DNA from: a virus
Virus record (IMG/VR): IMGVR_UViG_3300027793_000052
Span: 186,001 to 250,000 of that record
Direction: 5' to 3' (one strand)
Length of the DNA stretch: 64,000 bases
Shown: positions 1-64,000 of the stretch, piece by piece
Layout: every line of letters starts with the position of its first letter
Position numbering within the stretch: the stretch's first letter is position 1
Notes under the pieces: model-generated
What the model was told of the DNA's origin: nothing
Database searches by the model: none
Seen by the model: the letters and a program-made list of their open reading frames with translations, nothing else
Translations under genes and position numbers: made by a program

Positions 1-1530
1 TGCGTAGTCAAATTTAGCCACCTTCTTACTATACCCTAAGTGTAATAACCTCGATAAACCACCTGTGAAATCTCTTTTGGGTAGTATATCAGGTAATGCC
101 AAACCATTTTCATAAGACCAAGACATCATTAATAATTTCCACATTGTTGCCGTACCCATAGTTATTGAACGGTTAAATGTTGTTGGTACTAAAGCTGCCG
201 TTAAAAAACCTGCTTGTGTGTAAATATCATCTACTTGCTCAGTTTCCAACAAGTCATCCGTAAGATATTCTGTAATTAAAAATCTACCGTCAACCTCTTC
301 CCACTTATCTTCATAACCATCAATAACAACCATCTCACCTTTTTTATCTTCAAATAATTTAGGTTCAGGTTTAATACCATCTAAATCATACCATTGACCA
401 CTAGTTGGGTTGTACCAATATTTTTTATTCTGAACCCACATTCTACCTAATTGACCCCCGTCCACATAAACACGATTAGGTCTTTCTACTTTGGCTTCTT
501 TAGCGATATATTTTAAACCTGCCTCTTTTAAGTTTGAATTTAATGCCTGTGCCTGTCTAACCCTATGTAAAGTATCTAAAATGTTAATACCCCACATAAC
601 TGTTTGTTCATATTTTTCTAATTCAGCACCTAACTTAAGGGACGCTGTTTTACGATACATAGGTATTTCAGGATGTCTTGTTTTAATAATACCTTTAGTG
701 TTTATTGTGGTTGTTTTATCACCTATCTTACTAATAACAAAAGCTTCATTACTAATACCTAAGATTCTCATTCTACCTAAGATATACTTCCAGTCAAAGT
801 TTTCTGAATTATAACCTGTAATAATAGAAGCATTACGTTCATGTAAAATGTTAAAAAATTCTTTTAACATTCTACGTTCAGTTTCTTCACTCCAATTACC
901 ACTTTCATCATAGGAGTCAATAATCTTACGAAAACCACGATTGTCTTTAATCCCAATCAAAAATATGTGACCATCTTCAGGATCTAATGAGGTGGTCTCA
1001 ATATCAAATACTAACTTATGAACCTCAGTATAATCATCAAAACCTTTAAATAAACGTTTACCCGTTTGTATCATAAACTGTTCGATGGGTTGTACCATTT
1101 GAATTAGGTCTTTTCTTTTCCAAGGGTCTAAACCACCTTTTTTAAAGAAGTTTATTAATTCTCTATATGTACCAGAAGTTTTAACAATAAATTTAAAACC
1201 ATCTTCTAAACGTTCATCACCGTCAGTTCTAAGTTTCTCTGTGAAAATACCGAATTTTTTGGCTTCAGCACGCATTCTATCCATGTCATCACCATAGAAA
1301 CCACTGCCTCTAAGTGATTTTGTCCATAAGAAAGGTGTAAATTTTTGGGTTTTTATCATTTTACCCTTTTTAGGGTCATCGATAAATGTGTAAACTCTAT
1401 CGGTTTCATCTACCGACCAGTCCCCAGTTTGGGGTAACTCTACGGCTACAATATATTTTTCAGGGTCTTGGCCTTCTAGAAACACCTTAATATCTTCGGG
1501 TGTTGCTTGTTTAATTTCTTTTTTACTCAT
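1..1530 (-). CDS. Family B DNA polymerase, N-terminal 510 residues (cut by window edge)
   Basis: Replicative DNA polymerase of family B (T4 gp43-like), with 3'-5' proofreading exonuclease and the beginning of the polymerase domain. Read on the minus strand from ATG at 1530, the frame is open to the window edge, exactly 510 codons. Exo I is FDIETT (Asp176, Glu178) and Exo II is GYNSENFD (Asn241, Asp246). The last visible residues, GGLSRLLHLGY...KFDYA, match the start of polymerase motif A, where family members continue with SLYPS. The missing C-terminal half lies outside the window. There is no Shine-Dalgarno sequence; the leader 1531-1622 is A+T rich. The gene lies 92 bases downstream of a small gene on the same strand and may be cotranscribed with it. 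The family assignment is strong; activity of the whole enzyme cannot be judged here. Confidence 0.93.
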   Translation of the reverse strand, partial: MSKKEIKQATPEDIKVFLEGQDPEKYIVAVELPQTGDWSVDETDRVYTFIDDPKKGKMIKTQKFTPFLWTKSLRGSGFYGDDMDRMRAEAKKFGIFTEKLRTDGDERLEDGFKFIVKTSGTYRELINFFKKGGLDPWKRKDLIQMVQPIEQFMIQTGKRLFKGFDDYTEVHKLVFDIETTSLDPEDGHIFLIGIKDNRGFRKIIDSYDESGNWSEETERRMLKEFFNILHERNASIITGYNSENFDWKYILGRMRILGISNEAFVISKIGDKTTTINTKGIIKTRHPEIPMYRKTASLKLGAELEKYEQTVMWGINILDTLHRVRQAQALNSNLKEAGLKYIAKEAKVERPNRVYVDGGQLGRMWVQNKKYWYNPTSGQWYDLDGIKPEPKLFEDKKGEMVVIDGYEDKWEEVDGRFLITEYLTDDLLETEQVDDIYTQAGFLTAALVPTTFNRSITMGTATMWKLLMMSWSYENGLALPDILPKRDFTGGLSRLLHLGYSKKVAKFDYA

Positions 1531-1622
1531 ATAAAACTCTGTTTGGGACGGGTTACAGATAACCTCTCGTTTATAAATTAATAACTAATAAAATTTATAT
1601 AAATAAAATGATATTGTGAATA
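1531..1622. other. Intergenic leader of the DNA polymerase gene
   Basis: A 92-base non-coding stretch. On the minus strand it reads AT-rich, then a GAGAGG tract and a C/G richer segment before the polymerase ATG. I see no convincing terminator hairpin and no exact TAnnTTTG or ATATTTATA motif in the polymerase direction, so the polymerase could be expressed by read-through from the gene at 1623-1961 or from a promoter type I do not recognise. Confidence 0.4.
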
Positions 1623-1961
1623 TTATTTTTGTTTAATAATTAATTCACCTAAAACTTCTATCAGACCAACCAATTTTTGAAATTCAACTTGTGACATTTC
1701 AACATTTTCAGATAATTCACATAATTGGTCTAATTTTTCTTTAAATTCTTTTTTTGTTTTTTCAATATCTAACTTACCTTCCATAGCTTTTTTATAGTAA
1801 GGAAGTTTAACCCTAAAGTGATGGTAAGTTAACATCGCTGGGCCACCTTTTTCTTTAGCATTGTTTGTGATTTTTTCAGCTCCAGCTAATCTTTTTTCAG
1901 CAAAAGTTTTAAAACTTTCACTATTTTCTAATTCTTCTTTTATTAATTTTCTTATATCCAT
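1623..1961 (-). CDS. Small helical protein with N-terminal IRKLIKEEL motif, unknown function
   Basis: 112 residues, function not recognised. The ATG at 1961 overlaps the stop of the upstream gene as TAATG, so the two are translationally coupled; a TTG two codons earlier is a less likely start. The sequence is charged and predicted helical, rich in Lys and Glu, with no membrane segment. Its N-terminus, MDIRKLIKEELE, belongs to a group of similar short amphipathic N-termini seen on at least four unrelated proteins further right (38619, 48745, 49363, 49808). By analogy with the N-terminal capsid-targeting sequence of T4 internal proteins, this may mark a protein packaged in the virion, but that is inference. 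It sits between adhesin-type genes and the polymerase. Confidence 0.6.
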   Translation of the reverse strand: MDIRKLIKEELENSESFKTFAEKRLAGAEKITNNAKEKGGPAMLTYHHFRVKLPYYKKAMEGKLDIEKTKKEFKEKLDQLCELSENVEMSQVEFQKLVGLIEVLGELIIKQK

Positions 1962-2350
1962 TAACAAACTATTTTACTCTTAGTAAAGCTATCCAATACC
2001 GTAACATATAAATCTTCACGAATTGGTACAATAAGGGATTCCCCATTATCTAAAAAATCAACTTTAAATTCTGCCTTGAATACTCCGGCGACATTAGTAT
2101 CTTTTAAATCAAATTCATAACCTAAATAATACTCACCATCTTCAGGACAAATTTCTTTATCCACAGGTATTAACAAACCTTGTTTGTTAAATACTTTGTA
2201 AATACCTTTATCATCCATCATGGAAAATGTTATGGCCGCGTTCTCTAAACGGTCATAAATGGTTCTATATGTTAATCTACCGTCGTTGATTAATTTTAAC
2301 TTTAATAATGGTAAATTGGAGTTTTTTCTTATGAAGAAGTTTTGTGCCAT
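1961..2350 (-). CDS. Small virion-type protein, BppU N-terminal-like beta domain (tentative)
   Basis: 129 residues starting at ATG 2350 (MAQNFFIRKN); a TTG six codons upstream overlaps the preceding stop and is not favoured. The pattern 'ITFSMMDDKG', then 'YYLGYEFD', then 'GVFKAEFKVDFLDNG' resembles the small beta-sandwich domain at the N-terminus of baseplate and fibre proteins (BppU_N type), where a short ligand or fibre polypeptide is decorated with beta strands. It lies 14 bases after the LamG adhesin gene and overlaps the next gene by TAATG, so it reads as part of an adhesin/tail operon. The similarity is by pattern only; a stand-alone baseplate or fibre-attachment protein is my best guess. 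Confidence 0.55.
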   Translation of the reverse strand: MAQNFFIRKNSNLPLLKLKLINDGRLTYRTIYDRLENAAITFSMMDDKGIYKVFNKQGLLIPVDKEICPEDGEYYLGYEFDLKDTNVAGVFKAEFKVDFLDNGESLIVPIREDLYVTVLDSFTKSKIVC

Positions 2351-2364
2351 ATCATATATAAATA

Positions 2365-4119
2365 TCAATCACACGGTATAAAAATATACGGTGGTAATGG
2401 ACTTTTACAACCACTACAATTATTATTATTTGGTTGTACAATTTGTGCTCCACCAAAATTGTTTGGTTTACAATATCTTTTACAATCAATAAAAAAGTTA
2501 TTTCTAACTTCTAAAACATTTAAAGGTTTTTCATAAAATCTTAATTGTGATAATTCACCCTCAAAAGTGCCAGCAAAATTTTCTTGAATTAATAAATTTC
2601 TATCCGCGTAATCAGGACCGTTAAAAGTTTGACTTTCCAATAAACCTTGTGTACCACCACCCCAACTTATGTTGAACGGTACGCCTATTTGTTTATCACT
2701 CCATTCGTCCAAAGCTCTAAGTTGTAAACCGATAAAATCTTTAACCGAATATTTAACCAATCCGTTAACCCAAAATTTAAGTGTACCAGAAGGTAAATCA
2801 TTTTTAAAACCACCACCAGCTGTGTATGTTACGACAATATGATTCCAAGTATTACCAGATGGTATAATGTTTGGTTCGGAATAACCTTCTTCCATTACAG
2901 TTCCAGTTATTCTATATTCATTATTATAACACCCACCTGTAACAGTTAATTTACGATAACCTATTCTACCGTCATCTGTAATTCTAAAACCTAAAGCGTT
3001 TTCTGATAATTGGTCACAATAAGAATAAGAATGACCTGTTACAACAGTTGTAGTTGTTGCACTACAAGTTTGACAACAAAACCCACTACCTTGGTATTGA
3101 AACCAATTTTGACCACCTGTTATAATATTAGGATCGGTATAAGTTGTTGTATTACCACAAGCATCACAACAACAAGAAAATGTACTTCCTTTTACCGTAA
3201 ACCAAGATTGTCCGTCATTAGGACCTTGTAAATTTTGATCCCACAATTTTTCTTCGTCGTTTGATAAAGGAATTCCTGTTGTTGTTTTATAACCAGATTC
3301 ACCAGAAAAAGTATTCCAAAATTTATTTTCAGACCTTGTACCAATATAAAAGAAAAATCCTTTATTGTTTGGGTATAGTTCATTTAAAGTATTTCCTGTT
3401 AAATTTAAACAATAACCATTGGAAGCGTTAACCCAAGTTTCCATCGACCAACCAACAGGAAATTCCGTTGGCATTATTTCCCATTTTGTTGTCGCTGAAG
3501 TTGTGGTTAATGTATAACCTGTATTATTACATGCGTCAACATCCATAACAGAAGTTGGTGCTGGTCTATCTGTATCTAATTTAAAAAACCCTTGATAAAA
3601 ACCTCCGTTTAAACAAATGGTATCTCCAACAATACAACCATCGGTTGTTGTTGTATTAGAATGAAAAGACCAAGGATAATCATAAAGACCTTTAGTTGTT
3701 GTACAACCTGTACTATCAAATACAACAGTTAAACCTGTGACTGGATATAACACTAATTTTGTATCTGTAGGTGTGATAACTAATGTTTCACCTGATAAAC
3801 AATAAGTTCTACCATTATCAACACCTGTTAAACCCCAATCATTTAAAGTAAAACCAGTAGACGGAATTATGGTACTACCAGACCATGTAATTAAAGAAGT
3901 TAAAGATGAACCATCTGTTGTTGTATTACTTTCATTAATATCAAACCAAACAACTAAACCATCAGTTATTACTGTATAATTACAAGAATTTTTACAGTTT
4001 GTTGCATAATCAAGATAATCACCTAATCTATCTGAAGATAAATTAAAATCCCAATACTCATTGTAAACAATATTAATTGCCTCAAAATTTTTAAAAAAGT
4101 AATTATTTTTGATGTCCAT
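2365..4119 (-). CDS. LamG-like (concanavalin fold) adhesin with cysteine-rich insert
   Basis: 584 residues. From about residue 215 to 565 the pattern is that of a LamG/concanavalin A-like jelly roll: 'MPTEFPVGWSMETWVNA', later 'NTWNHIVVTYTAGG', 'GTLKFWVNG', and the closing 'FEGELSQLRFYEKPL'. Such domains bind glycans and are common in tail-tip adhesins. A cysteine-dense insert lies at about residues 313-370 with clusters CCCDAC and CCQTC, and the C-terminus has further Cys pairs (CKRYC, CSGC), which is unusual for a phage protein that folds in the cytoplasm. It lies at the end of a minus-strand adhesin/fibre array, with a late-type motif upstream at 4190-4198. Role as a receptor-binding or fibre component is inferred from fold and context. 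Confidence 0.7.
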   Translation of the reverse strand: MDIKNNYFFKNFEAINIVYNEYWDFNLSSDRLGDYLDYATNCKNSCNYTVITDGLVVWFDINESNTTTDGSSLTSLITWSGSTIIPSTGFTLNDWGLTGVDNGRTYCLSGETLVITPTDTKLVLYPVTGLTVVFDSTGCTTTKGLYDYPWSFHSNTTTTDGCIVGDTICLNGGFYQGFFKLDTDRPAPTSVMDVDACNNTGYTLTTTSATTKWEIMPTEFPVGWSMETWVNASNGYCLNLTGNTLNELYPNNKGFFFYIGTRSENKFWNTFSGESGYKTTTGIPLSNDEEKLWDQNLQGPNDGQSWFTVKGSTFSCCCDACGNTTTYTDPNIITGGQNWFQYQGSGFCCQTCSATTTTVVTGHSYSYCDQLSENALGFRITDDGRIGYRKLTVTGGCYNNEYRITGTVMEEGYSEPNIIPSGNTWNHIVVTYTAGGGFKNDLPSGTLKFWVNGLVKYSVKDFIGLQLRALDEWSDKQIGVPFNISWGGGTQGLLESQTFNGPDYADRNLLIQENFAGTFEGELSQLRFYEKPLNVLEVRNNFFIDCKRYCKPNNFGGAQIVQPNNNNCSGCKSPLPPYIFIPCD

Positions 4120-4189
4120 TAAAATGTTTAGCCATTAATTTAAATGATTTTTGGTAATTTTTATTTACAAAAAAATCTCTTATTTTACT

Positions 4190-4198
4190 TATAAATAT
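4190..4198 (-). promoter_or_regulatory. Candidate late motif ATATTTATA upstream of the LamG adhesin gene
   Basis: On the minus strand this reads ATATTTATA, 71 bases before the ATG at 4119. The same 9-mer, or a variant at the last base, precedes many structural genes on both strands. The flanking 4120-4221 stretch is otherwise non-coding and very A+T rich. Confidence 0.4.
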
Positions 4199-4221
4199 AT
4201 GAAATAAGGTTAATATATAAA

Positions 4222-7200
4222 TTAATTTGCGACAAAACTAGGGTCGGAGATGTTACCGATACCAAACATCATTTGATTGGATATTGGTGCCTGATTTCTG
4301 GCAATACCATTTGGTACGTTGTTAATATATCTTATCCCTGTGTTTGTACCTTTGTTGCTATTAGCACCAGTTAATAATAATTGTCCGGGTCTTGATGCTA
4401 TACACCCCGATACCTTTACGTTATTTGCTATTTTTTCAAATGTATCTTGAAAAGTTACGGAATAATTAGCTCCAGCGGTTGCACATTGTATTCTTGTTGG
4501 GTTAGAAGCAGTACCGTTAAAAAACCTATTCATAGTGATTGTTCTTCCTGCGGTAATTGTAACTGTTATTAAATTTACCTTGTCAAAATTTATAAAAGTA
4601 CCATTAGATATTATACTGTAAACTCCAGTACATTTAACTTTTCCACCTAAATAATTCGCAGTTCCCGTTCCGTGAGTATATGCTAAAATTGTAACATTGC
4701 CACCTAAATAATTCATAGTGCCGCCATCTAAAAAGTAATTAGATATTGTTACATCTCCATTAATATTAACTGTATTTGATATTGACTGAATAACACTTAA
4801 TATACCTCCTAATATATTAATATTAGTATTAGAACCACTCGATAAAAAATTCCCTATTGATAACCCATTTCTTACATTTACATTAAATGCTCCATTAAAA
4901 GACACATTAAAACCAGAAACTCTTCCATTTACATTTAAGTCAGATAATAATGTTGTAGTACCCACATTCACATCATTCCAAATAATAGGAGCAACATTTA
5001 ATGTTCCACTTAAACTACAAGTTCCTATTACTGTTACATTTCCCGAAATGTATGTTAAAATACCTACACCAAAACCAATTGTGTTTATAGTTACATTTCC
5101 ATTTATGTTTGTATTTAACCTATGTCCACCACCGCTAAAAGTTCCACCTAATATATTTACTGTTGTTGTCCCAATTCCTTGTTGGTTAAAAGTTGAATTT
5201 ACAGTTAGTCCACCACTACAATTTATGTTAAAAGTTCCATTAAATGTTTGTATTTGATTACTTAATGTTCCTATTGTAAGTAACCCGTTTACATTTAAGT
5301 CATCAGTTAAAGTAATCGTTATTGATTGACTAAAAGTCAAAGCGTTTGGCCAAGTTTTTCCATTACTTGTAAATGTATGAGTTGCATTTACTATTAAAGC
5401 ACTACTTCCACTTATACTCATACCTGAAGCTAAAGTAACATTACCACTAACAGTCATGGTATTAGTCATTGTAAGTGTTGCTGTATATCCACTAAAATTT
5501 ACAGATTTACAAGTACCTGCTGCATTCATATTACAATTATTAACCGAATTAACATCAAAAGCTGTATCATCAGTTGATGCTGGTGCTGAAATAGAACCTA
5601 TTGGTACACCACCAGAATAAGGTGCCCAAGAACCTGTTGCACTAAAATTTGAAGCCCCTACATAGTATAAAGTTGTACTTGCGTTCCAATTATCACTATT
5701 TGTTACAGTACCACCAAATGTCCATCCGGTAGCTCCTCCACTACCATCTATATCTGTTACATTTAAATAATATTCTGACTGAACAGAATTTAAATTGATA
5801 ATAGCTTTAGATCCACTACTACTCGACCTTAATGTAACTCTTGAGGCGTTTGTTCCTGCTATATTTAAAGAATTAATACTATATGTTTGTGTAGATACAA
5901 ATGTATGAGTTGTTCCTGGTGTTGTACATGTATAAGTTCCGTTAATTGGAAACCCATTTGTTCCAGCAAATGTCACATTTGCTGATGTATTTATATTATT
6001 AAGTGTAAATCCTGTATTATTGACCGTGATAGTTGTTGCGGCACCAATATTCATCGTACTACCCGTTGAGGTCACCGTCCCACCACTATGGGTTAAAGTT
6101 CCAGTATTATAATAAACATTTCCACTTATGGTTATGTTTCCGTTTATAACTGTGTTTAATCTAATAACTCCTGTACCAGTTATACTCCAAGTACCTCCTA
6201 ATAAATTTAATACAGTTGTCCCAGTACCTTGTGCAAAAATCCCATTATTTATAACTGTTACTCCACCAGATACATTTATATTAAAACTTCCACTTATAGA
6301 ACCACCAGTTGTAGTTAATAAACCATTTATGTTTAAATTAGATAATAAAGTAATTGTATAGTTATTTGTAGCAGATGTAAAATTTACATTATTTAATGTT
6401 ACTCCGGCTAAATTAATACTAACATTCAAATTAGCAAATGAAACAGTATTATTAGTAGTATTAGTTACTACTCCACTAACATAATTTATTGAACCATTAT
6501 CTCCAATAATAAGTAAAGTTCCTATTGTTATATTTCCATCTATATAACTATCCATACTTATTCTTCCTAATGTATTTGATGATTGAACAGTACCACCTTT
6601 AAAATATAATCTTGGCGTTCCTGTTCCTTTTGCAATTGTAACACCATTTAATGTCGTTCCACCATTTGCATTTATATTAAAACTTCCGTTTACAGTAGTA
6701 CTTGAACCAATCATAGTAAGTAATCCATTTATATTTAAATCACTTGATAAAACAAGAGTTCCACCCCATAATTCAATATTTCCCCAATTTACACTACTTG
6801 TATTAAACGTACTTAAACCAACAGTATTTCTATTCACATTTATTGTTGAGCCACTTGCGTTTACAGTTCCACCACTATGAGTTACAGTAATATTATCAAA
6901 TCCAACTAAACCTGTAAAAGTAATTGTATTAACCCCACTATCAAGAACCAAGTTATTTCTAAATGAATATGGTGGGTTATTTCCTTGAAAATAGTTTACA
7001 TTTCCTTTAAAATAGATGGTAGCTGTTCCATTAATTGTTTGTGAAGCATTGTGTGTTACATTTCCAAAACAATTAAAATCACTTCCATCTAATTTAACAT
7101 TTCCTATACTAAATGTTCCATTTATTGTAATAACACTATTGTTTGTAATAGTAGGAACTCCCCCAGTAGTAGTTAATGTTATGTTATTCCAACTCATACC

Positions 7201-7878
7201 ACTTGTATTAAGTGTGGTTGAAGCACCTATGTTTAATGTACTACCTGTTGTAGTTACAGTACCACCTGTATATGTTAAAGTTCCAGTATTATAATAAACA
7301 TTTCCATTTACAGATACATTTCCGTTGAAAGTTAAATTATTTCTTAACACGCCCGTAGAACTATTACTCCAAGTACCACCATTTAATTCTATATTTGTAG
7401 TTCCTGATGTAATTGCGGTAGTGTTACTTGTTAGATTACCTGAAGAATAAATTGTACTACCATTTATTATTTGAGAAGTTGTTCCATTTAAAGTTAATAC
7501 ATTTGAGACTGTCCAATTGTCTGCTAATGTATAAGTTCGGGAAGTTCCGGATAACGTTAAAGGATTACTCCAAACCCTACCATTACTTCTAAGTGTGGCG
7601 TTAGCATTTACTATTAAAGCACTACTTCCACTTATAATCATACTTGAACCTAGGGTAACATCACCACCAACGGTGATAGTATTACTCATTGTAATTGTAT
7701 TGGTGTAAGCAGAAAAATTAATTGTTAAACAAGATCTTGCTGATGCGTTGACCGTACAAGCGGAAGATGACACATCAAAAACAACATCATCAGCAGATGT
7801 TGGTACTGCACCTTCTAACCAATTACCAGCAGTTCCCCAATTACTATCAATTGTTCCTCTCCAAGTTCTTGTAGGCAT
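4222..7878 (-). CDS. Giant repetitive beta-helix adhesin
   Basis: 1218 residues, almost entirely short beta-strand repeats of the type 'LNINGLLTTTG...SGSFNINVSGG', 'NGNVTI..', 'TLTYTGGTVT', with Asn, Thr, Gly and Ser dominating, as in right-handed parallel beta-helix surface proteins. The N-terminal unit (TWRGTIDSNWGTAGNW, then a DDVVFDVSSSACTVNA stretch) is repeated near residue 733-850 (YVGASNFSATGSW, DDTAFDVNSVNNCNMNA), so the protein is an internal duplication of a module that starts with a 'GNW' domain. The C-terminus is non-repetitive and may serve as an assembly or attachment end. Within a minus-strand fibre array; the leader before ATG 7878 is only 6 bases after the preceding gene. 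Function as a fibre/adhesin is inferred. Confidence 0.75.
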   Translation of the reverse strand: MPTRTWRGTIDSNWGTAGNWLEGAVPTSADDVVFDVSSSACTVNASARSCLTINFSAYTNTITMSNTITVGGDVTLGSSMIISGSSALIVNANATLRSNGRVWSNPLTLSGTSRTYTLADNWTVSNVLTLNGTTSQIINGSTIYSSGNLTSNTTAITSGTTNIELNGGTWSNSSTGVLRNNLTFNGNVSVNGNVYYNTGTLTYTGGTVTTTGSTLNIGASTTLNTSGMSWNNITLTTTGGVPTITNNSVITINGTFSIGNVKLDGSDFNCFGNVTHNASQTINGTATIYFKGNVNYFQGNNPPYSFRNNLVLDSGVNTITFTGLVGFDNITVTHSGGTVNASGSTINVNRNTVGLSTFNTSSVNWGNIELWGGTLVLSSDLNINGLLTMIGSSTTVNGSFNINANGGTTLNGVTIAKGTGTPRLYFKGGTVQSSNTLGRISMDSYIDGNITIGTLLIIGDNGSINYVSGVVTNTTNNTVSFANLNVSINLAGVTLNNVNFTSATNNYTITLLSNLNINGLLTTTGGSISGSFNINVSGGVTVINNGIFAQGTGTTVLNLLGGTWSITGTGVIRLNTVINGNITISGNVYYNTGTLTHSGGTVTSTGSTMNIGAATTITVNNTGFTLNNINTSANVTFAGTNGFPINGTYTCTTPGTTHTFVSTQTYSINSLNIAGTNASRVTLRSSSSGSKAIINLNSVQSEYYLNVTDIDGSGGATGWTFGGTVTNSDNWNASTTLYYVGASNFSATGSWAPYSGGVPIGSISAPASTDDTAFDVNSVNNCNMNAAGTCKSVNFSGYTATLTMTNTMTVSGNVTLASGMSISGSSALIVNATHTFTSNGKTWPNALTFSQSITITLTDDLNVNGLLTIGTLSNQIQTFNGTFNINCSGGLTVNSTFNQQGIGTTTVNILGGTFSGGGHRLNTNINGNVTINTIGFGVGILTYISGNVTVIGTCSLSGTLNVAPIIWNDVNVGTTTLLSDLNVNGRVSGFNVSFNGAFNVNVRNGLSIGNFLSSGSNTNINILGGILSVIQSISNTVNINGDVTISNYFLDGGTMNYLGGNVTILAYTHGTGTANYLGGKVKCTGVYSIISNGTFINFDKVNLITVTITAGRTITMNRFFNGTASNPTRIQCATAGANYSVTFQDTFEKIANNVKVSGCIASRPGQLLLTGANSNKGTNTGIRYINNVPNGIARNQAPISNQMMFGIGNISDPSFVAN

Positions 7879-7884
7879 GTTTTT

Positions 7885-8124
7885 TTAAATGTTTTGTGTT
7901 TGATTAATTGGTAAATCATTTATCACATCAGGTAACGCCGCAATAATACTAAGTTTTGCCTGTTCTGCTGAAGCTCTATTTATAATACCGTTAATAACAT
8001 CTTGTGATGTTCCTGGCATAGAATGTGCCACTTCTACCTTTACAATAGTTCCGTCAAAATCATACTCAACTTCTGTAAAAAGTATTTCATTAAATGTTCT
8101 AGTACTTAAAATTTTGTATGTCAT
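7885..8124 (-). CDS. Small conserved-looking fibre-array protein, unknown function
   Basis: 79 residues, not recognised with certainty. Visible features: an N-terminal beta-rich half (EILFTEVEYDFDGTIVKVEVAH) and a helical second half starting with 'TSQDVINGIINRASAEQ'. It is encoded between two fibre-type genes, 20 bases after one and 6 bases before the beta-helix adhesin, so it probably belongs to the same transcript. Small proteins in this position can be fibre assembly helpers or decorating proteins; nothing here decides between them. Confidence 0.6.
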   Translation of the reverse strand: MTYKILSTRTFNEILFTEVEYDFDGTIVKVEVAHSMPGTSQDVINGIINRASAEQAKLSIIAALPDVINDLPINQTQNI

Positions 8125-8144
8125 AATTTATTTTTTTACTTTTG

Positions 8145-8582
8145 TTAGTAATTACCACCATAGGCTATAACATCATAATAGTTACCAGCACTTTGTGCTG
8201 TACCTATTGTTACAACAAGTGAAAAACCCGCTGGTAATATTATAGGAGAAGTAAAAGTCATAGTCTGTGTTTGACCAACTGTTGCAGTCTGATTTGGCGT
8301 TATTGCCGGTAATGAAACTTCTCTTAATAATCTAGGATTACTAAAATTAGTATCAGAACACTGAAACAATCTACCTATTGTTGCTACTGATGCTGTTACA
8401 CCTGTAGAAGAGTGCACCCAGTCGATTGCATCTATTCTACTACCATCTGTACCACCAGATAATAATATTACTGCGTTAGTTGTTACAGATAAATCTCTTG
8501 TTGTATTAATTCCTGTAATTCTGGCTCCCCCATTTATTCCTCTATTTGGGGTTAAAATAAATATTGGTGATGTATTTGGCAT
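8145..8582 (-). CDS. Small tail-fibre-associated beta protein, paralogue of the gene at 30412
   Basis: 145 residues, beta-rich. It is paralogous to the 142-residue protein at 30412-30840: both have a variable N-terminal part, a central segment on distribution of a value ('RIDAIDWVHSS' versus 'YVQRIRFKPNN'), a 'EVSLPA' or 'EISLPA' strand, then a closing hairpin with 'LPAGFSLVVTIGTA' versus 'MPPSYAIYVTLGTA', and both end in Gly-Gly-x-Tyr. The two copies sit in the two fibre arrays on opposite strands. The likely role is a fibre tip or fibre-decorating protein, inferred from position and size. ATG at 8582; 12 bases separate it from the fibre gene before it. Confidence 0.65.
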   Translation of the reverse strand: MPNTSPIFILTPNRGINGGARITGINTTRDLSVTTNAVILLSGGTDGSRIDAIDWVHSSTGVTASVATIGRLFQCSDTNFSNPRLLREVSLPAITPNQTATVGQTQTMTFTSPIILPAGFSLVVTIGTAQSAGNYYDVIAYGGNY

Positions 8583-8594
8583 AATTTATATTTT

Positions 8595-10064
8595 TTAAAT
8601 GAAATTATAATAATTAAATAAATTTTGTGTTGCTGATATAGTACCTACAGCTAAATCAACATAATTTGTATTAGCTATTTTATTGTTATTACTAAGCGGT
8701 GGTTGATCACCCGCCGTCATATTTGTTGCGTCACCATAAACAGTTGTTGCGGAAATAATACCTGTAACAGTTAAACCTGTCATTACTGATATGTTAACAG
8801 ACAATGGTGTTTGTCCTTGGTTTTGTGATAAAATTATGTTATTATTAGAGTAAGTAAAACCGGTAACAAATGTATCACCAGAAGTAAAACCGGTAACAAT
8901 TACCAAACCATTCTGTCTATTAAGGGTTAGAGTACCACTACTAAATGTACCACCTGTTACATAAAAATCACTAGTTACTAAACCTGTTAAATATTGTCCA
9001 TTACCATAATAAGTTGTTGCCGATACTGAACCTGTAACTAAAATATCACCATTTATAGTACCACCAGAAGTGTTAAGTTTACTATCTAAAGCACTTTGTA
9101 AGCCTGTAATTTCAGATGTGGGGTGTGTATGTCCTGAAGTTAATAAAGCTAAACTATCACCTTTTAGTATAATTCTTTTTGTTGTTCCATGTAAACCAGC
9201 TTCCCACTGTGAGTTTTGTTCCTCCCATAATAAAGCTGCTGTTGTTCCTGAACCACGTAAAACTTCAATACCAGAATGACCTGGAAATGGTGTACCACCA
9301 GTTATATTAGAATTTAGTGTAACAACATTGTCAGCAACACTTAAAGTGGCGGTATTAATGGTTGTTGCCGAACCTAAAATTGTTACATTACCTAATACTA
9401 AAACATCACCATTAACAGTACCACCAGATATACTAAATTTAGAATTTAATTGGGTACTTAAGTCCGTGATATCTGATATACTGTGAGTGTGAGCAGTACT
9501 TGTTAATTGATAAAAACTAGTTTGGTGAGGATTGCTTGTATTTGCGGTATGAGATGTAAAAAGTGTTAAATCTGTTTTTAAATCTAAATCATTTTGTAAA
9601 TTTGTTATATCAGAGATACTGTGAGTGTGAGCTGTAGTGATTAACTGACTAAAACTAGTCTGATGAGGATTACTTGTGTTTGCAGTATGAGAATTAAAAA
9701 GTGTTAAATCTGTTTTTAAATCTAAAGCACTTTGTAAACCTGTGATACCTGTTAAACTAATACCTGTTAGTTTTGAACCATCTCCATAATAAAAAGTTGT
9801 GGCTGAAACAGAACCAAAAAAAACAGAATTTCCTGTCACAACAAATTTAATATCGTTTGGTATTCCATTTATAGAACCACCAACAAATAAACTAGAGTTA
9901 CCGATATTTAAAATATCACCATTACTACTACCAAATACCACAGAACCGTCATCATTAACTTTTAAGGATATGGTAGCATTTGTTTCACCACTAAAATATA
10001 TTACTGGTTCTAAACCAGCACCCGTGGTGTTTCTGTTTGGTTTTATTATAATATCTCTACCCAT
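8595..10064 (-). CDS. Tail fibre protein with HTHSISDIT repeats
   Basis: 489 residues. It begins MGRDIIIKPN and continues with 'FSGETNATISLKVNDDGSV', typical of phage fibre N-terminal regions. Two tandem repeats of about 45 residues at about 110-200 contain NPHQTSF and HTHSISDIT; the His-x-His elements resemble the metal-coordinating H-x-H elements of trimeric fibre tips such as T4 gp37. The C-terminal half carries the cassette 'DFYVTGGTFSSGTLTLNRQNG' split over residues 360-420, shared with other fibre genes in the window. A late-type motif lies upstream at 10078-10086. Assignment to a trimeric fibre is confident; which fibre (long or short) is not resolved. Confidence 0.8.
   Translation of the reverse strand: MGRDIIIKPNRNTTGAGLEPVIYFSGETNATISLKVNDDGSVVFGSSNGDILNIGNSSLFVGGSINGIPNDIKFVVTGNSVFFGSVSATTFYYGDGSKLTGISLTGITGLQSALDLKTDLTLFNSHTANTSNPHQTSFSQLITTAHTHSISDITNLQNDLDLKTDLTLFTSHTANTSNPHQTSFYQLTSTAHTHSISDITDLSTQLNSKFSISGGTVNGDVLVLGNVTILGSATTINTATLSVADNVVTLNSNITGGTPFPGHSGIEVLRGSGTTAALLWEEQNSQWEAGLHGTTKRIILKGDSLALLTSGHTHPTSEITGLQSALDSKLNTSGGTINGDILVTGSVSATTYYGNGQYLTGLVTSDFYVTGGTFSSGTLTLNRQNGLVIVTGFTSGDTFVTGFTYSNNNIILSQNQGQTPLSVNISVMTGLTVTGIISATTVYGDATNMTAGDQPPLSNNNKIANTNYVDLAVGTISATQNLFNYYNFI
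9464..9737 (-). repeat. Tandem in-frame repeat (two copies, about 137 bases each) in a fibre gene
   Basis: Two consecutive near-identical units encode L-Q-x-x-L-D-L-K-T-D-L-T-L-F ... NPHQTSF ... AHTHSISDIT. The nucleotide identity is high, with differences mostly at third positions, which suggests a recent duplication or gene conversion inside the fibre shaft and a way of changing shaft length. Confidence 0.7.
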
Positions 10065-10077
10065 TTTATTGTTTTAT

Positions 10078-10086
10078 AATAAATAT
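10078..10086 (-). promoter_or_regulatory. Candidate late motif ATATTTATT upstream of a fibre gene
   Basis: On the minus strand ATATTTATT lies 13 bases before the ATG at 10064, in the 48-base gap after the preceding fibre gene. It matches the motif seen before other structural genes. Confidence 0.4.
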
Positions 10087-10112
10087 TCTTTAAAATAAAA
10101 TAGAATTAACTA

Positions 10113-13100
10113 TCATATTTCAGTTTCTAATTTTTTTATATCTTTTCTTTCACCATACACTGTGTAAAAACAGTTTATTGTTACATCATCTTCAGAACCT
10201 ACAGTAACACTATTATCTAAAATTGATGCAACATAAAGTTTTTGATAACTTCCGTTTGGTGTTAGTGTAACTGTTATAGTGTCTACATCAACTAATGACG
10301 ACCAATAATCAGGTAAATTAATTATATTAGAACCAACTAACTTTCCTCTATGGTATACACCATTTTCAGGACCTTCTAATGAACCATAAATTAATTGTTT
10401 ACCTTTTTCAGTTGGGTGTGGTATTGCGAATGATTTTGATGTCGCATATAACGTACCAGCAATATATGTGTCACCAGTAATGTTTAAATTATTGTTACAA
10501 CCATAAATGTTACTAACCCATAAATCTGTAATACAACTAGCTGAAGTGTTACCAGTAAAAGGTGTAGCCTGTGAATATACTTGTGGTACAAAATTAGTAC
10601 CATTCCAAACAATAGTATCACCAGTGTTTATACCCGTAAAATTAACACCTTGTAAACTAGCTATATTTAATAAAGAATTTCCCGAACCATCTTCAAATTC
10701 ATAATTTATTAAATCACCACCATTATCAGTATAAGTTCCACCCGATAATATAATAGAACCATTAACAAACACTAGTTGACCTGAATTTGTTATTTCACCA
10801 TCTACTAATAAATCACCAACAACTAAAGCCTGTTTTCCAAATGGAATATTAAATGTTTCCCCACTAGGGACATAATAAACATTTCTACTACCGTCATTAT
10901 CTACTGTACTACCAGATACAACATTACCATTTGTGTCTAATCCTAAACTAAAAATAGTAGGACCTGTACCAATATTTTTAACATTTAATTTATTAACATA
11001 AACTGTATTGTCTTCAGTACCAATAATTCCTGAACCTAAAACAATTGTTGTATTACCACTGGCTATAGAATTGTTACCGTGTACAAATGAATAAATACCA
11101 CTAGCGGTAGAACCACTACCACTTGCATGTGAATAATCACCACTAGCTATTGTTTGGTAACCTTGAGAATGACTACCATTTCCACTAGATAAGGTATTTA
11201 AACCAAAAGCTGTACTATATTGTGTAGATGCTGTGCTACCATTATATTGTAACTGATCCCATATAGTTATAGGTGAACACCCATGAATATTTGTAACCCA
11301 TAAATCCGTAATACAACTAGCTGAAGTGTTACCAGTAAAGGCCCCACTACCACCAGTATTACCAGATACAACATTACCATTTGCGTCTAATCCTAAACCA
11401 AAAACAATAGAACCTGTACCAATATTTTTAATGTTTAAATAAGGTACATAAACGGTATTAGATGAGTTTCCTGTTATGTTATCACCTAATATAACAACAC
11501 TACTTGTTTGACCACTAATTAATGAATTGGATCCTAATATAATCCTCGAATTCCCAACACCATTATTGGCGTCTAATATTTTATTGTTAAAACCAAATAT
11601 AAAACTATAGTCACTATTGTTTATAAAATTCGATTCACCAAAAGCTGCAGAAAGACCACTTTCATTTAATCTGTTATTTTGACCGGTAATAAAGTTAAAA
11701 TTACCTTCATTTATTGAGTTGGTTTCACCGTTTAATATTATATTGTGTTTGTTACCACTTGAAGATCCACTAATAACGTTTTTGTCACCGTTTATTATTG
11801 TTGAGTATTTTGTTGATGTCCCTAATATATTGTTTTGTCTACCATTTATTATGGTTTCATGTCCAGTTTCACCAGATATTATATTAATTGTGTTTTGTAG
11901 ACCGTTAGTAATTGTTTTCCAACCTGAAAGATTTGTGAGTGTGGATCTAGATATAATTTTATTTTGTCTACCATTAGTTATAACATTGTAAGATTGTCCA
12001 GATATTACGTTAATCAAACCACCATTTATTAATGAATAATCGGAATCGTATATATCATTAAAAAAACCATTAACAATTGTTGATAGTGGGGAACTATCAT
12101 CACTTATTGTGTTACCAGTGCCACCTAATATTATACTACCTTCTGATAAAGTTGTGTTATTACCAGATAAAGGTATAATAGATAATGTCGGTGATCCAAA
12201 TATATATGGTGAAGGTACAACGGAAGCACCAGTTGGTGCTTGCCAAGTTGCCGTACCCCCAGAATCTGAAGTTAATACATATCCTGATTGTTGATTTCCA
12301 TCGATGAATTTAAAAGAACCTGTAGTTCCGGTACCACCAATTTGTAAATTAGCGGTTGGCATTTCTGTTCCATCTGGATTTAATTTTAAACCCAAAAACC
12401 CATTACCACTTCCCGATGCACCATCACCCTTTAATATCATATTAGCGGCACCATCAATTTCAAACCATAAAGTTGCTGACGGATCGGCTGAACCAGGATT
12501 AATAACCATACCAGCAGTACTACCACTTGGTCCGGTTCTTAATACTACTTTATTTCTATAAAAATTGGGCCCCACAGGTCCTGGGTTAACTTTAATCTGA
12601 TTAGAACCTGCAACAAAAAGTTGAGCAAATGCGGATGAATTGTTATATAAAGCAACTACGGATGTGGCTGAACTACTAGTATTTATTGCAGCATAACCCA
12701 CAGCTTGTGTACCTACAGTACCATAATCCATACTTATATAATTCCCTTTAAAACCAGAAACTACTGTGGGTGCTGTTGTGGTACCGTCATTTTCATATTG
12801 ATATATGATATCAGTGTTGAACATTGTACTACCACTAATATGAAATTTTGTTTGTGGGTTAGTACCACCAACCATTACATTACCACCACCCATAACCATA
12901 TAAACATTATCTGATGATGTTGGTTGGATATTAATTGGTGAACACCCGTGAATATTTGTTACGTATAAATCAACAATACACGAACCAGTACCACCTGTAA
13001 AAATAGGTGTGATAGATGATTGTGGTACACTTTTAACATACCCACTACCATCAATTACCAATACATAATCATTAACTGTACCCGCTGAAAGTGAATCCAA

Positions 13101-13427
13101 AAATTGTACCGTACCACCATTTAATGTTAAACCACCCGATGTGATTTGTATTGTACTACCAGAGTCTGTACACGCAACTAATTGCGTTACGTTTATTATA
13201 CTATTACAACTAGCACTTAAATTCCAAGTTAATCCACTAACTGGACCCCAAACAACTTCACCATCCCAACCTGCAGCTGTGGCAACATAACCAGGTACTG
13301 GATTTTTTTGTATTCTTAATAACCCAGTTGGATAAATATTGGTTTCACCTGATAATGTAATACTGGTACCACTATATTGTACCAATTGACGATCCTCAAA
13401 ATTTGGACGTGTAAAAAAATTACCCAT
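10113..13427 (-). CDS. Long tail fibre with YadA-like head repeats and conserved C-terminal domain
   Basis: 1104 residues. Residues about 430-630 form a series of N-G-x-x-N-x-I repeats (for example 'TIINGDKNVISGS', 'ITNGRQNKIIS'), and about 740-800 holds 'HSQGYQTIASGDYSHASGSG', both resembling the left-handed beta-roll head repeats of trimeric autotransporters such as YadA. A cysteine-paired motif, C-I-x-D-L-x-V-x-N-I-x-G-C, occurs three times (near 149, 706 and 966). The last ~110 residues, with KSFAIPHPTEKGKQLIYGS then LEGPENGVYHRGKL, match a C-terminal domain common in marine phage fibres. The ATG overlaps the stop of the upstream gene as TAATG. A long receptor-binding fibre is the likely role. 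Confidence 0.8.
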   Translation of the reverse strand: MGNFFTRPNFEDRQLVQYSGTSITLSGETNIYPTGLLRIQKNPVPGYVATAAGWDGEVVWGPVSGLTWNLSASCNSIINVTQLVACTDSGSTIQITSGGLTLNGGTVQFLDSLSAGTVNDYVLVIDGSGYVKSVPQSSITPIFTGGTGSCIVDLYVTNIHGCSPINIQPTSSDNVYMVMGGGNVMVGGTNPQTKFHISGSTMFNTDIIYQYENDGTTTAPTVVSGFKGNYISMDYGTVGTQAVGYAAINTSSSATSVVALYNNSSAFAQLFVAGSNQIKVNPGPVGPNFYRNKVVLRTGPSGSTAGMVINPGSADPSATLWFEIDGAANMILKGDGASGSGNGFLGLKLNPDGTEMPTANLQIGGTGTTGSFKFIDGNQQSGYVLTSDSGGTATWQAPTGASVVPSPYIFGSPTLSIIPLSGNNTTLSEGSIILGGTGNTISDDSSPLSTIVNGFFNDIYDSDYSLINGGLINVISGQSYNVITNGRQNKIISRSTLTNLSGWKTITNGLQNTINIISGETGHETIINGRQNNILGTSTKYSTIINGDKNVISGSSSGNKHNIILNGETNSINEGNFNFITGQNNRLNESGLSAAFGESNFINNSDYSFIFGFNNKILDANNGVGNSRIILGSNSLISGQTSSVVILGDNITGNSSNTVYVPYLNIKNIGTGSIVFGLGLDANGNVVSGNTGGSGAFTGNTSASCITDLWVTNIHGCSPITIWDQLQYNGSTASTQYSTAFGLNTLSSGNGSHSQGYQTIASGDYSHASGSGSTASGIYSFVHGNNSIASGNTTIVLGSGIIGTEDNTVYVNKLNVKNIGTGPTIFSLGLDTNGNVVSGSTVDNDGSRNVYYVPSGETFNIPFGKQALVVGDLLVDGEITNSGQLVFVNGSIILSGGTYTDNGGDLINYEFEDGSGNSLLNIASLQGVNFTGINTGDTIVWNGTNFVPQVYSQATPFTGNTSASCITDLWVSNIYGCNNNLNITGDTYIAGTLYATSKSFAIPHPTEKGKQLIYGSLEGPENGVYHRGKLVGSNIINLPDYWSSLVDVDTITVTLTPNGSYQKLYVASILDNSVTVGSEDDVTINCFYTVYGERKDIKKLETEI

Positions 13428-14572
13428 TATATTACTGTAATACCTAAAGGTCTGTATTGTAATGCTTTATTTAATTGTTCAGCTTCAGTTGCCTTACGTG
13501 TTAACATATTTTCAGGACGTAGTCTTTCTAATCTTTCTGTTAATCTTTCCGTTAAAACGGTTCTATCTTCTTTAGCCTCACTTAATAAGGATTCATAATC
13601 CATGGTGACTTCAGCATCTGTAACACCTAAAGCACCACCAAATTTACCTCTAACACGTCCTAGGGTTTCTTTACATAAAGCGGTAAACCAATCCCTAACC
13701 CATTGTTTGGATGGTGAATTAAGTTCTGTATAGTTAACAACATCTACAGGAACATCTGAAGGTAATTTAACAATATCTTTGTTAGCATTAAGACATCTTT
13801 GTCTTTCTTCATCAGAGGTTGTTTCATAATACCAATACCAAACTTTACTACCACCTACATTTATTTTTTGACCTCCAGCAAATCCAGCACCACCAAAAGA
13901 TAATCTACTACCTGGGGGTGGTGATAAATGTAATAATTTAGTTCCGTTTGGTCCTCCAGTCACCCAATAAGTTAATTGAGAACTGACAATTCTTTGTTTT
14001 AAATTATAATCAGCATTTCTTAATACAATATCGTATGCTGGTGCCAAATAAAATCCACCATAACCAAACCCACCACCTGCAGCACCATACGGTAATTGAG
14101 CAACACCACCACCAAAACCGTAATCACCAAAACCATAGTTTGAGTATAACGCATAATCAACTGTGGGTGGTTGGAAATATAATACTTCGTTTATTTCCCT
14201 ACCCGCAGGTATTTGATAAACTTGTCTACCATTTTCTAAAACGACGTAATCTTGTTTTAATTCCCAAGGACCTCTTGCCTGTAAACCCACAATTTTTGAA
14301 TAGGCATAAGTAAAGGAATCCTCATAGTTTAAACTTCTTGTTGTTAAAGCTTTACTTAAATCTGCCGTACTTAAATTAATACCGTCTAATGACGACCATT
14401 GAGTTTCAATTAACCATTCATTAACAAATGAAGAGTGGTCCTCTATAGCAATTTCCAATAAAGTACACATTTGTTCATCATCCAACTCAATTTTTCTAAG
14501 TGGAGCACCCAATCTGTGTCTGACCTGTCTGAATAATTTCTGTTTTTCAGCATTTTCTATTATAAGTGACAT
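13427..14572 (-). CDS. Neck/connector-type virion structural protein (candidate)
   Basis: 381 residues. The protein starts with a helical region (LFRQVRHRLGAPLRKIELDD), has a Gly/Tyr-rich loop in the middle (GFGDYGFGGG, GGFGYGGFY), and ends with a helical part containing LGRVRGKFGG and a 'ESLLSEAKEDRTVLTERL' helix. I recognise this arrangement as a conserved virion protein of marine and Bacteroidota myophages, sometimes labelled neck or connector. The gp14- and gp15-like genes lie just across the helicase gene on the other strand, which fits a head-tail junction role (a gp13-type protein is possible but not shown). Late-type motif upstream at 14586-14594; its stop overlaps the next ATG. Confidence 0.5.
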   Translation of the reverse strand: MSLIIENAEKQKLFRQVRHRLGAPLRKIELDDEQMCTLLEIAIEDHSSFVNEWLIETQWSSLDGINLSTADLSKALTTRSLNYEDSFTYAYSKIVGLQARGPWELKQDYVVLENGRQVYQIPAGREINEVLYFQPPTVDYALYSNYGFGDYGFGGGVAQLPYGAAGGGFGYGGFYLAPAYDIVLRNADYNLKQRIVSSQLTYWVTGGPNGTKLLHLSPPPGSRLSFGGAGFAGGQKINVGGSKVWYWYYETTSDEERQRCLNANKDIVKLPSDVPVDVVNYTELNSPSKQWVRDWFTALCKETLGRVRGKFGGALGVTDAEVTMDYESLLSEAKEDRTVLTERLTERLERLRPENMLTRKATEAEQLNKALQYRPLGITVI

Positions 14573-14585
14573 GTGGACTTTATTT

Positions 14586-14594
14586 CATAAATAT
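14586..14594 (-). promoter_or_regulatory. Candidate late motif ATATTTATG upstream of the neck-like gene
   Basis: Reads GATATTTATG on the minus strand, 13 bases before the ATG at 14572, inside the 38-base gap after the helicase gene. Last base differs from the common A or T. Confidence 0.35.
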
Positions 14595-14610
14595 CCACAA
14601 CTTTATAATG

Positions 14611-16440
14611 TTAACGTGTATTTTGTTTTTTAATTAAAGTTTCAACTAAATCTGTCATTATATCAACAGATTGGTTTTCTTCACCCATTACAGTGGATAT
14701 AATTTCTTTTTTCTTTTGAAGGGTTTCGTATATTCTTTCTTCTATTGTGTCAGAGAAAATTGGGTAGTAAATGTTAACAGTTTTGTCTTGGCCGATGCGG
14801 TATGCCCTATCTTCAGCTTGTTGGTGATTGGACGGAACAAAATCCAAATCATGCATGATGGTTGTATCTGCAGCAGTTAATGTAATTGCAGAACCAGCCG
14901 AAATAATATTACCAATGAATACCCTAACATTAGGGTTGTTTTGAAATTCATCTATAGATTTTTGTTTTTCTTTATCTGACATTTCACCATTGTGACAAAC
15001 TGCTAAATCACCTAATTCTTTTTTCATGGATTTTAAAGATTCAGTGAATACCGTGAATACTATGATTTTTTTATTCTCAGACTGTTCCAAGAAATTATTA
15101 ATCATATCTAATGTCATTGGTACTTTTTCTTGTGAAATAAATTTTCGTAAAACAACCATTTCGACCATTTGTCTACCAGCACCCAACTTTTTACCTTCCA
15201 ATTCTAACCAAAACAAATAATCATCAAACGCCTCTTTATAACCTTTTTTATTATCCAAATCTAAATAAAAAGGTGATATAATCTTAGGTGGTAAATCCAA
15301 ATGATCCTCTTTTCTTCTTCTAATAATATAGTTTTTAGTCTTTTGGTGTAATTCTTCTAAGTTAGAGGCACCGTCTGTTAACCAAATTCTTTTAACCTTA
15401 CCTGATTTTAACTTTTTGTTAAATGATTTAGCGGCACAATATCTATAAGCAAAGTGTTGAAAATTACTAACTACGGGGACTTCACAAACTTTTAAAAGAT
15501 TATAATAATCCATGGGTCTGTTAGCTATTGGTGTGCCAGTTAATAACCAAACATTTTCTACGGTCTCAGATATTTGTGAAACAATTTTACCCCTTATAGA
15601 AGATTTATTTTTAATCATGTGAGCCTCATCAACAATAATTAAATCAAACTTTTCTTCGTTAATATAACTTTTAGGTTCTTCCTTTTTACGTTTATCTTCA
15701 ATTTCATGAAACCTATTTAATATATCATAATTAATAATGGTAAAGAATTTGGGTTGCCAAAAACCTGATTTAACAATTGTTACATATTCCTCATCAATAT
15801 ATTCTGTGATTTCACGAAACCAATTTATCTTAGCATTGGCAGGACATATAACCAATATTTTTTCTGCACCTGATAATAAAGCTGCCGATATAGCCGATTT
15901 GGTCTTACCAAGACCCATATCGTCAGAAAGAATACATTTTTTTCTCTTTAGTAAAAACTTTACAGCCTGTTCTTGGTGTTTAAATAATGACCTACCTTTT
16001 TTATTTATTTTATTAACGGAATCGAAATCAACTTCTAAATCCTCATAAGGTTCATAAAACATATCTGTTAATAACTGTGTTTTTGGTATATGAAATAAAA
16101 TAGGTTCTTTTTGATTTTTATATAATAAACCTCTTACGTGATATGACTTTTCGTTTTCAGCTAAAACTGATTGTACAAAAACTTTTTCAGGTATATTTTT
16201 TAGATTATATTTTTCTTTTAATTGTTCACCTAAATAAGAAGTTATTTCAACCACCTTATCAACCTTGGTCGGTTCTGTACCAATATTTTCCTCCACGTAA
16301 GATATTTGAGATGGGGTTAAAATATAAAAGCCTTCCACCTCTAATTTCTTTTTCATTTTTAAAATGTGATCATTACCACCTTGATAATTTTTTATCTTCT
16401 CTAATGTGGTTTTACTCTTTAATTTGGTTAAATCTACCAT
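14611..16440 (-). CDS. SNF2-family DNA helicase/translocase
   Basis: 609 residues, superfamily 2 ATPase of the SNF2 type. Visible motifs: motif I DDMGLGKTKSA (Lys at about 179), motif Ia 'ILVICPANAKINWFREI', motif II IIVDEAH (about 266-272), motif III LLTGTPIANRP, motif V 'VFIGNIISAGSAITLTAAD', motif VI QAEDRAYRIGQ (about 543-553). The ATPase core is complete. T4-like phages carry such enzymes for recombination-dependent replication, repair or branch migration (UvsW is the T4 functional analogue, though from a different SF2 branch). The gene is divergent from the gp14-like gene at 16524 and has its own late-type motif 7 bases before ATG. Substrate preference cannot be read from sequence. Confidence 0.9.
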   Translation of the reverse strand: MVDLTKLKSKTTLEKIKNYQGGNDHILKMKKKLEVEGFYILTPSQISYVEENIGTEPTKVDKVVEITSYLGEQLKEKYNLKNIPEKVFVQSVLAENEKSYHVRGLLYKNQKEPILFHIPKTQLLTDMFYEPYEDLEVDFDSVNKINKKGRSLFKHQEQAVKFLLKRKKCILSDDMGLGKTKSAISAALLSGAEKILVICPANAKINWFREITEYIDEEYVTIVKSGFWQPKFFTIINYDILNRFHEIEDKRKKEEPKSYINEEKFDLIIVDEAHMIKNKSSIRGKIVSQISETVENVWLLTGTPIANRPMDYYNLLKVCEVPVVSNFQHFAYRYCAAKSFNKKLKSGKVKRIWLTDGASNLEELHQKTKNYIIRRRKEDHLDLPPKIISPFYLDLDNKKGYKEAFDDYLFWLELEGKKLGAGRQMVEMVVLRKFISQEKVPMTLDMINNFLEQSENKKIIVFTVFTESLKSMKKELGDLAVCHNGEMSDKEKQKSIDEFQNNPNVRVFIGNIISAGSAITLTAADTTIMHDLDFVPSNHQQAEDRAYRIGQDKTVNIYYPIFSDTIEERIYETLQKKKEIISTVMGEENQSVDIMTDLVETLIKKQNTR

Positions 16441-16523
16441 AATGAAAAATAAATATAATAATCAACTGTGGAAAATAAAGAAAATACATATTTAGTAAAT
16501 ATTTATTGAAATAAAAGTGTGCT
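16441..16523. promoter_or_regulatory. Divergent regulatory region with late-type motifs in both directions
   Basis: 83 bases between divergently transcribed genes. On the minus strand ATATTTATT lies at 16448-16456, 7 bases before the helicase ATG. On the plus strand ATATTTATT lies at 16499-16507, 16 bases before ATG 16524. No host-type TAnnTTTG box was found. The divergent pair shows that the motif is directional and works, if it is a promoter, for both gene arms. Confidence 0.45.
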
Positions 16524-17042
16524 ATGAGTAAGAAAAGATTTCCTGTAAATAGAATGGGCAAGTTTTACGATGAGATAGATTTTTCTATCGAAAATGAAAT
16601 GGCCCGTGAATATCTCGAAGGAGATCTAAATCTCGTGGTCGTTTTATTTCAAGTAGATAGAAAAGATACACTTGTTGATGATGTTTATGGTGAGGCTAAA
16701 GCAAATGAAATTAAATTCAAGGCACCTAAAGAACTTAGAGTTAAATTAAAATTAGAAGAGGCTCAAAATAAATCTTATTCTGGTGGTATGAATAGATATA
16801 TGGATTACGGTCAATTAATCTTTACCATTTTTCAAGAGCAATTGGATGAGTTAAATTGTGATATAAATTATGGTGATTATATAGGTTATTCAGACCGTGA
16901 AGACAATATTAAGTACTTCACAGTGACTAATGATGGTAAGATATATTCAGATAATGCTCACACAAGATTAGGATACAAAGGTTATTATAGAACAATAACT
17001 TGCACAAACGCAGATATGAACGAATTTTTACCAAATTATTAA
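16524..17042 (+). CDS. Neck protein, T4 gp14-like (candidate)
   Basis: 172 residues. The pattern 'VVVLFQVDRKDTLVDDVYGEA', a central 'YGQLIFTIFQEQLDEL', and 'INYGDYIGYSDREDNIKYF' parallels the T4 neck protein gp14, which has an equivalent order of a 'VPRE...DLIFGED' element, a 'FGMQVQDEVTLSI' strand and a 'EGDLIYFP' strand. It is followed 3 bases later by a gp15-like gene, the same order as in T4, which supports the call. gp14 forms part of the head-tail neck. It is shorter than T4 gp14 (256 residues), lacking the C-terminal extension. The assignment rests on pattern and synteny, not on a search. Confidence 0.5.
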   Translation: MSKKRFPVNRMGKFYDEIDFSIENEMAREYLEGDLNLVVVLFQVDRKDTLVDDVYGEAKANEIKFKAPKELRVKLKLEEAQNKSYSGGMNRYMDYGQLIFTIFQEQLDELNCDINYGDYIGYSDREDNIKYFTVTNDGKIYSDNAHTRLGYKGYYRTITCTNADMNEFLPNY

Positions 17043-17045
17043 TAT

Positions 17046-18086
17046 ATGTCACTACCAAAAAAATTTAAAAAAGATATAAATATTAAACAATTGGATCCAC
17101 AAGGTGGCCCAAAAGCTTATATTAATGATTATTTGGATAAAAACAAAACCAATTTACCCAGAGGTGTTGACCACGCCGATTTGGATAAAGGGTTTGTTGA
17201 ATGGGTCGATAATGAGTTGGGTATTGTAATTGATGGTGAAAAAGTACCTGTTAGTTTTTTAACAGCACAAAGATGGGCTGAATTTACCAAAACATGGCAA
17301 TCTTCAGACAAATATAAAAATATTAAAATACCTTTTGTATCTGTTGTTAGAAAACCTGATGCTCAACCTGGTACTAATCCATCAGATTTTAAAATACCTG
17401 TAAGGGCAAAGTTTCCTTATATGACCGTTCCTGTATGGGATGGTAATAAAAAAGGGGCTGATGTTTATATGATACCACAACCTGTTGGTGTTGATTTAAC
17501 TTATACTGTTAGATTTTTCACTTTTAGAATGAATGAGTTAAATAAGTTAAATCAAAAAGTTCTAACAACTTTTGCGTCATCACAGGCATATGTAAACATA
17601 AAGGGGCACTTCTTCCCTATCTTAATGGAAAGTATTGGGGATGAATCCACTATAGATGATATAGACGGTAAAAGATACTATGTTCAAACATATGAACTTA
17701 AAATGCAAGCTTATATTTTAGATGAAGATGAATTTGAAGTAAAACCTGGTATGGAGAGGGCTATTTTATCTTACGAGGTTGAATCTAAACGTCCTAAAGC
17801 TGTTGTTAAGTTAATCAAAGATGAAACTAAAGACGATAGAACAATAACAGCGATATTCCAATTTTTACCTGGATCACCAACCACCGTAACATTTCAAAAT
17901 GATACGTTGGCAACTTTTGTTACATTAGAAATTCAAAATATAACAGCAGCAACAATAAGAGTTAACGGCAATATAGTGTCATTACCATTTTCAGTGAAAG
18001 ATGGTGATATGATAAGTATAAGTGTTGTTAGAACGGATTCTACTTCCTTGTCGGAAATAATATTAAGAGGAACTGTACCATTATAA
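17046..18086 (+). CDS. Tail sheath terminator/stabiliser, T4 gp15-like (candidate)
   Basis: 346 residues. The middle part, with PQPVGVDLTYTVRFFTFRM, then 'ESIGDESTIDDIDGKRYYVQ' and 'ILDEDEFEVKP', parallels T4 gp15 ('PSPIKMIYELSIFTRY', 'AIDEAIDGDNLSRRRIEWS', 'GWMYPP'), the hexameric ring that caps and stabilises the sheath. The last ~90 residues (from about 258) form an extra beta-rich domain, FLPGSPTTVTFQNDTLATF onward, absent from T4 gp15, perhaps an immunoglobulin-like decoration. It follows a gp14-like gene by 3 bases, and its stop overlaps the next ATG (TAATG). This looks like a small neck/terminator operon. Confidence 0.55.
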   Translation: MSLPKKFKKDINIKQLDPQGGPKAYINDYLDKNKTNLPRGVDHADLDKGFVEWVDNELGIVIDGEKVPVSFLTAQRWAEFTKTWQSSDKYKNIKIPFVSVVRKPDAQPGTNPSDFKIPVRAKFPYMTVPVWDGNKKGADVYMIPQPVGVDLTYTVRFFTFRMNELNKLNQKVLTTFASSQAYVNIKGHFFPILMESIGDESTIDDIDGKRYYVQTYELKMQAYILDEDEFEVKPGMERAILSYEVESKRPKAVVKLIKDETKDDRTITAIFQFLPGSPTTVTFQNDTLATFVTLEIQNITAATIRVNGNIVSLPFSVKDGDMISISVVRTDSTSLSEIILRGTVPL

Positions 18087-18529
18087 TGAGTAATAATTTT
18101 TGTGGAAATAGTGATATAACCAAAATATTCGTAGTAGAACCTACTAATACTGTTAGTTTTAGTGCTGAAACAATCAATATTACTGGTGATGCAACAATAG
18201 GTGGTGATATTATAAATTGTGGTTCTGGAAGTACTTTATATACAGAAAATATTGTTGCTTGTGAAAGTGGTGTTACAATTAATAATGCAATCACAGTTTA
18301 TAATACTGAAGTTTTACCAACTTCCGATAATTTAATCAGTGTTGGTTCACCTAGTAGAAGATTTAGAAATGTGAACACGGTTAGCGGAACTTCAACAGTA
18401 TGGACTGCAACTGGTATAATTTACACGCCTATATTAAATTTAGGACAAGATTTAAGTGGTAATACTAGAGAAATAACAGCTGAAAATTCAATAATTCAAG
18501 ATGATATATTAAATGGAGGATCTTATTAA
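18086..18529 (+). CDS. Short fibre-type protein ending in GGSY
   Basis: 147 residues, beta-rich, fibre-like composition (Thr, Asn, Ser, Gly). It starts MSNNFCGNSD and contains 'SVGSPSRRFRNVNTVSGTSTVWTATG' (given here in part), a phrase typical of fibre or baseplate-attachment proteins that describe a 'new versus old' beta hairpin. It ends ILNGGSY, sharing a Gly-Gly-x-Tyr terminus with three other proteins here. Its ATG overlaps the gp15-like stop as TAATG, so it is coupled to the neck genes although its sequence looks like a fibre component. Role unknown; possibly whisker or fibre attachment. Confidence 0.6.
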   Translation: MSNNFCGNSDITKIFVVEPTNTVSFSAETINITGDATIGGDIINCGSGSTLYTENIVACESGVTINNAITVYNTEVLPTSDNLISVGSPSRRFRNVNTVSGTSTVWTATGIIYTPILNLGQDLSGNTREITAENSIIQDDILNGGSY

Positions 18530-18539
18530 TAAAAAGTAG

Positions 18540-18548
18540 ATATTTATA
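18540..18548 (+). promoter_or_regulatory. Candidate late motif ATATTTATA upstream of a fibre gene
   Basis: ATATTTATA lies 14 bases before ATG 18563, in a 33-base gap, followed by an A-rich stretch and no Shine-Dalgarno sequence. Confidence 0.45.
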
Positions 18549-18562
18549 TAAAAAAATAAAAC

Positions 18563-20263
18563 ATGGCAACAAGAAGGACAATTTATAAATTAAAAAGTAA
18601 CCAAACCAATAATGGTGCATTACCTACGAGTGGTGTACAAATGGGTGAACCGTTGGTTAACTTATTTAACGGGGTAGTATTTTTTTCGGGTACAACAGGT
18701 GGTAATTATACACCTTTTGTAGATCCATCAAATGTAACATCTGGTGGTACTTATTTTGAGGTGGGTTCTAATCTTTATGATTTAAAAATTAGAAATAAAA
18801 TAACATCATATGGTGGTGCTAGTTTAGTAGGAAAATTCCTATCTGGTACCACCACAGGTTTTGTGTTAGCAGACATATCGGCCATTGCTGCCTCTACCAA
18901 CACTTATGTGACTGGTGGTACGTGGACACCTAACACATTAACTTTAGGTTTAAATGATGGATCTATAGCATCACCAATTACTATAGGCAGTTTTAACGAT
19001 TTAAGTCTATACGGTACAACAAATGTAAACGGTAATTTAACTGTAACAGGTACCTCTAGTTTACAAGGTGTAACAGCAACAAATATTAACGCTAATAATG
19101 TTTACGCGTCTAGTACGTTAAGTGCTGTAACTGGTAATATTACAACTGTTAACTCTACTACTACAAATACTAATAATTTATTTGTTACTGGTACTGAAAT
19201 TGTAAATAACTTAACAATAACTGGTACTGGTTTATATAATACAACAGCCACAGGTACTAATCCATTTGAAATTGTTAACTTTACCTCTTTAACTGGTTAT
19301 GTAGAAACTAATGATACTTACGTAACTGGTGGTACGGTAACTACACCAGCTAGTAATAGTAGTAAAACTGTGACTGTTGGTTTGAATTACAAACGTCCTG
19401 ATGGTAATAACTATACTTTAACAACTGAAAATACATTTGTAACTGGTGGTACATATAGTTCTGGTACAATAACTTTAACAAGAAATGACGGCATTCAAGT
19501 ACCTATTAGTGGTTTAAGTTCTACAGATACGTTTGTTACGGGATTTACTTACAGTGCTTCAAGTAACAAAATAACAATTTCACAAAATCAAGGTAAAGAT
19601 GATTTAACCGAATATATTAACGCATTCTCTGGTTTAAGTATCACTGATTTAACATCTGGACAAGTTGTTTACGCTAGTACCGGTGGTAGATTAAAAACCG
19701 AATCGGATTTCTTATATAATGATAGTAATAATACTTTAACAATTGGTACTACTTCAGGTAAATTAATTGTTAATAATGGATTATCGGATGGAGCATCAAC
19801 TTTTGGTCAAGGTGGTGTAACTATAGGTTCAGGTGGTTCACACTCAACCCCTGGTATCGGTGATTTAATTGTTCACGGTAATTTCATAGTATTCGGTACA
19901 GGCACTACTGTAGCAACAAATGAACTATATGTTGAGGATCCACAAATTACATTAAACTATAACCCAACAGGTAACACTTCATCTACGTCTATCGCTTCAG
20001 GTCTTAGAATACAAGATGGTAGTGGTACACAAGGTACTGACACTTATTTTACTGTAGCAAGATTAGACACATTAACTGGTTTAACCGGTAATCAAGTACC
20101 TGTTGTAACTGAATATACGGTAGGTGGTATTGGTAACCCTAACAGAGGTTGGTTAACTCAATTGAATGACATTGTTATTAGAAATACCAATTTAAATAAT
20201 GGAGCACCTAACGGTGTAAGGGTGTTGGCCGAATTTGATATTTTAGATGGCGGGCTTTATTGA
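18563..20263 (+). CDS. Tail fibre protein
   Basis: 566 residues. The N-terminus, TIYKLKSNQTNNGALPTSG then MGEPLVNLFNGVVFF, parallels the start of the giant fibre at 21220 (STFKLKRSNVSGKIPTTSQ, LVGEMAVNTQDGFLY), so both probably attach to the same base. Three copies of a D/N-T-x-V-T-G-G-T cassette follow ('NTYVTGGTW', 'DTYVTGGTV', 'NTFVTGGTY'), and 'DTFVTGFTYSASSNKITISQ' closes the series. The C-terminal part (ELYVEDPQITLNYN, then GLRIQDGSG) resembles fibre domains that contact receptors. It ends ILDGGLY. The gene is preceded by a late motif and followed by a terminator at 20314-20342. Confidence 0.8.
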   Translation: MATRRTIYKLKSNQTNNGALPTSGVQMGEPLVNLFNGVVFFSGTTGGNYTPFVDPSNVTSGGTYFEVGSNLYDLKIRNKITSYGGASLVGKFLSGTTTGFVLADISAIAASTNTYVTGGTWTPNTLTLGLNDGSIASPITIGSFNDLSLYGTTNVNGNLTVTGTSSLQGVTATNINANNVYASSTLSAVTGNITTVNSTTTNTNNLFVTGTEIVNNLTITGTGLYNTTATGTNPFEIVNFTSLTGYVETNDTYVTGGTVTTPASNSSKTVTVGLNYKRPDGNNYTLTTENTFVTGGTYSSGTITLTRNDGIQVPISGLSSTDTFVTGFTYSASSNKITISQNQGKDDLTEYINAFSGLSITDLTSGQVVYASTGGRLKTESDFLYNDSNNTLTIGTTSGKLIVNNGLSDGASTFGQGGVTIGSGGSHSTPGIGDLIVHGNFIVFGTGTTVATNELYVEDPQITLNYNPTGNTSSTSIASGLRIQDGSGTQGTDTYFTVARLDTLTGLTGNQVPVVTEYTVGGIGNPNRGWLTQLNDIVIRNTNLNNGAPNGVRVLAEFDILDGGLY

Positions 20264-20302
20264 TGTTGTCCGAGGAATATTATACTTTTCGTAAAAACTA
20301 AC

Positions 20303-20311
20303 ATATTTATA
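20303..20311 (+). promoter_or_regulatory. Late-type motif ATATTTATA directly before a terminator hairpin
   Basis: ATATTTATA ends 2 bases before the hairpin stem at 20314. If it is a promoter, its transcript would begin inside the terminator of the fibre gene, immediately upstream of the homing endonuclease ATG. Confidence 0.3.
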
Positions 20312-20313
20312 AG

Positions 20314-20342
20314 CCGAGTAGTCAAATCTACTCGGTTTTTTT
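20314..20342 (+). terminator. Rho-independent terminator abutting the endonuclease start codon
   Basis: Stem CCGAGTAG/CTACTCGG with loop TCAAAT, followed by seven T. The T run ends at 20342 and the ATG of the homing endonuclease is at 20343, so the endonuclease has no room for a normal ribosome-binding region outside the hairpin. Confidence 0.85.
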
Positions 20343-21113
20343 ATGAATAAAGGTATATACAAAATTACAAACCTAAAAAACGATAAAGTTTATATTGGTC
20401 AATCAGAAAATCTTAATAACAGAGAGTGGAACCATTTTTACTGGTTGGGCAGGGGTGAGCATCATAATGAACATCTTCAAAAATCCTACAATAAATACGG
20501 TAGGGAAAGTTTTATTTTTGAAGTAATTGAATACACCGATGATTTAGATAATCGTGAGTTACATTGGATTAATGAATGTGGTGGGGTTAATTCTGAATTA
20601 AACTATAATTTAAAAGATCCTACATCCAAAGAATGGTCAGATTATGTTAGGGTTAAACAAAGTAAAAAAATGTTAGGTGAGAATAACCCTAATTTCGGTA
20701 ATAAATGGACCGATGAACAAAAAGAAATGTTATCTAAAAGAAGAAAAGGTTTAACTTTAGAAGAAAGAATTGGTGTTGAAAAGGCAAAATTAGCTAAACA
20801 AAAAATGTCAAAATCACAAACCGGACGAAAACATCCAAATGATGTTAAAGAAAAAATTAGGCAAGCCAATGTGGGTGAAAATAATCCAGCGTATGGTATG
20901 GGTGATAGGCAGAGAGGTGATAAAAACCCAATGTATGGTAAACCAAGCAGTAAACGAAAACCTATACAACAATTCACTAAAGAAGGTGTTTTCATTAAAG
21001 AATATGAATTCTTATCACAAGTAATGGACAATGGATTTAATGCTAGTAACGTTTGTACTGTAGCTAACGGTAGGTTAAAATCAACTGGTGGTTTTATTTG
21101 GAGGTATAAATAA
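20343..21113 (+). CDS. GIY-YIG homing endonuclease with NUMOD motifs
   Basis: 256 residues. The catalytic domain is at the N-terminus: GIY at 4-6, YIG at 17-19, Arg27, and a Glu in 'RESFIFEVIEY'. NUMOD3-type DNA-binding repeats follow: 'GENNPNFGNKW', 'GENNPAYGMG', 'GDKNPMYGKPSS'. The C-terminus, with KPIQQFTKEGVFIKEYEF and 'GGFIWRYK', is a NUMOD1-like helix-turn-helix. It cuts DNA at a homing site and promotes its own spread. It is free-standing between two fibre genes, just after a terminator and without a Shine-Dalgarno sequence. Expression may rely on read-through or on the hairpin being part of translational control, as known for T4 homing endonucleases. Confidence 0.92.
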   Translation: MNKGIYKITNLKNDKVYIGQSENLNNREWNHFYWLGRGEHHNEHLQKSYNKYGRESFIFEVIEYTDDLDNRELHWINECGGVNSELNYNLKDPTSKEWSDYVRVKQSKKMLGENNPNFGNKWTDEQKEMLSKRRKGLTLEERIGVEKAKLAKQKMSKSQTGRKHPNDVKEKIRQANVGENNPAYGMGDRQRGDKNPMYGKPSSKRKPIQQFTKEGVFIKEYEFLSQVMDNGFNASNVCTVANGRLKSTGGFIWRYK

Positions 21114-21219
21114 TTTTTTACAACAATTTTTAATTGTTTAAACAATTGTAATATTTATTACTAAGGATTATATAATCCAACTAACTTAACCTAAATAGGT
21201 ACTTTAAATAGTCATAAAT
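21114..21219. other. Intergenic region with palindromes and a late-type motif before the giant fibre
   Basis: 106 non-coding bases. It contains AATTGTTTAAACAATT (palindrome near 21132-21147), ATATTTATT at 21151-21159, and the perfect 14-base palindrome GGATTATATAATCC at 21165-21178. The giant fibre ATG at 21220 follows 41 bases after that palindrome. The first palindrome could act as a weak terminator for the endonuclease gene; the second could be an operator or RNA hairpin in the fibre leader. None is proven. Confidence 0.4.
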
Positions 21220-24200
21220 ATGACAGGAACTACAAGACAATCAACATTTAAACTTAAGCGATCAAATGTTTCAGGTAAGATACCGACAACATCACAATTA
21301 TTAGTCGGTGAAATGGCCGTTAATACACAAGACGGTTTTTTATACACATCAATAGCCAACACAGGTGGTACTGATACGATTGAAGTTAGACAAATTGGTT
21401 GGGATAGATTGTCCGTACTTTCAGGTGGTACCGTCAATGGGAATGTAAGTATTAGTGGTAATTTATCAACAACTTCAATATCTCCAGTTAATTATATTGA
21501 TTTTAATACAGGTACTACAGTAACCAACAAATCAGGTAGATTATTTTATGATAACACCTCCGAATCCTTAGCCTATAACTCAAGTATAAACCCAAATATA
21601 ATAATTAAGGTTGGTCAACAACTATACACTAGAGTTATAAACAATACAGGTTCTTTAATCCCTAAAGGTAGTGCTGTCACAATACAAAGTGCGTCAAATT
21701 CAATTCCAGAAATTTCATTAGCTATTGCAAATGCACCCGGTAATAATAACCAAGTTGCTGGTTTAACTTCTGAAGACATTCCAAACGGAAGTAGGGGTTT
21801 AATTTTAAATCAAGGGTTATTAAGTGGTGTTACAGTATCATATCCAATTGGTTCTATTCTTTATTTATCAGACACAACACCGGGTGGTTTAATTGCCTCA
21901 ACTAATTCTTTAGAATATAATTCAAGAACCAATCAAATTGGTTATACCGTTGAGACTGGCACAACAACTGGTATTATTTATGTTAGTATAAATAATGAAG
22001 ATGTTAATTTATCTTTAACCGATATTCAAAGAAATATTTTAGAAGGTAATGTTATTTCAACAGGGGCTTTTAATTATACGGGACTAACAAAAACTTCAAA
22101 CACACAATTTTCTGTTTCTCCTCTTCAAGGTTGGGTCGTATATAACACTTATGAGTATTCAACAAACCCTAGTGTTATATTTGTAGACTATTCAGGTGTT
22201 ACAAGTGCAACAACACCTTATTTAACAACTGATGACCAAACATATGTTTTGGTTACTTCAGCATCAACATTAACACTACAATCAACATTTCCAACACCAC
22301 AACAAAGAAGAGAAAACATATTTTTAGGTAAAATATTACACCCAACAAGAAATGAAATACAAAATGTTAGTAATACGGTTGATTATGACGTGTCACCAAT
22401 GTCTGCATTACGTGATTTATGGGTGCCATTAAAATTAATTAATCAAGGTGTTATTATTTCTGCCAATGGTGCAAATTTAAGTATTAATTCTTCTGCGGGT
22501 GCATTATGGGGTAACGGTATTGGTTGGGTGACAAATCAACTTGATCCCAATCAAGTGGTAATTGCCGGTCAAAGTCCTGTTACTTTTCAATATAGAACAC
22601 GTTTAGGTGTTATTACAGGTGGAACCGCACCTTATACAGGAAATACAACATTTATAGATCCAAACAATTATGATTTAAATGGTGTTGTAACAGCAATTGG
22701 TGGTGGATTCAATTCATCGACAAATCAAAGGGTTTATTTATTCCCAACGGGGTTGATAAGAATTCAATATGGGCAACAAGTATACCCAAGTTTGGCTGCA
22801 GCGGTAGCGGGTTCACAAACTGAACAATTTGTTGAATATCCTTCTAATAGAGATACTGGCATTCTTATAGGTATAATATCGGTTCAAAAAAGTGTTACAA
22901 CTTTAAATAATTCTGCTAATGCGGTTTTTAATTTTGTTTCTAAATTTGGTGAGGTGTTGGGTGGTACTGGCGGTTTATCAACAACAACTTTACAACAAGC
23001 TTATGACAACTCAAGTAACCCAGAAATTATAACAAACGCTACACAAGACGGAGTTCAATTTAGGGGTGGTACTGGTAATGATAATGACAAAAATATTATA
23101 ATTGAAAATAATGCTGGAGTACAAACAGCATGGATTACTGGTGCTGGTGCTGGTGTTTTTAATTCTTTATCAGCAACAACTATCTCAGGAAATACATTTT
23201 TTATAACAAATACACCAACACTTAATAACTCAAACACACAGATATTAAGTAGAAATTCTTCCACTGGTGAGGTACAATATTCCGTTTTAACAGCAATCAC
23301 TGTTTCAACGTTAAGTGCGACAACTATTAACACAACAGCACTTAATGTAGATTATATTGATTTTAATACTACCGCAACTACCACAACACAATTTGGAAGA
23401 ATTAACTGGGATTCTGGAACTGGAACTTTAAATATTGGTATTGGTGATAGTACTACAGGGTTAGTAGACTTTCAAGTTGGTCAAGAAGAAGTTGTTAGAG
23501 TTTATAATAGTGAAGGTACAACACTACAAAAAGGTGAAATTGTATACGTTTCAGGATCACAAGGAAACAGACCTTCAGTAAAAAGAGCTTCAGCAGTTTC
23601 TGATGGTTATTCAGTTACAACTCTTGGTATGATCGATGTTTCAATACCATCAGGGTCAGAAGGTTATGTTACGACTTTTGGTATTATAAGTAATTTAAAT
23701 ACTTTAGGTTTAACAGGTGGAACACCAATATGGTTATCTCCAACAACACCAGGTGGTTATACATCAACTAAACCTCAAGCACCACAACATACAGTACTTA
23801 TTGGTTATGTTGTTAGGGTTTCAGCAACCGTCGGTTCAATATTTGTTAATATTTCAAATGGTTGGGAACTTGATGAAATTCATGATGTTAGAATTAGTGG
23901 CGCAACCGAAGGTGATTTATTAGTAAGAGGTTCTTATAATGGAACACCCCTTTGGGTAAATTCAAAAACACTTAAAGGTGATTATACAATTTCTGGAAAT
24001 ACATCACATATTGGTAATTTTAGTATTACTGGTAAAGTAACCACCGATAGTGTACAATTAAATACATTACGTACAGGTTCAACAAGTGTTGGGGAACTTA
24101 CCTGGAATTTAAATGAGGGGACGTTAAACATCGGTATGGCAGGTGGTGCTGTAACTCAACAAGTAGGTTTAGAAAACTATATACCCGCTTTAAATACAAC

Positions 24201-27200
24201 AACACCTTTAGGTTTAACCAATGGTAGTGTTATTAGATCCGCTGGTGTCGATCCAACAACGGGTAAGATTGTTGGAGCATATATGATTGCCGATGGTACA
24301 TATCCTTATTATACAACTTTAGGTGTCGCCACAGAAGATATATTAAGTGGTAATACTGGTTATGTTAATAATTTTGGTATTGTTAGGGATATTGATACAA
24401 CGGGAGCACCTTATGGTGAAACTTGGTTACAAGGTGACATATTATATGTCTCACCAACAATATTGGGTGGTTTAACAAACGTTGAACCCGAAGCACCAAA
24501 TTTAAAAATTCAAGTCGCAATTGTTCAAAAACTTGGTGTTTCTGATGGATCATTATTTGTTAGACCTTCTTTAGGTTACACATTAGGTAATTTACACAAT
24601 GTAAAAAATACTGGTTCGGAAAGTGATGGTGATTTATTATTTTATAGTGGATCATCCACTTGGGTTTATGGTAAAAAACTAAATGGTAATTATACAGTTA
24701 ATGGTAATTTAACAATATCTACTGGTATTTTATCAGCAACAACTATTAATACCTCTAATTTTACCACATCAGGTATACAATACACAAATGGACCATCAAG
24801 TGGTTATGTTTTAACATCTGATGCATCAGGTAATGGTTTTTGGAATTCTATACAACCAGATCAAACTTTTGTTTACATTAGTACTACAGGTAATGATACA
24901 AACGGAACTGGTCTTAGTAATAAACCATATCAAACCCTATCAAAGGCAATATCAGTATTTTCTGGAAATACAAATGTTGTATATTTTTTATACCCAGGAA
25001 TTTATACAGAAACAACAGTAAATATACCTGATAATATTACAATTGTAGGTGGTAGTATTTCCGCCCAATTCTTAAACGGGTTTAACCACACATCAACATC
25101 GGGTGTAAGTAATGTTAATATATTTATAGAAAATGTTAATATCGGTAATTTTGATATAGATTGTTCCTTAACTTCGAACAGTATTATTTCATTTAAAAAT
25201 TGTTATACAGGTATTAATAGAAAAGATTCCACACCTACTGTTTTAGTAACCTCTAGTGAATGTAGTATTTTAAATTCAACATTTATTGGTGGTACCAATA
25301 GTATAAATGAAAGTTTAATTATTGGTACTATTACTGCCAGTACTGGTTCTACAATTGTGTTTGAAAATTCAAAATTTGTATTCCCTGTAGAGGCTGAGGG
25401 TAGTTCAGTTGTAAGAATGCTGGATTGTAGTCTTTTTGGAGCACCAGTTTATATAAACGGAACAGTTGTAAATGGTAATACCCCAACATGGGAGGTGGAT
25501 GCATCGACAAATTATTTGGGTGGTTTTGCAGGTAGTATTAATAAAGTACAACTTTTTAATGATGATTACTATGTGACAGGTGCTACCTACTCAAACGGTA
25601 CTTTAATTCTTAATAGACAAAATGGGTCAGTAACAGTGACTGGTTTAACCAATGATGATATATACGTTACAGGATTTACATATAATAACTCAAATACTTT
25701 AACAATATCTAGAAATCAGGGTAAAGATGATTTAAATGTTACAATCGATACAATGTCTGGGTTAACGGTTAATGGCACCCTATCTGCAACAACAATTAAT
25801 TCAACAAATGTTATAAGTGATGGTTTTAAAATTACAAATCAAACGCAAAATAATACACTTGATGATTTCTTAGTTGTTGATGGGAATGGTGATTTTTATA
25901 CAAGAAATTATAACAGTATCAATTACATCCCAAATTTTATTAACGTATCACTTACTGGTGGTAGTTCTAATTATAGTTCAGTTAAAGCAGCTGTTGATAG
26001 TATTACGGGAGCTTCATCAACAAATCCTTGGGTTGTTAAAGTAAGACCTGGGGTTTATTATGAAGATCCTTTTCATATGAAGTCCTATGTTAGTGTAGTT
26101 GGTGATAATTCAACGACTACAATAATCGAAGCAAAAGACCCTAACCAAACTTTAATCTATGGTGCTGACCAATCTATGATACAAGATTGTCAAATTCAAG
26201 GTTGTACAGGAACAGGTGTGTCAGCAATTGTTTACTCTTCATCAACAACACCACAATTAAACGCTATATTTTATGTTGAAAATGTTAGATTTGGTTCTAA
26301 CTATACACACGTTAAAAATATAGGTACAGGTGGTGGTAATAGTATAATTCAATGTTCTAATGTTAAATATGGTGGTTTTCCTTTTACAATAGGTTTTTAC
26401 TGTACAAATGATGGTTCTGGTATTGGTAGAATGCAGTTAAGGAATGTAACATCCACTAATGGTGGTGTTGTAACTTCTTCAGGCTTAACTTTTGCCAAAG
26501 CCGATAAATCTGGTTGTGGTTTTATAGTTAACGGGGCATTACTGACAAAAGCTGTTGGTGATGCCGCTGGTACTGGTTTTTATGTTGAAAATGGTGCTTT
26601 TTTAAGGTTAACAGGGGTTAACTTTCAAAGATGGAATATTGGTATTGAAGCCCCACAAGTAGGTTCTGCACCAAGTATTGACGCAATTGCATTAAATTTT
26701 GAAAACTGTAATACCGATGTTAATATTTCACACTCAGGTGCTACAGGAAAAATACAAGGAACAGACAATTTCTTAAAAACAAAAATTAATTTTAATGCAC
26801 CACTTTATGAGGTTAATCAAGACCCAAGACAAATTACAGTTGCCAAAAAAGGTGGTGATTTTTCTTCTATTAAATCGGCTGTAGATTATTTAATCACATC
26901 AGGTAACACGTCAATATCGAATAGATATATTATATCAGTCGGTCCAGGTGAATTCACTGAAGGTGAAATTGATTTAACAAGTATACCTTATGTAAGTATT
27001 GTTGGTAGTAATATTCAAACTACATTAATTAAACCACTTACAAATACACAACATATTATTAAAATTGGTGTTAATAATGAAATATCATTCTTGTCCTTAT
27101 CGGGTGCACCATCAGGATATGCTGGTATATATGTATACGATATCGGTGATTTTGGTCAATCACACAAAGTATCATTCTATGATTGTGACACCAATGTATG

Positions 27201-29283
27201 GGTTGAATCTAACACACAAGATACAAAATTTTATGGTGAGTATTTAGATTTTAACGGTAATTTTACCTACGGTACTAGGGTTATAGGTAACAATGGTTAT
27301 TTAGCTTTAGCTAATATGGAAAATTATTATAATTTCCCTACTGGTAATAATATTGTTTATTGTAATTACGCAACAGGTAGTGGGGCAACATTAAGTGTTT
27401 TTGTTGGTGATAATGTTAGTAATGGTATTTCAGGCAGTACAGGGTTTTTTATTCAAGATGGGGCGGAATTAAACGCATCAACAGTTACACTTGATGGATT
27501 TACTTACGGTATTAGAAACCCAAATGTGGGAAATCCTATTAGATTTGACGTTGACAACGCTAGTATCGTAAACGGTGAATGGGATTTATACGTTGAACGA
27601 AATGGTACTTTTGGTACTTTTGGCGGTAGTTCGAGTCACGAAAAAATATTTACAGTCAGTCCAGATGTTTATTGGTCATTTTTAGATATTGATGATGGTG
27701 AGTTAGACATTACAAGAAAAGCTTCTGTTACATTTGCCGATGGTACACACACTGATTTTACAACTTTAGTATTTGAAGGTGCTACAATGGGTTTAATTGA
27801 GGGTGGTCACATTACAGATGTTGGTGGACTTACAATTAATGTTGCTGAAGGTTTTGGTTATTTACATAAGACGGCTACCCCAGAAGTACACGTAAGACTT
27901 GATTGGCTTTCTGCAAACACTGTTTTAACATCAGGAAGTTCTTTATATGTATTTTACAATGAAAACGGTATTTTATCAACATCAGGTTCAAAACCTGATG
28001 TCACAACTAATATTATTTTAGGTAGAGTTGTAACAAATAATTCATCAATAAGGTTTATTGATTCCAGTCCAATTAATGCTGAACATACTTCAAATAGATT
28101 TGATAATTTATTCTCTGATGCGATGGGACCAATTTACGCAACAGGTTCGATTGTAACTCAAGGAACAACACCATTTAGTTTAAACGTGTCACAGGGTGAT
28201 TATCATTACTCATCAAACGAATACTTACCTACTGGTGGTTCGGGTATTACATTTACTCAATATTACAGAGATGGTTTTAGTGATTGGGTCACAACCGCAA
28301 CCACAATTGTAACTAATACATTTTATGATGGTAATGGTGTTTTATCCGCACTTACAACAAATTATTATACAAAACATACTCTTTATCTCGTTGGTGATGG
28401 TACTAATGAACAATATATGTTGGTTTTGGGTCAAAATGAATATTCAACATTAGTTGAGACTGAAAACGCTCTACTACCAACTCCACCTTCTTTTTTTAGT
28501 GATTCCGTTGTACAAATAGCCAATATCTATGTTCAACAAGGTACAACAGGTATAACTCAAGTTGAGGATATTAGACCCACAATCGCTTTTAGAGCTGGTG
28601 GTGTAAACGCTTCTTCAGTACACGGTAACTTATTAGGTTTATCAGCAGATGACCACACACAATATCTTTTAGTTGATGGGGGTAGGTCAATGTCAGGAGA
28701 CCTTAATATGGGTGGTAATGCAATTACTAACGTTGGTAATGTTGACGGTGTAGATGTAGCTAGTCACGCAACTAGACACCAATTTGGTGGTGCTGATACT
28801 ATAGGTTCAACAACACCATCACCTAACGCAATACCTTACGCTGATGTAAGTGGTACTTTGGATAGTTGGATTTCCACGGCGACTACAACAACTTTTGGTA
28901 GGGTTAGATTGAGTGATACAAACCCAATTGTTGTTAGTGTGGCAAATTTAGGTTATAGAAAAGCCATTACAGGTTTTACTTATGGTTCAAATGTTTTAAC
29001 AGGTTCTTCTGTTGATGGAACATTAACTACTACAACTATTGGTTTAAGTACAAAAGCCGGTAGTGTGGCTGGTGCAAGTTTTGCTGGTAACCCTAAAAAG
29101 GCTACCATTACTTTTACTACCGCTTACCCAAACACAAATTACTCAATATCCATAACAGGTGCTGTTGCTAGAACATTTACATATGAAAGTAAAACAACAA
29201 CTGGTTTTGTAATAAACACTAACGCAAATGCAGCATTTACAGAAAATGTTGATTGGTCGACTATCGCACACGGAGAATCTTAA
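21220..29283 (+). CDS. Giant tail fibre/adhesin (2687 residues) with pectin-lyase-like helices
   Basis: The largest gene in the window. N-terminal attachment region (STFKLKRSNVSGKIPTTSQ). A module of about 130-145 residues occurs three times, near 131-264, 754-881 and 982-1127, each with a 'KGxxVxxx' strand, a 'G..T.EDI..G..G' turn and 'G..LYLS.TTPGG'. Pectin-lyase-like beta-helix regions begin near 1218 ('VYISTTGNDTNGTG'), 1573 ('SSVKAAVDSI') and 1871 ('AKKGGDFSSIKSAVDYL'). Near 2468 comes 'DDHTQYLLVDGGRSMSGDLN', and 2616 onward ('FAGNPKKATITFTTAYP', final AHGES) matches a frequent fibre C-terminus. Likely a long fibre or baseplate-attached adhesin that may bind or depolymerise surface glycan; no catalytic residues are assigned. 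Confidence 0.85.
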   Translation: MTGTTRQSTFKLKRSNVSGKIPTTSQLLVGEMAVNTQDGFLYTSIANTGGTDTIEVRQIGWDRLSVLSGGTVNGNVSISGNLSTTSISPVNYIDFNTGTTVTNKSGRLFYDNTSESLAYNSSINPNIIIKVGQQLYTRVINNTGSLIPKGSAVTIQSASNSIPEISLAIANAPGNNNQVAGLTSEDIPNGSRGLILNQGLLSGVTVSYPIGSILYLSDTTPGGLIASTNSLEYNSRTNQIGYTVETGTTTGIIYVSINNEDVNLSLTDIQRNILEGNVISTGAFNYTGLTKTSNTQFSVSPLQGWVVYNTYEYSTNPSVIFVDYSGVTSATTPYLTTDDQTYVLVTSASTLTLQSTFPTPQQRRENIFLGKILHPTRNEIQNVSNTVDYDVSPMSALRDLWVPLKLINQGVIISANGANLSINSSAGALWGNGIGWVTNQLDPNQVVIAGQSPVTFQYRTRLGVITGGTAPYTGNTTFIDPNNYDLNGVVTAIGGGFNSSTNQRVYLFPTGLIRIQYGQQVYPSLAAAVAGSQTEQFVEYPSNRDTGILIGIISVQKSVTTLNNSANAVFNFVSKFGEVLGGTGGLSTTTLQQAYDNSSNPEIITNATQDGVQFRGGTGNDNDKNIIIENNAGVQTAWITGAGAGVFNSLSATTISGNTFFITNTPTLNNSNTQILSRNSSTGEVQYSVLTAITVSTLSATTINTTALNVDYIDFNTTATTTTQFGRINWDSGTGTLNIGIGDSTTGLVDFQVGQEEVVRVYNSEGTTLQKGEIVYVSGSQGNRPSVKRASAVSDGYSVTTLGMIDVSIPSGSEGYVTTFGIISNLNTLGLTGGTPIWLSPTTPGGYTSTKPQAPQHTVLIGYVVRVSATVGSIFVNISNGWELDEIHDVRISGATEGDLLVRGSYNGTPLWVNSKTLKGDYTISGNTSHIGNFSITGKVTTDSVQLNTLRTGSTSVGELTWNLNEGTLNIGMAGGAVTQQVGLENYIPALNTTTPLGLTNGSVIRSAGVDPTTGKIVGAYMIADGTYPYYTTLGVATEDILSGNTGYVNNFGIVRDIDTTGAPYGETWLQGDILYVSPTILGGLTNVEPEAPNLKIQVAIVQKLGVSDGSLFVRPSLGYTLGNLHNVKNTGSESDGDLLFYSGSSTWVYGKKLNGNYTVNGNLTISTGILSATTINTSNFTTSGIQYTNGPSSGYVLTSDASGNGFWNSIQPDQTFVYISTTGNDTNGTGLSNKPYQTLSKAISVFSGNTNVVYFLYPGIYTETTVNIPDNITIVGGSISAQFLNGFNHTSTSGVSNVNIFIENVNIGNFDIDCSLTSNSIISFKNCYTGINRKDSTPTVLVTSSECSILNSTFIGGTNSINESLIIGTITASTGSTIVFENSKFVFPVEAEGSSVVRMLDCSLFGAPVYINGTVVNGNTPTWEVDASTNYLGGFAGSINKVQLFNDDYYVTGATYSNGTLILNRQNGSVTVTGLTNDDIYVTGFTYNNSNTLTISRNQGKDDLNVTIDTMSGLTVNGTLSATTINSTNVISDGFKITNQTQNNTLDDFLVVDGNGDFYTRNYNSINYIPNFINVSLTGGSSNYSSVKAAVDSITGASSTNPWVVKVRPGVYYEDPFHMKSYVSVVGDNSTTTIIEAKDPNQTLIYGADQSMIQDCQIQGCTGTGVSAIVYSSSTTPQLNAIFYVENVRFGSNYTHVKNIGTGGGNSIIQCSNVKYGGFPFTIGFYCTNDGSGIGRMQLRNVTSTNGGVVTSSGLTFAKADKSGCGFIVNGALLTKAVGDAAGTGFYVENGAFLRLTGVNFQRWNIGIEAPQVGSAPSIDAIALNFENCNTDVNISHSGATGKIQGTDNFLKTKINFNAPLYEVNQDPRQITVAKKGGDFSSIKSAVDYLITSGNTSISNRYIISVGPGEFTEGEIDLTSIPYVSIVGSNIQTTLIKPLTNTQHIIKIGVNNEISFLSLSGAPSGYAGIYVYDIGDFGQSHKVSFYDCDTNVWVESNTQDTKFYGEYLDFNGNFTYGTRVIGNNGYLALANMENYYNFPTGNNIVYCNYATGSGATLSVFVGDNVSNGISGSTGFFIQDGAELNASTVTLDGFTYGIRNPNVGNPIRFDVDNASIVNGEWDLYVERNGTFGTFGGSSSHEKIFTVSPDVYWSFLDIDDGELDITRKASVTFADGTHTDFTTLVFEGATMGLIEGGHITDVGGLTINVAEGFGYLHKTATPEVHVRLDWLSANTVLTSGSSLYVFYNENGILSTSGSKPDVTTNIILGRVVTNNSSIRFIDSSPINAEHTSNRFDNLFSDAMGPIYATGSIVTQGTTPFSLNVSQGDYHYSSNEYLPTGGSGITFTQYYRDGFSDWVTTATTIVTNTFYDGNGVLSALTTNYYTKHTLYLVGDGTNEQYMLVLGQNEYSTLVETENALLPTPPSFFSDSVVQIANIYVQQGTTGITQVEDIRPTIAFRAGGVNASSVHGNLLGLSADDHTQYLLVDGGRSMSGDLNMGGNAITNVGNVDGVDVASHATRHQFGGADTIGSTTPSPNAIPYADVSGTLDSWISTATTTTFGRVRLSDTNPIVVSVANLGYRKAITGFTYGSNVLTGSSVDGTLTTTTIGLSTKAGSVAGASFAGNPKKATITFTTAYPNTNYSISITGAVARTFTYESKTTTGFVINTNANAAFTENVDWSTIAHGES

Positions 29284-29291
29284 TATTTATA
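29283..29291 (+). promoter_or_regulatory. Late-type motif ATATTTATA four bases before a start codon
   Basis: ATATTTATA follows the stop of the giant fibre directly and ends 4 bases before ATG 29296. A promoter here would give a leaderless mRNA or start within the gene, which is why the motif's role is uncertain. Confidence 0.35.
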
Positions 29292-29295
29292 GAAT

Positions 29296-30393
29296 ATGGC
29301 TTTAATAATTGATAACATATTATCTGAAGGTATACTAAGTGGTAGTACACTTTATATTGATAACGCTAACATAACAAATTTAATTGTAACAAATGTTACA
29401 GGTACCTCTACAACTGATACTTATGTTACGGGTTTTACTTTTGATACATCAACAAGAATTTTAAGTTTATCACAAAATGAAGGACAATCGGGTTTTACTG
29501 TAACAATACCAGATACTTTTGTTACTGGTTTAACTGTAAATAACACTACAGGTGTTTTAAATATTTCAAGAAATCAAGGTTTGTCTGATTTAACAACAAC
29601 TTTAGGTTTTATAACTGGAGGTTCTTTTACCCAATCAAACGGTACTTTAACATTAACTAAAATAACTGGTTCTAGTGTTAATATTACAGGTTTACCATTT
29701 GCTAACGGTAATAGAGGTGATGTACAATTTAGAGCAGCCACCGCAGGTGTTTTTACAGCTAATACTAGAGGTTATTTTGTATGGAATGATAATTACACAG
29801 CTGGTACCACAACAAATGTTATTGGTTCATTAACCATTGGCCCTGCTGGTACACCATTGATAAATAACCCATTATCTGTTAATATAGATTTAAATGATTA
29901 CTTTCAGGTTAATATACAAAATATTAATGCTGGTAATTTCGCTTCATCAGATTTAGTTGTAACCGCGAATAACGGTGATGATAATAATTTTTTCGGTGAC
30001 TTTGGTATAAATTCTTCCACCTTTAACGACCCAGCATACAGTGTGTTAGGGCCCAATGATGTTTATTTATACTCTAACGGTAGTAATTTAACTTTAGGTA
30101 CAGATACTGCGAACAAAAACGTAATTATTTTCGCTGGTGGTACTTTATCTGGTAACTTAGTTTCTGTTTTTAGAAGTGACGGTACTCTTGTACACCCATT
30201 AACTATCAGTGCTGGTACCACATCAACATCTAATTTAGTGGTAAGAAATTTACCAACACTTAATAACGCAAATTCAGATTTTTTAACAAGAAACACATCA
30301 ACAGGAGATATAGAATATTCAACACCTGGTAGTAATGTTTTTTACGCCTACGGAGTTGGTTTTGCTCAATCAATCGGAAATTACTTAACATAA
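29296..30393 (+). CDS. Fibre protein built of the shared YVTG cassette
   Basis: 365 residues. N-terminal region ('LIIDNILSEGILSGSTLYID') followed by consecutive cassettes: 'DTYVTGFTFDTSTRILSLSQ', 'DTFVTGLTVNNTTGVLNISR', 'FITGGSFTQSNGTLTLTK'. These are the same units found in the genes at 8595, 18563 and 21220. The following part (DVQFRAATAGVF, then YFVWNDNYTAG) resembles the tail-fibre 'marker' domain found in other fibre proteins. It has the composition of a trimeric fibre and lies 13 bases after the giant fibre. Probably another fibre segment or a distal subunit that attaches to the giant fibre. Confidence 0.72.
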   Translation: MALIIDNILSEGILSGSTLYIDNANITNLIVTNVTGTSTTDTYVTGFTFDTSTRILSLSQNEGQSGFTVTIPDTFVTGLTVNNTTGVLNISRNQGLSDLTTTLGFITGGSFTQSNGTLTLTKITGSSVNITGLPFANGNRGDVQFRAATAGVFTANTRGYFVWNDNYTAGTTTNVIGSLTIGPAGTPLINNPLSVNIDLNDYFQVNIQNINAGNFASSDLVVTANNGDDNNFFGDFGINSSTFNDPAYSVLGPNDVYLYSNGSNLTLGTDTANKNVIIFAGGTLSGNLVSVFRSDGTLVHPLTISAGTTSTSNLVVRNLPTLNNANSDFLTRNTSTGDIEYSTPGSNVFYAYGVGFAQSIGNYLT

Positions 30394-30411
30394 AATAAAA
30401 AATATAAAAAT

Positions 30412-30840
30412 ATGGCAGCAAATACACTTCCAATTTATACAAGAAGAGGAGACGTTCAATGGACATCAAACATGACCGCTCAAAATACCACAACTGATTT
30501 AACTGCAGGTACAATTTATTTGGCCTTTTCTGCGGACACCGTAGAAGGTGGTTATGTACAAAGAATTAGGTTTAAACCTAATAACGCAGCAGGTGTTAAT
30601 AACGCAGCCACCGTAGCCAGAGTTTGGTTAAATAACGGTAGTGCAACGACAACCGCGGCTAACAATACTTTTGTTGATGAGATTTCACTTCCGGCAACAA
30701 CAGGTTCAGCCACAGCGGCATTACCAGTTTATGAATTACCTTTAAACTTCGCGATGCCACCAAGTTACGCAATTTATGTTACATTAGGTACCGCAGTTGT
30801 CGGTGGATATCGAGCCTCAGTTATAGGTGGAAAATACTAA
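30412..30840 (+). CDS. Small tail-fibre-associated beta protein, paralogue of the gene at 8145
   Basis: 142 residues, beta-rich, low in charge. Similar along its length to the 145-residue protein encoded at 8145-8582 on the other strand, including 'EISLPATTGSATAALPVYEL', 'MPPSYAIYVTLGTA' and the C-terminal GGKY. Preceded by an A-rich leader and without ATATTTATA, 19 bases after the preceding gene, and followed 7 bases later by the first glycine-rich gene, so it reads as part of the fibre operon. Function is unknown; a fibre tip or decorating protein is likely. Confidence 0.65.
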   Translation: MAANTLPIYTRRGDVQWTSNMTAQNTTTDLTAGTIYLAFSADTVEGGYVQRIRFKPNNAAGVNNAATVARVWLNNGSATTTAANNTFVDEISLPATTGSATAALPVYELPLNFAMPPSYAIYVTLGTAVVGGYRASVIGGKY

Positions 30841-30846
30841 TTATAA

Positions 30847-31773
30847 ATGATAGATGTTATAAATGTTCCAAGACCCGAAACTAATAATTGGGTATTTTTT
30901 CAAACCACAGCCTCTGCCTCATCAATAGATGAATGGCAAACATGGAGAAAACCAAGAAACGTTAAATTTGTTTCTTTTTTTGTAATAGGTGGTGGAGCTG
31001 GTGGCGGTGGTGGACAACAAACCGCTGGTACCGCTCGTACAGGTGGCGGTGGTGGTGGTTCTTCTGCTTATTCTAAAGGAATCTTCCAATCTAATTTAAT
31101 ACCAGATATTCTTTATCTTAGGGTGGGTACTGGTGGTCTTGGAGGTGCCACCAATACAAACGGAAATCCTGGTTCTCTTTCTTATGTTTCCGTTGAACCA
31201 ACAATTAATACAACAGATGTTATTTTAGCTAGTGGAGCTGCCGCTCCTACCGCTGGTACAGCCGCAGGTGGTGCGGGTGTTGCAGGAACAGTCTTTGTTC
31301 AAACCGCTGGATTTTATAGTTATTGGGGAATAGTTAATCTTACTGCGGGACAAGCAGGTGCTGCTGGTGGTGCAAACACAGGTGCTGCTGGCGGTTCAAT
31401 CACAATAACAAACACCATAACAACAGGTGGTGCTGGTGGTGGTGGTTCTTCCACTGCTGCAGTCAATGGAGCTGGTGGATCCATTAACGCTAGTACCGTC
31501 ACACAAGTAATATCGGGTGGTGCTGCTGGGGGTACTAATCCGGGAACAACAGGAATATACACAATGTTACCATCCCTTAATTCATCGGTTATCACACTCC
31601 CTATGTTATTTACAGGTGGTGCGGGTGGTGGTGCCAATGGGGCGGCAGGACAAACAGGTGGTGCGGGTGGTTTTGGTTCTTACGGTTCAGGTGGCGGTGG
31701 CGGTGGTGCTGGAGCCACAGGTGGACGCGGAGGAGATGGTGGTAATGGGATTATAATAATTAATTGTTGGTAA
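30847..31773 (+). CDS. Glycine-rich receptor-binding-type adhesin, copy 1
   Basis: 308 residues, about a third glycine. The N-terminal 45 residues hold an anchor with 'EWQTWRKPRNVKFVSFFVIG', followed by Gly runs separated by longer segments (GGGAGGGGG, GGGGGGSS, GAGGGGS, GGGGGGAGA) and the C-terminal GNGIIIINCW. Poly-Gly motifs of this kind form polyglycine-II sandwiches at the tip of the gp38 adhesins of T2-like and S16 phages, where the loops between them bind receptors. Here it is the first of three tandem paralogues. Most likely a fibre-tip receptor-recognition protein; alternative is a Gly-rich coat or spacer protein. Confidence 0.7.
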   Translation: MIDVINVPRPETNNWVFFQTTASASSIDEWQTWRKPRNVKFVSFFVIGGGAGGGGGQQTAGTARTGGGGGGSSAYSKGIFQSNLIPDILYLRVGTGGLGGATNTNGNPGSLSYVSVEPTINTTDVILASGAAAPTAGTAAGGAGVAGTVFVQTAGFYSYWGIVNLTAGQAGAAGGANTGAAGGSITITNTITTGGAGGGGSSTAAVNGAGGSINASTVTQVISGGAAGGTNPGTTGIYTMLPSLNSSVITLPMLFTGGAGGGANGAAGQTGGAGGFGSYGSGGGGGGAGATGGRGGDGGNGIIIINCW

Positions 31774-31780
31774 ACATAAT

Positions 31781-32683
31781 ATGGAAGTTTTTAACATACC
31801 AAATACTGATGTATTACAATGGGTTTTTCATACCAATGGTGGTACAAATTCTTGGCAAACATGGCAAAAACCAAGAAACATTGAATTTGTTTCGATGACA
31901 CTTATTGGTGGTGGCGGTGGTGGAGCCGGAGGAGGAGAAGGTGGTGCTGGTACCAATCGTATTGGCGGCGGTGGTGGTGGTTCTTCTGCCATAAGTAAGG
32001 CTCTTTTTAATGCAAATGTTTTACCCGACATACTTTTTGTTCAAGTTGGTCCTGGTGGAGCCGGTGGTGTAGGAAATGGAAATGGAACTGCTGGTTCTCT
32101 TTCTTATGTTTCAGTTGAGCCAAATATTACAGCAACCAATGTTTTATTAAGAAGTGGTAATGGTGCTGCAGGTAATGGAACTGCCGCAGGTGTGGGTGGT
32201 GGTGCTGGAACTATTTTTACACAAACAAATGGATTAGTCAGTTATTTAGGAATATTTCAAGGTATTGCTGGAACTGCTGGTGCGTCAGGAGTTTCTGCTG
32301 CAGCTGGCGGTTCAATCACAATAACTTACGTATTAACAGGTGGTGCTGCTGGTGGTGGAGCAAGTGGGGCTGCTGATTTTAATGGAGGTAATATTACTGG
32401 ATTAGGTAGTATTCCTACGGTTACAGGTGGTGCTGCAGGTGGAACAAATAATGGTAGTTCAGGTTTACAAACAATTAGACCATCATCTAATGTATCTTTA
32501 TCAGTACCTTTATTTAACACAGGTGGTGCAGGCGGTGGAGGATTTAGAACGGGTGGTGTTGCTGGTGCTGGTGGTAATGGTTCTTATGGTTGTGGCGGTG
32601 GTGGCGGTGGTGCTGGAACTAACGGTAATGGTGGAGCCGGAGGAAGAGGTGGAAATGGTTTAGTAATAATAACTGCGTGGTAA
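31781..32683 (+). CDS. Glycine-rich receptor-binding-type adhesin, copy 2
   Basis: 300 residues, same plan as its neighbours: 'SWQTWQKPRNIEFVSMTLIG' anchor, Gly clusters GGGGGGAGGGEGGAG and GGGGGGSS near the N-terminus, a central 'GSLSYVSVEPNI', a 'GGAAGGTNNG' loop, terminal GNGLVIITAW. It starts 7 bases after the stop of copy 1. The loops between conserved Gly motifs differ from copies 1 and 3, the pattern expected when tip loops diversify for different receptors. See copy 1 for family reasoning. Confidence 0.7.
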   Translation: MEVFNIPNTDVLQWVFHTNGGTNSWQTWQKPRNIEFVSMTLIGGGGGGAGGGEGGAGTNRIGGGGGGSSAISKALFNANVLPDILFVQVGPGGAGGVGNGNGTAGSLSYVSVEPNITATNVLLRSGNGAAGNGTAAGVGGGAGTIFTQTNGLVSYLGIFQGIAGTAGASGVSAAAGGSITITYVLTGGAAGGGASGAADFNGGNITGLGSIPTVTGGAAGGTNNGSSGLQTIRPSSNVSLSVPLFNTGGAGGGGFRTGGVAGAGGNGSYGCGGGGGGAGTNGNGGAGGRGGNGLVIITAW

Positions 32684-32696
32684 ATGGATTTAAAAT

Positions 32697-33635
32697 ATGG
32701 ATGTATTTAATTTAGTTGATGGAAATATTATAAAACATGTTTTTTTAACTAACGGAAAGACTAATGCTTGGCAAGTTTGGGAAAAACCTAAAAATTGTAA
32801 ATTTATTAATATTATAACCATAGGTGGTGGTGGTGGAGGAGGAGCCGGATTTAGTGCTTCAATTAACACTGCAACAGGTGGTGGAGGCGGAGGAGGGTCT
32901 GCGATAACCAAGGGGTTTTTTATTTCTAATACATTACCTGATAGATTATATATACAAGTTGGTCCAGGTGGTGCGGGTGGTACTAATAATCCTGTTGTTG
33001 CAGCGACTGCGGGTAGTATTTCTTACGTATCGATACAACCCAATACCACCGCTGGTAATGTTATTTTAGCTAGTGGGGCCGCTGATGCCGGTGCGGGTGG
33101 TGCTGGTACAGGTGCCGGTGCGGGTGGTGCGGGTGCTGCGGGTACTGTTTTTAGTCAGACAAACTTTTTTTTATCTACGTTAGGTAATATACAAAGTATT
33201 GCTGGAACAGCTGGTGGCGCGGGTGGTGCTAACGTACCGACTAACGTAACTTTTACCATACCTACTAGTGGAGGAGCTGGTGGTGGCGGTGTAACGGCAG
33301 CTGGTACTGGTTCTGCAGGTGCAAACATAACGGGAGCAGGCTTTGTTCCAACAACAACAGGAGGTGCCGCACAAACAGGAGCCGGTGTTAACGGTGATAA
33401 TGGTAATGTAGGTTTTAACCCCATGTTACCTAATTTTAATTCTTTTAATAGAAATACATTTTTTAATACAGGAGGTGCTGGTGGTGGAACTTCTATTTTA
33501 GCAAATGGTGGTACTGGTGGAAATGGTTCTTACGGTTCAGGTGGTGGTGGAGGGGGAGCTTCTTTTGCTGGAACTGTAAACGGTGGAGCCGGAGGAAAAG
33601 GTGGAGATGGTATTGTAATAATTAATTCTTGGTAG
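32697..33635 (+). CDS. Glycine-rich receptor-binding-type adhesin, copy 3
   Basis: 312 residues, third paralogue, with 'AWQVWEKPKNCKFINIITIG' anchor, GGGGGGGAG and GGGGGGGS clusters, 'GSISYVSIQPNT', 'GGAAQTGAGVNGDNGN', and terminal GDGIVIINSW. It begins 13 bases after copy 2 and its stop lies 2 bases before the end of a convergent small regulator gene, with no clear terminator between. It is the last gene of the fibre array. The three copies are diverged enough not to be recent duplicates; loops between Gly clusters are the variable part. Confidence 0.7.
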   Translation: MDVFNLVDGNIIKHVFLTNGKTNAWQVWEKPKNCKFINIITIGGGGGGGAGFSASINTATGGGGGGGSAITKGFFISNTLPDRLYIQVGPGGAGGTNNPVVAATAGSISYVSIQPNTTAGNVILASGAADAGAGGAGTGAGAGGAGAAGTVFSQTNFFLSTLGNIQSIAGTAGGAGGANVPTNVTFTIPTSGGAGGGGVTAAGTGSAGANITGAGFVPTTTGGAAQTGAGVNGDNGNVGFNPMLPNFNSFNRNTFFNTGGAGGGTSILANGGTGGNGSYGSGGGGGGASFAGTVNGGAGGKGGDGIVIINSW

Positions 33636-33637
33636 AC

Positions 33638-33817
33638 TTAAGATAGTTCGTCACCATAGATATCTTTTTTTATTTTAACAGTATTTGTTTTTTCTTTACA
33701 ACCCTCACGAATTAATTTTTCTACAAAAGCAAACATTCTTAAACCATTGTCTTCACAATAGTTTTTTAATAACTCGTGTGTGGTTTTTGTTATTTTTAAA
33801 TTTTTATCCCTTTTCAT
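33638..33817 (-). CDS. Small ribbon-helix-helix-type regulator (59 residues)
   Basis: A short gene on the minus strand, ATG at 33817, TAA at 33640-33638. The sequence has a short basic strand (KNLKIT), helix 1 'THELLKNYCEDNGLR' and helix 2 'MFAFVEKLIREGCKE', the length and spacing of a ribbon-helix-helix DNA-binding domain (Arc/MetJ/CopG type), then a charged tail. Such proteins bind operators as dimers and commonly act as small repressors. The end lies 2 bases from the convergent stop of the third glycine-rich gene. A late-type ATATTTATA lies upstream on the same strand at 33831-33839. Its target is unknown; the divergent intergenic region before the tail sheath gene is a candidate. Confidence 0.7.
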   Translation of the reverse strand: MKRDKNLKITKTTHELLKNYCEDNGLRMFAFVEKLIREGCKEKTNTVKIKKDIYGDELS

Positions 33818-33979
33818 AATCTTAGTAATATATAAATATTACAAAAGTCTTATAAAAGTAAGACACTTATCACATTAATTCTTATTTATTATTTACTTTT
33901 TAAACACTTTTGAAAAAAGAACAAATATTTATTAGAAAATAGTATATAAACAATAACAAAAGAAAAAAAATAAAATTAA
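33818..33979. promoter_or_regulatory. Divergent intergenic region before the tail sheath gene
   Basis: 162 bases between the RHH-type gene (minus) and the sheath gene (plus). Minus strand: ATATTTATA at 33831-33839, 14 bases before ATG 33817. Plus strand: ATATTTATT at 33925-33933, 46 bases before ATG 33980, followed by an A-rich leader. In between lies a short inverted stretch with AAGTCTTATAAAAGTAAGACAC, a possible hairpin or operator near 33846-33866. No Shine-Dalgarno sequence precedes the sheath start. Confidence 0.45.
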
Positions 33980-36745
33980 ATGGCTTCACAAAAAGTATTA
34001 GTATCACCAGGTGTCTTTACATCAGAAAAAGATTTAACCTTTGTGGCACAACAAGTAGGTGTGACTACATTAGGTTTAGTTGGTGAGACAACAAAAGGTC
34101 CGGCTTTTGAACCTATATTCATTGCTAACTACGATGAATTTTTAACAATTTTTGGTGGTTTAAATCCTGAAAAATTTGGGGGTTCAAACCCAATACCAAA
34201 ATATGAATTACCTTACATAGCTAAGAGTTATTTAACCGAATCTAATCAATTGTTTGTGACAAGAGTATTAGGTTTAAACGGTTATGATGCTGGTGATGCT
34301 TGGGTTATTACGGCAGATGCTAACTATGATCCTTCAACAATTACCACTGTTTCAACAAGTGCTTTTACCGCAACATTTACAGGTGGTACATATACATCAA
34401 TTAGTGATATTAATGTTAATTATCTTAACTCACTAGGTTTATTACCAAATCCAACTACTAATGTAACAACAGAAAGTGTACCAGGTGTAACAACAGCATA
34501 TCCTGAAGGAGTTGTATTTACTAAAGTTGGTTCATCTTTTACAGGGGTATCAGCAACAATTATACAAACTTCTTATGATAGTAACGCTTTTACAGGTACA
34601 ACTTCAGGTACAGTAACAACTTATACAGCTACACAATATACCGAATATGAAGGTTTAGTATTAGCAGTATTAAGATCTAGAGGTAACTATTCTACAGATG
34701 CATTTACTTGGTCTACCGTTCAAGATCCTAACGGTGTTAAAATTGGTCTAACAGATTTAACAGACCCATTAGCACAATTCACCTTATCAGCATCTTCTGT
34801 TGGTTTCAGTGCGACATCTGTTTATAACGTATCATTAGATAAAACTAATAAAAATTATATTACTGGTGTATTAGGTGTTGATTGTTACGATAAGAATAGT
34901 AGAATTTTTGTTGAAGAAATTTATACTAACATGTTACAAGATTTAATTGATAACAATTACATCTTAGGTATTAATGACACTTTAACCCATGTTAATAATA
35001 TAGATAACTACAAACAACAATACCAAACTCCTGAAACTCCATGGGTTGTATCAGAATTACGTGGTAATGAAGTTTTCAAATTATTTAAATTTATTTCAAT
35101 ATCTGACGGTAGTTCAGCAAATAAAGAAATTAAAATCTCTATACAAAACATTAAACCTGACACTAAAGAGTTTGATATTATTGTTAGACAATGGGATGAT
35201 ACTGATGCTAGACCTTCTATTTTAGAAAGTTTCCCTAAATGTAATATGGATCCTTCTTCAAACAATTTCGTAGCAAGAAGAATTGGTACTGCTGACGGTG
35301 AAAATGTTCTTAACAGTAGATTTATCATGTTGGTTATGAATCCTGACGCTCCAATAGACGCTTTCACAGCAGGTTTTGAAGGATATCGTGTGAGAGATTA
35401 TGGTACAGCAACAGCACCATTTATTGATTACAAAACCTTTTACGATCCTGAAAACGAAAGAATAAGAAAAGTATACTTAGGTATTACGGATACAAAAGGA
35501 ATTGACCAAGATTTATTTGATTGGAAAGGTTTAACTTCAAACGATACTTACTGGACAGCAACAACTAAAGGTTTCCACATGGATTCTGGAGCTACTGTGG
35601 CAGGTAACTTTGATTGTGGTCTTTATGAATTCCGTGATGATGCTGGTATCGAAGGTACTGATTATGAAACTTTAGCGTCTAGAAAATTCACATTTGTACC
35701 TTATTGGGGTTATGATGGTTGGGATTGTTATCGTAAATCTAGAACTAATACTGATAAATATCGTGTAGGTAAAGCAGGTTTTACGGCAGGTTTAGCCGCA
35801 GGACAATTTGAACAATTAGGCCCACAAGATGGTACTTCTGACTTGTACGCTTACTGGAATGGTTATAAAACATTCGCAAATCCTGAAGCTGTTAATATTA
35901 ACGTATTTGCAACACCTGGTATTGATTACGCTAACAACGGTTACTTAGTGGCTGAAGTTATTGACATGGTTGAAGAACAAAGAGCTGATTCAGTTTATAT
36001 TTTAAGTTCACCGGATAATTCTTATACCGAAACAGATAACGTAACTGAAAGTTTAGGATTTAATTCAATAACAGTAGATACGGCTGACGCACTTATTAGT
36101 TTACTTGAAGGGGCTGACATTGATTCTAACTATACAGCCACTTATTGGCCATGGATACAAGAAAGAGATTCCGAAAACACTGTTAACATTTGGTTACCTC
36201 CAACATTAGAAGTTGTTAGAAATATCGCCTTAACCGATAACGTGGCCTTCCCATGGTACGCAGTTGCTGGTTATACTCGTGGTTTAACAAACGCTATCCA
36301 AGCTCGTGTTAAATTAACAGAAGACGATAGAGATACTTTATATGAAGGTCGTGTTAATCCAATGGCAACTTTCTCCGATGTGGGTGTTGTTATTTGGGGT
36401 AATAAAAATTTACAAGTTAAGGATTCCGTTCTTGATAGATTAAACATCAGAAGATTGTTATTACAAGCTCGTAAGTTGATTACAGCGGTTGGTGTTAGAT
36501 TGTTATTCGAACAAAATGACCAAATTGTTAGAAATCAATTCTTGAACTTGGTTAACCCAATCTTAGATAACATCAGAAAAGAAAGAGGTTTAGCTGACTT
36601 TAGAGTTCAATTATCTAATGACCCTGAAGAAATAGATAGAAACGAAATGAGAGGTAAGATTTTCTTAAAACCAATACCTACATTAGAATACATCTACATT
36701 GAGTTTAACGTAACTCCTACTGGAGCTTCATTCGACAATATCTAA
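33980..36745 (+). CDS. Tail sheath protein (T4 gp18-like)
   Basis: 921 residues, contractile tail sheath. N-terminus VLVSPGVFTSEKDLTFVAQQ is the typical start of a gp18-like sheath protein, then 'TLGLVGETTKGPAFEPIFI' and 'ELPYIAKSYLTESNQLFVTR'. The C-terminal domain, 'IRNQFLNLVNPILDNIRKER' and 'LKPIPTLEYIYIEFNVTP', is the conserved sheath end that forms the extended network. It is about 260 residues longer than T4 gp18 (659), suggesting extra insertion domains in the middle, about residues 120-500, on the outside of the tail. ATG follows an A-rich leader. The terminator at 36767-36794 ends the transcript before a homing endonuclease. Confidence 0.95.
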   Translation: MASQKVLVSPGVFTSEKDLTFVAQQVGVTTLGLVGETTKGPAFEPIFIANYDEFLTIFGGLNPEKFGGSNPIPKYELPYIAKSYLTESNQLFVTRVLGLNGYDAGDAWVITADANYDPSTITTVSTSAFTATFTGGTYTSISDINVNYLNSLGLLPNPTTNVTTESVPGVTTAYPEGVVFTKVGSSFTGVSATIIQTSYDSNAFTGTTSGTVTTYTATQYTEYEGLVLAVLRSRGNYSTDAFTWSTVQDPNGVKIGLTDLTDPLAQFTLSASSVGFSATSVYNVSLDKTNKNYITGVLGVDCYDKNSRIFVEEIYTNMLQDLIDNNYILGINDTLTHVNNIDNYKQQYQTPETPWVVSELRGNEVFKLFKFISISDGSSANKEIKISIQNIKPDTKEFDIIVRQWDDTDARPSILESFPKCNMDPSSNNFVARRIGTADGENVLNSRFIMLVMNPDAPIDAFTAGFEGYRVRDYGTATAPFIDYKTFYDPENERIRKVYLGITDTKGIDQDLFDWKGLTSNDTYWTATTKGFHMDSGATVAGNFDCGLYEFRDDAGIEGTDYETLASRKFTFVPYWGYDGWDCYRKSRTNTDKYRVGKAGFTAGLAAGQFEQLGPQDGTSDLYAYWNGYKTFANPEAVNINVFATPGIDYANNGYLVAEVIDMVEEQRADSVYILSSPDNSYTETDNVTESLGFNSITVDTADALISLLEGADIDSNYTATYWPWIQERDSENTVNIWLPPTLEVVRNIALTDNVAFPWYAVAGYTRGLTNAIQARVKLTEDDRDTLYEGRVNPMATFSDVGVVIWGNKNLQVKDSVLDRLNIRRLLLQARKLITAVGVRLLFEQNDQIVRNQFLNLVNPILDNIRKERGLADFRVQLSNDPEEIDRNEMRGKIFLKPIPTLEYIYIEFNVTPTGASFDNI

Positions 36746-36766
36746 TAACAGATAAAATAACTAATA

Positions 36767-36794
36767 AAAAGTCCACAATTTAGTGGACTTTTTT
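36767..36794 (+). terminator. Terminator after the tail sheath gene
   Basis: Stem AAAAGTCCAC/GTGGACTTTT with loop AATTTA, then further T. It lies 22 bases after the sheath stop. It may work in both directions. Confidence 0.85.
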
Positions 36795-36805
36795 GTTTTT
36801 ATTGT

Positions 36806-36814
36806 ATATTTATA
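36806..36814 (+). promoter_or_regulatory. Late-type motif ATATTTATA before a homing endonuclease
   Basis: ATATTTATA lies just downstream of the sheath terminator and 46 bases before ATG 36861, so it could restart transcription of the endonuclease. TATGTTTA near 36831 is a one-mismatch host -7 box but lacks a well-spaced upstream box. Confidence 0.4.
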
Positions 36815-36860
36815 TAATAATATGTTTAAGTCACGTTATAGTTTATAAAAATATTTTACC

Positions 36861-38615
36861 ATGAAAATAGAATTAATTTGTCAGTGTTGTAATAAACCCT
36901 TTGAAACAGAATTTAAGTTTAGGGATAAAAAGTTTTGTTCAAGAAACTGTTATTTTCAAAATGCTCGTCAAGGCAAAACAAAAATAGGTAGATCCAAAGA
37001 TGAAACAATAAGAGAAACTAGAGAATGTAAGGTTTGTGGTAAAGAATTCGAAGTGAAGAAAAAACAAAACAAACAAATGTGTTCTGACGAATGTAGGGTA
37101 AAATGGGGTAATAGAGATGATGTAAAACAAAAAAGATTAGATACCACTAAAAAAACGGTACAAGAAAAGTATGGTGTTGATCATATTTGGCAAGTTAAAG
37201 AGATACACCAAAAAACCATGGAAAATAGAGATATGGGGGTAGTTTCCACTAAGGTAAGTGAATCTTTAAAATCCAAAACTGATGAAGAAAAGAAAGATAT
37301 TTTAGAAAAAAGAAAAATAACAAAAGAAAAAATATATGGAAACCCATTTTATAACAACCCAAATAAGATATCTAATTCTTTAAAAGTTAGTTATCTTGTT
37401 AATGGTGATACTATAAATGAAAAAAGGGAAAAAACGATGTTAACCAAATACGGTGTTACATCTTCATTACAGTTAGATATCACTAGAGTTAAATTGGAGG
37501 AGATTAGGGATGAGGTTACAAAGAAGGGTGTTGAAGTCAGGAAGGCAAAGTATATAGAGTATTTAAAATCTAGATTAGAAGATAATAACCTATGTATATT
37601 ATCTGAGTATGATAAAAATAAGGAAGGTACCAAAAGTATAGAATATGAGTTTAAATGTTTAAAGTGCGATAATATTTTTACATCAACTGTGTTAGGTAGT
37701 GGTAAAATACCTATATGTAGAAAATGTAACCCAACATTTACAGAAACACATATTAGTAATAAAATAAAAGAGGTTTTAGATTTATATTCTATTAATTATA
37801 TACAGAATGATAGGAGGTTGATAAACCCATATGAGTTAGATTTTTATTTACCTGAACATAATTTAGCATTCGAAATTAATGGTAATTATTATCATTCTGA
37901 AATTGGTGGTGGTAAAGATAAATTTTATCATATAGATAAAACAAAATTAGCTAACCATAAAAACGTTAAAGTAATTCAACTATATGAGGATGAAATTATC
38001 CAAAACTTTGAAATAGTTAAAAGTAAGATTTTACACTTTATCGGAAAACAGGAAAATAAGATATACGCAAGAAAGTGTGTGTTAAAATTAATAGACAATA
38101 AAACTTCAAGAAAGTTTTTAGATGAAAACCATTTACAAGGTAATAGTAAATCATCTGTTAAATTAGGATTGTACCATCAAGATAAGTTGGTTTCTGTTAT
38201 GACATTCTCTAAGGGTAGGGTTGTAACATCGAATAGTGGTTGGGAGTTAATTAGGTTTTGTAATAAAAAATATACTTCTGTTATTGGTTCATTCAATAAA
38301 CTATTAAATTATTTTACCAAAAACTATGAGTTTGATGAGTTGATAACTTATTGTGATATTAGATGGTCGGGTATTAAACCAGAAGATACTGTATACTACA
38401 AAAATAATCTAAAGTTTGTTGGATTTACACCACCTTCCTATTGGTATATGGACAGGAAAAATTATAATTATAGACTACATAGATTTAACTTTAGGAAATC
38501 CAAATTAGTATCTGAAGGTTTTGATGTTAATAAAACTGAATGGGATATAATGAAAGAACGTGGTTTTGATAGAATATGGGATTGTGGTACAATGAAATTT
38601 ATTTATAATAAATAA
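36861..38615 (+). CDS. Homing endonuclease, zinc-finger plus PD-(D/E)xK-type core
   Basis: 584 residues. Two N-terminal zinc-binding C-x2-C/C-x3-C modules: CQCC...CSRNC and CKVC...CSDEC. A middle region rich in Lys is likely DNA binding ('KKTVQEKYGVDHIWQ', a repeat typical of such endonucleases). The putative nuclease core, 'YELDFYLPEHNLAFEINGNY', has the D-(x)n-E-x-N arrangement of PD-(D/E)xK or Vsr-like nucleases. The C-terminal part (from about 395) shares clear similarity with the endonuclease at 46306, including 'WELIRFCNKK', 'FDELITYCDIRW' and 'RIWDCGTMKF'. It lies downstream of the sheath gene, between a terminator and gene 38619. A mobile homing gene; target site not identified. Confidence 0.85.
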   Translation: MKIELICQCCNKPFETEFKFRDKKFCSRNCYFQNARQGKTKIGRSKDETIRETRECKVCGKEFEVKKKQNKQMCSDECRVKWGNRDDVKQKRLDTTKKTVQEKYGVDHIWQVKEIHQKTMENRDMGVVSTKVSESLKSKTDEEKKDILEKRKITKEKIYGNPFYNNPNKISNSLKVSYLVNGDTINEKREKTMLTKYGVTSSLQLDITRVKLEEIRDEVTKKGVEVRKAKYIEYLKSRLEDNNLCILSEYDKNKEGTKSIEYEFKCLKCDNIFTSTVLGSGKIPICRKCNPTFTETHISNKIKEVLDLYSINYIQNDRRLINPYELDFYLPEHNLAFEINGNYYHSEIGGGKDKFYHIDKTKLANHKNVKVIQLYEDEIIQNFEIVKSKILHFIGKQENKIYARKCVLKLIDNKTSRKFLDENHLQGNSKSSVKLGLYHQDKLVSVMTFSKGRVVTSNSGWELIRFCNKKYTSVIGSFNKLLNYFTKNYEFDELITYCDIRWSGIKPEDTVYYKNNLKFVGFTPPSYWYMDRKNYNYRLHRFNFRKSKLVSEGFDVNKTEWDIMKERGFDRIWDCGTMKFIYNK

Positions 38616-38618
38616 AAT

Positions 38619-39317
38619 ATGAAACAGTTAATAAAAAAAATATTAGACGAAAACTTAAAAAGAATTATTGTAACAGACGAAAATAGGTTTGATTATGATA
38701 TAACGGAGTCTTTTGATAAACCATCTAATAATGTAAAAAAGATGGATGATTTTTTTTATGAGGTTATAGAAGATGGTGTTAAATCACATTTTAATTTTAG
38801 AATAGAATTTAATAATAATTATTTTAATGATTTTAGGTGGATATCGAATGATGTTGATGTTTTTTATGATTTTTCTTGGGATTACGAATCAAATGTGTCT
38901 AGGGGTGATAAAATAAAATATTGGAAAACGATGACAACAACATCTTTTAAGATATTGGATGATTTTATAAGAACTATGAACCCTAAGGTTATAAAATTTG
39001 GTGATAGGTATACCGGCAATTTTAAAGTCTACTTTCATGAACAATTTTTAAAAATATTAAAATCAATATTTGGTCAAAATTACGATGTGATAGATTATTC
39101 CGATAAAAATGTAATATTTTTGGTTAAAAAAGAGTTTGTAATTTTAGAAGGTACTTCTGTAAGAAAACGTATGGAATATTTAGGTGAGACATTAGCTGAA
39201 GCTGAAAACTATTGGAAATATCCACATAAGAGAAAAAGACAAATGAAAGGTATTATAAAGAATGATTACCGTAAGGAACAAATAAAACGTATTATAAATA
39301 AACTAAGATATACCTAA
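38619..39317 (+). CDS. Protein with N-terminal KxLIKKIL motif, unknown function
   Basis: 232 residues, function not recognised. It begins MKQLIKKILDENLKR, very close to the starts of 49363 (MKDLIRKILKENED) and 49808 (MKTLIKKILRESD). The body is rich in Phe, Tyr, Asp and Lys (for example 'DVDVFYDFSWDYESN') and the end is basic and helical, 'RKEQIKRIINKLRYT'. It starts 3 bases after the stop of the homing endonuclease, so it is probably cotranscribed with it or was cut from its upstream neighbour by insertion of the endonuclease. Followed by a terminator at 39321-39347. A packaged internal protein is a possibility based on the shared N-terminus. Confidence 0.6.
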   Translation: MKQLIKKILDENLKRIIVTDENRFDYDITESFDKPSNNVKKMDDFFYEVIEDGVKSHFNFRIEFNNNYFNDFRWISNDVDVFYDFSWDYESNVSRGDKIKYWKTMTTTSFKILDDFIRTMNPKVIKFGDRYTGNFKVYFHEQFLKILKSIFGQNYDVIDYSDKNVIFLVKKEFVILEGTSVRKRMEYLGETLAEAENYWKYPHKRKRQMKGIIKNDYRKEQIKRIINKLRYT

Positions 39318-39320
39318 ATA

Positions 39321-39347
39321 AAAGCCCATAGAAATATGGGCTTTTTT
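39321..39347 (+). terminator. Terminator with GAAA tetraloop
   Basis: Stem AAAGCCCATA/TATGGGCTTT closed by GAAA, then T residues. It starts 4 bases after the stop of the gene ending at 39317. Confidence 0.88.
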
Positions 39348-39357
39348 AATGCCAAAA

Positions 39358-39366
39358 CTATTTATA
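39358..39366 (+). promoter_or_regulatory. Late-type motif CTATTTATA four bases before a start codon
   Basis: CTATTTATA lies between a terminator and ATG 39371, 4 bases from the ATG, as for the gene at 29296. Confidence 0.3.
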
Positions 39367-39370
39367 TAAT

Positions 39371-39670
39371 ATGTTAGAACATTTTGATATATTACATCTA
39401 TTATTAGCTTACACAGGTTTGTTAATACATGTAATATTAAAATTGGCACAATTACCTGGAAGTTTATTTGAGAATATTACAAAGAAAGATATATTGGTTG
39501 TTTTGGCATCCATTCTAAGTATTCCTGTAATTCTAATAGTATGTAGTGACACAGCAATGAAAGAATTTTTACCTATTAATAATGTTACAGCATTTTTAGC
39601 CGGATATCAAACACAATCATTTTTAAAAACTTTTTCAAATTTTACTAAAAAAGTAAATAAACAAGAATGA
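39371..39670 (+). CDS. Small membrane protein, holin candidate
   Basis: 99 residues with two clear hydrophobic segments (LLLAYTGLLIHVILKLAQL near 10-28; LVVLASILSIPVILIV near 42-57) and a third, weaker one containing INNVTAFLAGYQTQSFLKTF. The size, segment pattern and the last stretch resemble small phage holins, whose role is to permeabilise the inner membrane at the end of infection. It has its own late-type motif and is followed by two small genes with membrane or charged features. No lysozyme or endolysin gene is visible nearby, so the holin call is tentative; a virion or superinfection-exclusion membrane protein is possible. Confidence 0.5.
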   Translation: MLEHFDILHLLLAYTGLLIHVILKLAQLPGSLFENITKKDILVVLASILSIPVILIVCSDTAMKEFLPINNVTAFLAGYQTQSFLKTFSNFTKKVNKQE

Positions 39671-39687
39671 TTTTTATTAAATAAAGC

Positions 39688-39696
39688 ATATTTATA
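39688..39696 (+). promoter_or_regulatory. Candidate late motif ATATTTATA
   Basis: ATATTTATA lies 14 bases before ATG 39711 in a 40-base gap. Confidence 0.45.
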
Positions 39697-39710
39697 TATA
39701 AAAAACGACT

Positions 39711-39938
39711 ATGTCAAAAATTATTAAAAAACAAGATATCACTGTACTTATTGAAAGTACTTTAAAATCTGCTGGTATTGAACCTAAATTTGAAGGTGAA
39801 AAAGAAGTTGTATCAGAATCTAAAGTTGAGGGAGTTGTTACCGAAACTAAAAAAGAAGAAAAACCTTTAATAAACGAAGACTTCCAAAACGAAATGGATA
39901 GATTCAAAAAATTAACAAATTATACTTTTAAAAAATAA
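39711..39938 (+). CDS. Small charged protein, possible prohead-core/internal protein
   Basis: 75 residues, very rich in Lys and Glu, low complexity in the middle (EGEKEVVSESKVEGVV). N-terminus MSKIIKKQDITVLIESTLK and C-terminus 'LINEDFQNEMDRFKKL' are both short amphipathic elements. The C-terminal element resembles the end of the protein at 43186 ('LLEEISRIKKLMK'). Small, charged, short-lived proteins of this type make the scaffolding core of T4-like proheads, so a core or internal protein role is suggested, not shown. Followed 7 bases later by the gene at 39945. Confidence 0.5.
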   Translation: MSKIIKKQDITVLIESTLKSAGIEPKFEGEKEVVSESKVEGVVTETKKEEKPLINEDFQNEMDRFKKLTNYTFKK

Positions 39939-39944
39939 TTAAAA

Positions 39945-40472
39945 ATGGCAACAAGATATAAATTAACAAAAGACCAATTAGAAAGAATCGTTGAAAATTT
40001 CGTAATGGAATCAGCTTCTATAGAAAGTAAGAAAGCCCCTGTGAAAAATCATATACCATCACAAGGTGCTGAAGCTAAGAAACACGTTAAAAATAAGATA
40101 ACTGGTGATATTGTAGAACCTAGTGAAGGTGTACCAGCAAAACCTCCTGTAATGAAAAAGAAATTATCACAGGCTGCTGACGCTAAAAAACATGTTTCAA
40201 ATTCTAAAATGAAACATTCTAACAAGGCTAAAGTTGTTAAAGAAGAAAAAGAACAATTGATTAAAGAATTTCTTGGTGAATTCTCCGATGTGGATGTAAT
40301 GTCGGTAAGTCAGATTATTACTGTGGTAATGGCTATGTTGGGTATAGTTGGTGTAGCAGCTTGGAGATCTTTAAAAGAACCTACCAAAAAGAAATTGATG
40401 TCTTCTAAACATAAAGAAGTTGCTGACAAAATCATCAACAAGATTGATGACGAGGTGTCTAAGAAAAGTTAA
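39945..40472 (+). CDS. Lys-rich protein with terminal targeting-like motif and a TM segment
   Basis: 175 residues. N-terminus 'YKLTKDQLERIVENFVMES' is a helical element of the kind seen in putative packaged proteins. A short internal duplication follows (QGAEAKKHVKNKI; QAADAKKHVSNSK). The segment 'IITVVMAMLGIVGVAAW' near 125-141 is a probable membrane helix, with a basic C-terminal tail. Two elements of the LIKEFLGEF type occur before the TM helix. Ends just before a bidirectional terminator. Function unknown; virion-packaged membrane-active protein is one possibility. Confidence 0.55.
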   Translation: MATRYKLTKDQLERIVENFVMESASIESKKAPVKNHIPSQGAEAKKHVKNKITGDIVEPSEGVPAKPPVMKKKLSQAADAKKHVSNSKMKHSNKAKVVKEEKEQLIKEFLGEFSDVDVMSVSQIITVVMAMLGIVGVAAWRSLKEPTKKKLMSSKHKEVADKIINKIDDEVSKKS

Positions 40473-40491
40473 TTTAATTATTAATTATAAT

Positions 40492-40524
40492 AAAAAAGGG
40501 TGATTATATAATCACCCTTTTTTT
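40492..40524. terminator. Bidirectional terminator shared by convergent genes
   Basis: A perfect palindrome GGGTGATTATATAATCACCC at 40498-40517 flanked by A6 and T7. It serves the plus-strand gene ending at 40472 and the minus-strand gene ending at 40512. The stop codon and last codons of the minus-strand gene are inside the hairpin. Confidence 0.88.
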
Positions 40525-40802
40525 ATGTCATCATCTGTTAAATCGTTAAAATCGAAAAACTCATCGGTCTTTCCGTTATTCAATTGGTCTACCCAGTAAC
40601 ATTTTTCTAAATAAGATTTTATAGAATCTATTAAAATATGACAAACTATGATTAGTCTGATTAAATCAAACCAAAAACCTAAAGAAACAAAAAAAACAGT
40701 TAAAAACATTAATAAAGATACTACAAGTTTAATATGGAAATCTTTATTCCAAAAGTTTATAGCGAATTCTATTTTTTCTGTTTTATTGAATATTGGTTTC
40801 AT
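40512..40802 (-). CDS. Small two-TM membrane protein
   Basis: 96 residues, not recognised. Two adjacent hydrophobic segments, 'IKLVVSLLMFLTVFFVSLGF' and 'FDLIRLIIVCHILIDSI', with an acidic C-terminus (FFDFNDLTDDDIKKG). The coding sequence ends in the terminator hairpin. Upstream is a good host-type promoter, 40825-40856. It is a minus-strand gene in a plus-strand late region and is likely expressed early. Possible roles are membrane remodelling, superinfection exclusion or an antiholin; no motif supports one. Confidence 0.6.
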   Translation of the reverse strand: MKPIFNKTEKIEFAINFWNKDFHIKLVVSLLMFLTVFFVSLGFWFDLIRLIIVCHILIDSIKSYLEKCYWVDQLNNGKTDEFFDFNDLTDDDIKKG

Positions 40803-40824
40803 GTCTGTTTATTGTTTAATAATA

Positions 40825-40856
40825 CAAATATAAGTAAAGTTTTAAATATACACAAA
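40825..40856 (-). promoter_or_regulatory. Host-type promoter TTTG-20-TATATTTG
   Basis: On the minus strand TTTG (40856-40853) and TATATTTG (40832-40825) are 20 bases apart, matching the Bacteroidota -33/-7 consensus TTTG / TAnnTTTG. The ATG at 40802 lies 22 bases further. Confidence 0.6.
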
Positions 40857-40870
40857 TAAATTTTTATCAA

Positions 40871-40896
40871 TAAAAATGGGGGTATTTAACCCCCAT
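40871..40896 (-). terminator. Terminator of the SPFH operon
   Basis: Stem ATGGGGG/CCCCCAT with loop of 7, followed on the minus strand by TTTTTATTG. It lies 4 bases after the stop of the SPFH gene. Confidence 0.85.
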
Positions 40897-40900
40897 GTTA

Positions 40901-42142
40901 CTATTTACTAGTTTTCATATCTAAATTAATCTCTTTGGCTGTTTTTGCCATCATTAATTGGATTAGTGACGCCGCCTCTGTATTATGAGAACTACCATTC
41001 CCACCCATAACTGTAGTAGGAACCCAATTACTATTACTCATAGCTGCCGCGTATTCTTTATTAACTTTTACCCAAGCATCTAATTTTTGTTCTAATGCTC
41101 CATTAGCCTGAATAACTGCTCTTTTCTTATACGCCTCAGCGTCGGCTAGAATTTTAACCTTTGACGCTTCTTCGGTTGCCGCCATTTTAGCTATACGTTG
41201 TTGTTCCAAATCCTGTTTTGCTAACTCCACCTTAGTTTGAGCAGCTACTACCTGTTTGGTCTGTTCTTGTTTTTGAGTGTACTCAATCTCTACAAGTTTC
41301 TTCTTACCCTCAGCCTCAGCCGTTAAAGCCTGTTGTTGTGCTGTCATTAACCTCTGTTTAGATACGGAGGCCGCTGTTGACGCGTCAATTTTCTTAGCTA
41401 ACATATCATCAACTCGTTTCTCATAATCCACATCGGTAATAGAAGCGTCAGCCACTGTAATACCATATTCTTTAATACTAGACACTTTACGTTTAACTTG
41501 ACCATTCTTATCAGTTTGTACTACTGTTTGATATATACGTTTTTTGGCTTTTTCTAATGAATCATATTCAACATATTCCTTTGTTTGTAAAATAAAAGTG
41601 CCACTCTTTAATTGGTCAATATAATCTTGTGACATCTGTGCTCTACCACCAGAATAATGCATTTCAGAACTCATTAACTGAGCCGCTGATTGTAAACATT
41701 CTTTGGTGTATGGTGACAGTCTTTTAGTTACCAATGATTGTGGTGTCCTATGTGTATTATGTATTAATATCATATCCTTTTCATCATTTGGTAATATGTA
41801 TTGGGCTATACCAGATACATCGGCAGTAGTAGCATCCCCACCAAAACGAACACCTATTTTACCTATTTCAATACCATTATCTTCTAACTCTAGATTAGCC
41901 TCTTGTTTAGAATATGATACTGAAATCTGATTTGGCCAAGAAGTTTTCTTAGCGAATAACCCAGCGTAATAAACACCAGATTCAAATTGGACGAATTGTT
42001 TACCACTCATTTGTTGAACCACTGTTCTTTCACCAGCGTCATTCCAAGCAAAAGGGTTAACAAATAAAAACATAATAATAGCTAATACAGATACTACACC
42101 TGTTACAACCCATTTAATGGGGAATTTTTGATTTTCAAACAT
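40901..42142 (-). CDS. SPFH/band 7 (stomatin/prohibitin-like) membrane protein
   Basis: 413 residues. N-terminal TM helix (WVVTGVVSVLAIIMFLFV, about 11-30) followed by an SPFH-type beta-rich domain ('GDATTADVSGIAQYILPND', 'TDVDYEKRVDDMLAKKIDAS'), then a long Ala/Gln/Lys-rich coiled coil (about 265-370: QRLMTAQQQALTAEAEGKKK onwards, with 'ADAEAYKKRAVIQANGALEQ'). This is the SPFH plan of stomatins, prohibitins and HflK/C, which form membrane rings and regulate proteases. The next upstream gene encodes a single-TM coiled-coil protein and the one before a ClpP protease; all three read as one operon ending in the terminator at 40871-40896. A phage SPFH ring close to ClpP suggests control of proteolysis at the membrane. 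Confidence 0.88.
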   Translation of the reverse strand: MFENQKFPIKWVVTGVVSVLAIIMFLFVNPFAWNDAGERTVVQQMSGKQFVQFESGVYYAGLFAKKTSWPNQISVSYSKQEANLELEDNGIEIGKIGVRFGGDATTADVSGIAQYILPNDEKDMILIHNTHRTPQSLVTKRLSPYTKECLQSAAQLMSSEMHYSGGRAQMSQDYIDQLKSGTFILQTKEYVEYDSLEKAKKRIYQTVVQTDKNGQVKRKVSSIKEYGITVADASITDVDYEKRVDDMLAKKIDASTAASVSKQRLMTAQQQALTAEAEGKKKLVEIEYTQKQEQTKQVVAAQTKVELAKQDLEQQRIAKMAATEEASKVKILADAEAYKKRAVIQANGALEQKLDAWVKVNKEYAAAMSNSNWVPTTVMGGNGSSHNTEAASLIQLMMAKTAKEINLDMKTSK

Positions 42143-42143
42143 G

Positions 42144-42419
42144 TTATTTTAGATTTTTGGTTTTTTCTTTGATTTGTTTTACTTTTTCTAACTCTTCCTT
42201 CCAATGTTGGAGGTCTTTTTCGGCACCTTCAATACCTTCAGAGGCGTTTATTTCTGCCCTTGTTATTTTCAATTTAATCACTTCGATTAAATGTTCAACC
42301 TCTTCGGAGGTGGTTTGTTTTTTATCGTTTTGTTTAAACGACTCCAATATTTTGAATCCTGCATATACTGTAACTGTTATGAGACCCAAAATTACAAAAA
42401 ATATTAATAGCCTGAACAT
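42144..42419 (-). CDS. Small single-TM coiled-coil protein
   Basis: 91 residues. N-terminal TM helix 'LLIFFVILGLITVTVYAGF' (4-22), then a helical, charged part (about 40-91) with heptad-like spacing ('VEHLIEVIKLKITRAEINA', 'WKEELEKVKQIKEKTKNLK'). It lies 1 base before the SPFH gene and 20 bases after the ClpP gene, so it is in the middle of a three-gene operon. It may link the SPFH ring or the membrane with the protease; this is inference from order and topology. I do not recognise the family. Confidence 0.65.
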   Translation of the reverse strand: MFRLLIFFVILGLITVTVYAGFKILESFKQNDKKQTTSEEVEHLIEVIKLKITRAEINASEGIEGAEKDLQHWKEELEKVKQIKEKTKNLK

Positions 42420-42439
42420 ATTTTTTTATTTTTTTTTAA

Positions 42440-43120
42440 TTATTTAAAAGGAACTACTTCATCTATAATACCGTAAGCTAAAGCCTCTTTAGATGATAAC
42501 CATAAGTCACGACTAGCATCCTCCATAACTTGTTTAGGGTCCTTACCACAATATTCACCCAATAATTCAAAAAGGGTTTCATTGATTTTTTCCCATTCTT
42601 TCATTGTAATACGTGCGTCTTGGATGTTACCCATAGCACCACCACTAGATTGGTGTAACATTGTTCTAGAAAACCTTAAAGAACTTCTCATCCCTTTGGT
42701 GCCAGCACCTAACAATACTGAACCCATAGATGCTGCCATACCTGTGTTAATGGTAGCTATTGGTGCCTTTGTTACGGACATTGTATCCACTATAGATAAA
42801 CCTGACTTAACAGAACCACCTGGACTATCAATATGCATAGTAATTCTTTTCTTAGAATCTTGTTGATCCAAGAAAAGTAGTTGTGCTTGTACAATAGTCG
42901 ACATTCTGTCATTAACAGGTCCTGCCACCCAAAGGATACGGTCCATCATCAATCTGTCGAATACCGAAATTACTGTAGCGTTCATTTGTCTTTCTTCCAC
43001 AACTGCGGGTGTCATACTACCCTGAACCATTGGTATTTGTGACATAAAGGATTGGTATGCATGTAATGTGTTGGAACCAATATATTGGTCTTTGATTGCA
43101 AATTTTTCAAATTCTGTCAT
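42440..43120 (-). CDS. clpP: ClpP-type serine protease (S14)
   Basis: 226 residues, close to the bacterial ClpP length. Motifs: MHIDSPGGSVKSGLSIVD (about 95-112), catalytic Ser131 in NTGMAASMGSVLL, His156 in RTMLHQSSGG, Asp205 in ASRDLWLSSKEALAYGIID. The triad and the oxyanion Gly-Gly are all present, so this looks active. ClpP forms a 14-mer barrel and normally needs a Clp ATPase; none is encoded nearby, so the host's ClpX/ClpA may be used. First gene of an operon with a single-TM coiled-coil protein and an SPFH protein. The promoter is host-type (43143-43174). It could serve as a maturation protease, but its minus-strand early-type promoter and partners suggest host-directed or membrane proteolysis. 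Confidence 0.9.
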   Translation of the reverse strand: MTEFEKFAIKDQYIGSNTLHAYQSFMSQIPMVQGSMTPAVVEERQMNATVISVFDRLMMDRILWVAGPVNDRMSTIVQAQLLFLDQQDSKKRITMHIDSPGGSVKSGLSIVDTMSVTKAPIATINTGMAASMGSVLLGAGTKGMRSSLRFSRTMLHQSSGGAMGNIQDARITMKEWEKINETLFELLGEYCGKDPKQVMEDASRDLWLSSKEALAYGIIDEVVPFK

Positions 43121-43142
43121 ATTTTATTAATTTTTGTTTAGG

Positions 43143-43174
43143 TAAAGATATTTATAATAAAATTAATTGTCAAA
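43143..43174 (-). promoter_or_regulatory. Host-type promoter TTTG-20-TATCTTTA for the ClpP operon
   Basis: On the minus strand TTTG (43174-43171) and TATCTTTA (43150-43143) are 20 bases apart; the last base of the -7 box differs from TAnnTTTG. ATG at 43120 lies 22 bases further. It overlaps the plus-strand ATATTTATA at 43148-43156. Confidence 0.45.
43148..43156 (+). promoter_or_regulatory. Candidate late motif ATATTTATA
   Basis: ATATTTATA 29 bases before ATG 43186, overlapping the -7 region of the opposing ClpP operon promoter, so the two could exclude each other. Confidence 0.45.
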
Positions 43175-43185
43175 AAAATATACAC

Positions 43186-45705
43186 ATGATTACAAAAGCT
43201 GAGTTTGAAAAAGCAATGGAAATGGACCGTCAACAAACAATAAAGGAGTTGATGGAGAACTGTGACCTATTATTAAAAGGTAACCGTATGTTAACTGAAA
43301 ATAGATTATCAGAATCGGAATATATGGTTCTAGAAGAAGGTCTTTGGGAAAAGGTTAAATATGGTTTGGCTAAATTAGGTCGTTACAAAGCAGGTGGTAA
43401 AATATTCGGTAAAGGTAAGATAGACCAAGAGGCTGGGGCTAAAATACAAGCTATATTAGATAAAAAAGGTAATGAGGTTATTAAAGCTTTAGATACTAAA
43501 ATTAAAGAAGAAAACCCTGAATTTCCTAACAACGAAAAAGGTGAACAATTCTTAAAAACCGTTATGGAAATAGCGGCAGTATATGATTCTATAGTAGCTT
43601 CCACTAAGAAAAAACCTAACGAAAAAGGATTTTTACCGGCAGATGCGGCCAATTCAGTTATAGCTGATTTAGCCGAATATGTACAAAAATTCTTAGATGT
43701 CGACTTAGCTGCCGCATATACAGTTATGGATTCTGAAGAAGAAAAAGTAGATAAAGAAAATGGTAATGAGGAACTTTTAACTGATGAAGTAGAGGATATA
43801 AATGAGGACGAGGCTGAAGATGTTAGAACACAATTACAATCTAAAGCCGGTAAAAAAACCTACGATACTAAAAGAATGGGTGGTGAAGGTTTGGCATCAA
43901 ATAAATTACCTTTAGTATTGGCTGGATTAGGTGGGGCTTTAGGAGCATTAGGTTGGTTAGCACAAACTGATTTCATTAAAGAAATTATCATTAAAATTTT
44001 TGGTGGTGATATCAATGTAACCGATACTGAAAAAATAACAGAAATAATTAATGGTGGTAATCCAGATTCTGAAGGTTTTGTTCATTGGGCAAGTAAACTA
44101 ATGGGTAAGGACCTTAAAACTGGTGCTGATATTTCAGAATTTGTTAACAAGTTTGGTGCTGAAGATGTTAGTCATATGTTTGATGGTAATGGTGCCGGTG
44201 ATTCAATGACACAAGTTAAACAACTCCAACAATTAGTTGGTGGTGAAAACGCTGGTAAAAGTGTAGGTGAGTTGTTTCAATCAGAAACTTTTGGTGATAT
44301 GAAACAAGGTAGAAACTTGTTTGGTGTGTCTAAGTCGGCTAGTTTTGTTTCTAAAACAATAACAACTGTTGTTAAGAAAACAGTTGTTAAAGGTGCTGGT
44401 ACAGTTATTGCGGCTAAAGTGGCGGCAATAGGTTCTGTTTTAGCCCCAATAGGTATCGCTTTAATAGGTACAGGTGCTTTAGTTAAACTTATGAGGATGA
44501 AAGGTTTAAAACAATCTAGAGCTAAAACACTTAACGATTTACTTCAATCATTACAACCTGTAGAAGCGGGTGAAGCTACAACAGTTCCAATATTACCGGA
44601 TCCTAAACCAAATCCAACGAAAGAAGGTGGTAACGGTAAGAACGATAAAGAAGGTTTATACAACGATTTATTAGGGTTTTTCAAATATACATATAACAAT
44701 AGAAAAATAGGTGGTGTGGAATCATCTGATGATGTCGAAAACACCAGTGATATTCAAGTTGGTAAAGAATATTTCTATACTAATAAGAAAGGTGAAAAAA
44801 ATGTTGTTAAAGTTGTTTCACTATCTAACCAATATAAAGCTGGTGATGATAAAAAATTCGGTACTAATGATGATGAAAAATTAGATAGTATAGAACCTGG
44901 TACAGCTTTCGTTGTGTTTAAAAAACCTAATAACACGTATGGTAACGAACCTGCCAGGGCTGTAAATAAAAAACAATTATCAACAGAAAACATAATGAGT
45001 AACAAAGATGTCATTAACGAAGGTAAATTCATAAAAGACCCACAAGTTATAAAAATATTAGAAAAGAATAAAGGTATAGATAAAAATAAGTTGGCCTTTT
45101 TCGATAACTTCCTAAGAAGAGTAGAGGTTATTAGAAACAAGGTTAATAAGATGGGTAATACTGGTGATAATGTTCTAGACAAGTTTATACAAAAATTAAA
45201 ATCTAACCCACTAATGACAAAAGATTTTGTTAAAACATTTAGTGTTGATCCTAACAACCAACAGAACGTTGAGGCAATGGGTGATTTCATTAATGATATT
45301 ATTGAAATTGTTTATAAAGGTAGATTTAGAGGTGCTAAAATAGAGGATGTAGCTAAAGGTGTCACAACCTTCAATAAAGAAGGTGGTGCCGTTGAGAAAA
45401 TGGGTAAACTAGGTGGTGGTAATATTAATAAGGTTGGTGTGGAGGAATCTTATTTAGTCGAAAGAAAGGGTAAGAAAGCTAAAGCTAAAAGTACCTTTAA
45501 AAACCATATAATAAGTTTCATCACAGACTTAATGGGAATGTTCCAATATATGACAAAACTTAAAAAACAAGGTAAATTATCATCTGACGGTGGTAAAAAA
45601 GAAAGTAAACCTAAACAAGAACCTAAACCACAACAAGAATCTAAAATTTTTACTAATAAAGTCTTACTAGAAGAAATAAGTAGAATTAAAAAATTAATGA
45701 AATAA
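43186..45705 (+). CDS. Large internal-virion-type protein with hydrophobic segments
   Basis: 839 residues from ATG 43186 (MITKAEFEKAMEMD); a TTG 30 codons upstream is not favoured because it would lie within the promoter region. Function not recognised. Features: helical N-terminus with repeated 'LMENCDLLLKGN'-type elements, an acidic stretch (EVEDINEDEAEDVR), a hydrophobic Gly/Ala segment 'LVLAGLGGALGALGWLAQ', a second one 'AAIGSVLAPIGIALIGTGAL', a beta-rich part, and a C-terminal motif 'LLEEISRIKKLMK'. The element GLYNDLLGFFKYTYNN is shared with the gene at 52473. It lies right before the tail tube gene. A tail-lumen or ejected virion protein fits the hydrophobic segments; this is inference. 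Confidence 0.6.
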   Translation: MITKAEFEKAMEMDRQQTIKELMENCDLLLKGNRMLTENRLSESEYMVLEEGLWEKVKYGLAKLGRYKAGGKIFGKGKIDQEAGAKIQAILDKKGNEVIKALDTKIKEENPEFPNNEKGEQFLKTVMEIAAVYDSIVASTKKKPNEKGFLPADAANSVIADLAEYVQKFLDVDLAAAYTVMDSEEEKVDKENGNEELLTDEVEDINEDEAEDVRTQLQSKAGKKTYDTKRMGGEGLASNKLPLVLAGLGGALGALGWLAQTDFIKEIIIKIFGGDINVTDTEKITEIINGGNPDSEGFVHWASKLMGKDLKTGADISEFVNKFGAEDVSHMFDGNGAGDSMTQVKQLQQLVGGENAGKSVGELFQSETFGDMKQGRNLFGVSKSASFVSKTITTVVKKTVVKGAGTVIAAKVAAIGSVLAPIGIALIGTGALVKLMRMKGLKQSRAKTLNDLLQSLQPVEAGEATTVPILPDPKPNPTKEGGNGKNDKEGLYNDLLGFFKYTYNNRKIGGVESSDDVENTSDIQVGKEYFYTNKKGEKNVVKVVSLSNQYKAGDDKKFGTNDDEKLDSIEPGTAFVVFKKPNNTYGNEPARAVNKKQLSTENIMSNKDVINEGKFIKDPQVIKILEKNKGIDKNKLAFFDNFLRRVEVIRNKVNKMGNTGDNVLDKFIQKLKSNPLMTKDFVKTFSVDPNNQQNVEAMGDFINDIIEIVYKGRFRGAKIEDVAKGVTTFNKEGGAVEKMGKLGGGNINKVGVEESYLVERKGKKAKAKSTFKNHIISFITDLMGMFQYMTKLKKQGKLSSDGGKKESKPKQEPKPQQESKIFTNKVLLEEISRIKKLMK

Positions 45706-45721
45706 AAAATAAAATTTCAGC

Positions 45722-45730
45722 ATATTTATA
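45722..45730 (+). promoter_or_regulatory. Candidate late motif ATATTTATA before the tail tube gene
   Basis: ATATTTATA 32 bases before ATG 45763, in a 57-base gap. Confidence 0.45.
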
Positions 45731-45762
45731 ATAAAAGATAACACATTAAAAAATAAAATACC

Positions 45763-46251
45763 ATGGCAGATTTATTAATGAGAATGCCGGTTCCATACGA
45801 ACCAAAAAAACAAAATAGATTTATATTAAGATTCCCATCACCACTAGGTATTCAGGAATGGTTTGTTAAAGCAGCTTCAAGACCTAAATACACGTCACAA
45901 GAAACTGAAATTCAGTTCTTAAACACATCTACTTTTGTAACAGGTAGATTTACTTGGGAAACTATAAGTGTAACATTCCGTGACCCTATTGGTCCATCGG
46001 CGGCACAAGCTTTAATGGAATGGGTTCGTCTTCATTCTGAATCCGTAACTGGTAGACAAGGATACGCTGCTGGATACAAGAAAGATGTTGAATTAGAATT
46101 ACTAGATCCAACAGGTGTTGTTATAGAAAAATGGATTTTACAAGGTACAATGTTAAATGATGTAGATTTCGGTTCTTTGGCCTATGATGCTAATGATATA
46201 GCTGAAATTACAGCAACTTTACGTTTCGATAGAGCTATACACGTATTCTAA
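45763..46251 (+). CDS. Tail tube protein (T4 gp19-like)
   Basis: 162 residues, same size as T4 gp19 (163). Features of the tube family: 'YEPKKQNRFILRFPSPLG', 'WFVKAASRPKYTSQETEI', 'FTWETISVTFRDPIGPSAAQ', 'LELLDPTGVVIEKW', and the closing 'ANDIAEITATLRFDRAIHVF'. Hexameric rings of this protein make the inner tail tube through which DNA passes. It lies downstream of a large internal-type protein and upstream of a homing endonuclease. Start at an A-rich leader with ATG 45763. Confidence 0.95.
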   Translation: MADLLMRMPVPYEPKKQNRFILRFPSPLGIQEWFVKAASRPKYTSQETEIQFLNTSTFVTGRFTWETISVTFRDPIGPSAAQALMEWVRLHSESVTGRQGYAAGYKKDVELELLDPTGVVIEKWILQGTMLNDVDFGSLAYDANDIAEITATLRFDRAIHVF

Positions 46252-46269
46252 AAATTATTTGTCATATAC

Positions 46270-46300
46270 TTGACAACCAAAATGAAAGTTCATATATTTG
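46270..46300 (+). promoter_or_regulatory. Host-type promoter TTG-20-TATATTTG before a homing endonuclease
   Basis: TTG (46270-46272, part of TTGACA) is 20 bases before TATATTTG (46293-46300), matching the Bacteroidota -33/-7 boxes. It also fits sigma-70 (TTGACA, 17 bases, TATATT). The ATG at 46306 is just 6 bases from the -7 box, so the transcript would be nearly or wholly leaderless. Confidence 0.5.
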
Positions 46301-46305
46301 TATAT

Positions 46306-47889
46306 ATGGACTTTTCTTTTTTTATAACAGACAATAAATCTGGTCATAAGACCAAAGAGTCGTGGTTTTCTAAAAACCACCCAAAGGAATATCAAGCGGT
46401 GATTGATTATTGTGGTAGTAAATTACCAACAGATTCTTCTTTCAAAGAGAAGGTTTGGGTTTATTTCAACGCACTAGATGGTAGACCTTGTTGTGAATCC
46501 TGTGGTTCAACGGTTAAATTTTCGGAAAGGTTCGATAGAGGTTACAATCAGTTTTGTTCGTTGGATTGTGCTAACAAGAGTGGTTTATTAATAGATAAAA
46601 TTAAAAAGTCCAACCTAGAAAACCACGGTGTTGAATTTTACACCCAACACAAAGATTTTGTTGGTAAGCAGAAAAAAACTAAATCAGTTAGATACGGTAA
46701 TGAAAACTATAATAACGTAGGAAAAATGTTATCCACCAAGTTGGATAAATATGGTAATACAAATTATAACAATTTTGACTTATATAAGAAGACGTGTTTA
46801 AATAAATACGGTGAAGATAATTTCTGTAAAACAAAACAATATAGGGATTTATTAAAGAATAAAATTAAGGAAAGATACCCTAATTTAAATATTAAAAATA
46901 TTTCAGAAGATTTATCGGAATTGGAGATTTTGTGTGACGATTGTCACACCGAATATAAGATATCCCAAAGTTTACTTAGAGAACGTGTTAAACACAAATA
47001 TGTTAATTGTACTAACTGTAATCCTGTTGGTATGTCCTTTTCTTCCTCTTATGAAGATGAGTTATCTAAGATATTAAATGAGTGGGGTGTGGCACATTTA
47101 AGACACACCAAAATACCTGGTACTAAGTTAGAATTAGATATTTTAATACCACAAATTAACCTCGCCATCGAATTCAATGGGTTATTTTGGCATAACGAAC
47201 TTTTTGTTAACACTGAGTATCATTTAAATAAGACGGAATTGTGTGATAAAAACGGAATGGATTTAATACATATATTTGAGGACGAGTGGTTGTATAAAAA
47301 AGATGTGGTACTATCTATAATAAAAAACAAATTAGGGTTGATTACCCAAAGGGTATATGCCAGAAATTGTAGGATTAAATTAGTAACAAGTGGTCAACAT
47401 AAAGATTTTTTAGAGGATAATCACATACAAGGTTCTGTCAACACAACAATCAAATTGGGTTTATTCTATGGTGACGAATTAGTTTCATTAATGACCTTTG
47501 GTAGACGAAATGGTATTGGTAAAACTATAGATTGGGAACTTATTAGATTTTGTAATAAAAAAGATACGATCGTTGTTGGTTCAGCATCTAAGTTATTTAA
47601 ATATTTTATAAAAAACTATGAACCTAAAAATGTTATCTCTTACTCTGATAGAAGGTGGTTTTCGGGTGAATTATATCAATTGTTAGGGTTTAAACCAACA
47701 ACACCATCTCAACCAAATTATTGGTACGTTAATAATACGATTAGATACCATAGATTAAATTTCAAGAAAAACGTTTTGGTTAAACAAGGGTTTGATAAAA
47801 ACAAATCTGAACGTGAAATAATGTTTGAACGTGGATATTACCGTATATATGATTGTGGTAATATAAGATGGGAATATTTTTCTGAATAG
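46306..47889 (+). CDS. Homing endonuclease, paralogue of the gene at 36861
   Basis: 527 residues counted from ATG 46306 (MDFSFFITDNK). An ATG at 46282 and a TTG at 46270 are alternatives, but both would fall within the proposed promoter. It has a zinc-finger-like CCESC...CSLDC module near the N-terminus, Lys-rich repeats with 'KYGNTNYNNF' and 'KYGEDNFCKT' spacing typical of phage homing enzymes, a nuclease-core segment 'LELDILIPQINLAIEFNGLF', and a C-terminal region parallel to 36861: 'WELIRFCNKK', 'NVISYSDRRW', 'YRIYDCGNIRWEY'. It inserts after the tail tube gene, as its paralogue inserts after the sheath gene. It promotes its own transfer; recognition site unknown. Confidence 0.82.
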   Translation: MDFSFFITDNKSGHKTKESWFSKNHPKEYQAVIDYCGSKLPTDSSFKEKVWVYFNALDGRPCCESCGSTVKFSERFDRGYNQFCSLDCANKSGLLIDKIKKSNLENHGVEFYTQHKDFVGKQKKTKSVRYGNENYNNVGKMLSTKLDKYGNTNYNNFDLYKKTCLNKYGEDNFCKTKQYRDLLKNKIKERYPNLNIKNISEDLSELEILCDDCHTEYKISQSLLRERVKHKYVNCTNCNPVGMSFSSSYEDELSKILNEWGVAHLRHTKIPGTKLELDILIPQINLAIEFNGLFWHNELFVNTEYHLNKTELCDKNGMDLIHIFEDEWLYKKDVVLSIIKNKLGLITQRVYARNCRIKLVTSGQHKDFLEDNHIQGSVNTTIKLGLFYGDELVSLMTFGRRNGIGKTIDWELIRFCNKKDTIVVGSASKLFKYFIKNYEPKNVISYSDRRWFSGELYQLLGFKPTTPSQPNYWYVNNTIRYHRLNFKKNVLVKQGFDKNKSEREIMFERGYYRIYDCGNIRWEYFSE

Positions 47890-47893
47890 AAGA

Positions 47894-47902
47894 ATATTTA
47901 TC
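47894..47902 (+). promoter_or_regulatory. Late-type motif ATATTTATC
   Basis: Lies 22 bases before ATG 47925; the last base differs from the consensus. Confidence 0.35.
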
Positions 47903-47924
47903 AAATAGATATATTTCTAACGAA

Positions 47925-48353
47925 ATGAAAAAATTTATATTAACTTTTTTATTTTTCTTTATTTGTTTAACTTCTTTATGTCAAACAAATTATATTTTTA
48001 CGACCAAAGAATATAATACTTGGAAAGTTTCTGGTAACCCTATTTGTGGTGTGGGCAATGCTTATTGTACCGTGATTAGAAGTAACCAGCCCAATATTTA
48101 CGGTAATTATATATATGAAATATATTTTGCCACAAATTCTTATTTTGTTAATTGCCAAGTTTCTAGAACTTATATTCCAAACATATATGTCTACTATTAT
48201 GATGATAAATTAAACAAATATTTATTACCATTAAATTTTTACCCTTTTTGGATAACTGTCGGTAGTACAAGTTTAGTTTATACATTGTATCACCCCAACC
48301 CCTATTTAAAATTAACCATTTCGGTGGGTAAAATGGAACCAACAAATTATTAA
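47925..48353 (+). CDS. Small secreted protein with Bacteroidota-like signal peptide
   Basis: 142 residues. N-terminus MKKFILTFLFFFICLTSLCQ is a clear type I signal peptide: two Lys, a hydrophobic core of about 12, and cleavage probably after SLC before Gln. A Gln right after the cleavage site is very common in Bacteroidota. The mature part is about 120 residues, rich in Tyr, Asn and Ile, with three Cys, and predicted beta-rich, with no recognised domain. The last residues are MEPTNY. A phage gene with a host-type signal peptide is probably a moron that modifies the envelope, for example in superinfection exclusion or periplasmic inhibition. It follows a homing endonuclease and overlaps no gene. 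Confidence 0.65.
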   Translation: MKKFILTFLFFFICLTSLCQTNYIFTTKEYNTWKVSGNPICGVGNAYCTVIRSNQPNIYGNYIYEIYFATNSYFVNCQVSRTYIPNIYVYYYDDKLNKYLLPLNFYPFWITVGSTSLVYTLYHPNPYLKLTISVGKMEPTNY

Positions 48354-48355
48354 AA

Positions 48356-48736
48356 ATGTCAAATAATATACAAGATAATGAGGTAAATATCGGTCCCCAA
48401 AAAATTGGTCCCAATACCGTAATTCAAATAAATTTAAAAACTTTATTAACATTATTAGGTATTTTGGGGTCTGGGCTTTTTTATCTTTGGTCTGACATAA
48501 GTAATAAGGTTGAGGCTTATAATAAATCCAATTATGACCAAATAGAAACTTTGAAGGATGAAATTAGGTCAATAAAGGATCAAGATTTAAAAACAATTTC
48601 AATTCAATTAAATCAAGTTGATGGTAAGGTTCAAGGAATTTTTATGAATGTTCAACGAGATATTTATAATCCAAATACTGTTGTAAATACCAATCGTCAA
48701 CCTGAAAATATAATAAAACCTAATAGTCCAAAATAA
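48356..48736 (+). CDS. Single-TM protein with periplasmic or cytoplasmic coiled coil
   Basis: 126 residues. A hydrophilic N-terminus (~26 residues), one TM helix 'TLLTLLGILGSGLFYLW' (about 30-46), then a coiled coil 'DQIETLKDEIRSIKDQDLK' and an Asn/Pro-rich tail. It starts 3 bases after the secreted protein stop. The topology is like an inner-membrane spanin or a small structural/holin-associated protein, but no lysis gene neighbours are identified. The pair 47925 and 48356 is likely cotranscribed. No function is proven. Confidence 0.55.
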   Translation: MSNNIQDNEVNIGPQKIGPNTVIQINLKTLLTLLGILGSGLFYLWSDISNKVEAYNKSNYDQIETLKDEIRSIKDQDLKTISIQLNQVDGKVQGIFMNVQRDIYNPNTVVNTNRQPENIIKPNSPK

Positions 48737-48744
48737 TATTTCAT

Positions 48745-49149
48745 ATGAATATTAAACATATAATTAAGGAACAACTTATTCTAGAGAAAAAGATAGCTCA
48801 GATAACCGCTAACCTCATAATTAATTTTGATTTAAGACATGACGAGAGAAGTGAACATGGTCAAGACAGAAAGTGGAGACATGTTGGCAAAGCTGGTGGT
48901 GAAAGAATATATGATAGTAATATAAAAGATCTTATTGAATGGGCTAAAAACGATATAAGTTTTAATATAGCAATGGAACAAATTCAAGACAATGTACGTT
49001 TTATTGTTTCACAAAAAAATTCACCATATTTAAATGTTATAATAGAACCAAAAATGAAAAATCCTTATGATTGGGTTCTTAGTGTCATCACTGTCATGAA
49101 TAAACAAGATTTCGATATAGGTCGAGGACAATTACAAATATTTGTATAA
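48745..49149 (+). CDS. Protein with N-terminal IKHIIKEQL motif, unknown function
   Basis: 134 residues. N-terminus MNIKHIIKEQLILEKK is of the short amphipathic type shared by several proteins here. The body is basic and mixed alpha/beta: 'FDLRHDERSEHGQDRKWR' contains a His/Asp/Glu/Arg-rich element, followed by 'IYDSNIKDLIEWAKND' and two strands ('RFIVSQKNSPYLNVII', 'DWVLSVITVMNKQDF'). That order loosely recalls small nuclease-toxin folds of the RelE/barnase type, but I cannot show it. It ends just before a bidirectional terminator. May be a packaged or host-directed protein. Confidence 0.5.
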   Translation: MNIKHIIKEQLILEKKIAQITANLIINFDLRHDERSEHGQDRKWRHVGKAGGERIYDSNIKDLIEWAKNDISFNIAMEQIQDNVRFIVSQKNSPYLNVIIEPKMKNPYDWVLSVITVMNKQDFDIGRGQLQIFV

Positions 49150-49151
49150 TT

Positions 49152-49186
49152 AAAAACCCCACTAGTATTCTGACTGTGGGGTTTTT
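49152..49186. terminator. Bidirectional terminator
   Basis: Stem AAAAACCCCAC/GTGGGGTTTTT with a 13-base loop (TAGTATTCTGACT). It ends the plus-strand gene at 49149 and would also end a minus-strand transcript from 49301. Confidence 0.88.
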
Positions 49187-49294
49187 ATTTTTCACCATTA
49201 ATATCCGTTAATGATTGAGGAGTTTCACCTTGACGTTTCGTGTCATTACGTTGATTAGGTTCAAGGGACTAACCAATTCAACCCTGTTTCTTTA
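49152..49294 (-). ncRNA. Candidate small RNA with its own promoter and terminator
   Basis: On the minus strand a host-type promoter at 49301-49331 faces a stretch of about 110 bases without a substantial open frame (longest ATG frame here is about 12 codons), ending in the strong terminator at 49152-49186. The stretch can form two hairpins: a stem of about nine pairs around GGTTAGTCCCTTGAACC (near 49256-49278), and TGAC...GTCA near 49231-49245. No protein, tRNA or known riboswitch is recognised. It may be a phage small RNA that regulates host or phage mRNA; evidence is promoter plus terminator plus structure only. Confidence 0.35.
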
Positions 49295-49300
49295 ACAATA

Positions 49301-49331
49301 CAAATATAAATATCTTTTAATTAATGGCAAA
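49301..49331 (-). promoter_or_regulatory. Host-type promoter TTTG-19-TATATTTG for the candidate small RNA
   Basis: On the minus strand TTTG (49331-49328) and TATATTTG (49308-49301) are 19 bases apart. TTTTGCCATTAATTAA upstream is similar to the same region of the promoter at 51328-51358 (TTTTGCCAATAATGATTAA). Confidence 0.6.
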
Positions 49332-49349
49332 ATTTTTTCAATAAAAAAG

Positions 49350-49358
49350 ATATTTATA
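49350..49358 (+). promoter_or_regulatory. Late-type motif ATATTTATA four bases before ATG
   Basis: ATATTTATA ends 4 bases before ATG 49363, as for the genes at 29296 and 39371. Confidence 0.35.
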
Positions 49359-49362
49359 TGAT

Positions 49363-49845
49363 ATGAAAGATTTAATTCGTAAAATATTAAAAGAAAACGA
49401 AGATGAGTTTGGTTGGGTTGAGGCTGACGAACATTCAATAGAACAAGGAAAAAAAATTGTTTATGAAAAATGGCGTCAAATTGAAATGGATTTTGGTGCT
49501 GATTTGGAAGATGTTTTTGATGAATTGAAAGATTTTGGTGTATACGACCCTAAACAATTATTAAGTATGGCTGAAATATTGTACGATCAATTTCAAGAAG
49601 TTCACGATAACGGACATCGTGATGGTTATGATTCTGGTATGGATAATTGTACTTGTGATGGTTGTTGTGATGATTATATATGGTATGAAACTCATGAAGA
49701 AGAAGTTGAGGAAGCGAGGGAAGAAGGTTATGAAAGGGGTAAAGAAGAAAGTGAATCCGAAATAGAAGAATTAAAATCTAGAATAGAAGAATTAGAAAGT
49801 CAATTAAATGAAAACATTAATAAAAAAAATACTAAGAGAATCTGA
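49363..49845 (+). CDS. Acidic helical protein with KxLIRKIL N-terminus
   Basis: 160 residues, very acidic (Asp and Glu about a quarter). N-terminus MKDLIRKILKENEDEF belongs to the shared motif group. A Cys cluster CTCDGCC is at about 104-110, and the C-terminal third is a coiled coil rich in Glu with 'SEIEELKSRIEELESQLNEN'. No known domain. Its last 38 bases encode, in another frame, the start of the next gene, whose N-terminus is again MKTLIKKIL. A packaged, DNA-mimic-like or host-binding role is conceivable from its acidity but unproven. Confidence 0.55.
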   Translation: MKDLIRKILKENEDEFGWVEADEHSIEQGKKIVYEKWRQIEMDFGADLEDVFDELKDFGVYDPKQLLSMAEILYDQFQEVHDNGHRDGYDSGMDNCTCDGCCDDYIWYETHEEEVEEAREEGYERGKEESESEIEELKSRIEELESQLNENINKKNTKRI

Positions 49846-50284
49846 TTTTGAATGGGCTAATGAGTTCATTAATAATGAAACTCTGCCTTTTGAAATTGTC
49901 AAAGAACCCTTAAACAAACCACAAAAAAGTAATCTTTTTGTTATGAAAACAGAGTGGGAATATGCTGATACATATCTTAGGGAAGAATTTGTTTTTCATT
50001 CTGAAGATCCAAAAGAATTTGAAACTTTTGTTAATGTTTGTAAATTTTATTTGGTTCTATTGGATTCTCGTGGTTATAGTATATGGAAAGATGTGTCGGT
50101 ATTAGCCAAAAGTATTGATTTGGCTTTGGGGTCTTATGATGACGAAGACGCCTATGGTACATCTAAAGACATGTCAGATTTTGTTGCTGGTTCTGATGTT
50201 CCAGCTTATCTTGAAAGTGTTGAAATTTCTTATTTTGATGAAGGTGGTGTTGAATATGAAGTTAGATTAAAAGAACCTGATTAA
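49808..50284 (+). CDS. Protein with KxLIKKIL N-terminus, unknown function
   Basis: 158 residues. N-terminus MKTLIKKILRESDFEW matches the shared motif group almost exactly. The body is acidic with mixed alpha/beta content: 'LREEFVFHSEDPKEFETFVN', a 'FVAGSDVPAYLESVEISYF' strand, and ends VRLKEPD. The ATG lies within the upstream gene (38-base overlap in another frame), so initiation is coupled. Ends 30 bases before the convergent peptidase gene, with a terminator between. Function unknown. Confidence 0.6.
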   Translation: MKTLIKKILRESDFEWANEFINNETLPFEIVKEPLNKPQKSNLFVMKTEWEYADTYLREEFVFHSEDPKEFETFVNVCKFYLVLLDSRGYSIWKDVSVLAKSIDLALGSYDDEDAYGTSKDMSDFVAGSDVPAYLESVEISYFDEGGVEYEVRLKEPD

Positions 50285-50285
50285 C

Positions 50286-50315
50286 AAAAAAAGGGACCGT
50301 TAAGTCCCCATTTTT
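50286..50315. terminator. Terminator between convergent genes
   Basis: Stem GGGAC/GTCCC with A7 before and ATTTTT after, so it can end both the plus gene (50284) and the minus gene (50314). The stem is short (5 pairs, more with G-U). Confidence 0.65.
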
Positions 50316-51306
50316 ACCAATCAAAATCGTATTTGGATTTATCATCATAATTACCACCGTTATAATAAGGATTTTTATTACTTCTATCTGATCCTAGAAA
50401 CTCTCCATTATTGAATAATAAATCAAAATCATCGTCATCATCTAAGTCATTAAAAAAATCACTTTTTTTTTCTTCATTTAATAAACCTCTATTGTTTGAG
50501 TTACTAAAAGAATAGGTTTTTTCTTGTTTACGATTTTCATATTTTTCTTCACCCAATTCAGATATTAATTTAAGACCTAATTCAAAACCGTTTTGGACAT
50601 CGTCGATAATAACATATTCATGGTCAGTATGATAACGATAATAGCCGGCCGCTAAGTTAAGACAAGCTATATCAAATTTCCCAACAATTTGCCAAGCGTC
50701 AGTGTAAGGGTGGTATGCCCAATCATCAATTCCAGCTTCTGTAATTAAACCCGTAACCTTGTTAGCGAATTCACTTTCTTGATTAAATAAGTAACGTCCC
50801 ATAAGTGTTAAACTCATGGAATTACCTTCAGGTGAGTCGTATTGAATACCATAACCAACATTCTTAAAGAATTCAGGGTCAGCGTACTTACTACCTTGAC
50901 ACCCTATTTCTTCAGATACAAAGAAAGCTGCCTTAACGTTTTCTAATGTGTCTAACATCTCTAAACATAGAAACACCCCACACTTGTCATCACCACCGAT
51001 ACCTGACGGTTGTTTGGTCTTACCATCAATACCTCTAAGTATTTGTTTACCGTCCTTAACTTCTTCAACCACTTTTAGGTTTAAGTTAACTCTGTGCACA
51101 GTATCAGTATGTGAAATAAAACATGGGTACCATTCAGCTTTACCTTTGGTTGCGTAAATATTACCGTGTGTGTCTGTATAATGTTCTATACCTTTTTCTG
51201 TTAGAACTTTCTGAAGATACTCAATCATTAACTTCTCATTTCTAGAATGAGTAGGTACTGATAGTACTTCTTTTAAACGATTGAGTTTTTCTTGTGTCAT
51301 TTTCAT
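50314..51306 (-). CDS. M20-type metallopeptidase (PepT-like)
   Basis: 330 residues. Zinc-binding residues of an M20-type aminopeptidase are visible: His66 and Asp68 in SHTDTVH, Asp106 in GIGGDDKCGV, the Glu132-Glu133 pair in VSEEIGCQGS, a candidate Asp157 in QYDSPEG, and His226 or His229 in YRYHTDHEYV. The central domain is shorter than in typical PepT (about 410), and the C-terminus is extended by an acidic tail (DLDDDDDFDLLF). Such enzymes release residues from short peptides; in a phage it could recycle peptide products or cleave a specific peptide. It has a host-type promoter and sits opposite to the late region, so it is probably early. Moderately sure of family; function in infection is open. 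Confidence 0.78.
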   Translation of the reverse strand: MKMTQEKLNRLKEVLSVPTHSRNEKLMIEYLQKVLTEKGIEHYTDTHGNIYATKGKAEWYPCFISHTDTVHRVNLNLKVVEEVKDGKQILRGIDGKTKQPSGIGGDDKCGVFLCLEMLDTLENVKAAFFVSEEIGCQGSKYADPEFFKNVGYGIQYDSPEGNSMSLTLMGRYLFNQESEFANKVTGLITEAGIDDWAYHPYTDAWQIVGKFDIACLNLAAGYYRYHTDHEYVIIDDVQNGFELGLKLISELGEEKYENRKQEKTYSFSNSNNRGLLNEEKKSDFFNDLDDDDDFDLLFNNGEFLGSDRSNKNPYYNGGNYDDKSKYDFDW

Positions 51307-51327
51307 CTTTGATTCTATTTGTTATTA

Positions 51328-51358
51328 CAAACTTACTAATTTAATCATTATTGGCAAA
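51328..51358 (-). promoter_or_regulatory. Host-type promoter TTTG-19-TAAGTTTG for the peptidase gene
   Basis: On the minus strand TTTG (51358-51355) and TAAGTTTG (51335-51328) are 19 bases apart, with TTTTGCC as at the promoter 49301-49331. ATG 51306 lies 21 bases further. Confidence 0.6.
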
Positions 51359-51468
51359 ACTAATTTTAATAAAAATGTGAATTAAATCTATTTATTAATA
51401 AACCTTTACATATTAAAACAAGGTTTTATTATTAGTCTGAATAACAAATTTAAAAAAAAGTTTTAAAC
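51359..51468. promoter_or_regulatory. Leader of the baseplate hub gene with late-type motif
   Basis: About 110 bases. CTATTTATT at 51388-51396 on the plus strand is a variant late motif. The rest is A+T rich and includes ATTAGTCTGAATAAC, without a clear Shine-Dalgarno sequence before ATG 51469. Confidence 0.35.
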
Positions 51469-52245
51469 ATGTCAAATGTAAAACAACAAACACAAGAGAT
51501 TCAATTTCAAACACCATTCGATGTTATACCTTTGCCATCAAAAGGTTTATTATATCCAGGTCAAAATGGAAATGTAAAAGTTGAATATATGACAGCTATG
51601 GATGAAAACATCTTAACATCACCTAATTTAATTAAGAGTGGTAAAGTTATTGATGTTTTAATGGAAAGGAAAATAAAAGAAGCACCAGTACCTTTTGAAC
51701 AATTATTGGTGGGTGATAGAAATGCTATTATGATTTGGTTACGAGCTACAGGGTATGGTGAAATTTATCCTGTTAAATTAACTGATCCTAATAGTGGTGT
51801 TGAATTTGAGTATGAGGTCGATTTAAGTCAATTAAAGTCTAAGCCCTTACTTGATGGTATAGAACCTGATGAAAACGGTGAATTTTCTTTTGAATTACCT
51901 AGAAGTAAGAAAATGATTAAGTTTAAACTTTTAACAGTGGGTGATGAAAAAAGCATTGCTTCAAAAACTGAAAAATATGAAAAAGCCACTAAGTCACAAA
52001 TATCAAATACATTAACTTATAGATTACAAACACAAATTAAAGAAGTTGATGGTAATAGAGATATAAACTTTATACAACAATTTATAAATGTAATGCCAGC
52101 TTACGATTCACTTAAGTTTAGAGAATATTCAGATAAAATTGAACCAGGAATAGACATGTCGGTTGAGGTGGAGGGGCCGACTGGTACATTTCAAGCTCCA
52201 ATTACCATCGGACTCAACTTTTTTTGGCCTAACGTCAGAATATAG
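51469..52245 (+). CDS. Baseplate hub protein of the T4_baseplate family (gp26-like)
   Basis: 258 residues. The order 'FDVIPLPSKGLLYPGQNGNV', 'TAMDENILTSPNLIKSGKV', 'LLVGDRNAIMIWLRATGYGE', 'YPVKLTDPNSG' and the C-terminal 'IGLNFFWPNVRI' matches the T4 baseplate hub family (gp26 and relatives). It is the first gene of the hub/tape-measure stretch. The gene overlaps a second open frame at its 3' end, with a run of seven T at 52219-52225 that could permit frameshifting. Start ATG 51469 at an A-rich leader. Confidence 0.78.
   Translation: MSNVKQQTQEIQFQTPFDVIPLPSKGLLYPGQNGNVKVEYMTAMDENILTSPNLIKSGKVIDVLMERKIKEAPVPFEQLLVGDRNAIMIWLRATGYGEIYPVKLTDPNSGVEFEYEVDLSQLKSKPLLDGIEPDENGEFSFELPRSKKMIKFKLLTVGDEKSIASKTEKYEKATKSQISNTLTYRLQTQIKEVDGNRDINFIQQFINVMPAYDSLKFREYSDKIEPGIDMSVEVEGPTGTFQAPITIGLNFFWPNVRI
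52216..52228 (+). other. Possible programmed frameshift site (AAC followed by T7)
   Basis: In the hub frame AAC TTT TTT TGG reads Asn-Phe-Phe-Trp and stops 20 bases later at TAG. In the +1 frame ACT TTT TTT GGC continues as a frame of 65 codons that lacks an ATG until 52274. A +1 or -2 shift on the T run would join them to a protein of about 315 residues. Confidence 0.35.
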
Positions 52246-52273
52246 TTTAAGTTTACGTAGGGAAATATATTAT

Positions 52274-52417
52274 ATGGTAAAACATATGAGATTTTCTTAC
52301 GAATCTGTTCAAAATATGCCAGTATGGGAAAGAAGGATTTTTCTGGATTTATGGCAAAAAGAACTAGAGGAACAAAAACAGGAATATGAAAAAATTAAAA
52401 ACAAATCTAAAAGATAA
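52274..52417 (+). CDS. Hub-assembly-type small protein, gp51-like (candidate), possibly reached by frameshift
   Basis: From ATG 52274 it has 47 residues: VKHMRFSYESVQNMPVWERR onward, with a helical basic end. The pattern 'F-S-Y-x-x-V-x-x-M-P-V-W-E-R-R' is like the small hub assembly protein that follows gp26-type genes in T4-like phages (gp51-type). The same frame is open upstream to 52163 and 'YSLSLRREIYYM' before the ATG looks coding, so the true N-terminus may come from a frameshift product or a non-ATG start. It ends at a terminator at 52416-52442. Confidence 0.55.
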   Translation: MVKHMRFSYESVQNMPVWERRIFLDLWQKELEEQKQEYEKIKNKSKR

Positions 52418-52442
52418 AATGGGGCTAATAGTCCCATTTTTT
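52416..52442 (+). terminator. Terminator after the hub genes
   Basis: Stem AAAATGGG/CCCATTTT with a loop of about nine bases (GCTAATAGT), then more T. It overlaps the stop of the gp51-like gene. Confidence 0.85.
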
Positions 52443-52451
52443 ATTTATGTG

Positions 52452-52460
52452 ATATTTATA
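52452..52460 (+). promoter_or_regulatory. Candidate late motif ATATTTATA
   Basis: ATATTTATA 12 bases before ATG 52473, directly downstream of a terminator. Confidence 0.45.
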
Positions 52461-52472
52461 ATATAAACTATA

Positions 52473-53813
52473 ATGATAATAAAGGTTAAAGATATTATTA
52501 AAGAAGTTGATGTTACTGGCGGAAAATACAATCCATTGAACCCTTACGCTTCTGAACCTTCTGATCCTACAAGAGTTATAAAAAATTTAGGTGGTGACGA
52601 TGCTGGTTCAGCTGAAGCACGTTCAGAATATCTTAGAGATAAAATAGAACAAAACTTTAGTAAGTTAGGTATACCCGCTTATGACCTAAGGTCTTATATG
52701 AAAATACAGGGTATATATACTGAAGAATTATTAAAAAGTTATACCCAACCATTTGATTTTTCTTTTATGAAAGAAAATGGTGAAAAATTTTCTGGTAAAG
52801 CCACTTATAATAAAGAATTATCTAAACAAAATAATACTATAGTTTTAAATTTTAATAATGGTAGTATAATATTTTCTCAGGATTCTATTAAAAGACCTTT
52901 CTTAGCTAAAAAAGGTTTTTGGGCTAAATATAAAGAAAAGTTATCATTAAGGGGTCTACAAACTAATTCTATTTTTGACGTAAAAATAATCGGTAATATC
53001 TCTAATACCAACCAAGAAGGCGGTGATAAAAAAGGTTCAGAAAATTATAAAGTAGGTGATAAGGTTAATTTTAAGACAAATGATGGTAAATTAGGTTCTG
53101 GTACGATTTCAAAAATAGATGGTGATAACTATGTTATCGGTGACGGTAAAGGTGGTGAAATTACTATCAAAAAAAGTAATATAACATCTAAAATAGACAT
53201 TTCAACTAAAAAAGAGGATAATAAACAAATAGGTCTATATAATGATTTAGCAGGATTTTTTAAGTTCATTTTTAATAGTAATAAAAAGTTACAAAATAAA
53301 ATAAATACAGTAGAGTCTATAATAGATGATATATCTAAAAGTCTTTTAATTACAGAACAAGATGAACAATCTACTCCGATAGAAAAAATTAAAATTTTAA
53401 AAATAGGTATATTAGGTGATTTATACCCAAAAGAAGATGATTCTGACACATCAGGAGGTTCAGTAGATAAGATTCCTACTGATGAATATGTAAAATGTAA
53501 GGCAGAATTAAAATTTAAAGAAGAAGATGATGGTTTCTTTAATAAACAACTAAAGAAACAAATACAAGATGGTTTAAAGAACGGTAATTTTTTTGTTAGA
53601 ATGTCACAAAAACCAAAAGGTATTGTGTTAATATTCAGTAAAACAGAAAATCAGTCCGGTGATTTCTTCACATTAGCAGGTCAAAATATAAAATCACCAA
53701 AAGACCCTAAACAGTGGAAAGGTAATGTTAAAGTCGGTAAGAAGGCTTTGGGTGATAAAGATTTTGAGGGATCAGACGCTCAAATAAATAATTTGGTTTT
53801 AATGAATAAATAA
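52473..53813 (+). CDS. Virion-type protein with IKVKDIIKEV N-terminus, unknown function
   Basis: 446 residues. N-terminus MIIKVKDIIKEVDVTGGKYN belongs loosely to the shared amphipathic motif group. A beta-rich central part has 'YKVGDKVNFKTNDGKLGSGT' and 'ISKIDGDNYVIGDGKGGEIT', followed by the segment GLYNDLAGFFKFIFNSNKK shared with 43186 (GLYNDLLGFFKYTYNN) and a nearby 'TVESIIDDI' versus 'GVESSDDVE'. It is coupled to the tape measure gene (TAATG overlap). A structural or ejected protein related in part to the large protein before the tail tube. Confidence 0.6.
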   Translation: MIIKVKDIIKEVDVTGGKYNPLNPYASEPSDPTRVIKNLGGDDAGSAEARSEYLRDKIEQNFSKLGIPAYDLRSYMKIQGIYTEELLKSYTQPFDFSFMKENGEKFSGKATYNKELSKQNNTIVLNFNNGSIIFSQDSIKRPFLAKKGFWAKYKEKLSLRGLQTNSIFDVKIIGNISNTNQEGGDKKGSENYKVGDKVNFKTNDGKLGSGTISKIDGDNYVIGDGKGGEITIKKSNITSKIDISTKKEDNKQIGLYNDLAGFFKFIFNSNKKLQNKINTVESIIDDISKSLLITEQDEQSTPIEKIKILKIGILGDLYPKEDDSDTSGGSVDKIPTDEYVKCKAELKFKEEDDGFFNKQLKKQIQDGLKNGNFFVRMSQKPKGIVLIFSKTENQSGDFFTLAGQNIKSPKDPKQWKGNVKVGKKALGDKDFEGSDAQINNLVLMNK

Positions 53814-56434
53814 TGGCTGAAGATAGTAATTACAAAAGAACTAAAGCTGAAGCTGAACTCAGGGAGAAGATAGCCGAAAGTATACAAGACGCCACAAAAA
53901 ATTTAGACAGTTTTGCTGACGCCCAAAAAACTATAGTTAAGAACTATAAGTTAATGAAAGAGTTATCAGAAGAGACTGCTAATAACGAACGTAAAATATC
54001 CGAACTTAACGAAAAAATTAAAAACGCTAGTGAGGAACAGAAGAAAATATTATTAAAAGAAGTTCAGGCTCTTGAGAAGATAAACGAAGAAAATAGACAA
54101 CAATACGCTTTATATCAAGGTATCAATAAAGAGTTATCCAAGAAAAGAAATTTATTAAAGTCTGTTGGTGGTTCAATAATGGATGGTGCCAAGGCTTTAA
54201 AAAACTATTTCATACCATCTTTAGGTGAGGTATTTAATAAATTCTTAGAAATAGACAACTTAGCCCATCAAACAGCGAACACAATAGGTTTTCAAGGTGA
54301 TAGATTTAAATTCATGCAAGATAATTTAACTGTCACTAGAGATACTTTTGTTGAGATGGGTTACAGTATTGAGTCAGCTTACAAGGCTCAATCAGCATTA
54401 TCTGACGCTACAGGTAGACAAGTTATGTTGAGTAAACAAGCTTCTGTGGCTATGGCGGAAACAGCTAGAATTACAGGTATGGAGGTTGAGGAATTAACCG
54501 CTATGGCTGGTCAAATGGATGCATTTGGTTTAGGGGCTAAACAGTCAGCTGATATTGTCTTACAAATTTCTAGAGAGTCTGCGGCAATGGGTCTTAATTC
54601 TGGTAAGGTTATTAAAAAATTTGAACAAAACTTAAACCTATTAAATAAGTTAAACTTCAAGAACGGTGTTCAAGGTCTTAAAGAAATGACCAAGTTTTCT
54701 GAGAAATATAAAATAGATATGCAAGCCGTAGCTGGTGTAGCTGATAAAGTGTTTAGACCTGAAGGTGCTATTGAAGCTGCAGCACAGTTACAAGTTTTAG
54801 GTGGTGACTTGGCGGCATTAGGTGACCCTTTTACTTTAATGTATAAAGCCCGTAACTCTCCTGAAGAATTGGCTAAGAGTTTAACAAAGGCAGCAACAGC
54901 TTCAGCAACTTTTAACGCTAAAACTGGTGAGTTTGAAGTTAACGCTCATGAATTGGATAGACTTAGAGAAGCTGCTCAAGCTTTAGGTATGGATTACTCA
55001 CATTTAGTTGAGGTTGCAAAACAAGGTGCTAAAGTTGGTAAGTTTGAAGGTTTATTGGGTGGTAAAGGTTTAGATAAGGAAACAATGGATGCTTTGGTTG
55101 GTGCAGCACAAATGGGTAAGGATGGGGCGTTTTTAACTATTAACGGTAATGAGGTTTTACTTAAAGATATCACAAAAGAACAAGCTGCTATGTTTAAGGA
55201 GGATCAATCTAAAAGGGATGAATTAGCTAAAAAAGCTATGTCAATACAGAACAATTTTGATGCTATTAAAAATGAACTAATGGTTGCTTTAGTAAAAGTA
55301 TTCGAAGGTGTAGATTGGAAATCTGTTATGGAGACTTTAAAATCGGTGGCTGGTTGGATTAAGAACGCTATAGATTGGTTACGAGAAACATTTAGTCCAA
55401 CTGGGTTATTATTAAGTGGTCTGGCCATATATTTCGGTGGTAAAGCTGTATGGGCTTTTATACAAGGTAGGATATTCGGTTCCTCAGCTGCAGCAGCATT
55501 TAATACTGGTACCATGGGTGGTGGTGGAAAAGGTGGGATTATGAGTAAAATATTCGGTGGGAAAACTAAAGAAGGTGGACCCGGATGGACTCCTACAGGT
55601 GTACCCGGACAATTCAGGGAAGATGCTACAGGTGAAATAGCACAAAATAACCCTTCCAATATGACCAAAGGTATGGATATGGGTAATATGGTAAAAGGTG
55701 CGGCAGCTGTATTAATATTATCTGGTGCTTTATTTGTATTCGGTAAGGCTTTACAGGAATTAGATAAAGTGACAAATAAAGGTGAAACTATAGCTATGGC
55801 CGCAGCAGGTTTAATAACATTAGGTTTAACGGCACGAATATTATCTAACGGTTCTGTACAAATGATTTTAGGTGCCGCAGCTGTAGTTGTACTGAGTGGT
55901 GCATTATATGTTTTAGGGTCGGCTATGCAACAATTTAATGGTATAGATTGGGGTACTATGGCTAAAGCTGGTGTAGCTATTGTAGGTTTCTCTGCCGCTA
56001 TGTTCGGTTTAGGGGCTTTATTATTTGCCGGTGGTGGTTTAGGGGCTTTATTATTCGGGGCAGGTGTAGCTGGTTTTCTAGCTTTAGGTGTTGCTCTTAA
56101 TGTATTCGGTGAAGGTTTAACAAAAGTAACAGATCCTATAGAAAGGGTTAGTAAAATAGACTCTAGTGGGTTGGGTAAAACTATAGATGCTATAAACAGA
56201 GTTGATACCGATAAATTGGAAGCTCTAAAGGAATTGTCACTATTTATGTCGTTACTAGGGGCTACAACAACAATAAAATTCGACGAGACATTAAAAGTTA
56301 GTGGAAGTATAGAAGTTAAAGGTGAGGCCGGTGGTAGGTCTAGTATGGATTTAGTCAACAACGATAGTTTTGTTAGAGCACTGAGTACAAAATTAGCTAA
56401 AACTAAAGTTGAAAGTAGAAATCAAAAATCTTAA
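53813..56434 (+). CDS. Tape measure protein
   Basis: 873 residues. N-terminal coiled coils ('NNERKISELNEKIKNASEEQ', 'IKNASEEQKKILLKEVQALE'), a middle helical part, and hydrophobic Gly/Ala segments in the C-terminal half ('AAAVLILSGALFVFGKAL', 'AAAVVVLSGALYVLGSAM', 'LGALLFAGGGLGALLFGAG'), the typical plan of a tape measure protein that sets tail length and later leaves through the membrane. At about 0.15 nm per residue this implies a tail tube of roughly 130 nm (family rule, my estimate). It is the longest protein between hub and baseplate genes and follows the gp26-type and 52473 genes. A possible pore-forming role rests on the hydrophobic repeats. Confidence 0.88.
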   Translation: MAEDSNYKRTKAEAELREKIAESIQDATKNLDSFADAQKTIVKNYKLMKELSEETANNERKISELNEKIKNASEEQKKILLKEVQALEKINEENRQQYALYQGINKELSKKRNLLKSVGGSIMDGAKALKNYFIPSLGEVFNKFLEIDNLAHQTANTIGFQGDRFKFMQDNLTVTRDTFVEMGYSIESAYKAQSALSDATGRQVMLSKQASVAMAETARITGMEVEELTAMAGQMDAFGLGAKQSADIVLQISRESAAMGLNSGKVIKKFEQNLNLLNKLNFKNGVQGLKEMTKFSEKYKIDMQAVAGVADKVFRPEGAIEAAAQLQVLGGDLAALGDPFTLMYKARNSPEELAKSLTKAATASATFNAKTGEFEVNAHELDRLREAAQALGMDYSHLVEVAKQGAKVGKFEGLLGGKGLDKETMDALVGAAQMGKDGAFLTINGNEVLLKDITKEQAAMFKEDQSKRDELAKKAMSIQNNFDAIKNELMVALVKVFEGVDWKSVMETLKSVAGWIKNAIDWLRETFSPTGLLLSGLAIYFGGKAVWAFIQGRIFGSSAAAAFNTGTMGGGGKGGIMSKIFGGKTKEGGPGWTPTGVPGQFREDATGEIAQNNPSNMTKGMDMGNMVKGAAAVLILSGALFVFGKALQELDKVTNKGETIAMAAAGLITLGLTARILSNGSVQMILGAAAVVVLSGALYVLGSAMQQFNGIDWGTMAKAGVAIVGFSAAMFGLGALLFAGGGLGALLFGAGVAGFLALGVALNVFGEGLTKVTDPIERVSKIDSSGLGKTIDAINRVDTDKLEALKELSLFMSLLGATTTIKFDETLKVSGSIEVKGEAGGRSSMDLVNNDSFVRALSTKLAKTKVESRNQKS

Positions 56435-56570
56435 AAATTCTCTAATTAGATCCTATTATTTATTTAAGTTGCTTTATTATATATTATTTGCTTATTGCTT
56501 TAGGGATCTGCGCTAAATTTAGCAAGAAAATACCAATAAGTAAATATTTATAAGAAAAAGATTTAAGGAT
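56435..56570. other. Intergenic region with a palindrome and a late-type motif
   Basis: 136 non-coding bases after the tape measure gene. GCTAAATTTAGC at 56512-56523 is a 12-base palindrome. ATATTTATA at 56544-56552 lies 18 bases before ATG 56571. AAGGA sits 5 bases before the ATG, one of few Shine-Dalgarno-like sequences in the window. No strong terminator is seen. Confidence 0.45.
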
Positions 56571-59500
56571 ATGTCAAACCAAATAAATCCGTTCAATTAC
56601 AATATAGACAACTTCGATAGTGGTTTTTTAGGACCAATATCGGATACCAATTTTCGTAATTTCTTATTTACACATAGTTTAGCTTCTGTAAATCCAATAG
56701 TGGGAGGTGTTTTAGGTGGAAACCCTTTAGCTGATAGAGGTACAGAATATGATATTGCACAATCAACATTTAACGTTATAGACATACCAAATCTTACAGA
56801 CGTTGCTGTTCAACCTTCATTTTATAATAACCTAACAGAACCAAGACCGGATAATTTAGATAGAAATTTACAACAAATAAATCAACAAGTTGTTGATAAT
56901 ACAAGTGTAAGTTCGACTAATCCTGATCAGGAAGGTCGAAACGTGGATGCTGCAACATTATTAAATATCAACCCAACAATTATTGATTTACCAGGGTTAA
57001 AAGAAGTTTCCAATACACCTTCATTTTATAATAATTTTACTAACCCTAAACAAGATAATTTAGACTTTAATCCAACTAAAGATGAATTAATAAGTTGGTA
57101 CCCTTACCAAAATTATATAAATATATTAAACCAAGAATATGATACATACAATACTGATTGGACGGTACCAACAACACTTAGAATAGGGTATGTTGGCAAT
57201 GTTGATGAATGGGTATTGGGTGGTAATATAGTCACAACGTCTGATGTAAGGGATCGTGGTTATTATATGTTAAACAACGTATATGGACCTAAAGATATTA
57301 TACAGTACTATACCTCTAACAATAAAAGAGAAAATAATTCTTCTGTAGTAGAACAATTAGATGAAGTATTAACACAAGGTACAGGTTTTAAACAATACAA
57401 TACAAAAGTTAGTGGTGATTTTAGAGACGCTTTATTATCTAGAAGTTTAGGTGTTGGTATTATACCTTTTAGCGAAGTTAGTTCAGGCATAAATTATGAA
57501 CCAATAGAAGGTGAAGGACCATCAGAGTTGGATAAAGAGGCTAGAAAAAGACGTGGTATTGAGTTAAAAAATAGGATACAATTAAACTTTGTTGATGATA
57601 CTTTAGGTATTGTAAACACGAATGTTTTTGGTATTTTAGCCGGTGGCACTTTATTAAATAGAGATTTTAGTATTACAAGACCTAAGAGTAATCTAGGTAA
57701 GGTGGCCGATTTTATAGCAAACCTTACAGGTTTTAATTACCCTAAGAGTATATTAGAACCAGATGATTTAAATTTATTATCTTATAATAAAGAAGTACAA
57801 GTAGGTAGAGAAATAAACCCAAGCAACATTAATGAAATTGATGTTGCGAGTGATTTATTGGATAGAACAGGTAAAGCCACTCGTGAACTAATAATAGATA
57901 CTACAAATATAAATAAATACGGTCCTAACTTTGAAGGTGAATATACAAAATTTAACGATGGTACGTATTTAAGTGATGATGATAGTTTAATAACTAAACA
58001 AAATCAAAAAAGGGGACCCATACCAACAAATGATGGTGAAGTATCTGATGATACACAAGAAGGTGGTTTTTACGGACAAAATGAATACCCAAGAAAAAAT
58101 CCGTTTTCTTATGTTTCCGGATTTAACTCATTGGACAATAATCCAGACATTACAGACCACACCAAATTTGTATGGACATCAAATGAAACCGAAAATAAAA
58201 AATCATCTAACCCTTTTAAAAAAGGTTTATTAAAATATACACAAAATATAGTAAACAATAGTAAGAGTGATTTAAATAAATTAGGTGGTTATATAGGTTA
58301 TTTCGATTCATTGGAATCTAAAAAAGATGGTGTACACAAAACAGGAAGTGACAATCCATCCACAAATCCAACACTACCATCAAAAGGTAATCAAGTTAGG
58401 AATGTTAGAGTTAAAAAAGGTGGTGGAACTGAAGGTGGTGATTTGTATTGTCGTTCATGGGCATCAACTAATAGGTTTGGTAAGTCATATGAAGATTTGG
58501 TTAGAAGTGGCGGTAATTGGTGGTTAGGTGTAAAAAATAATAAAAATTTAGTTAAAGATGATAATTCATTATTAACTATGAATTACGGTAAAAACCCAAC
58601 TGGTATACCTAAAATAGCTTGGACAAAGGAAGATTTAGATAGGTTTAAAAAAATTGTACGTTCAGAGGGTGATACTAGAGGTATGGTAATACCATACATG
58701 TTTTCAATTGAAAACTTGGCTTGGAAGGATGCTGTTCAATACAGATACTTACCACCATCAGAAAGAGGACCTAATAGTGGTAGAATTATGTGGTTTCCAC
58801 CTTATAATTTAAATTTTAGTGAAAATAATTCCGTTAATTGGGAAACAACAAGTTTTATAGGTAGAGGAGAACCAATATATACTTACAATAATTCAGAACG
58901 TACTGGTAATTTAGATTTTACTATAATTGTTGATCATCCTTCAGTATTAAACCAACTTAGGGATGACTTTGTTAGTAAAGTAACCGATGAGAAAGCTAGA
59001 GATAATATATACCATTCATTTTTTGCTGGATGTAATATGAAAGAACTAGAAGAATTATTTTCAAGTTATCAAATAGCGGATAAAGAATTAACAAACGAAG
59101 AAATAGGTTTTACACCAGATACACAACAATATCAACCCGTGACTGCTTCTAAACCAAAAGCCCCACCATTTGATGAGATTAAAATTTATTTTGAAAATTG
59201 TAGAAGTAGTACAGGAGATTATGGACCACCCAAAAATATAGGAAGATCTGTAAGTGATTTATTTGTATATGGTTATGAAGACACCAAATCAACAATAGCA
59301 GGTGATAACCCTAATTTAGATATTTGTAGTGGTACCACTGGATTAAACGCCGGTGTTATTGATAAAATTTCTAAATTAGTTGAGTTTCTTTTGACGCCTG
59401 ATGGTAAAAATTATAAAATAAACATTGTTGGTTACACATCACCTGCCGACCCTTCTTCAGGTTTTAATCAAAAATTAGCGGAAGACAGAGTTAACAGTGT

Positions 59501-61016
59501 TTATAATTTACTTTATGATGATTTAGTTAATTTTGAAGACGGTGATGGTGTAAAATTAGATTGTGGTGAGGGTTGTAACGAATATTATCCTAAAGAAGTT
59601 GATATGCCAAGAGACATAAGGTGGTCTTTAAAATATAACCCACTTAGTGATGATGTTGGTAGTGGTTGCCCTAATTCTACAAAAATTAATGGTCGTTGTC
59701 CTGACGGTAATCCTTGTTCAAGTACACCTTTGGAAGACGGTCAAGCAAATTCAAAAACCGCTAAACTACAAAGATATGTTTCTATTACATTAGAAGAAAA
59801 TACTGATATACAAACTTCTATTTTAAATACAATAAATTTAAAAAATCAACCAGAGTTTTTAAAACAACAAGAATTAAAAAACAAACAAGAAAGGGACGCT
59901 AGAGAAAGTTTAATAGGTAGATTTATAACAGAAATGGATTATTTTTCAGAATTAGAAAGAACCGACCCTGTGGCTTTTAAAAATTTACATGACAAAATTG
60001 ATAACTTTCATCCAGCCTTTCATTCTATGACACCTGAAGGTCTTAACTCTCGTTTAACATTTTTATTACAATGTACAAGACAAGGACCACAATTAATAGA
60101 TGAAGGTACTACACCACAAAACATGGTGTTCGGTAGACCACCCATTTGTGTTTTAAGAATTGGTGATTTTTATCATACTAAAATTGTTATCGATTCCGTT
60201 AATATAACTTATGAACCTTTACAATGGGATTTAAATCCAGAAGGTATTGGTGTACAACCTATGATTGCCAAAGTTAGTATGGGATTTAAGTTTATTGGTG
60301 GTTCTTCATTGGGTGGACCTATAAAACAACTACAAAACGCTGTGTCTTATAACTTTTTTGCTAACACAGGTGTTTATAGACCGTTTAAGAAAATTGTCGA
60401 CGATAACGTTCAAAGTAAAAAATCTTTAGTTTATGGAGCCTTTTTAACACCTGATCAGGCAGAAGATTTTTATAACCCAAAATTAGGTAGTGAGGATAAT
60501 CCAATACAACTAAAGGAGGTTGAAATAACCGCTGGTAATGATGATACTAGTAATGTAACTACGGATGATAAAACTAAAAAAGAAATAGAAGACGGTTCGT
60601 CAAAAAATTTAGATGACAAAGAAAAAACAACAGACGGTGACAATAAACCTAAAACAACAACACCAAAAGAAAAAGTAGATGTAGGTCAAATAATAGTTAA
60701 CGCAAACGGTACTGTAACAGTAAGTGACATAAACACAACAGTTAAAAAAGGTGGTACATATAGAGTTCTTTACAAACTTGTTAATAAAATGATATCACCG
60801 GTTATTATAACAAATGTTAGTTATTCTGATTGTCCTTCTTGTACTAAACCCACATCACAATTCCCAAAACAACCTGTTTTAAAAAATCAAACAATAGATA
60901 TATGGGTTTACGACACACCAAAAATAGACTTATATACGCAGAAAAGTGCAAATATAAATTTAATTACTAATGGACCTAAAAGTATTGTAATAAAACCTAT
61001 AATAAAACCAGAATAA
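56571..61016 (+). CDS. Large multi-domain baseplate protein with OmpA-like insert and DUF1573-like end
   Basis: 1481 residues. Residues about 735-790 ('WFPPYNLNFSENNSVNWET', 'IGRGEPIYTYNNSERTGNL') are a conserved baseplate element of myophages and contractile injection systems. An insert at about 867-1073 resembles an OmpA-like peptidoglycan-binding domain, with 'INIVGYTSPADPSSGFNQKL' and 'AEDRVNSVYNLL', and contains many Cys. After it, 'NPEGIGVQPMIAKVSMGFKF' returns to baseplate-type sequence. The last ~110 residues ('YRVLYKLVNKMISPVIITNV', 'CPSCTKPTSQFPKQPVLKNQ') look like a DUF1573-type immunoglobulin fold common in Bacteroidota. Likely baseplate or hub, perhaps contacting the cell wall. 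Start after AAGGA; the next gene is 1 base away. Confidence 0.75.
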   Translation: MSNQINPFNYNIDNFDSGFLGPISDTNFRNFLFTHSLASVNPIVGGVLGGNPLADRGTEYDIAQSTFNVIDIPNLTDVAVQPSFYNNLTEPRPDNLDRNLQQINQQVVDNTSVSSTNPDQEGRNVDAATLLNINPTIIDLPGLKEVSNTPSFYNNFTNPKQDNLDFNPTKDELISWYPYQNYINILNQEYDTYNTDWTVPTTLRIGYVGNVDEWVLGGNIVTTSDVRDRGYYMLNNVYGPKDIIQYYTSNNKRENNSSVVEQLDEVLTQGTGFKQYNTKVSGDFRDALLSRSLGVGIIPFSEVSSGINYEPIEGEGPSELDKEARKRRGIELKNRIQLNFVDDTLGIVNTNVFGILAGGTLLNRDFSITRPKSNLGKVADFIANLTGFNYPKSILEPDDLNLLSYNKEVQVGREINPSNINEIDVASDLLDRTGKATRELIIDTTNINKYGPNFEGEYTKFNDGTYLSDDDSLITKQNQKRGPIPTNDGEVSDDTQEGGFYGQNEYPRKNPFSYVSGFNSLDNNPDITDHTKFVWTSNETENKKSSNPFKKGLLKYTQNIVNNSKSDLNKLGGYIGYFDSLESKKDGVHKTGSDNPSTNPTLPSKGNQVRNVRVKKGGGTEGGDLYCRSWASTNRFGKSYEDLVRSGGNWWLGVKNNKNLVKDDNSLLTMNYGKNPTGIPKIAWTKEDLDRFKKIVRSEGDTRGMVIPYMFSIENLAWKDAVQYRYLPPSERGPNSGRIMWFPPYNLNFSENNSVNWETTSFIGRGEPIYTYNNSERTGNLDFTIIVDHPSVLNQLRDDFVSKVTDEKARDNIYHSFFAGCNMKELEELFSSYQIADKELTNEEIGFTPDTQQYQPVTASKPKAPPFDEIKIYFENCRSSTGDYGPPKNIGRSVSDLFVYGYEDTKSTIAGDNPNLDICSGTTGLNAGVIDKISKLVEFLLTPDGKNYKINIVGYTSPADPSSGFNQKLAEDRVNSVYNLLYDDLVNFEDGDGVKLDCGEGCNEYYPKEVDMPRDIRWSLKYNPLSDDVGSGCPNSTKINGRCPDGNPCSSTPLEDGQANSKTAKLQRYVSITLEENTDIQTSILNTINLKNQPEFLKQQELKNKQERDARESLIGRFITEMDYFSELERTDPVAFKNLHDKIDNFHPAFHSMTPEGLNSRLTFLLQCTRQGPQLIDEGTTPQNMVFGRPPICVLRIGDFYHTKIVIDSVNITYEPLQWDLNPEGIGVQPMIAKVSMGFKFIGGSSLGGPIKQLQNAVSYNFFANTGVYRPFKKIVDDNVQSKKSLVYGAFLTPDQAEDFYNPKLGSEDNPIQLKEVEITAGNDDTSNVTTDDKTKKEIEDGSSKNLDDKEKTTDGDNKPKTTTPKEKVDVGQIIVNANGTVTVSDINTTVKKGGTYRVLYKLVNKMISPVIITNVSYSDCPSCTKPTSQFPKQPVLKNQTIDIWVYDTPKIDLYTQKSANINLITNGPKSIVIKPIIKPE

Positions 61017-61017
61017 T

Positions 61018-61338
61018 ATGGCAAAACAATATTACGATAGATATCAAAATTTTAAAATTAACAATGAAGTAAAACCCTTACCTTTTATAAAAATACCAGA
61101 AAACACTTCTGATATTTTTATCGAATATAAAAGTAGGACAAGACTTGACATTGTTTCACAAAGGTATTATGGTGTACCTTATTATGGTTGGTTAATATTA
61201 CAGGCTAACCCACAATACGGTGGTTTAGAATTTGATATACCTGTCGGTAGTGTTATAAGAGTACCATACCCGTTAAACACCGTCCTACAAAGATACCAAG
61301 AAAATTTAAATACATATAATATTTTATACAATAAATAA
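61018..61338 (+). CDS. Baseplate wedge protein, gp53/LysM-like
   Basis: 106 residues. The core 'TRLDIVSQRYYGVPYYGWLI' followed by 'NPQYGGLEFDIPVGSVIRVP' is the LysM-like or gpX/gp53-like pattern: a helix-strand unit with 'R-x-D-x-I-x-x-x-Y-Y-G' and a closing 'P-x-G-x-x-I-R-V-P'. In T4, gp53 fixes baseplate wedges; in P2 and related systems gpX holds the hub. It lies between two large baseplate proteins, overlapping neither by more than a base, and fits either role. Confidence 0.75.
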   Translation: MAKQYYDRYQNFKINNEVKPLPFIKIPENTSDIFIEYKSRTRLDIVSQRYYGVPYYGWLILQANPQYGGLEFDIPVGSVIRVPYPLNTVLQRYQENLNTYNILYNK

Positions 61339-61347
61339 TTTTAATTA

Positions 61348-64000
61348 ATGGGTTTATCGGAAAGTGAATTTAAACCAAAAGTTGATCCGACGGTTGGTGG
61401 TTTTAACAATATTAAAATAATAGATCCAAATCCTGCTGGTCAAGTTGTACCACATGAAGATATGATTATTTATGCTAGTTTAAGAGCTAGACAAAAAACA
61501 AAAACAGTACTTACTGAAGACGAAAATAGTAATTTAGTTATAGAACCAATTACACCAGTAAATACTATAGAATTAATATCACCACAACAAACAGAAATAA
61601 TTGATAATAAATTATTATTTAAAACAAAACCCAATCTTACTACTGATTGGACTGAGATTGGTGGGACATTAAAAAATGTGGGTAGTGATTTTGAAGGTTT
61701 TGGAATAACTAATATAAATATAGAAATAAAATCACAAACAACACCGATAGTTAACATAGATTTTGTTGATGTTCGTGGGGCTACATTATTTGAACAAGGT
61801 TCTTGTTCACCTTATGGTTTATTTTTTAATTTACCATACCCTATTTTTGAATTAACTTTAAAAGGATATTATGGTAGACCAGTAAAATATTACCTTAATT
61901 TAATGAATTTTACTTGTAAATTTAATTCATCTAACGGTAACATGGAGTGTTCTGGTAAATTCATAGGTTATACATTTGCTTTTCTTTCTGACATGATTGT
62001 TGGTTACATAGCTGCTTCACAATTTTTAGATGAAGATAAATATAAACCACAACAAATATTAAGAGAAAAATACAAAGCCACTAAAATACATTACAACAAT
62101 CAAGAATTGGATAGTGATATAGATGATACATCACCATTTTCACCTTGGTGTGACAATACGGCTATAGGTGATAATAGATGTACTACTATAATGGATTTGG
62201 TAAAACTTATTAATGTTTTTGAAAAAGACAACAAATCCAACATTATTAAAAGTCCGGAATTTTTTGAGTTACAAAACTTAGAGGCTCTACAAAAATTATT
62301 GACACAATATCGTGACACTGTTACAACTTTAATTAATCAATTACAAAGCCAAAACTATCTTTTTGAAAATAGTGAGGCTTATAAAGATGAAAATTTACCA
62401 CCACTTAAACAAAAATTAGTTTTAAATAACCCTGATCAAATTAATGAATTAAATAAACAAGATAGTGGTTTATTATACGGTTATTTTAATAAAAAAAATG
62501 GTACATTTTTAAATTTAGTAAAAGATATTTTAATAAAAAAAATAACAAATAATGATGTTTATGGTGATAGGTATACTAATTGTTTAAGTGAGGGTTTTAA
62601 CAATGATTATGTAAAAAGTATAGAAGAAAAAAATCCTGAAGAACAATTATATACTTTTTTTTATAATCTATTAGATAATAAACCTTTTCAATACGGTATT
62701 TTAAAAGGAATGTCTTATGCTGATAGCAATCAGATACAAAAAGATAAAAACGGTCAAACAATAAGTTTTATAGATTTTGGTTTTATATTAAAAGATATTG
62801 ACAATTCTTTAAAAATTTTAAATAACAACTCCTCAGACCCAAATCAACTTGGTGTAATAAATAAAAAAAGGTTAGAAGTTAATAAGGCAATCAATAATGT
62901 TTTTAGCACAACAATTGGTTTTAAACCCTCAATAAGAAATATATTTACTGTCATACTATGTAACACTGAAACTTTTATTGACATATTAGTAGACTTACAA
63001 GTAAAGGCTGAAGAATACCATGAACAAAACACACAAGTAACACCAAATGGACAAGGTGATATTTTTTCTGGTTATGATAAAGTATACCCATGGCCAACTT
63101 ACATTGAAAAAGGTTATACACCCCCATCTGGTTCTGCCAAAAACCAAGGTGAAAAAGAAGTATATCCAGGTAGAAGATACCCTAATTGGGTTGAGTGTAT
63201 ATTTGTTGAAGATTTTTTAAAAGCATTAAAAAAGTTTAAAGAAGAGACAAAAATAATTGAAAATGATACAACTGGTATAGGTGGTTTTGACAATTATGTA
63301 CCAATAAACCCATTGGAGTCACCTTTGTGGTATGAAAACCCTACAAAATACAAAGATGTTCACGATAAAGAAACCACTTACAGGATTATAGGTGAAAGAG
63401 CTTTTATTAATTTAGATCACAGTTATTTTTCACCAATTAGAATGACACCTGACATGTTGGACATGCCATTAGGTATTAGAAGGAAAGAAACAGAATGGAA
63501 TCCTATTAAAAACACAGATAATGGTCAGGACGATATTGCATCTATATTAGGAGCAATGGATGCTTGGAATTTATTAAACAGTAAAGATGACGGTGATAAA
63601 ATAAGTCTTGAGTTAAATTTAATTCTTAAAGAAAATGATCCCGAAAAATTTATACAATCCGTATTAAGTCGTTTAAAAACAGACGGATTTAATTGGACGG
63701 AAAAAACAGCAGCAGAAATATCCAATTTAAATACTACAATATCAACTGGAAGTACGTTAGGTGCTTCATATGGTTTTAATTGGGATGACGTGTATTATGT
63801 ATTAGATACTGGTAATAATGGAATAAAGTTAGACACTCTTGGAAAAGTTGTTATTCATGCTAATCCACATAAAATGGATTTCAATAATTTATTTAAAATA
63901 ATACCAGCACCAAACGGATCACCTGAAAGTAGTACTAGACAAATAGAAATAACCAATGACAAATTAGTTAGTCAAATAAACAACTACTCCGATAAAATAT
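61348..64000 (+). CDS. Large baseplate protein, N-terminal 884 residues (cut by window edge)
   Basis: Starts at ATG 61348 (MGLSESEFKPKVDPTVGGF), 9 bases after the gp53-like stop, and is open to the window end. The N-terminal part contains 'PIVNIDFVDVRGATLFEQGS', 'LPYPIFELTLKGYYGRPVKY' and 'GKFIGYTFAFLSDMIVGYI', a sequence plan I recognise from baseplate hub or wedge proteins of marine and Bacteroidota myophages. Later parts are Lys/Asn rich with long helical stretches (about 300-560). The product continues beyond the window. A gp6- or hub-like role is plausible; the exact counterpart is not determined. Confidence 0.75.
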   Translation, partial: MGLSESEFKPKVDPTVGGFNNIKIIDPNPAGQVVPHEDMIIYASLRARQKTKTVLTEDENSNLVIEPITPVNTIELISPQQTEIIDNKLLFKTKPNLTTDWTEIGGTLKNVGSDFEGFGITNINIEIKSQTTPIVNIDFVDVRGATLFEQGSCSPYGLFFNLPYPIFELTLKGYYGRPVKYYLNLMNFTCKFNSSNGNMECSGKFIGYTFAFLSDMIVGYIAASQFLDEDKYKPQQILREKYKATKIHYNNQELDSDIDDTSPFSPWCDNTAIGDNRCTTIMDLVKLINVFEKDNKSNIIKSPEFFELQNLEALQKLLTQYRDTVTTLINQLQSQNYLFENSEAYKDENLPPLKQKLVLNNPDQINELNKQDSGLLYGYFNKKNGTFLNLVKDILIKKITNNDVYGDRYTNCLSEGFNNDYVKSIEEKNPEEQLYTFFYNLLDNKPFQYGILKGMSYADSNQIQKDKNGQTISFIDFGFILKDIDNSLKILNNNSSDPNQLGVINKKRLEVNKAINNVFSTTIGFKPSIRNIFTVILCNTETFIDILVDLQVKAEEYHEQNTQVTPNGQGDIFSGYDKVYPWPTYIEKGYTPPSGSAKNQGEKEVYPGRRYPNWVECIFVEDFLKALKKFKEETKIIENDTTGIGGFDNYVPINPLESPLWYENPTKYKDVHDKETTYRIIGERAFINLDHSYFSPIRMTPDMLDMPLGIRRKETEWNPIKNTDNGQDDIASILGAMDAWNLLNSKDDGDKISLELNLILKENDPEKFIQSVLSRLKTDGFNWTEKTAAEISNLNTTISTGSTLGASYGFNWDDVYYVLDTGNNGIKLDTLGKVVIHANPHKMDFNNLFKIIPAPNGSPESSTRQIEITNDKLVSQINNYSDKI

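What the first reader, a model, noticed from the sequence alone, without database searches (positions are those of the whole stretch)
40901..43120. Phage SPFH-coiled-coil-ClpP operon with a host-type promoter
Three minus-strand genes (ClpP with intact Ser131/His156/Asp205, a one-TM coiled-coil protein, an SPFH protein with TM and coiled coil) are packed with gaps of 20 and 1 bases, driven by a host-type promoter and closed by a strong terminator. In bacteria SPFH rings are paired with proteases (FtsH-HflKC; stomatin with NfeD-type ClpP-class proteases). A phage-encoded SPFH plus soluble-type ClpP plus membrane linker would be a membrane-tethered proteolysis module. Seen: motifs, order, promoter, terminator. 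Known: SPFH-protease pairing. Inferred: joint function.
Basis: partly seen in the sequence, partly recalled or inferred. Interest (0 to 1): 0.82.

Follow-up and report, generated by a model that had tools for sequence, protein, structure and literature searches.

The report
Phage ClpP with exchangeable membrane partners
A giant virus of Bacteroidota bacteria carries, on its own bacterial-style promoter inside its tail genes, a ClpP protease followed by a borrowed bacterial gene pair (a tiny membrane protein plus a ring-forming SPFH protein); comparison with relatives shows that the tiny protein and the SPFH protein truly belong together, while the protease is only an occasional neighbour.

Summary

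The three-gene "SPFH-ClpP module" reading is only partly right. (1) Companion + SPFH is the real unit. A small one-TM protein lies directly upstream of SPFH in 23 of 29 phage loci (background 9/220) and 28 of 30 Bacteroidota chromosomal loci, where it is a ~40-residue microprotein. The phage pair is closely related to this host pair (SPFH ~60% identical). (2) ClpP is a separate constant. It sits between tail-sheath and tail-tube genes in ~28 relatives; the slot behind it is empty or holds exchangeable cargo, at least one membrane protein or lipoprotein in all 13 filled lineages. SPFH occupies it in three lineages. (3) Seven complete SPFH phages lack ClpP, and ClpP relatives lack SPFH. (4) The phage encodes its own ClpC-type unfoldase, ClpP's expected partner, and a separate S77 prohead protease, so ClpP is not the capsid protease. 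(5) By fold the SPFH is nearest HflK/C.

Best reading: a moron-like cassette; ClpP serves a cytosolic phage proteolytic system and the pair acts at the inner membrane as an HflC-like scaffold. Direct tethering of ClpP is unproven.

The parts
42440..43120 (-). ClpP (S14) 226 aa, soluble, triad S131/H156/D205; constant gene of the tail-sheath/tail-tube site
   Evidence: PF00574 1.2e-57; PDB ClpP chains E~1e-46; synteny in relatives
42144..42419 (-). Companion ('linker') 91 aa: N-terminal TM (~4-22), then a charged helical tail predicted cytosolic
   Evidence: hhalign to chromosomal microproteins P=82%, E=1.1e-5
40901..42142 (-). SPFH protein 413 aa: TM 9-27, SPFH domain ~31-240, long helix 242-369
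   Evidence: PF01145, phrog_11908, AF2 model pLDDT 77, nearest solved fold HflK/C E=9e-10
43143..43174 (-). Host-type (Bacteroidota -33/-7) promoter of the cassette, TTTG-N20-TATCTTTA
   Evidence: 9/10 positions, 22 nt before ATG; conserved in the clade
40876..40896 (-). Intrinsic terminator after SPFH (8-bp stem, T-rich tail)
40512..40802 (-). orf96, two-TM protein (weak DUF3307 match); same cargo pool: its homologue lies behind ClpP in L018
40825..40856 (-). Exact-consensus host-type promoter of orf96 (TTTG-N20-TATATTTG)
33980..36745 (+). Tail sheath, one flank of the conserved site
   Evidence: phrog_23 E=2.7e-52
45763..46251 (+). Tail tube, other flank of the conserved site
   Evidence: phrog_4542 E=4.8e-25

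Best explanation
A moron-like cassette inserted antisense in the tail module of a jumbo myovirus of Bacteroidota, transcribed from its own host-type promoter. Its constant first gene is a soluble, bacterial-type ClpP that most likely works in the cytosol with the phage's own ClpC-type AAA+ unfoldase. The slot behind ClpP carries exchangeable membrane cargo; here it is a host-type two-gene unit, a one-TM companion plus an HflC-like SPFH protein. The SPFH protein most likely forms a periplasm-facing ring or cage at the inner membrane; the companion sits in the same membrane with its tail in the cytosol and helps assemble or steer the ring. Most likely effect: remodelling of host inner-membrane quality control (FtsH-type proteolysis, membrane microdomains) during infection, co-expressed with but not obligately bound to ClpP. 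Shown: genes, operon signals, conserved pairing, independence of ClpP and SPFH, presence of a ClpC-type ATPase and of a separate prohead protease. Inferred: topology, ring formation, ClpC-ClpP partnership, effect on the host membrane.
For: Companion directly upstream of SPFH in 23/29 phage loci vs 9/220 background and 28/30 chromosomal loci; in crAss001 and T5-like vibriophages too. Chromosomal SPFHs of Cytophagales and kin are ~60% identical over nearly full length and fall within one clade with the phage ones. Fold nearest HflK/C. ClpC-type ATPase with Clp_N, UVR motif, AAA_2 and ClpB_D2-small in the same record, with VGY (VGF in relatives) in the place of the ClpP-docking loop. ATPase also in 9 of 12 related records, the three misses being partial contigs. 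S77 prohead protease present. ClpP constant, cargo variable. Host-type promoters 21-22 nt before all three antisense units of the tail module (ClpP 9/10, orf96 10/10, M42 peptidase 10/10) and scoring 9 before only one of about 30 plus-strand starts, a homing endonuclease.
Against: No expression or interaction data. The docking-pocket positions of these ClpPs are changed family-wide against E. coli (Y60T, Y62H, M92T, F112S), so productive docking of ClpC is uncertain. No phage FtsH, so FtsH action would need the host's. The SPFH profile finds no significant solved structure by sequence. The microprotein-companion homology rests on a short hydrophobic segment.
Confidence: 0.55

Rival explanations
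1. One reading: SPFH ring, companion and ClpP form one membrane-tethered proteolytic complex, the companion's cytosolic tail holding ClpP under the SPFH ring.
For: Operon with tight gaps; SPFH lies behind ClpP in three ClpP lineages that are not sisters, one with an SPFH only ~23% identical, so the association probably arose more than once; filled slots always hold a membrane or lipoprotein gene; the companion's tail is predicted cytosolic.
Against: SPFH without ClpP, ClpP without SPFH; most companion-SPFH pairs lie elsewhere in phage genomes; ClpC is the more obvious ClpP partner.
Confidence: 0.2
2. The slot is a moron/superinfection-exclusion hot spot: exchangeable small membrane proteins and lipoproteins alter the host envelope against competing phages, and ClpP is an unrelated resident gene.
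For: Cargo turnover (9 label changes on the ClpP tree); lipoproteins and two-TM proteins typical of exclusion genes (general knowledge); own host-type promoter and terminator.
Against: No cargo type matches a known exclusion family well; SPFH proteins are not known exclusion factors (own knowledge); about half of the tail-site lineages carry ClpP alone.
Confidence: 0.2
3. ClpP is the prohead (capsid maturation) protease and the operon is a late structural unit.
For: PHROG head-maturation families are among the matches (phrog_94 4e-39); the gene lies in the structural region.
Against: A T4 gp21-like S77 prohead protease is encoded in the same record; the ClpP-related head-maturation model NF045542 scores 77.9 against a cut-off of 120, well below bacterial ClpP models; the ClpP sits between tail genes and on the opposite strand.
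Confidence: 0.05

Closest known systems
HflK/HflC (FtsH regulators) and related SPFH rings
   Same: N-terminal TM followed at once by an SPFH domain and a long helix; nearest solved folds
   Different: Single SPFH gene instead of an hflK-hflC pair; a one-TM companion instead; no phage FtsH
SPFH-NfeD operons, including SPFH5 with long NfeD carrying a ClpP-class domain (PMC2636767)
   Same: SPFH gene next to a small membrane protein and a ClpP-class protease
   Different: Companion is a single-TM helical protein without an NfeD match; the protease is a separate, soluble, S14-type ClpP without TM
Bacteroidota chromosomal microprotein-SPFH pair (L130-L160)
   Same: Order, spacing of about -4 to +21 nt, SPFH ~60% identical
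   Different: Chromosomal companion is 37-45 aa with a short tail; the window's phage version is 91 aa with a long helical tail; no ClpP nearby in the chromosomal loci
ClpC-ClpP (ClpCP) protease
   Same: Phage encodes both ClpP and a ClpC-type ATPase
   Different: Genes ~115 kb apart; ClpP docking-pocket positions changed
Jumbo-phage ClpP (PMC7824862) and Clp protease of bS21 Bacteroidetes phages (PMC9723584)
   Same: Phage-encoded ClpP; opposite-strand gene in a structural region; this record also has bS21
   Different: Membrane cargo behind ClpP and SPFH pairing were not found described in the papers searched

Membership tests
ClpP (S14) family | ClpP fold family with Ser-His-Asp triad | tested here: met
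ClpP (S14) family | Hydrophobic pocket for AAA+ IGF-type loops (positions 60, 62, 82, 90, 92, 112, 114, 189 of mature E. coli ClpP, recalled from memory) | tested here: inconclusive
   90 and 114 kept and 189 conservative (V/I); 82 is V here, Y in most relatives; 60, 62, 92 and 112 changed family-wide, mostly to T/H/T/S
ClpCP protease | ClpC-type partner with Clp_N, UVR motif, two AAA domains and ClpB_D2-small | tested here: met
   840-aa protein L124:2682-5204
ClpCP protease | ATP-dependent proteolysis by the assembled complex | not testable with these tools
   needs biochemistry
Phage ClpP-related head maturation protease | NF045542 at or above its cut-off; sole prohead protease | tested here: not met
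   77.9 bits vs cut-off 120; separate S77 protease present
SPFH superfamily | Band 7/SPFH domain | tested here: met
   PF01145 28.1 bits vs cut-off 23.6; fold search
HflK/HflC | Two paralogous SPFH genes and complex with FtsH | tested here: not met
   one SPFH gene found in the record, no phage FtsH; binding to host FtsH not testable here
NfeD-type SPFH partner / long NfeD | NfeD domain (three TM plus beta-barrel), long form fused to a ClpP domain | tested here: not met
   companion has one TM and no NfeD match; the ClpP's only NfeD match, NfeD1b_N, is 18.5 bits vs cut-off 40
Moron-like insert | Opposite strand, own host-type promoter and terminator, variable content among relatives | tested here: met
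Moron-like insert | Expression independent of the phage late programme | not testable with these tools
   needs transcriptomics

The most novel reading that the evidence does not exclude
The phage tethers a ClpP with an altered docking surface to the inner membrane through interchangeable membrane anchors (companion-SPFH, lipoprotein, two-TM proteins), making a swappable membrane-localised protease directed at envelope or incoming-phage proteins.
Probability: 0.13. Interest if true: 0.85.

Novelty: new variant of a known kind. Interest (0 to 1): 0.56.

Why it matters
SPFH rings are ancient membrane organisers, and most bacterial ones have no known partner other than NfeD or FtsH. The comparison exposes a conserved one-TM microprotein of about 40 residues next to an SPFH gene in Bacteroidota chromosomes, short enough to be easily missed in annotation, and its longer version in unrelated phages. 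That gives a directly testable partner for a widespread SPFH family and shows phages repeatedly carrying it. The ClpP site shows a phage protease whose neighbours are membrane proteins exchanged over short evolutionary distances.

Tried and rejected
ClpP as prohead protease: rejected (S77 found). Lipoprotein cargo as a cut-down SPFH domain: suggested by a shared 'GER' motif, but profile comparison gave probability 0.8% and its AF2 model was unusable (pLDDT 43). Phage FtsH as SPFH partner: none found. The 12-sequence SPFH alignment was too diverse to scan with; closer subsets were used. Literature searches for a bacterial microprotein partner of SPFH found nothing relevant.

Full report
Where it is. 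The window is bases 186001-250000 of a 317,983-bp virus record, a myovirus with tail sheath, tail tube and T4-type baseplate genes in the window. Close relatives are uncultured contigs and, more distantly, 630-640 kb uncultured phages and Lak phages. The host is probably a Bacteroidota bacterium (inference from the SPFH relatives, the ClpP model PRK14514, recalled as a Bacteroidota form, and the promoters).

The observation. All three ORFs, the triad, the gaps, the promoter and the terminator check out, and the genes are under purifying selection. The promoter TTTG-N20-TATCTTTA is conserved upstream of ClpP in most tail-site relatives. The three antisense units of the tail module (ClpP cassette, orf96, an M42/M20-type peptidase) each have such an element 21-22 nt before the start codon (9, 10 and 10 of 10 positions). 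Among about 30 plus-strand starts only one, a homing endonuclease, scores 9; random 90-mers reach 9 or more in 2.4%.

ClpP is the constant. In about 28 tail-site lineages (clustered by ClpP identity) ClpP sits between sheath and tube genes, on the opposite strand. The slot behind it is empty in about half; in the 13 filled lineages it holds companion + SPFH, a ~150-aa lipoprotein, or small TM proteins. Every filled slot has at least one membrane or lipoprotein gene, the first gene in 12 of 13, against 40 of 140 small genes in the same loci (lineages are related, so this is not a clean probability; L020 was counted by its homology to the lipoprotein). On the ClpP tree cargo labels need nine changes. 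SPFH appears in three separate places, with two changes forced by well-supported branches; repeated gain is not separable from ancestral presence with replacement, except that L024's SPFH is only 23% identical to the window's while its ClpP is 81% identical.

Companion + SPFH is the real pair. In 23 of 29 phage SPFH loci a gene of 38-148 aa with one TM segment ends within -60 to +130 nt of the SPFH start (background 9 of 220 genes), and most further loci agree. Some of these loci are near-copies, and the five divergent proteobacterial phages (Slicko01, phiN3, MQM1, 1233, Milchi) lack it. A scan of genome contigs found 31 SPFH loci about 60% identical in Cytophagales and neighbours; 28 of 30 examined have a one-TM ORF at the same place, nearly all a 37-45 residue form (MIRLALAVGFLAVFGIVAYAVVLLLTNYF...). 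One (L155) carries a 101-aa companion on a 3.5-kb contig and may be phage DNA. Charged residues suggest companion tails in the cytosol and SPFH domains in the periplasm, as in HflK/C (inference).

Independence. Complete genomes of crAss001, pVp-1, Slicko01, phiN3, MQM1, 1233 and Milchi carry SPFH but no ClpP; LR756500, G003 and G008 carry both, not adjacent. ClpP-bearing relatives outside the window's own three-gene group, including the 634- and 642-kb genomes, lack SPFH (several are fragments). So neither requires the other.

ClpP's partner. The record encodes an 840-aa ClpC-type ATPase (Clp_N, AAA, UVR, AAA_2, ClpB_D2-small); 9 of 12 related records tested also have a ClpB_D2-small ATPase, the misses being partial contigs. 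Its loop reads VGY (VGF in relatives), the place of the ClpP-docking motif. Yet docking-pocket positions of phage ClpPs are changed across the family while the triad is invariant (pocket positions recalled from memory). The phage may have co-adapted both sides, or ClpP may dock something else; this is open. A T4 gp21-like S77 protease removes the capsid-protease reading.

Fold. The AF2 model of SPFH (pLDDT 77, pTM 0.56) has TM 9-27, an SPFH domain and a 128-residue helix. Nearest solved structures are HflK/C (7vhq, E=9e-10), then prohibitin, erlin, vault, flotillin and stomatin. By sequence alone no solved structure matches significantly.

Mechanism. Most likely the companion-SPFH pair builds an HflC-like membrane assembly that alters host inner-membrane quality control during infection, while ClpP serves a cytosolic ClpC-ClpP system; co-transcription sets common timing. 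Direct tethering is topologically possible only through the companion's tail and is a minority reading. Timing is unknown: in related Bacteroidetes phages an opposite-strand gene in the structural region, bS21, is transcribed late (PMC9723584), and this record also encodes bS21.

Known work. SPFH-NfeD operons, including long NfeD with a ClpP-class domain, are described (PMC2636767; PMC13086221); phage ClpP in jumbo phages is known (PMC7824862); SPFH genes in T4-like phages are listed (PMC1524935). The companion microprotein and the ClpP cargo slot were not found in the papers searched; many subscription papers were not available.

Noticed in passing
window 50314-51306 (-), promoter 51328-51358: M42/M20-type peptidase (phrog_4191 5e-42), a further antisense gene in the tail module with an exact host-type promoter; could trim ClpP products.
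   Followed up: partly
L124:2682-5204 (-), i.e. record 111681-114203: Phage ClpC-type Hsp100 ATPase of 840 aa, outside the window.
   Followed up: yes
L125:4057-4869 (+), i.e. record 138056-138868: T4 gp21-like S77 prohead protease.
   Followed up: yes
record 35249-35404 (-): Ribosomal protein bS21 homologue, linking this record to the bS21 Bacteroidetes phages of PMC9723584.
   Followed up: partly
window 36861-38615, 46270-47889, 20343-21113: Homing-endonuclease-like genes: the first and third match PHROG homing endonucleases, the second resembles the first by eye. The second has a host-type promoter 9/10.
   Followed up: partly
window 43186-45705 (+): 839-aa protein between ClpP and tail tube with hydrophobic stretches and no family match; related proteins flank ClpP in many relatives. 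Possibly an ejected membrane-active protein.
   Followed up: no
L130-L160: Microprotein of about 40 residues upstream of SPFH in Bacteroidota chromosomes, no significant match in the NCBIfam scan.
   Followed up: yes
L014:10973-12163: SPFH with an N-terminal part like the window's and a C-terminal part like L024's: looks like recombination within the coiled coil.
   Followed up: no
L116:7902-9175: SPFH reading frame split in two ORFs; possibly degraded or a sequencing error.
   Followed up: no
L125:85-1221: Glutamine-synthetase-like protein next to the prohead protease (recognised by eye, not searched).
   Followed up: no
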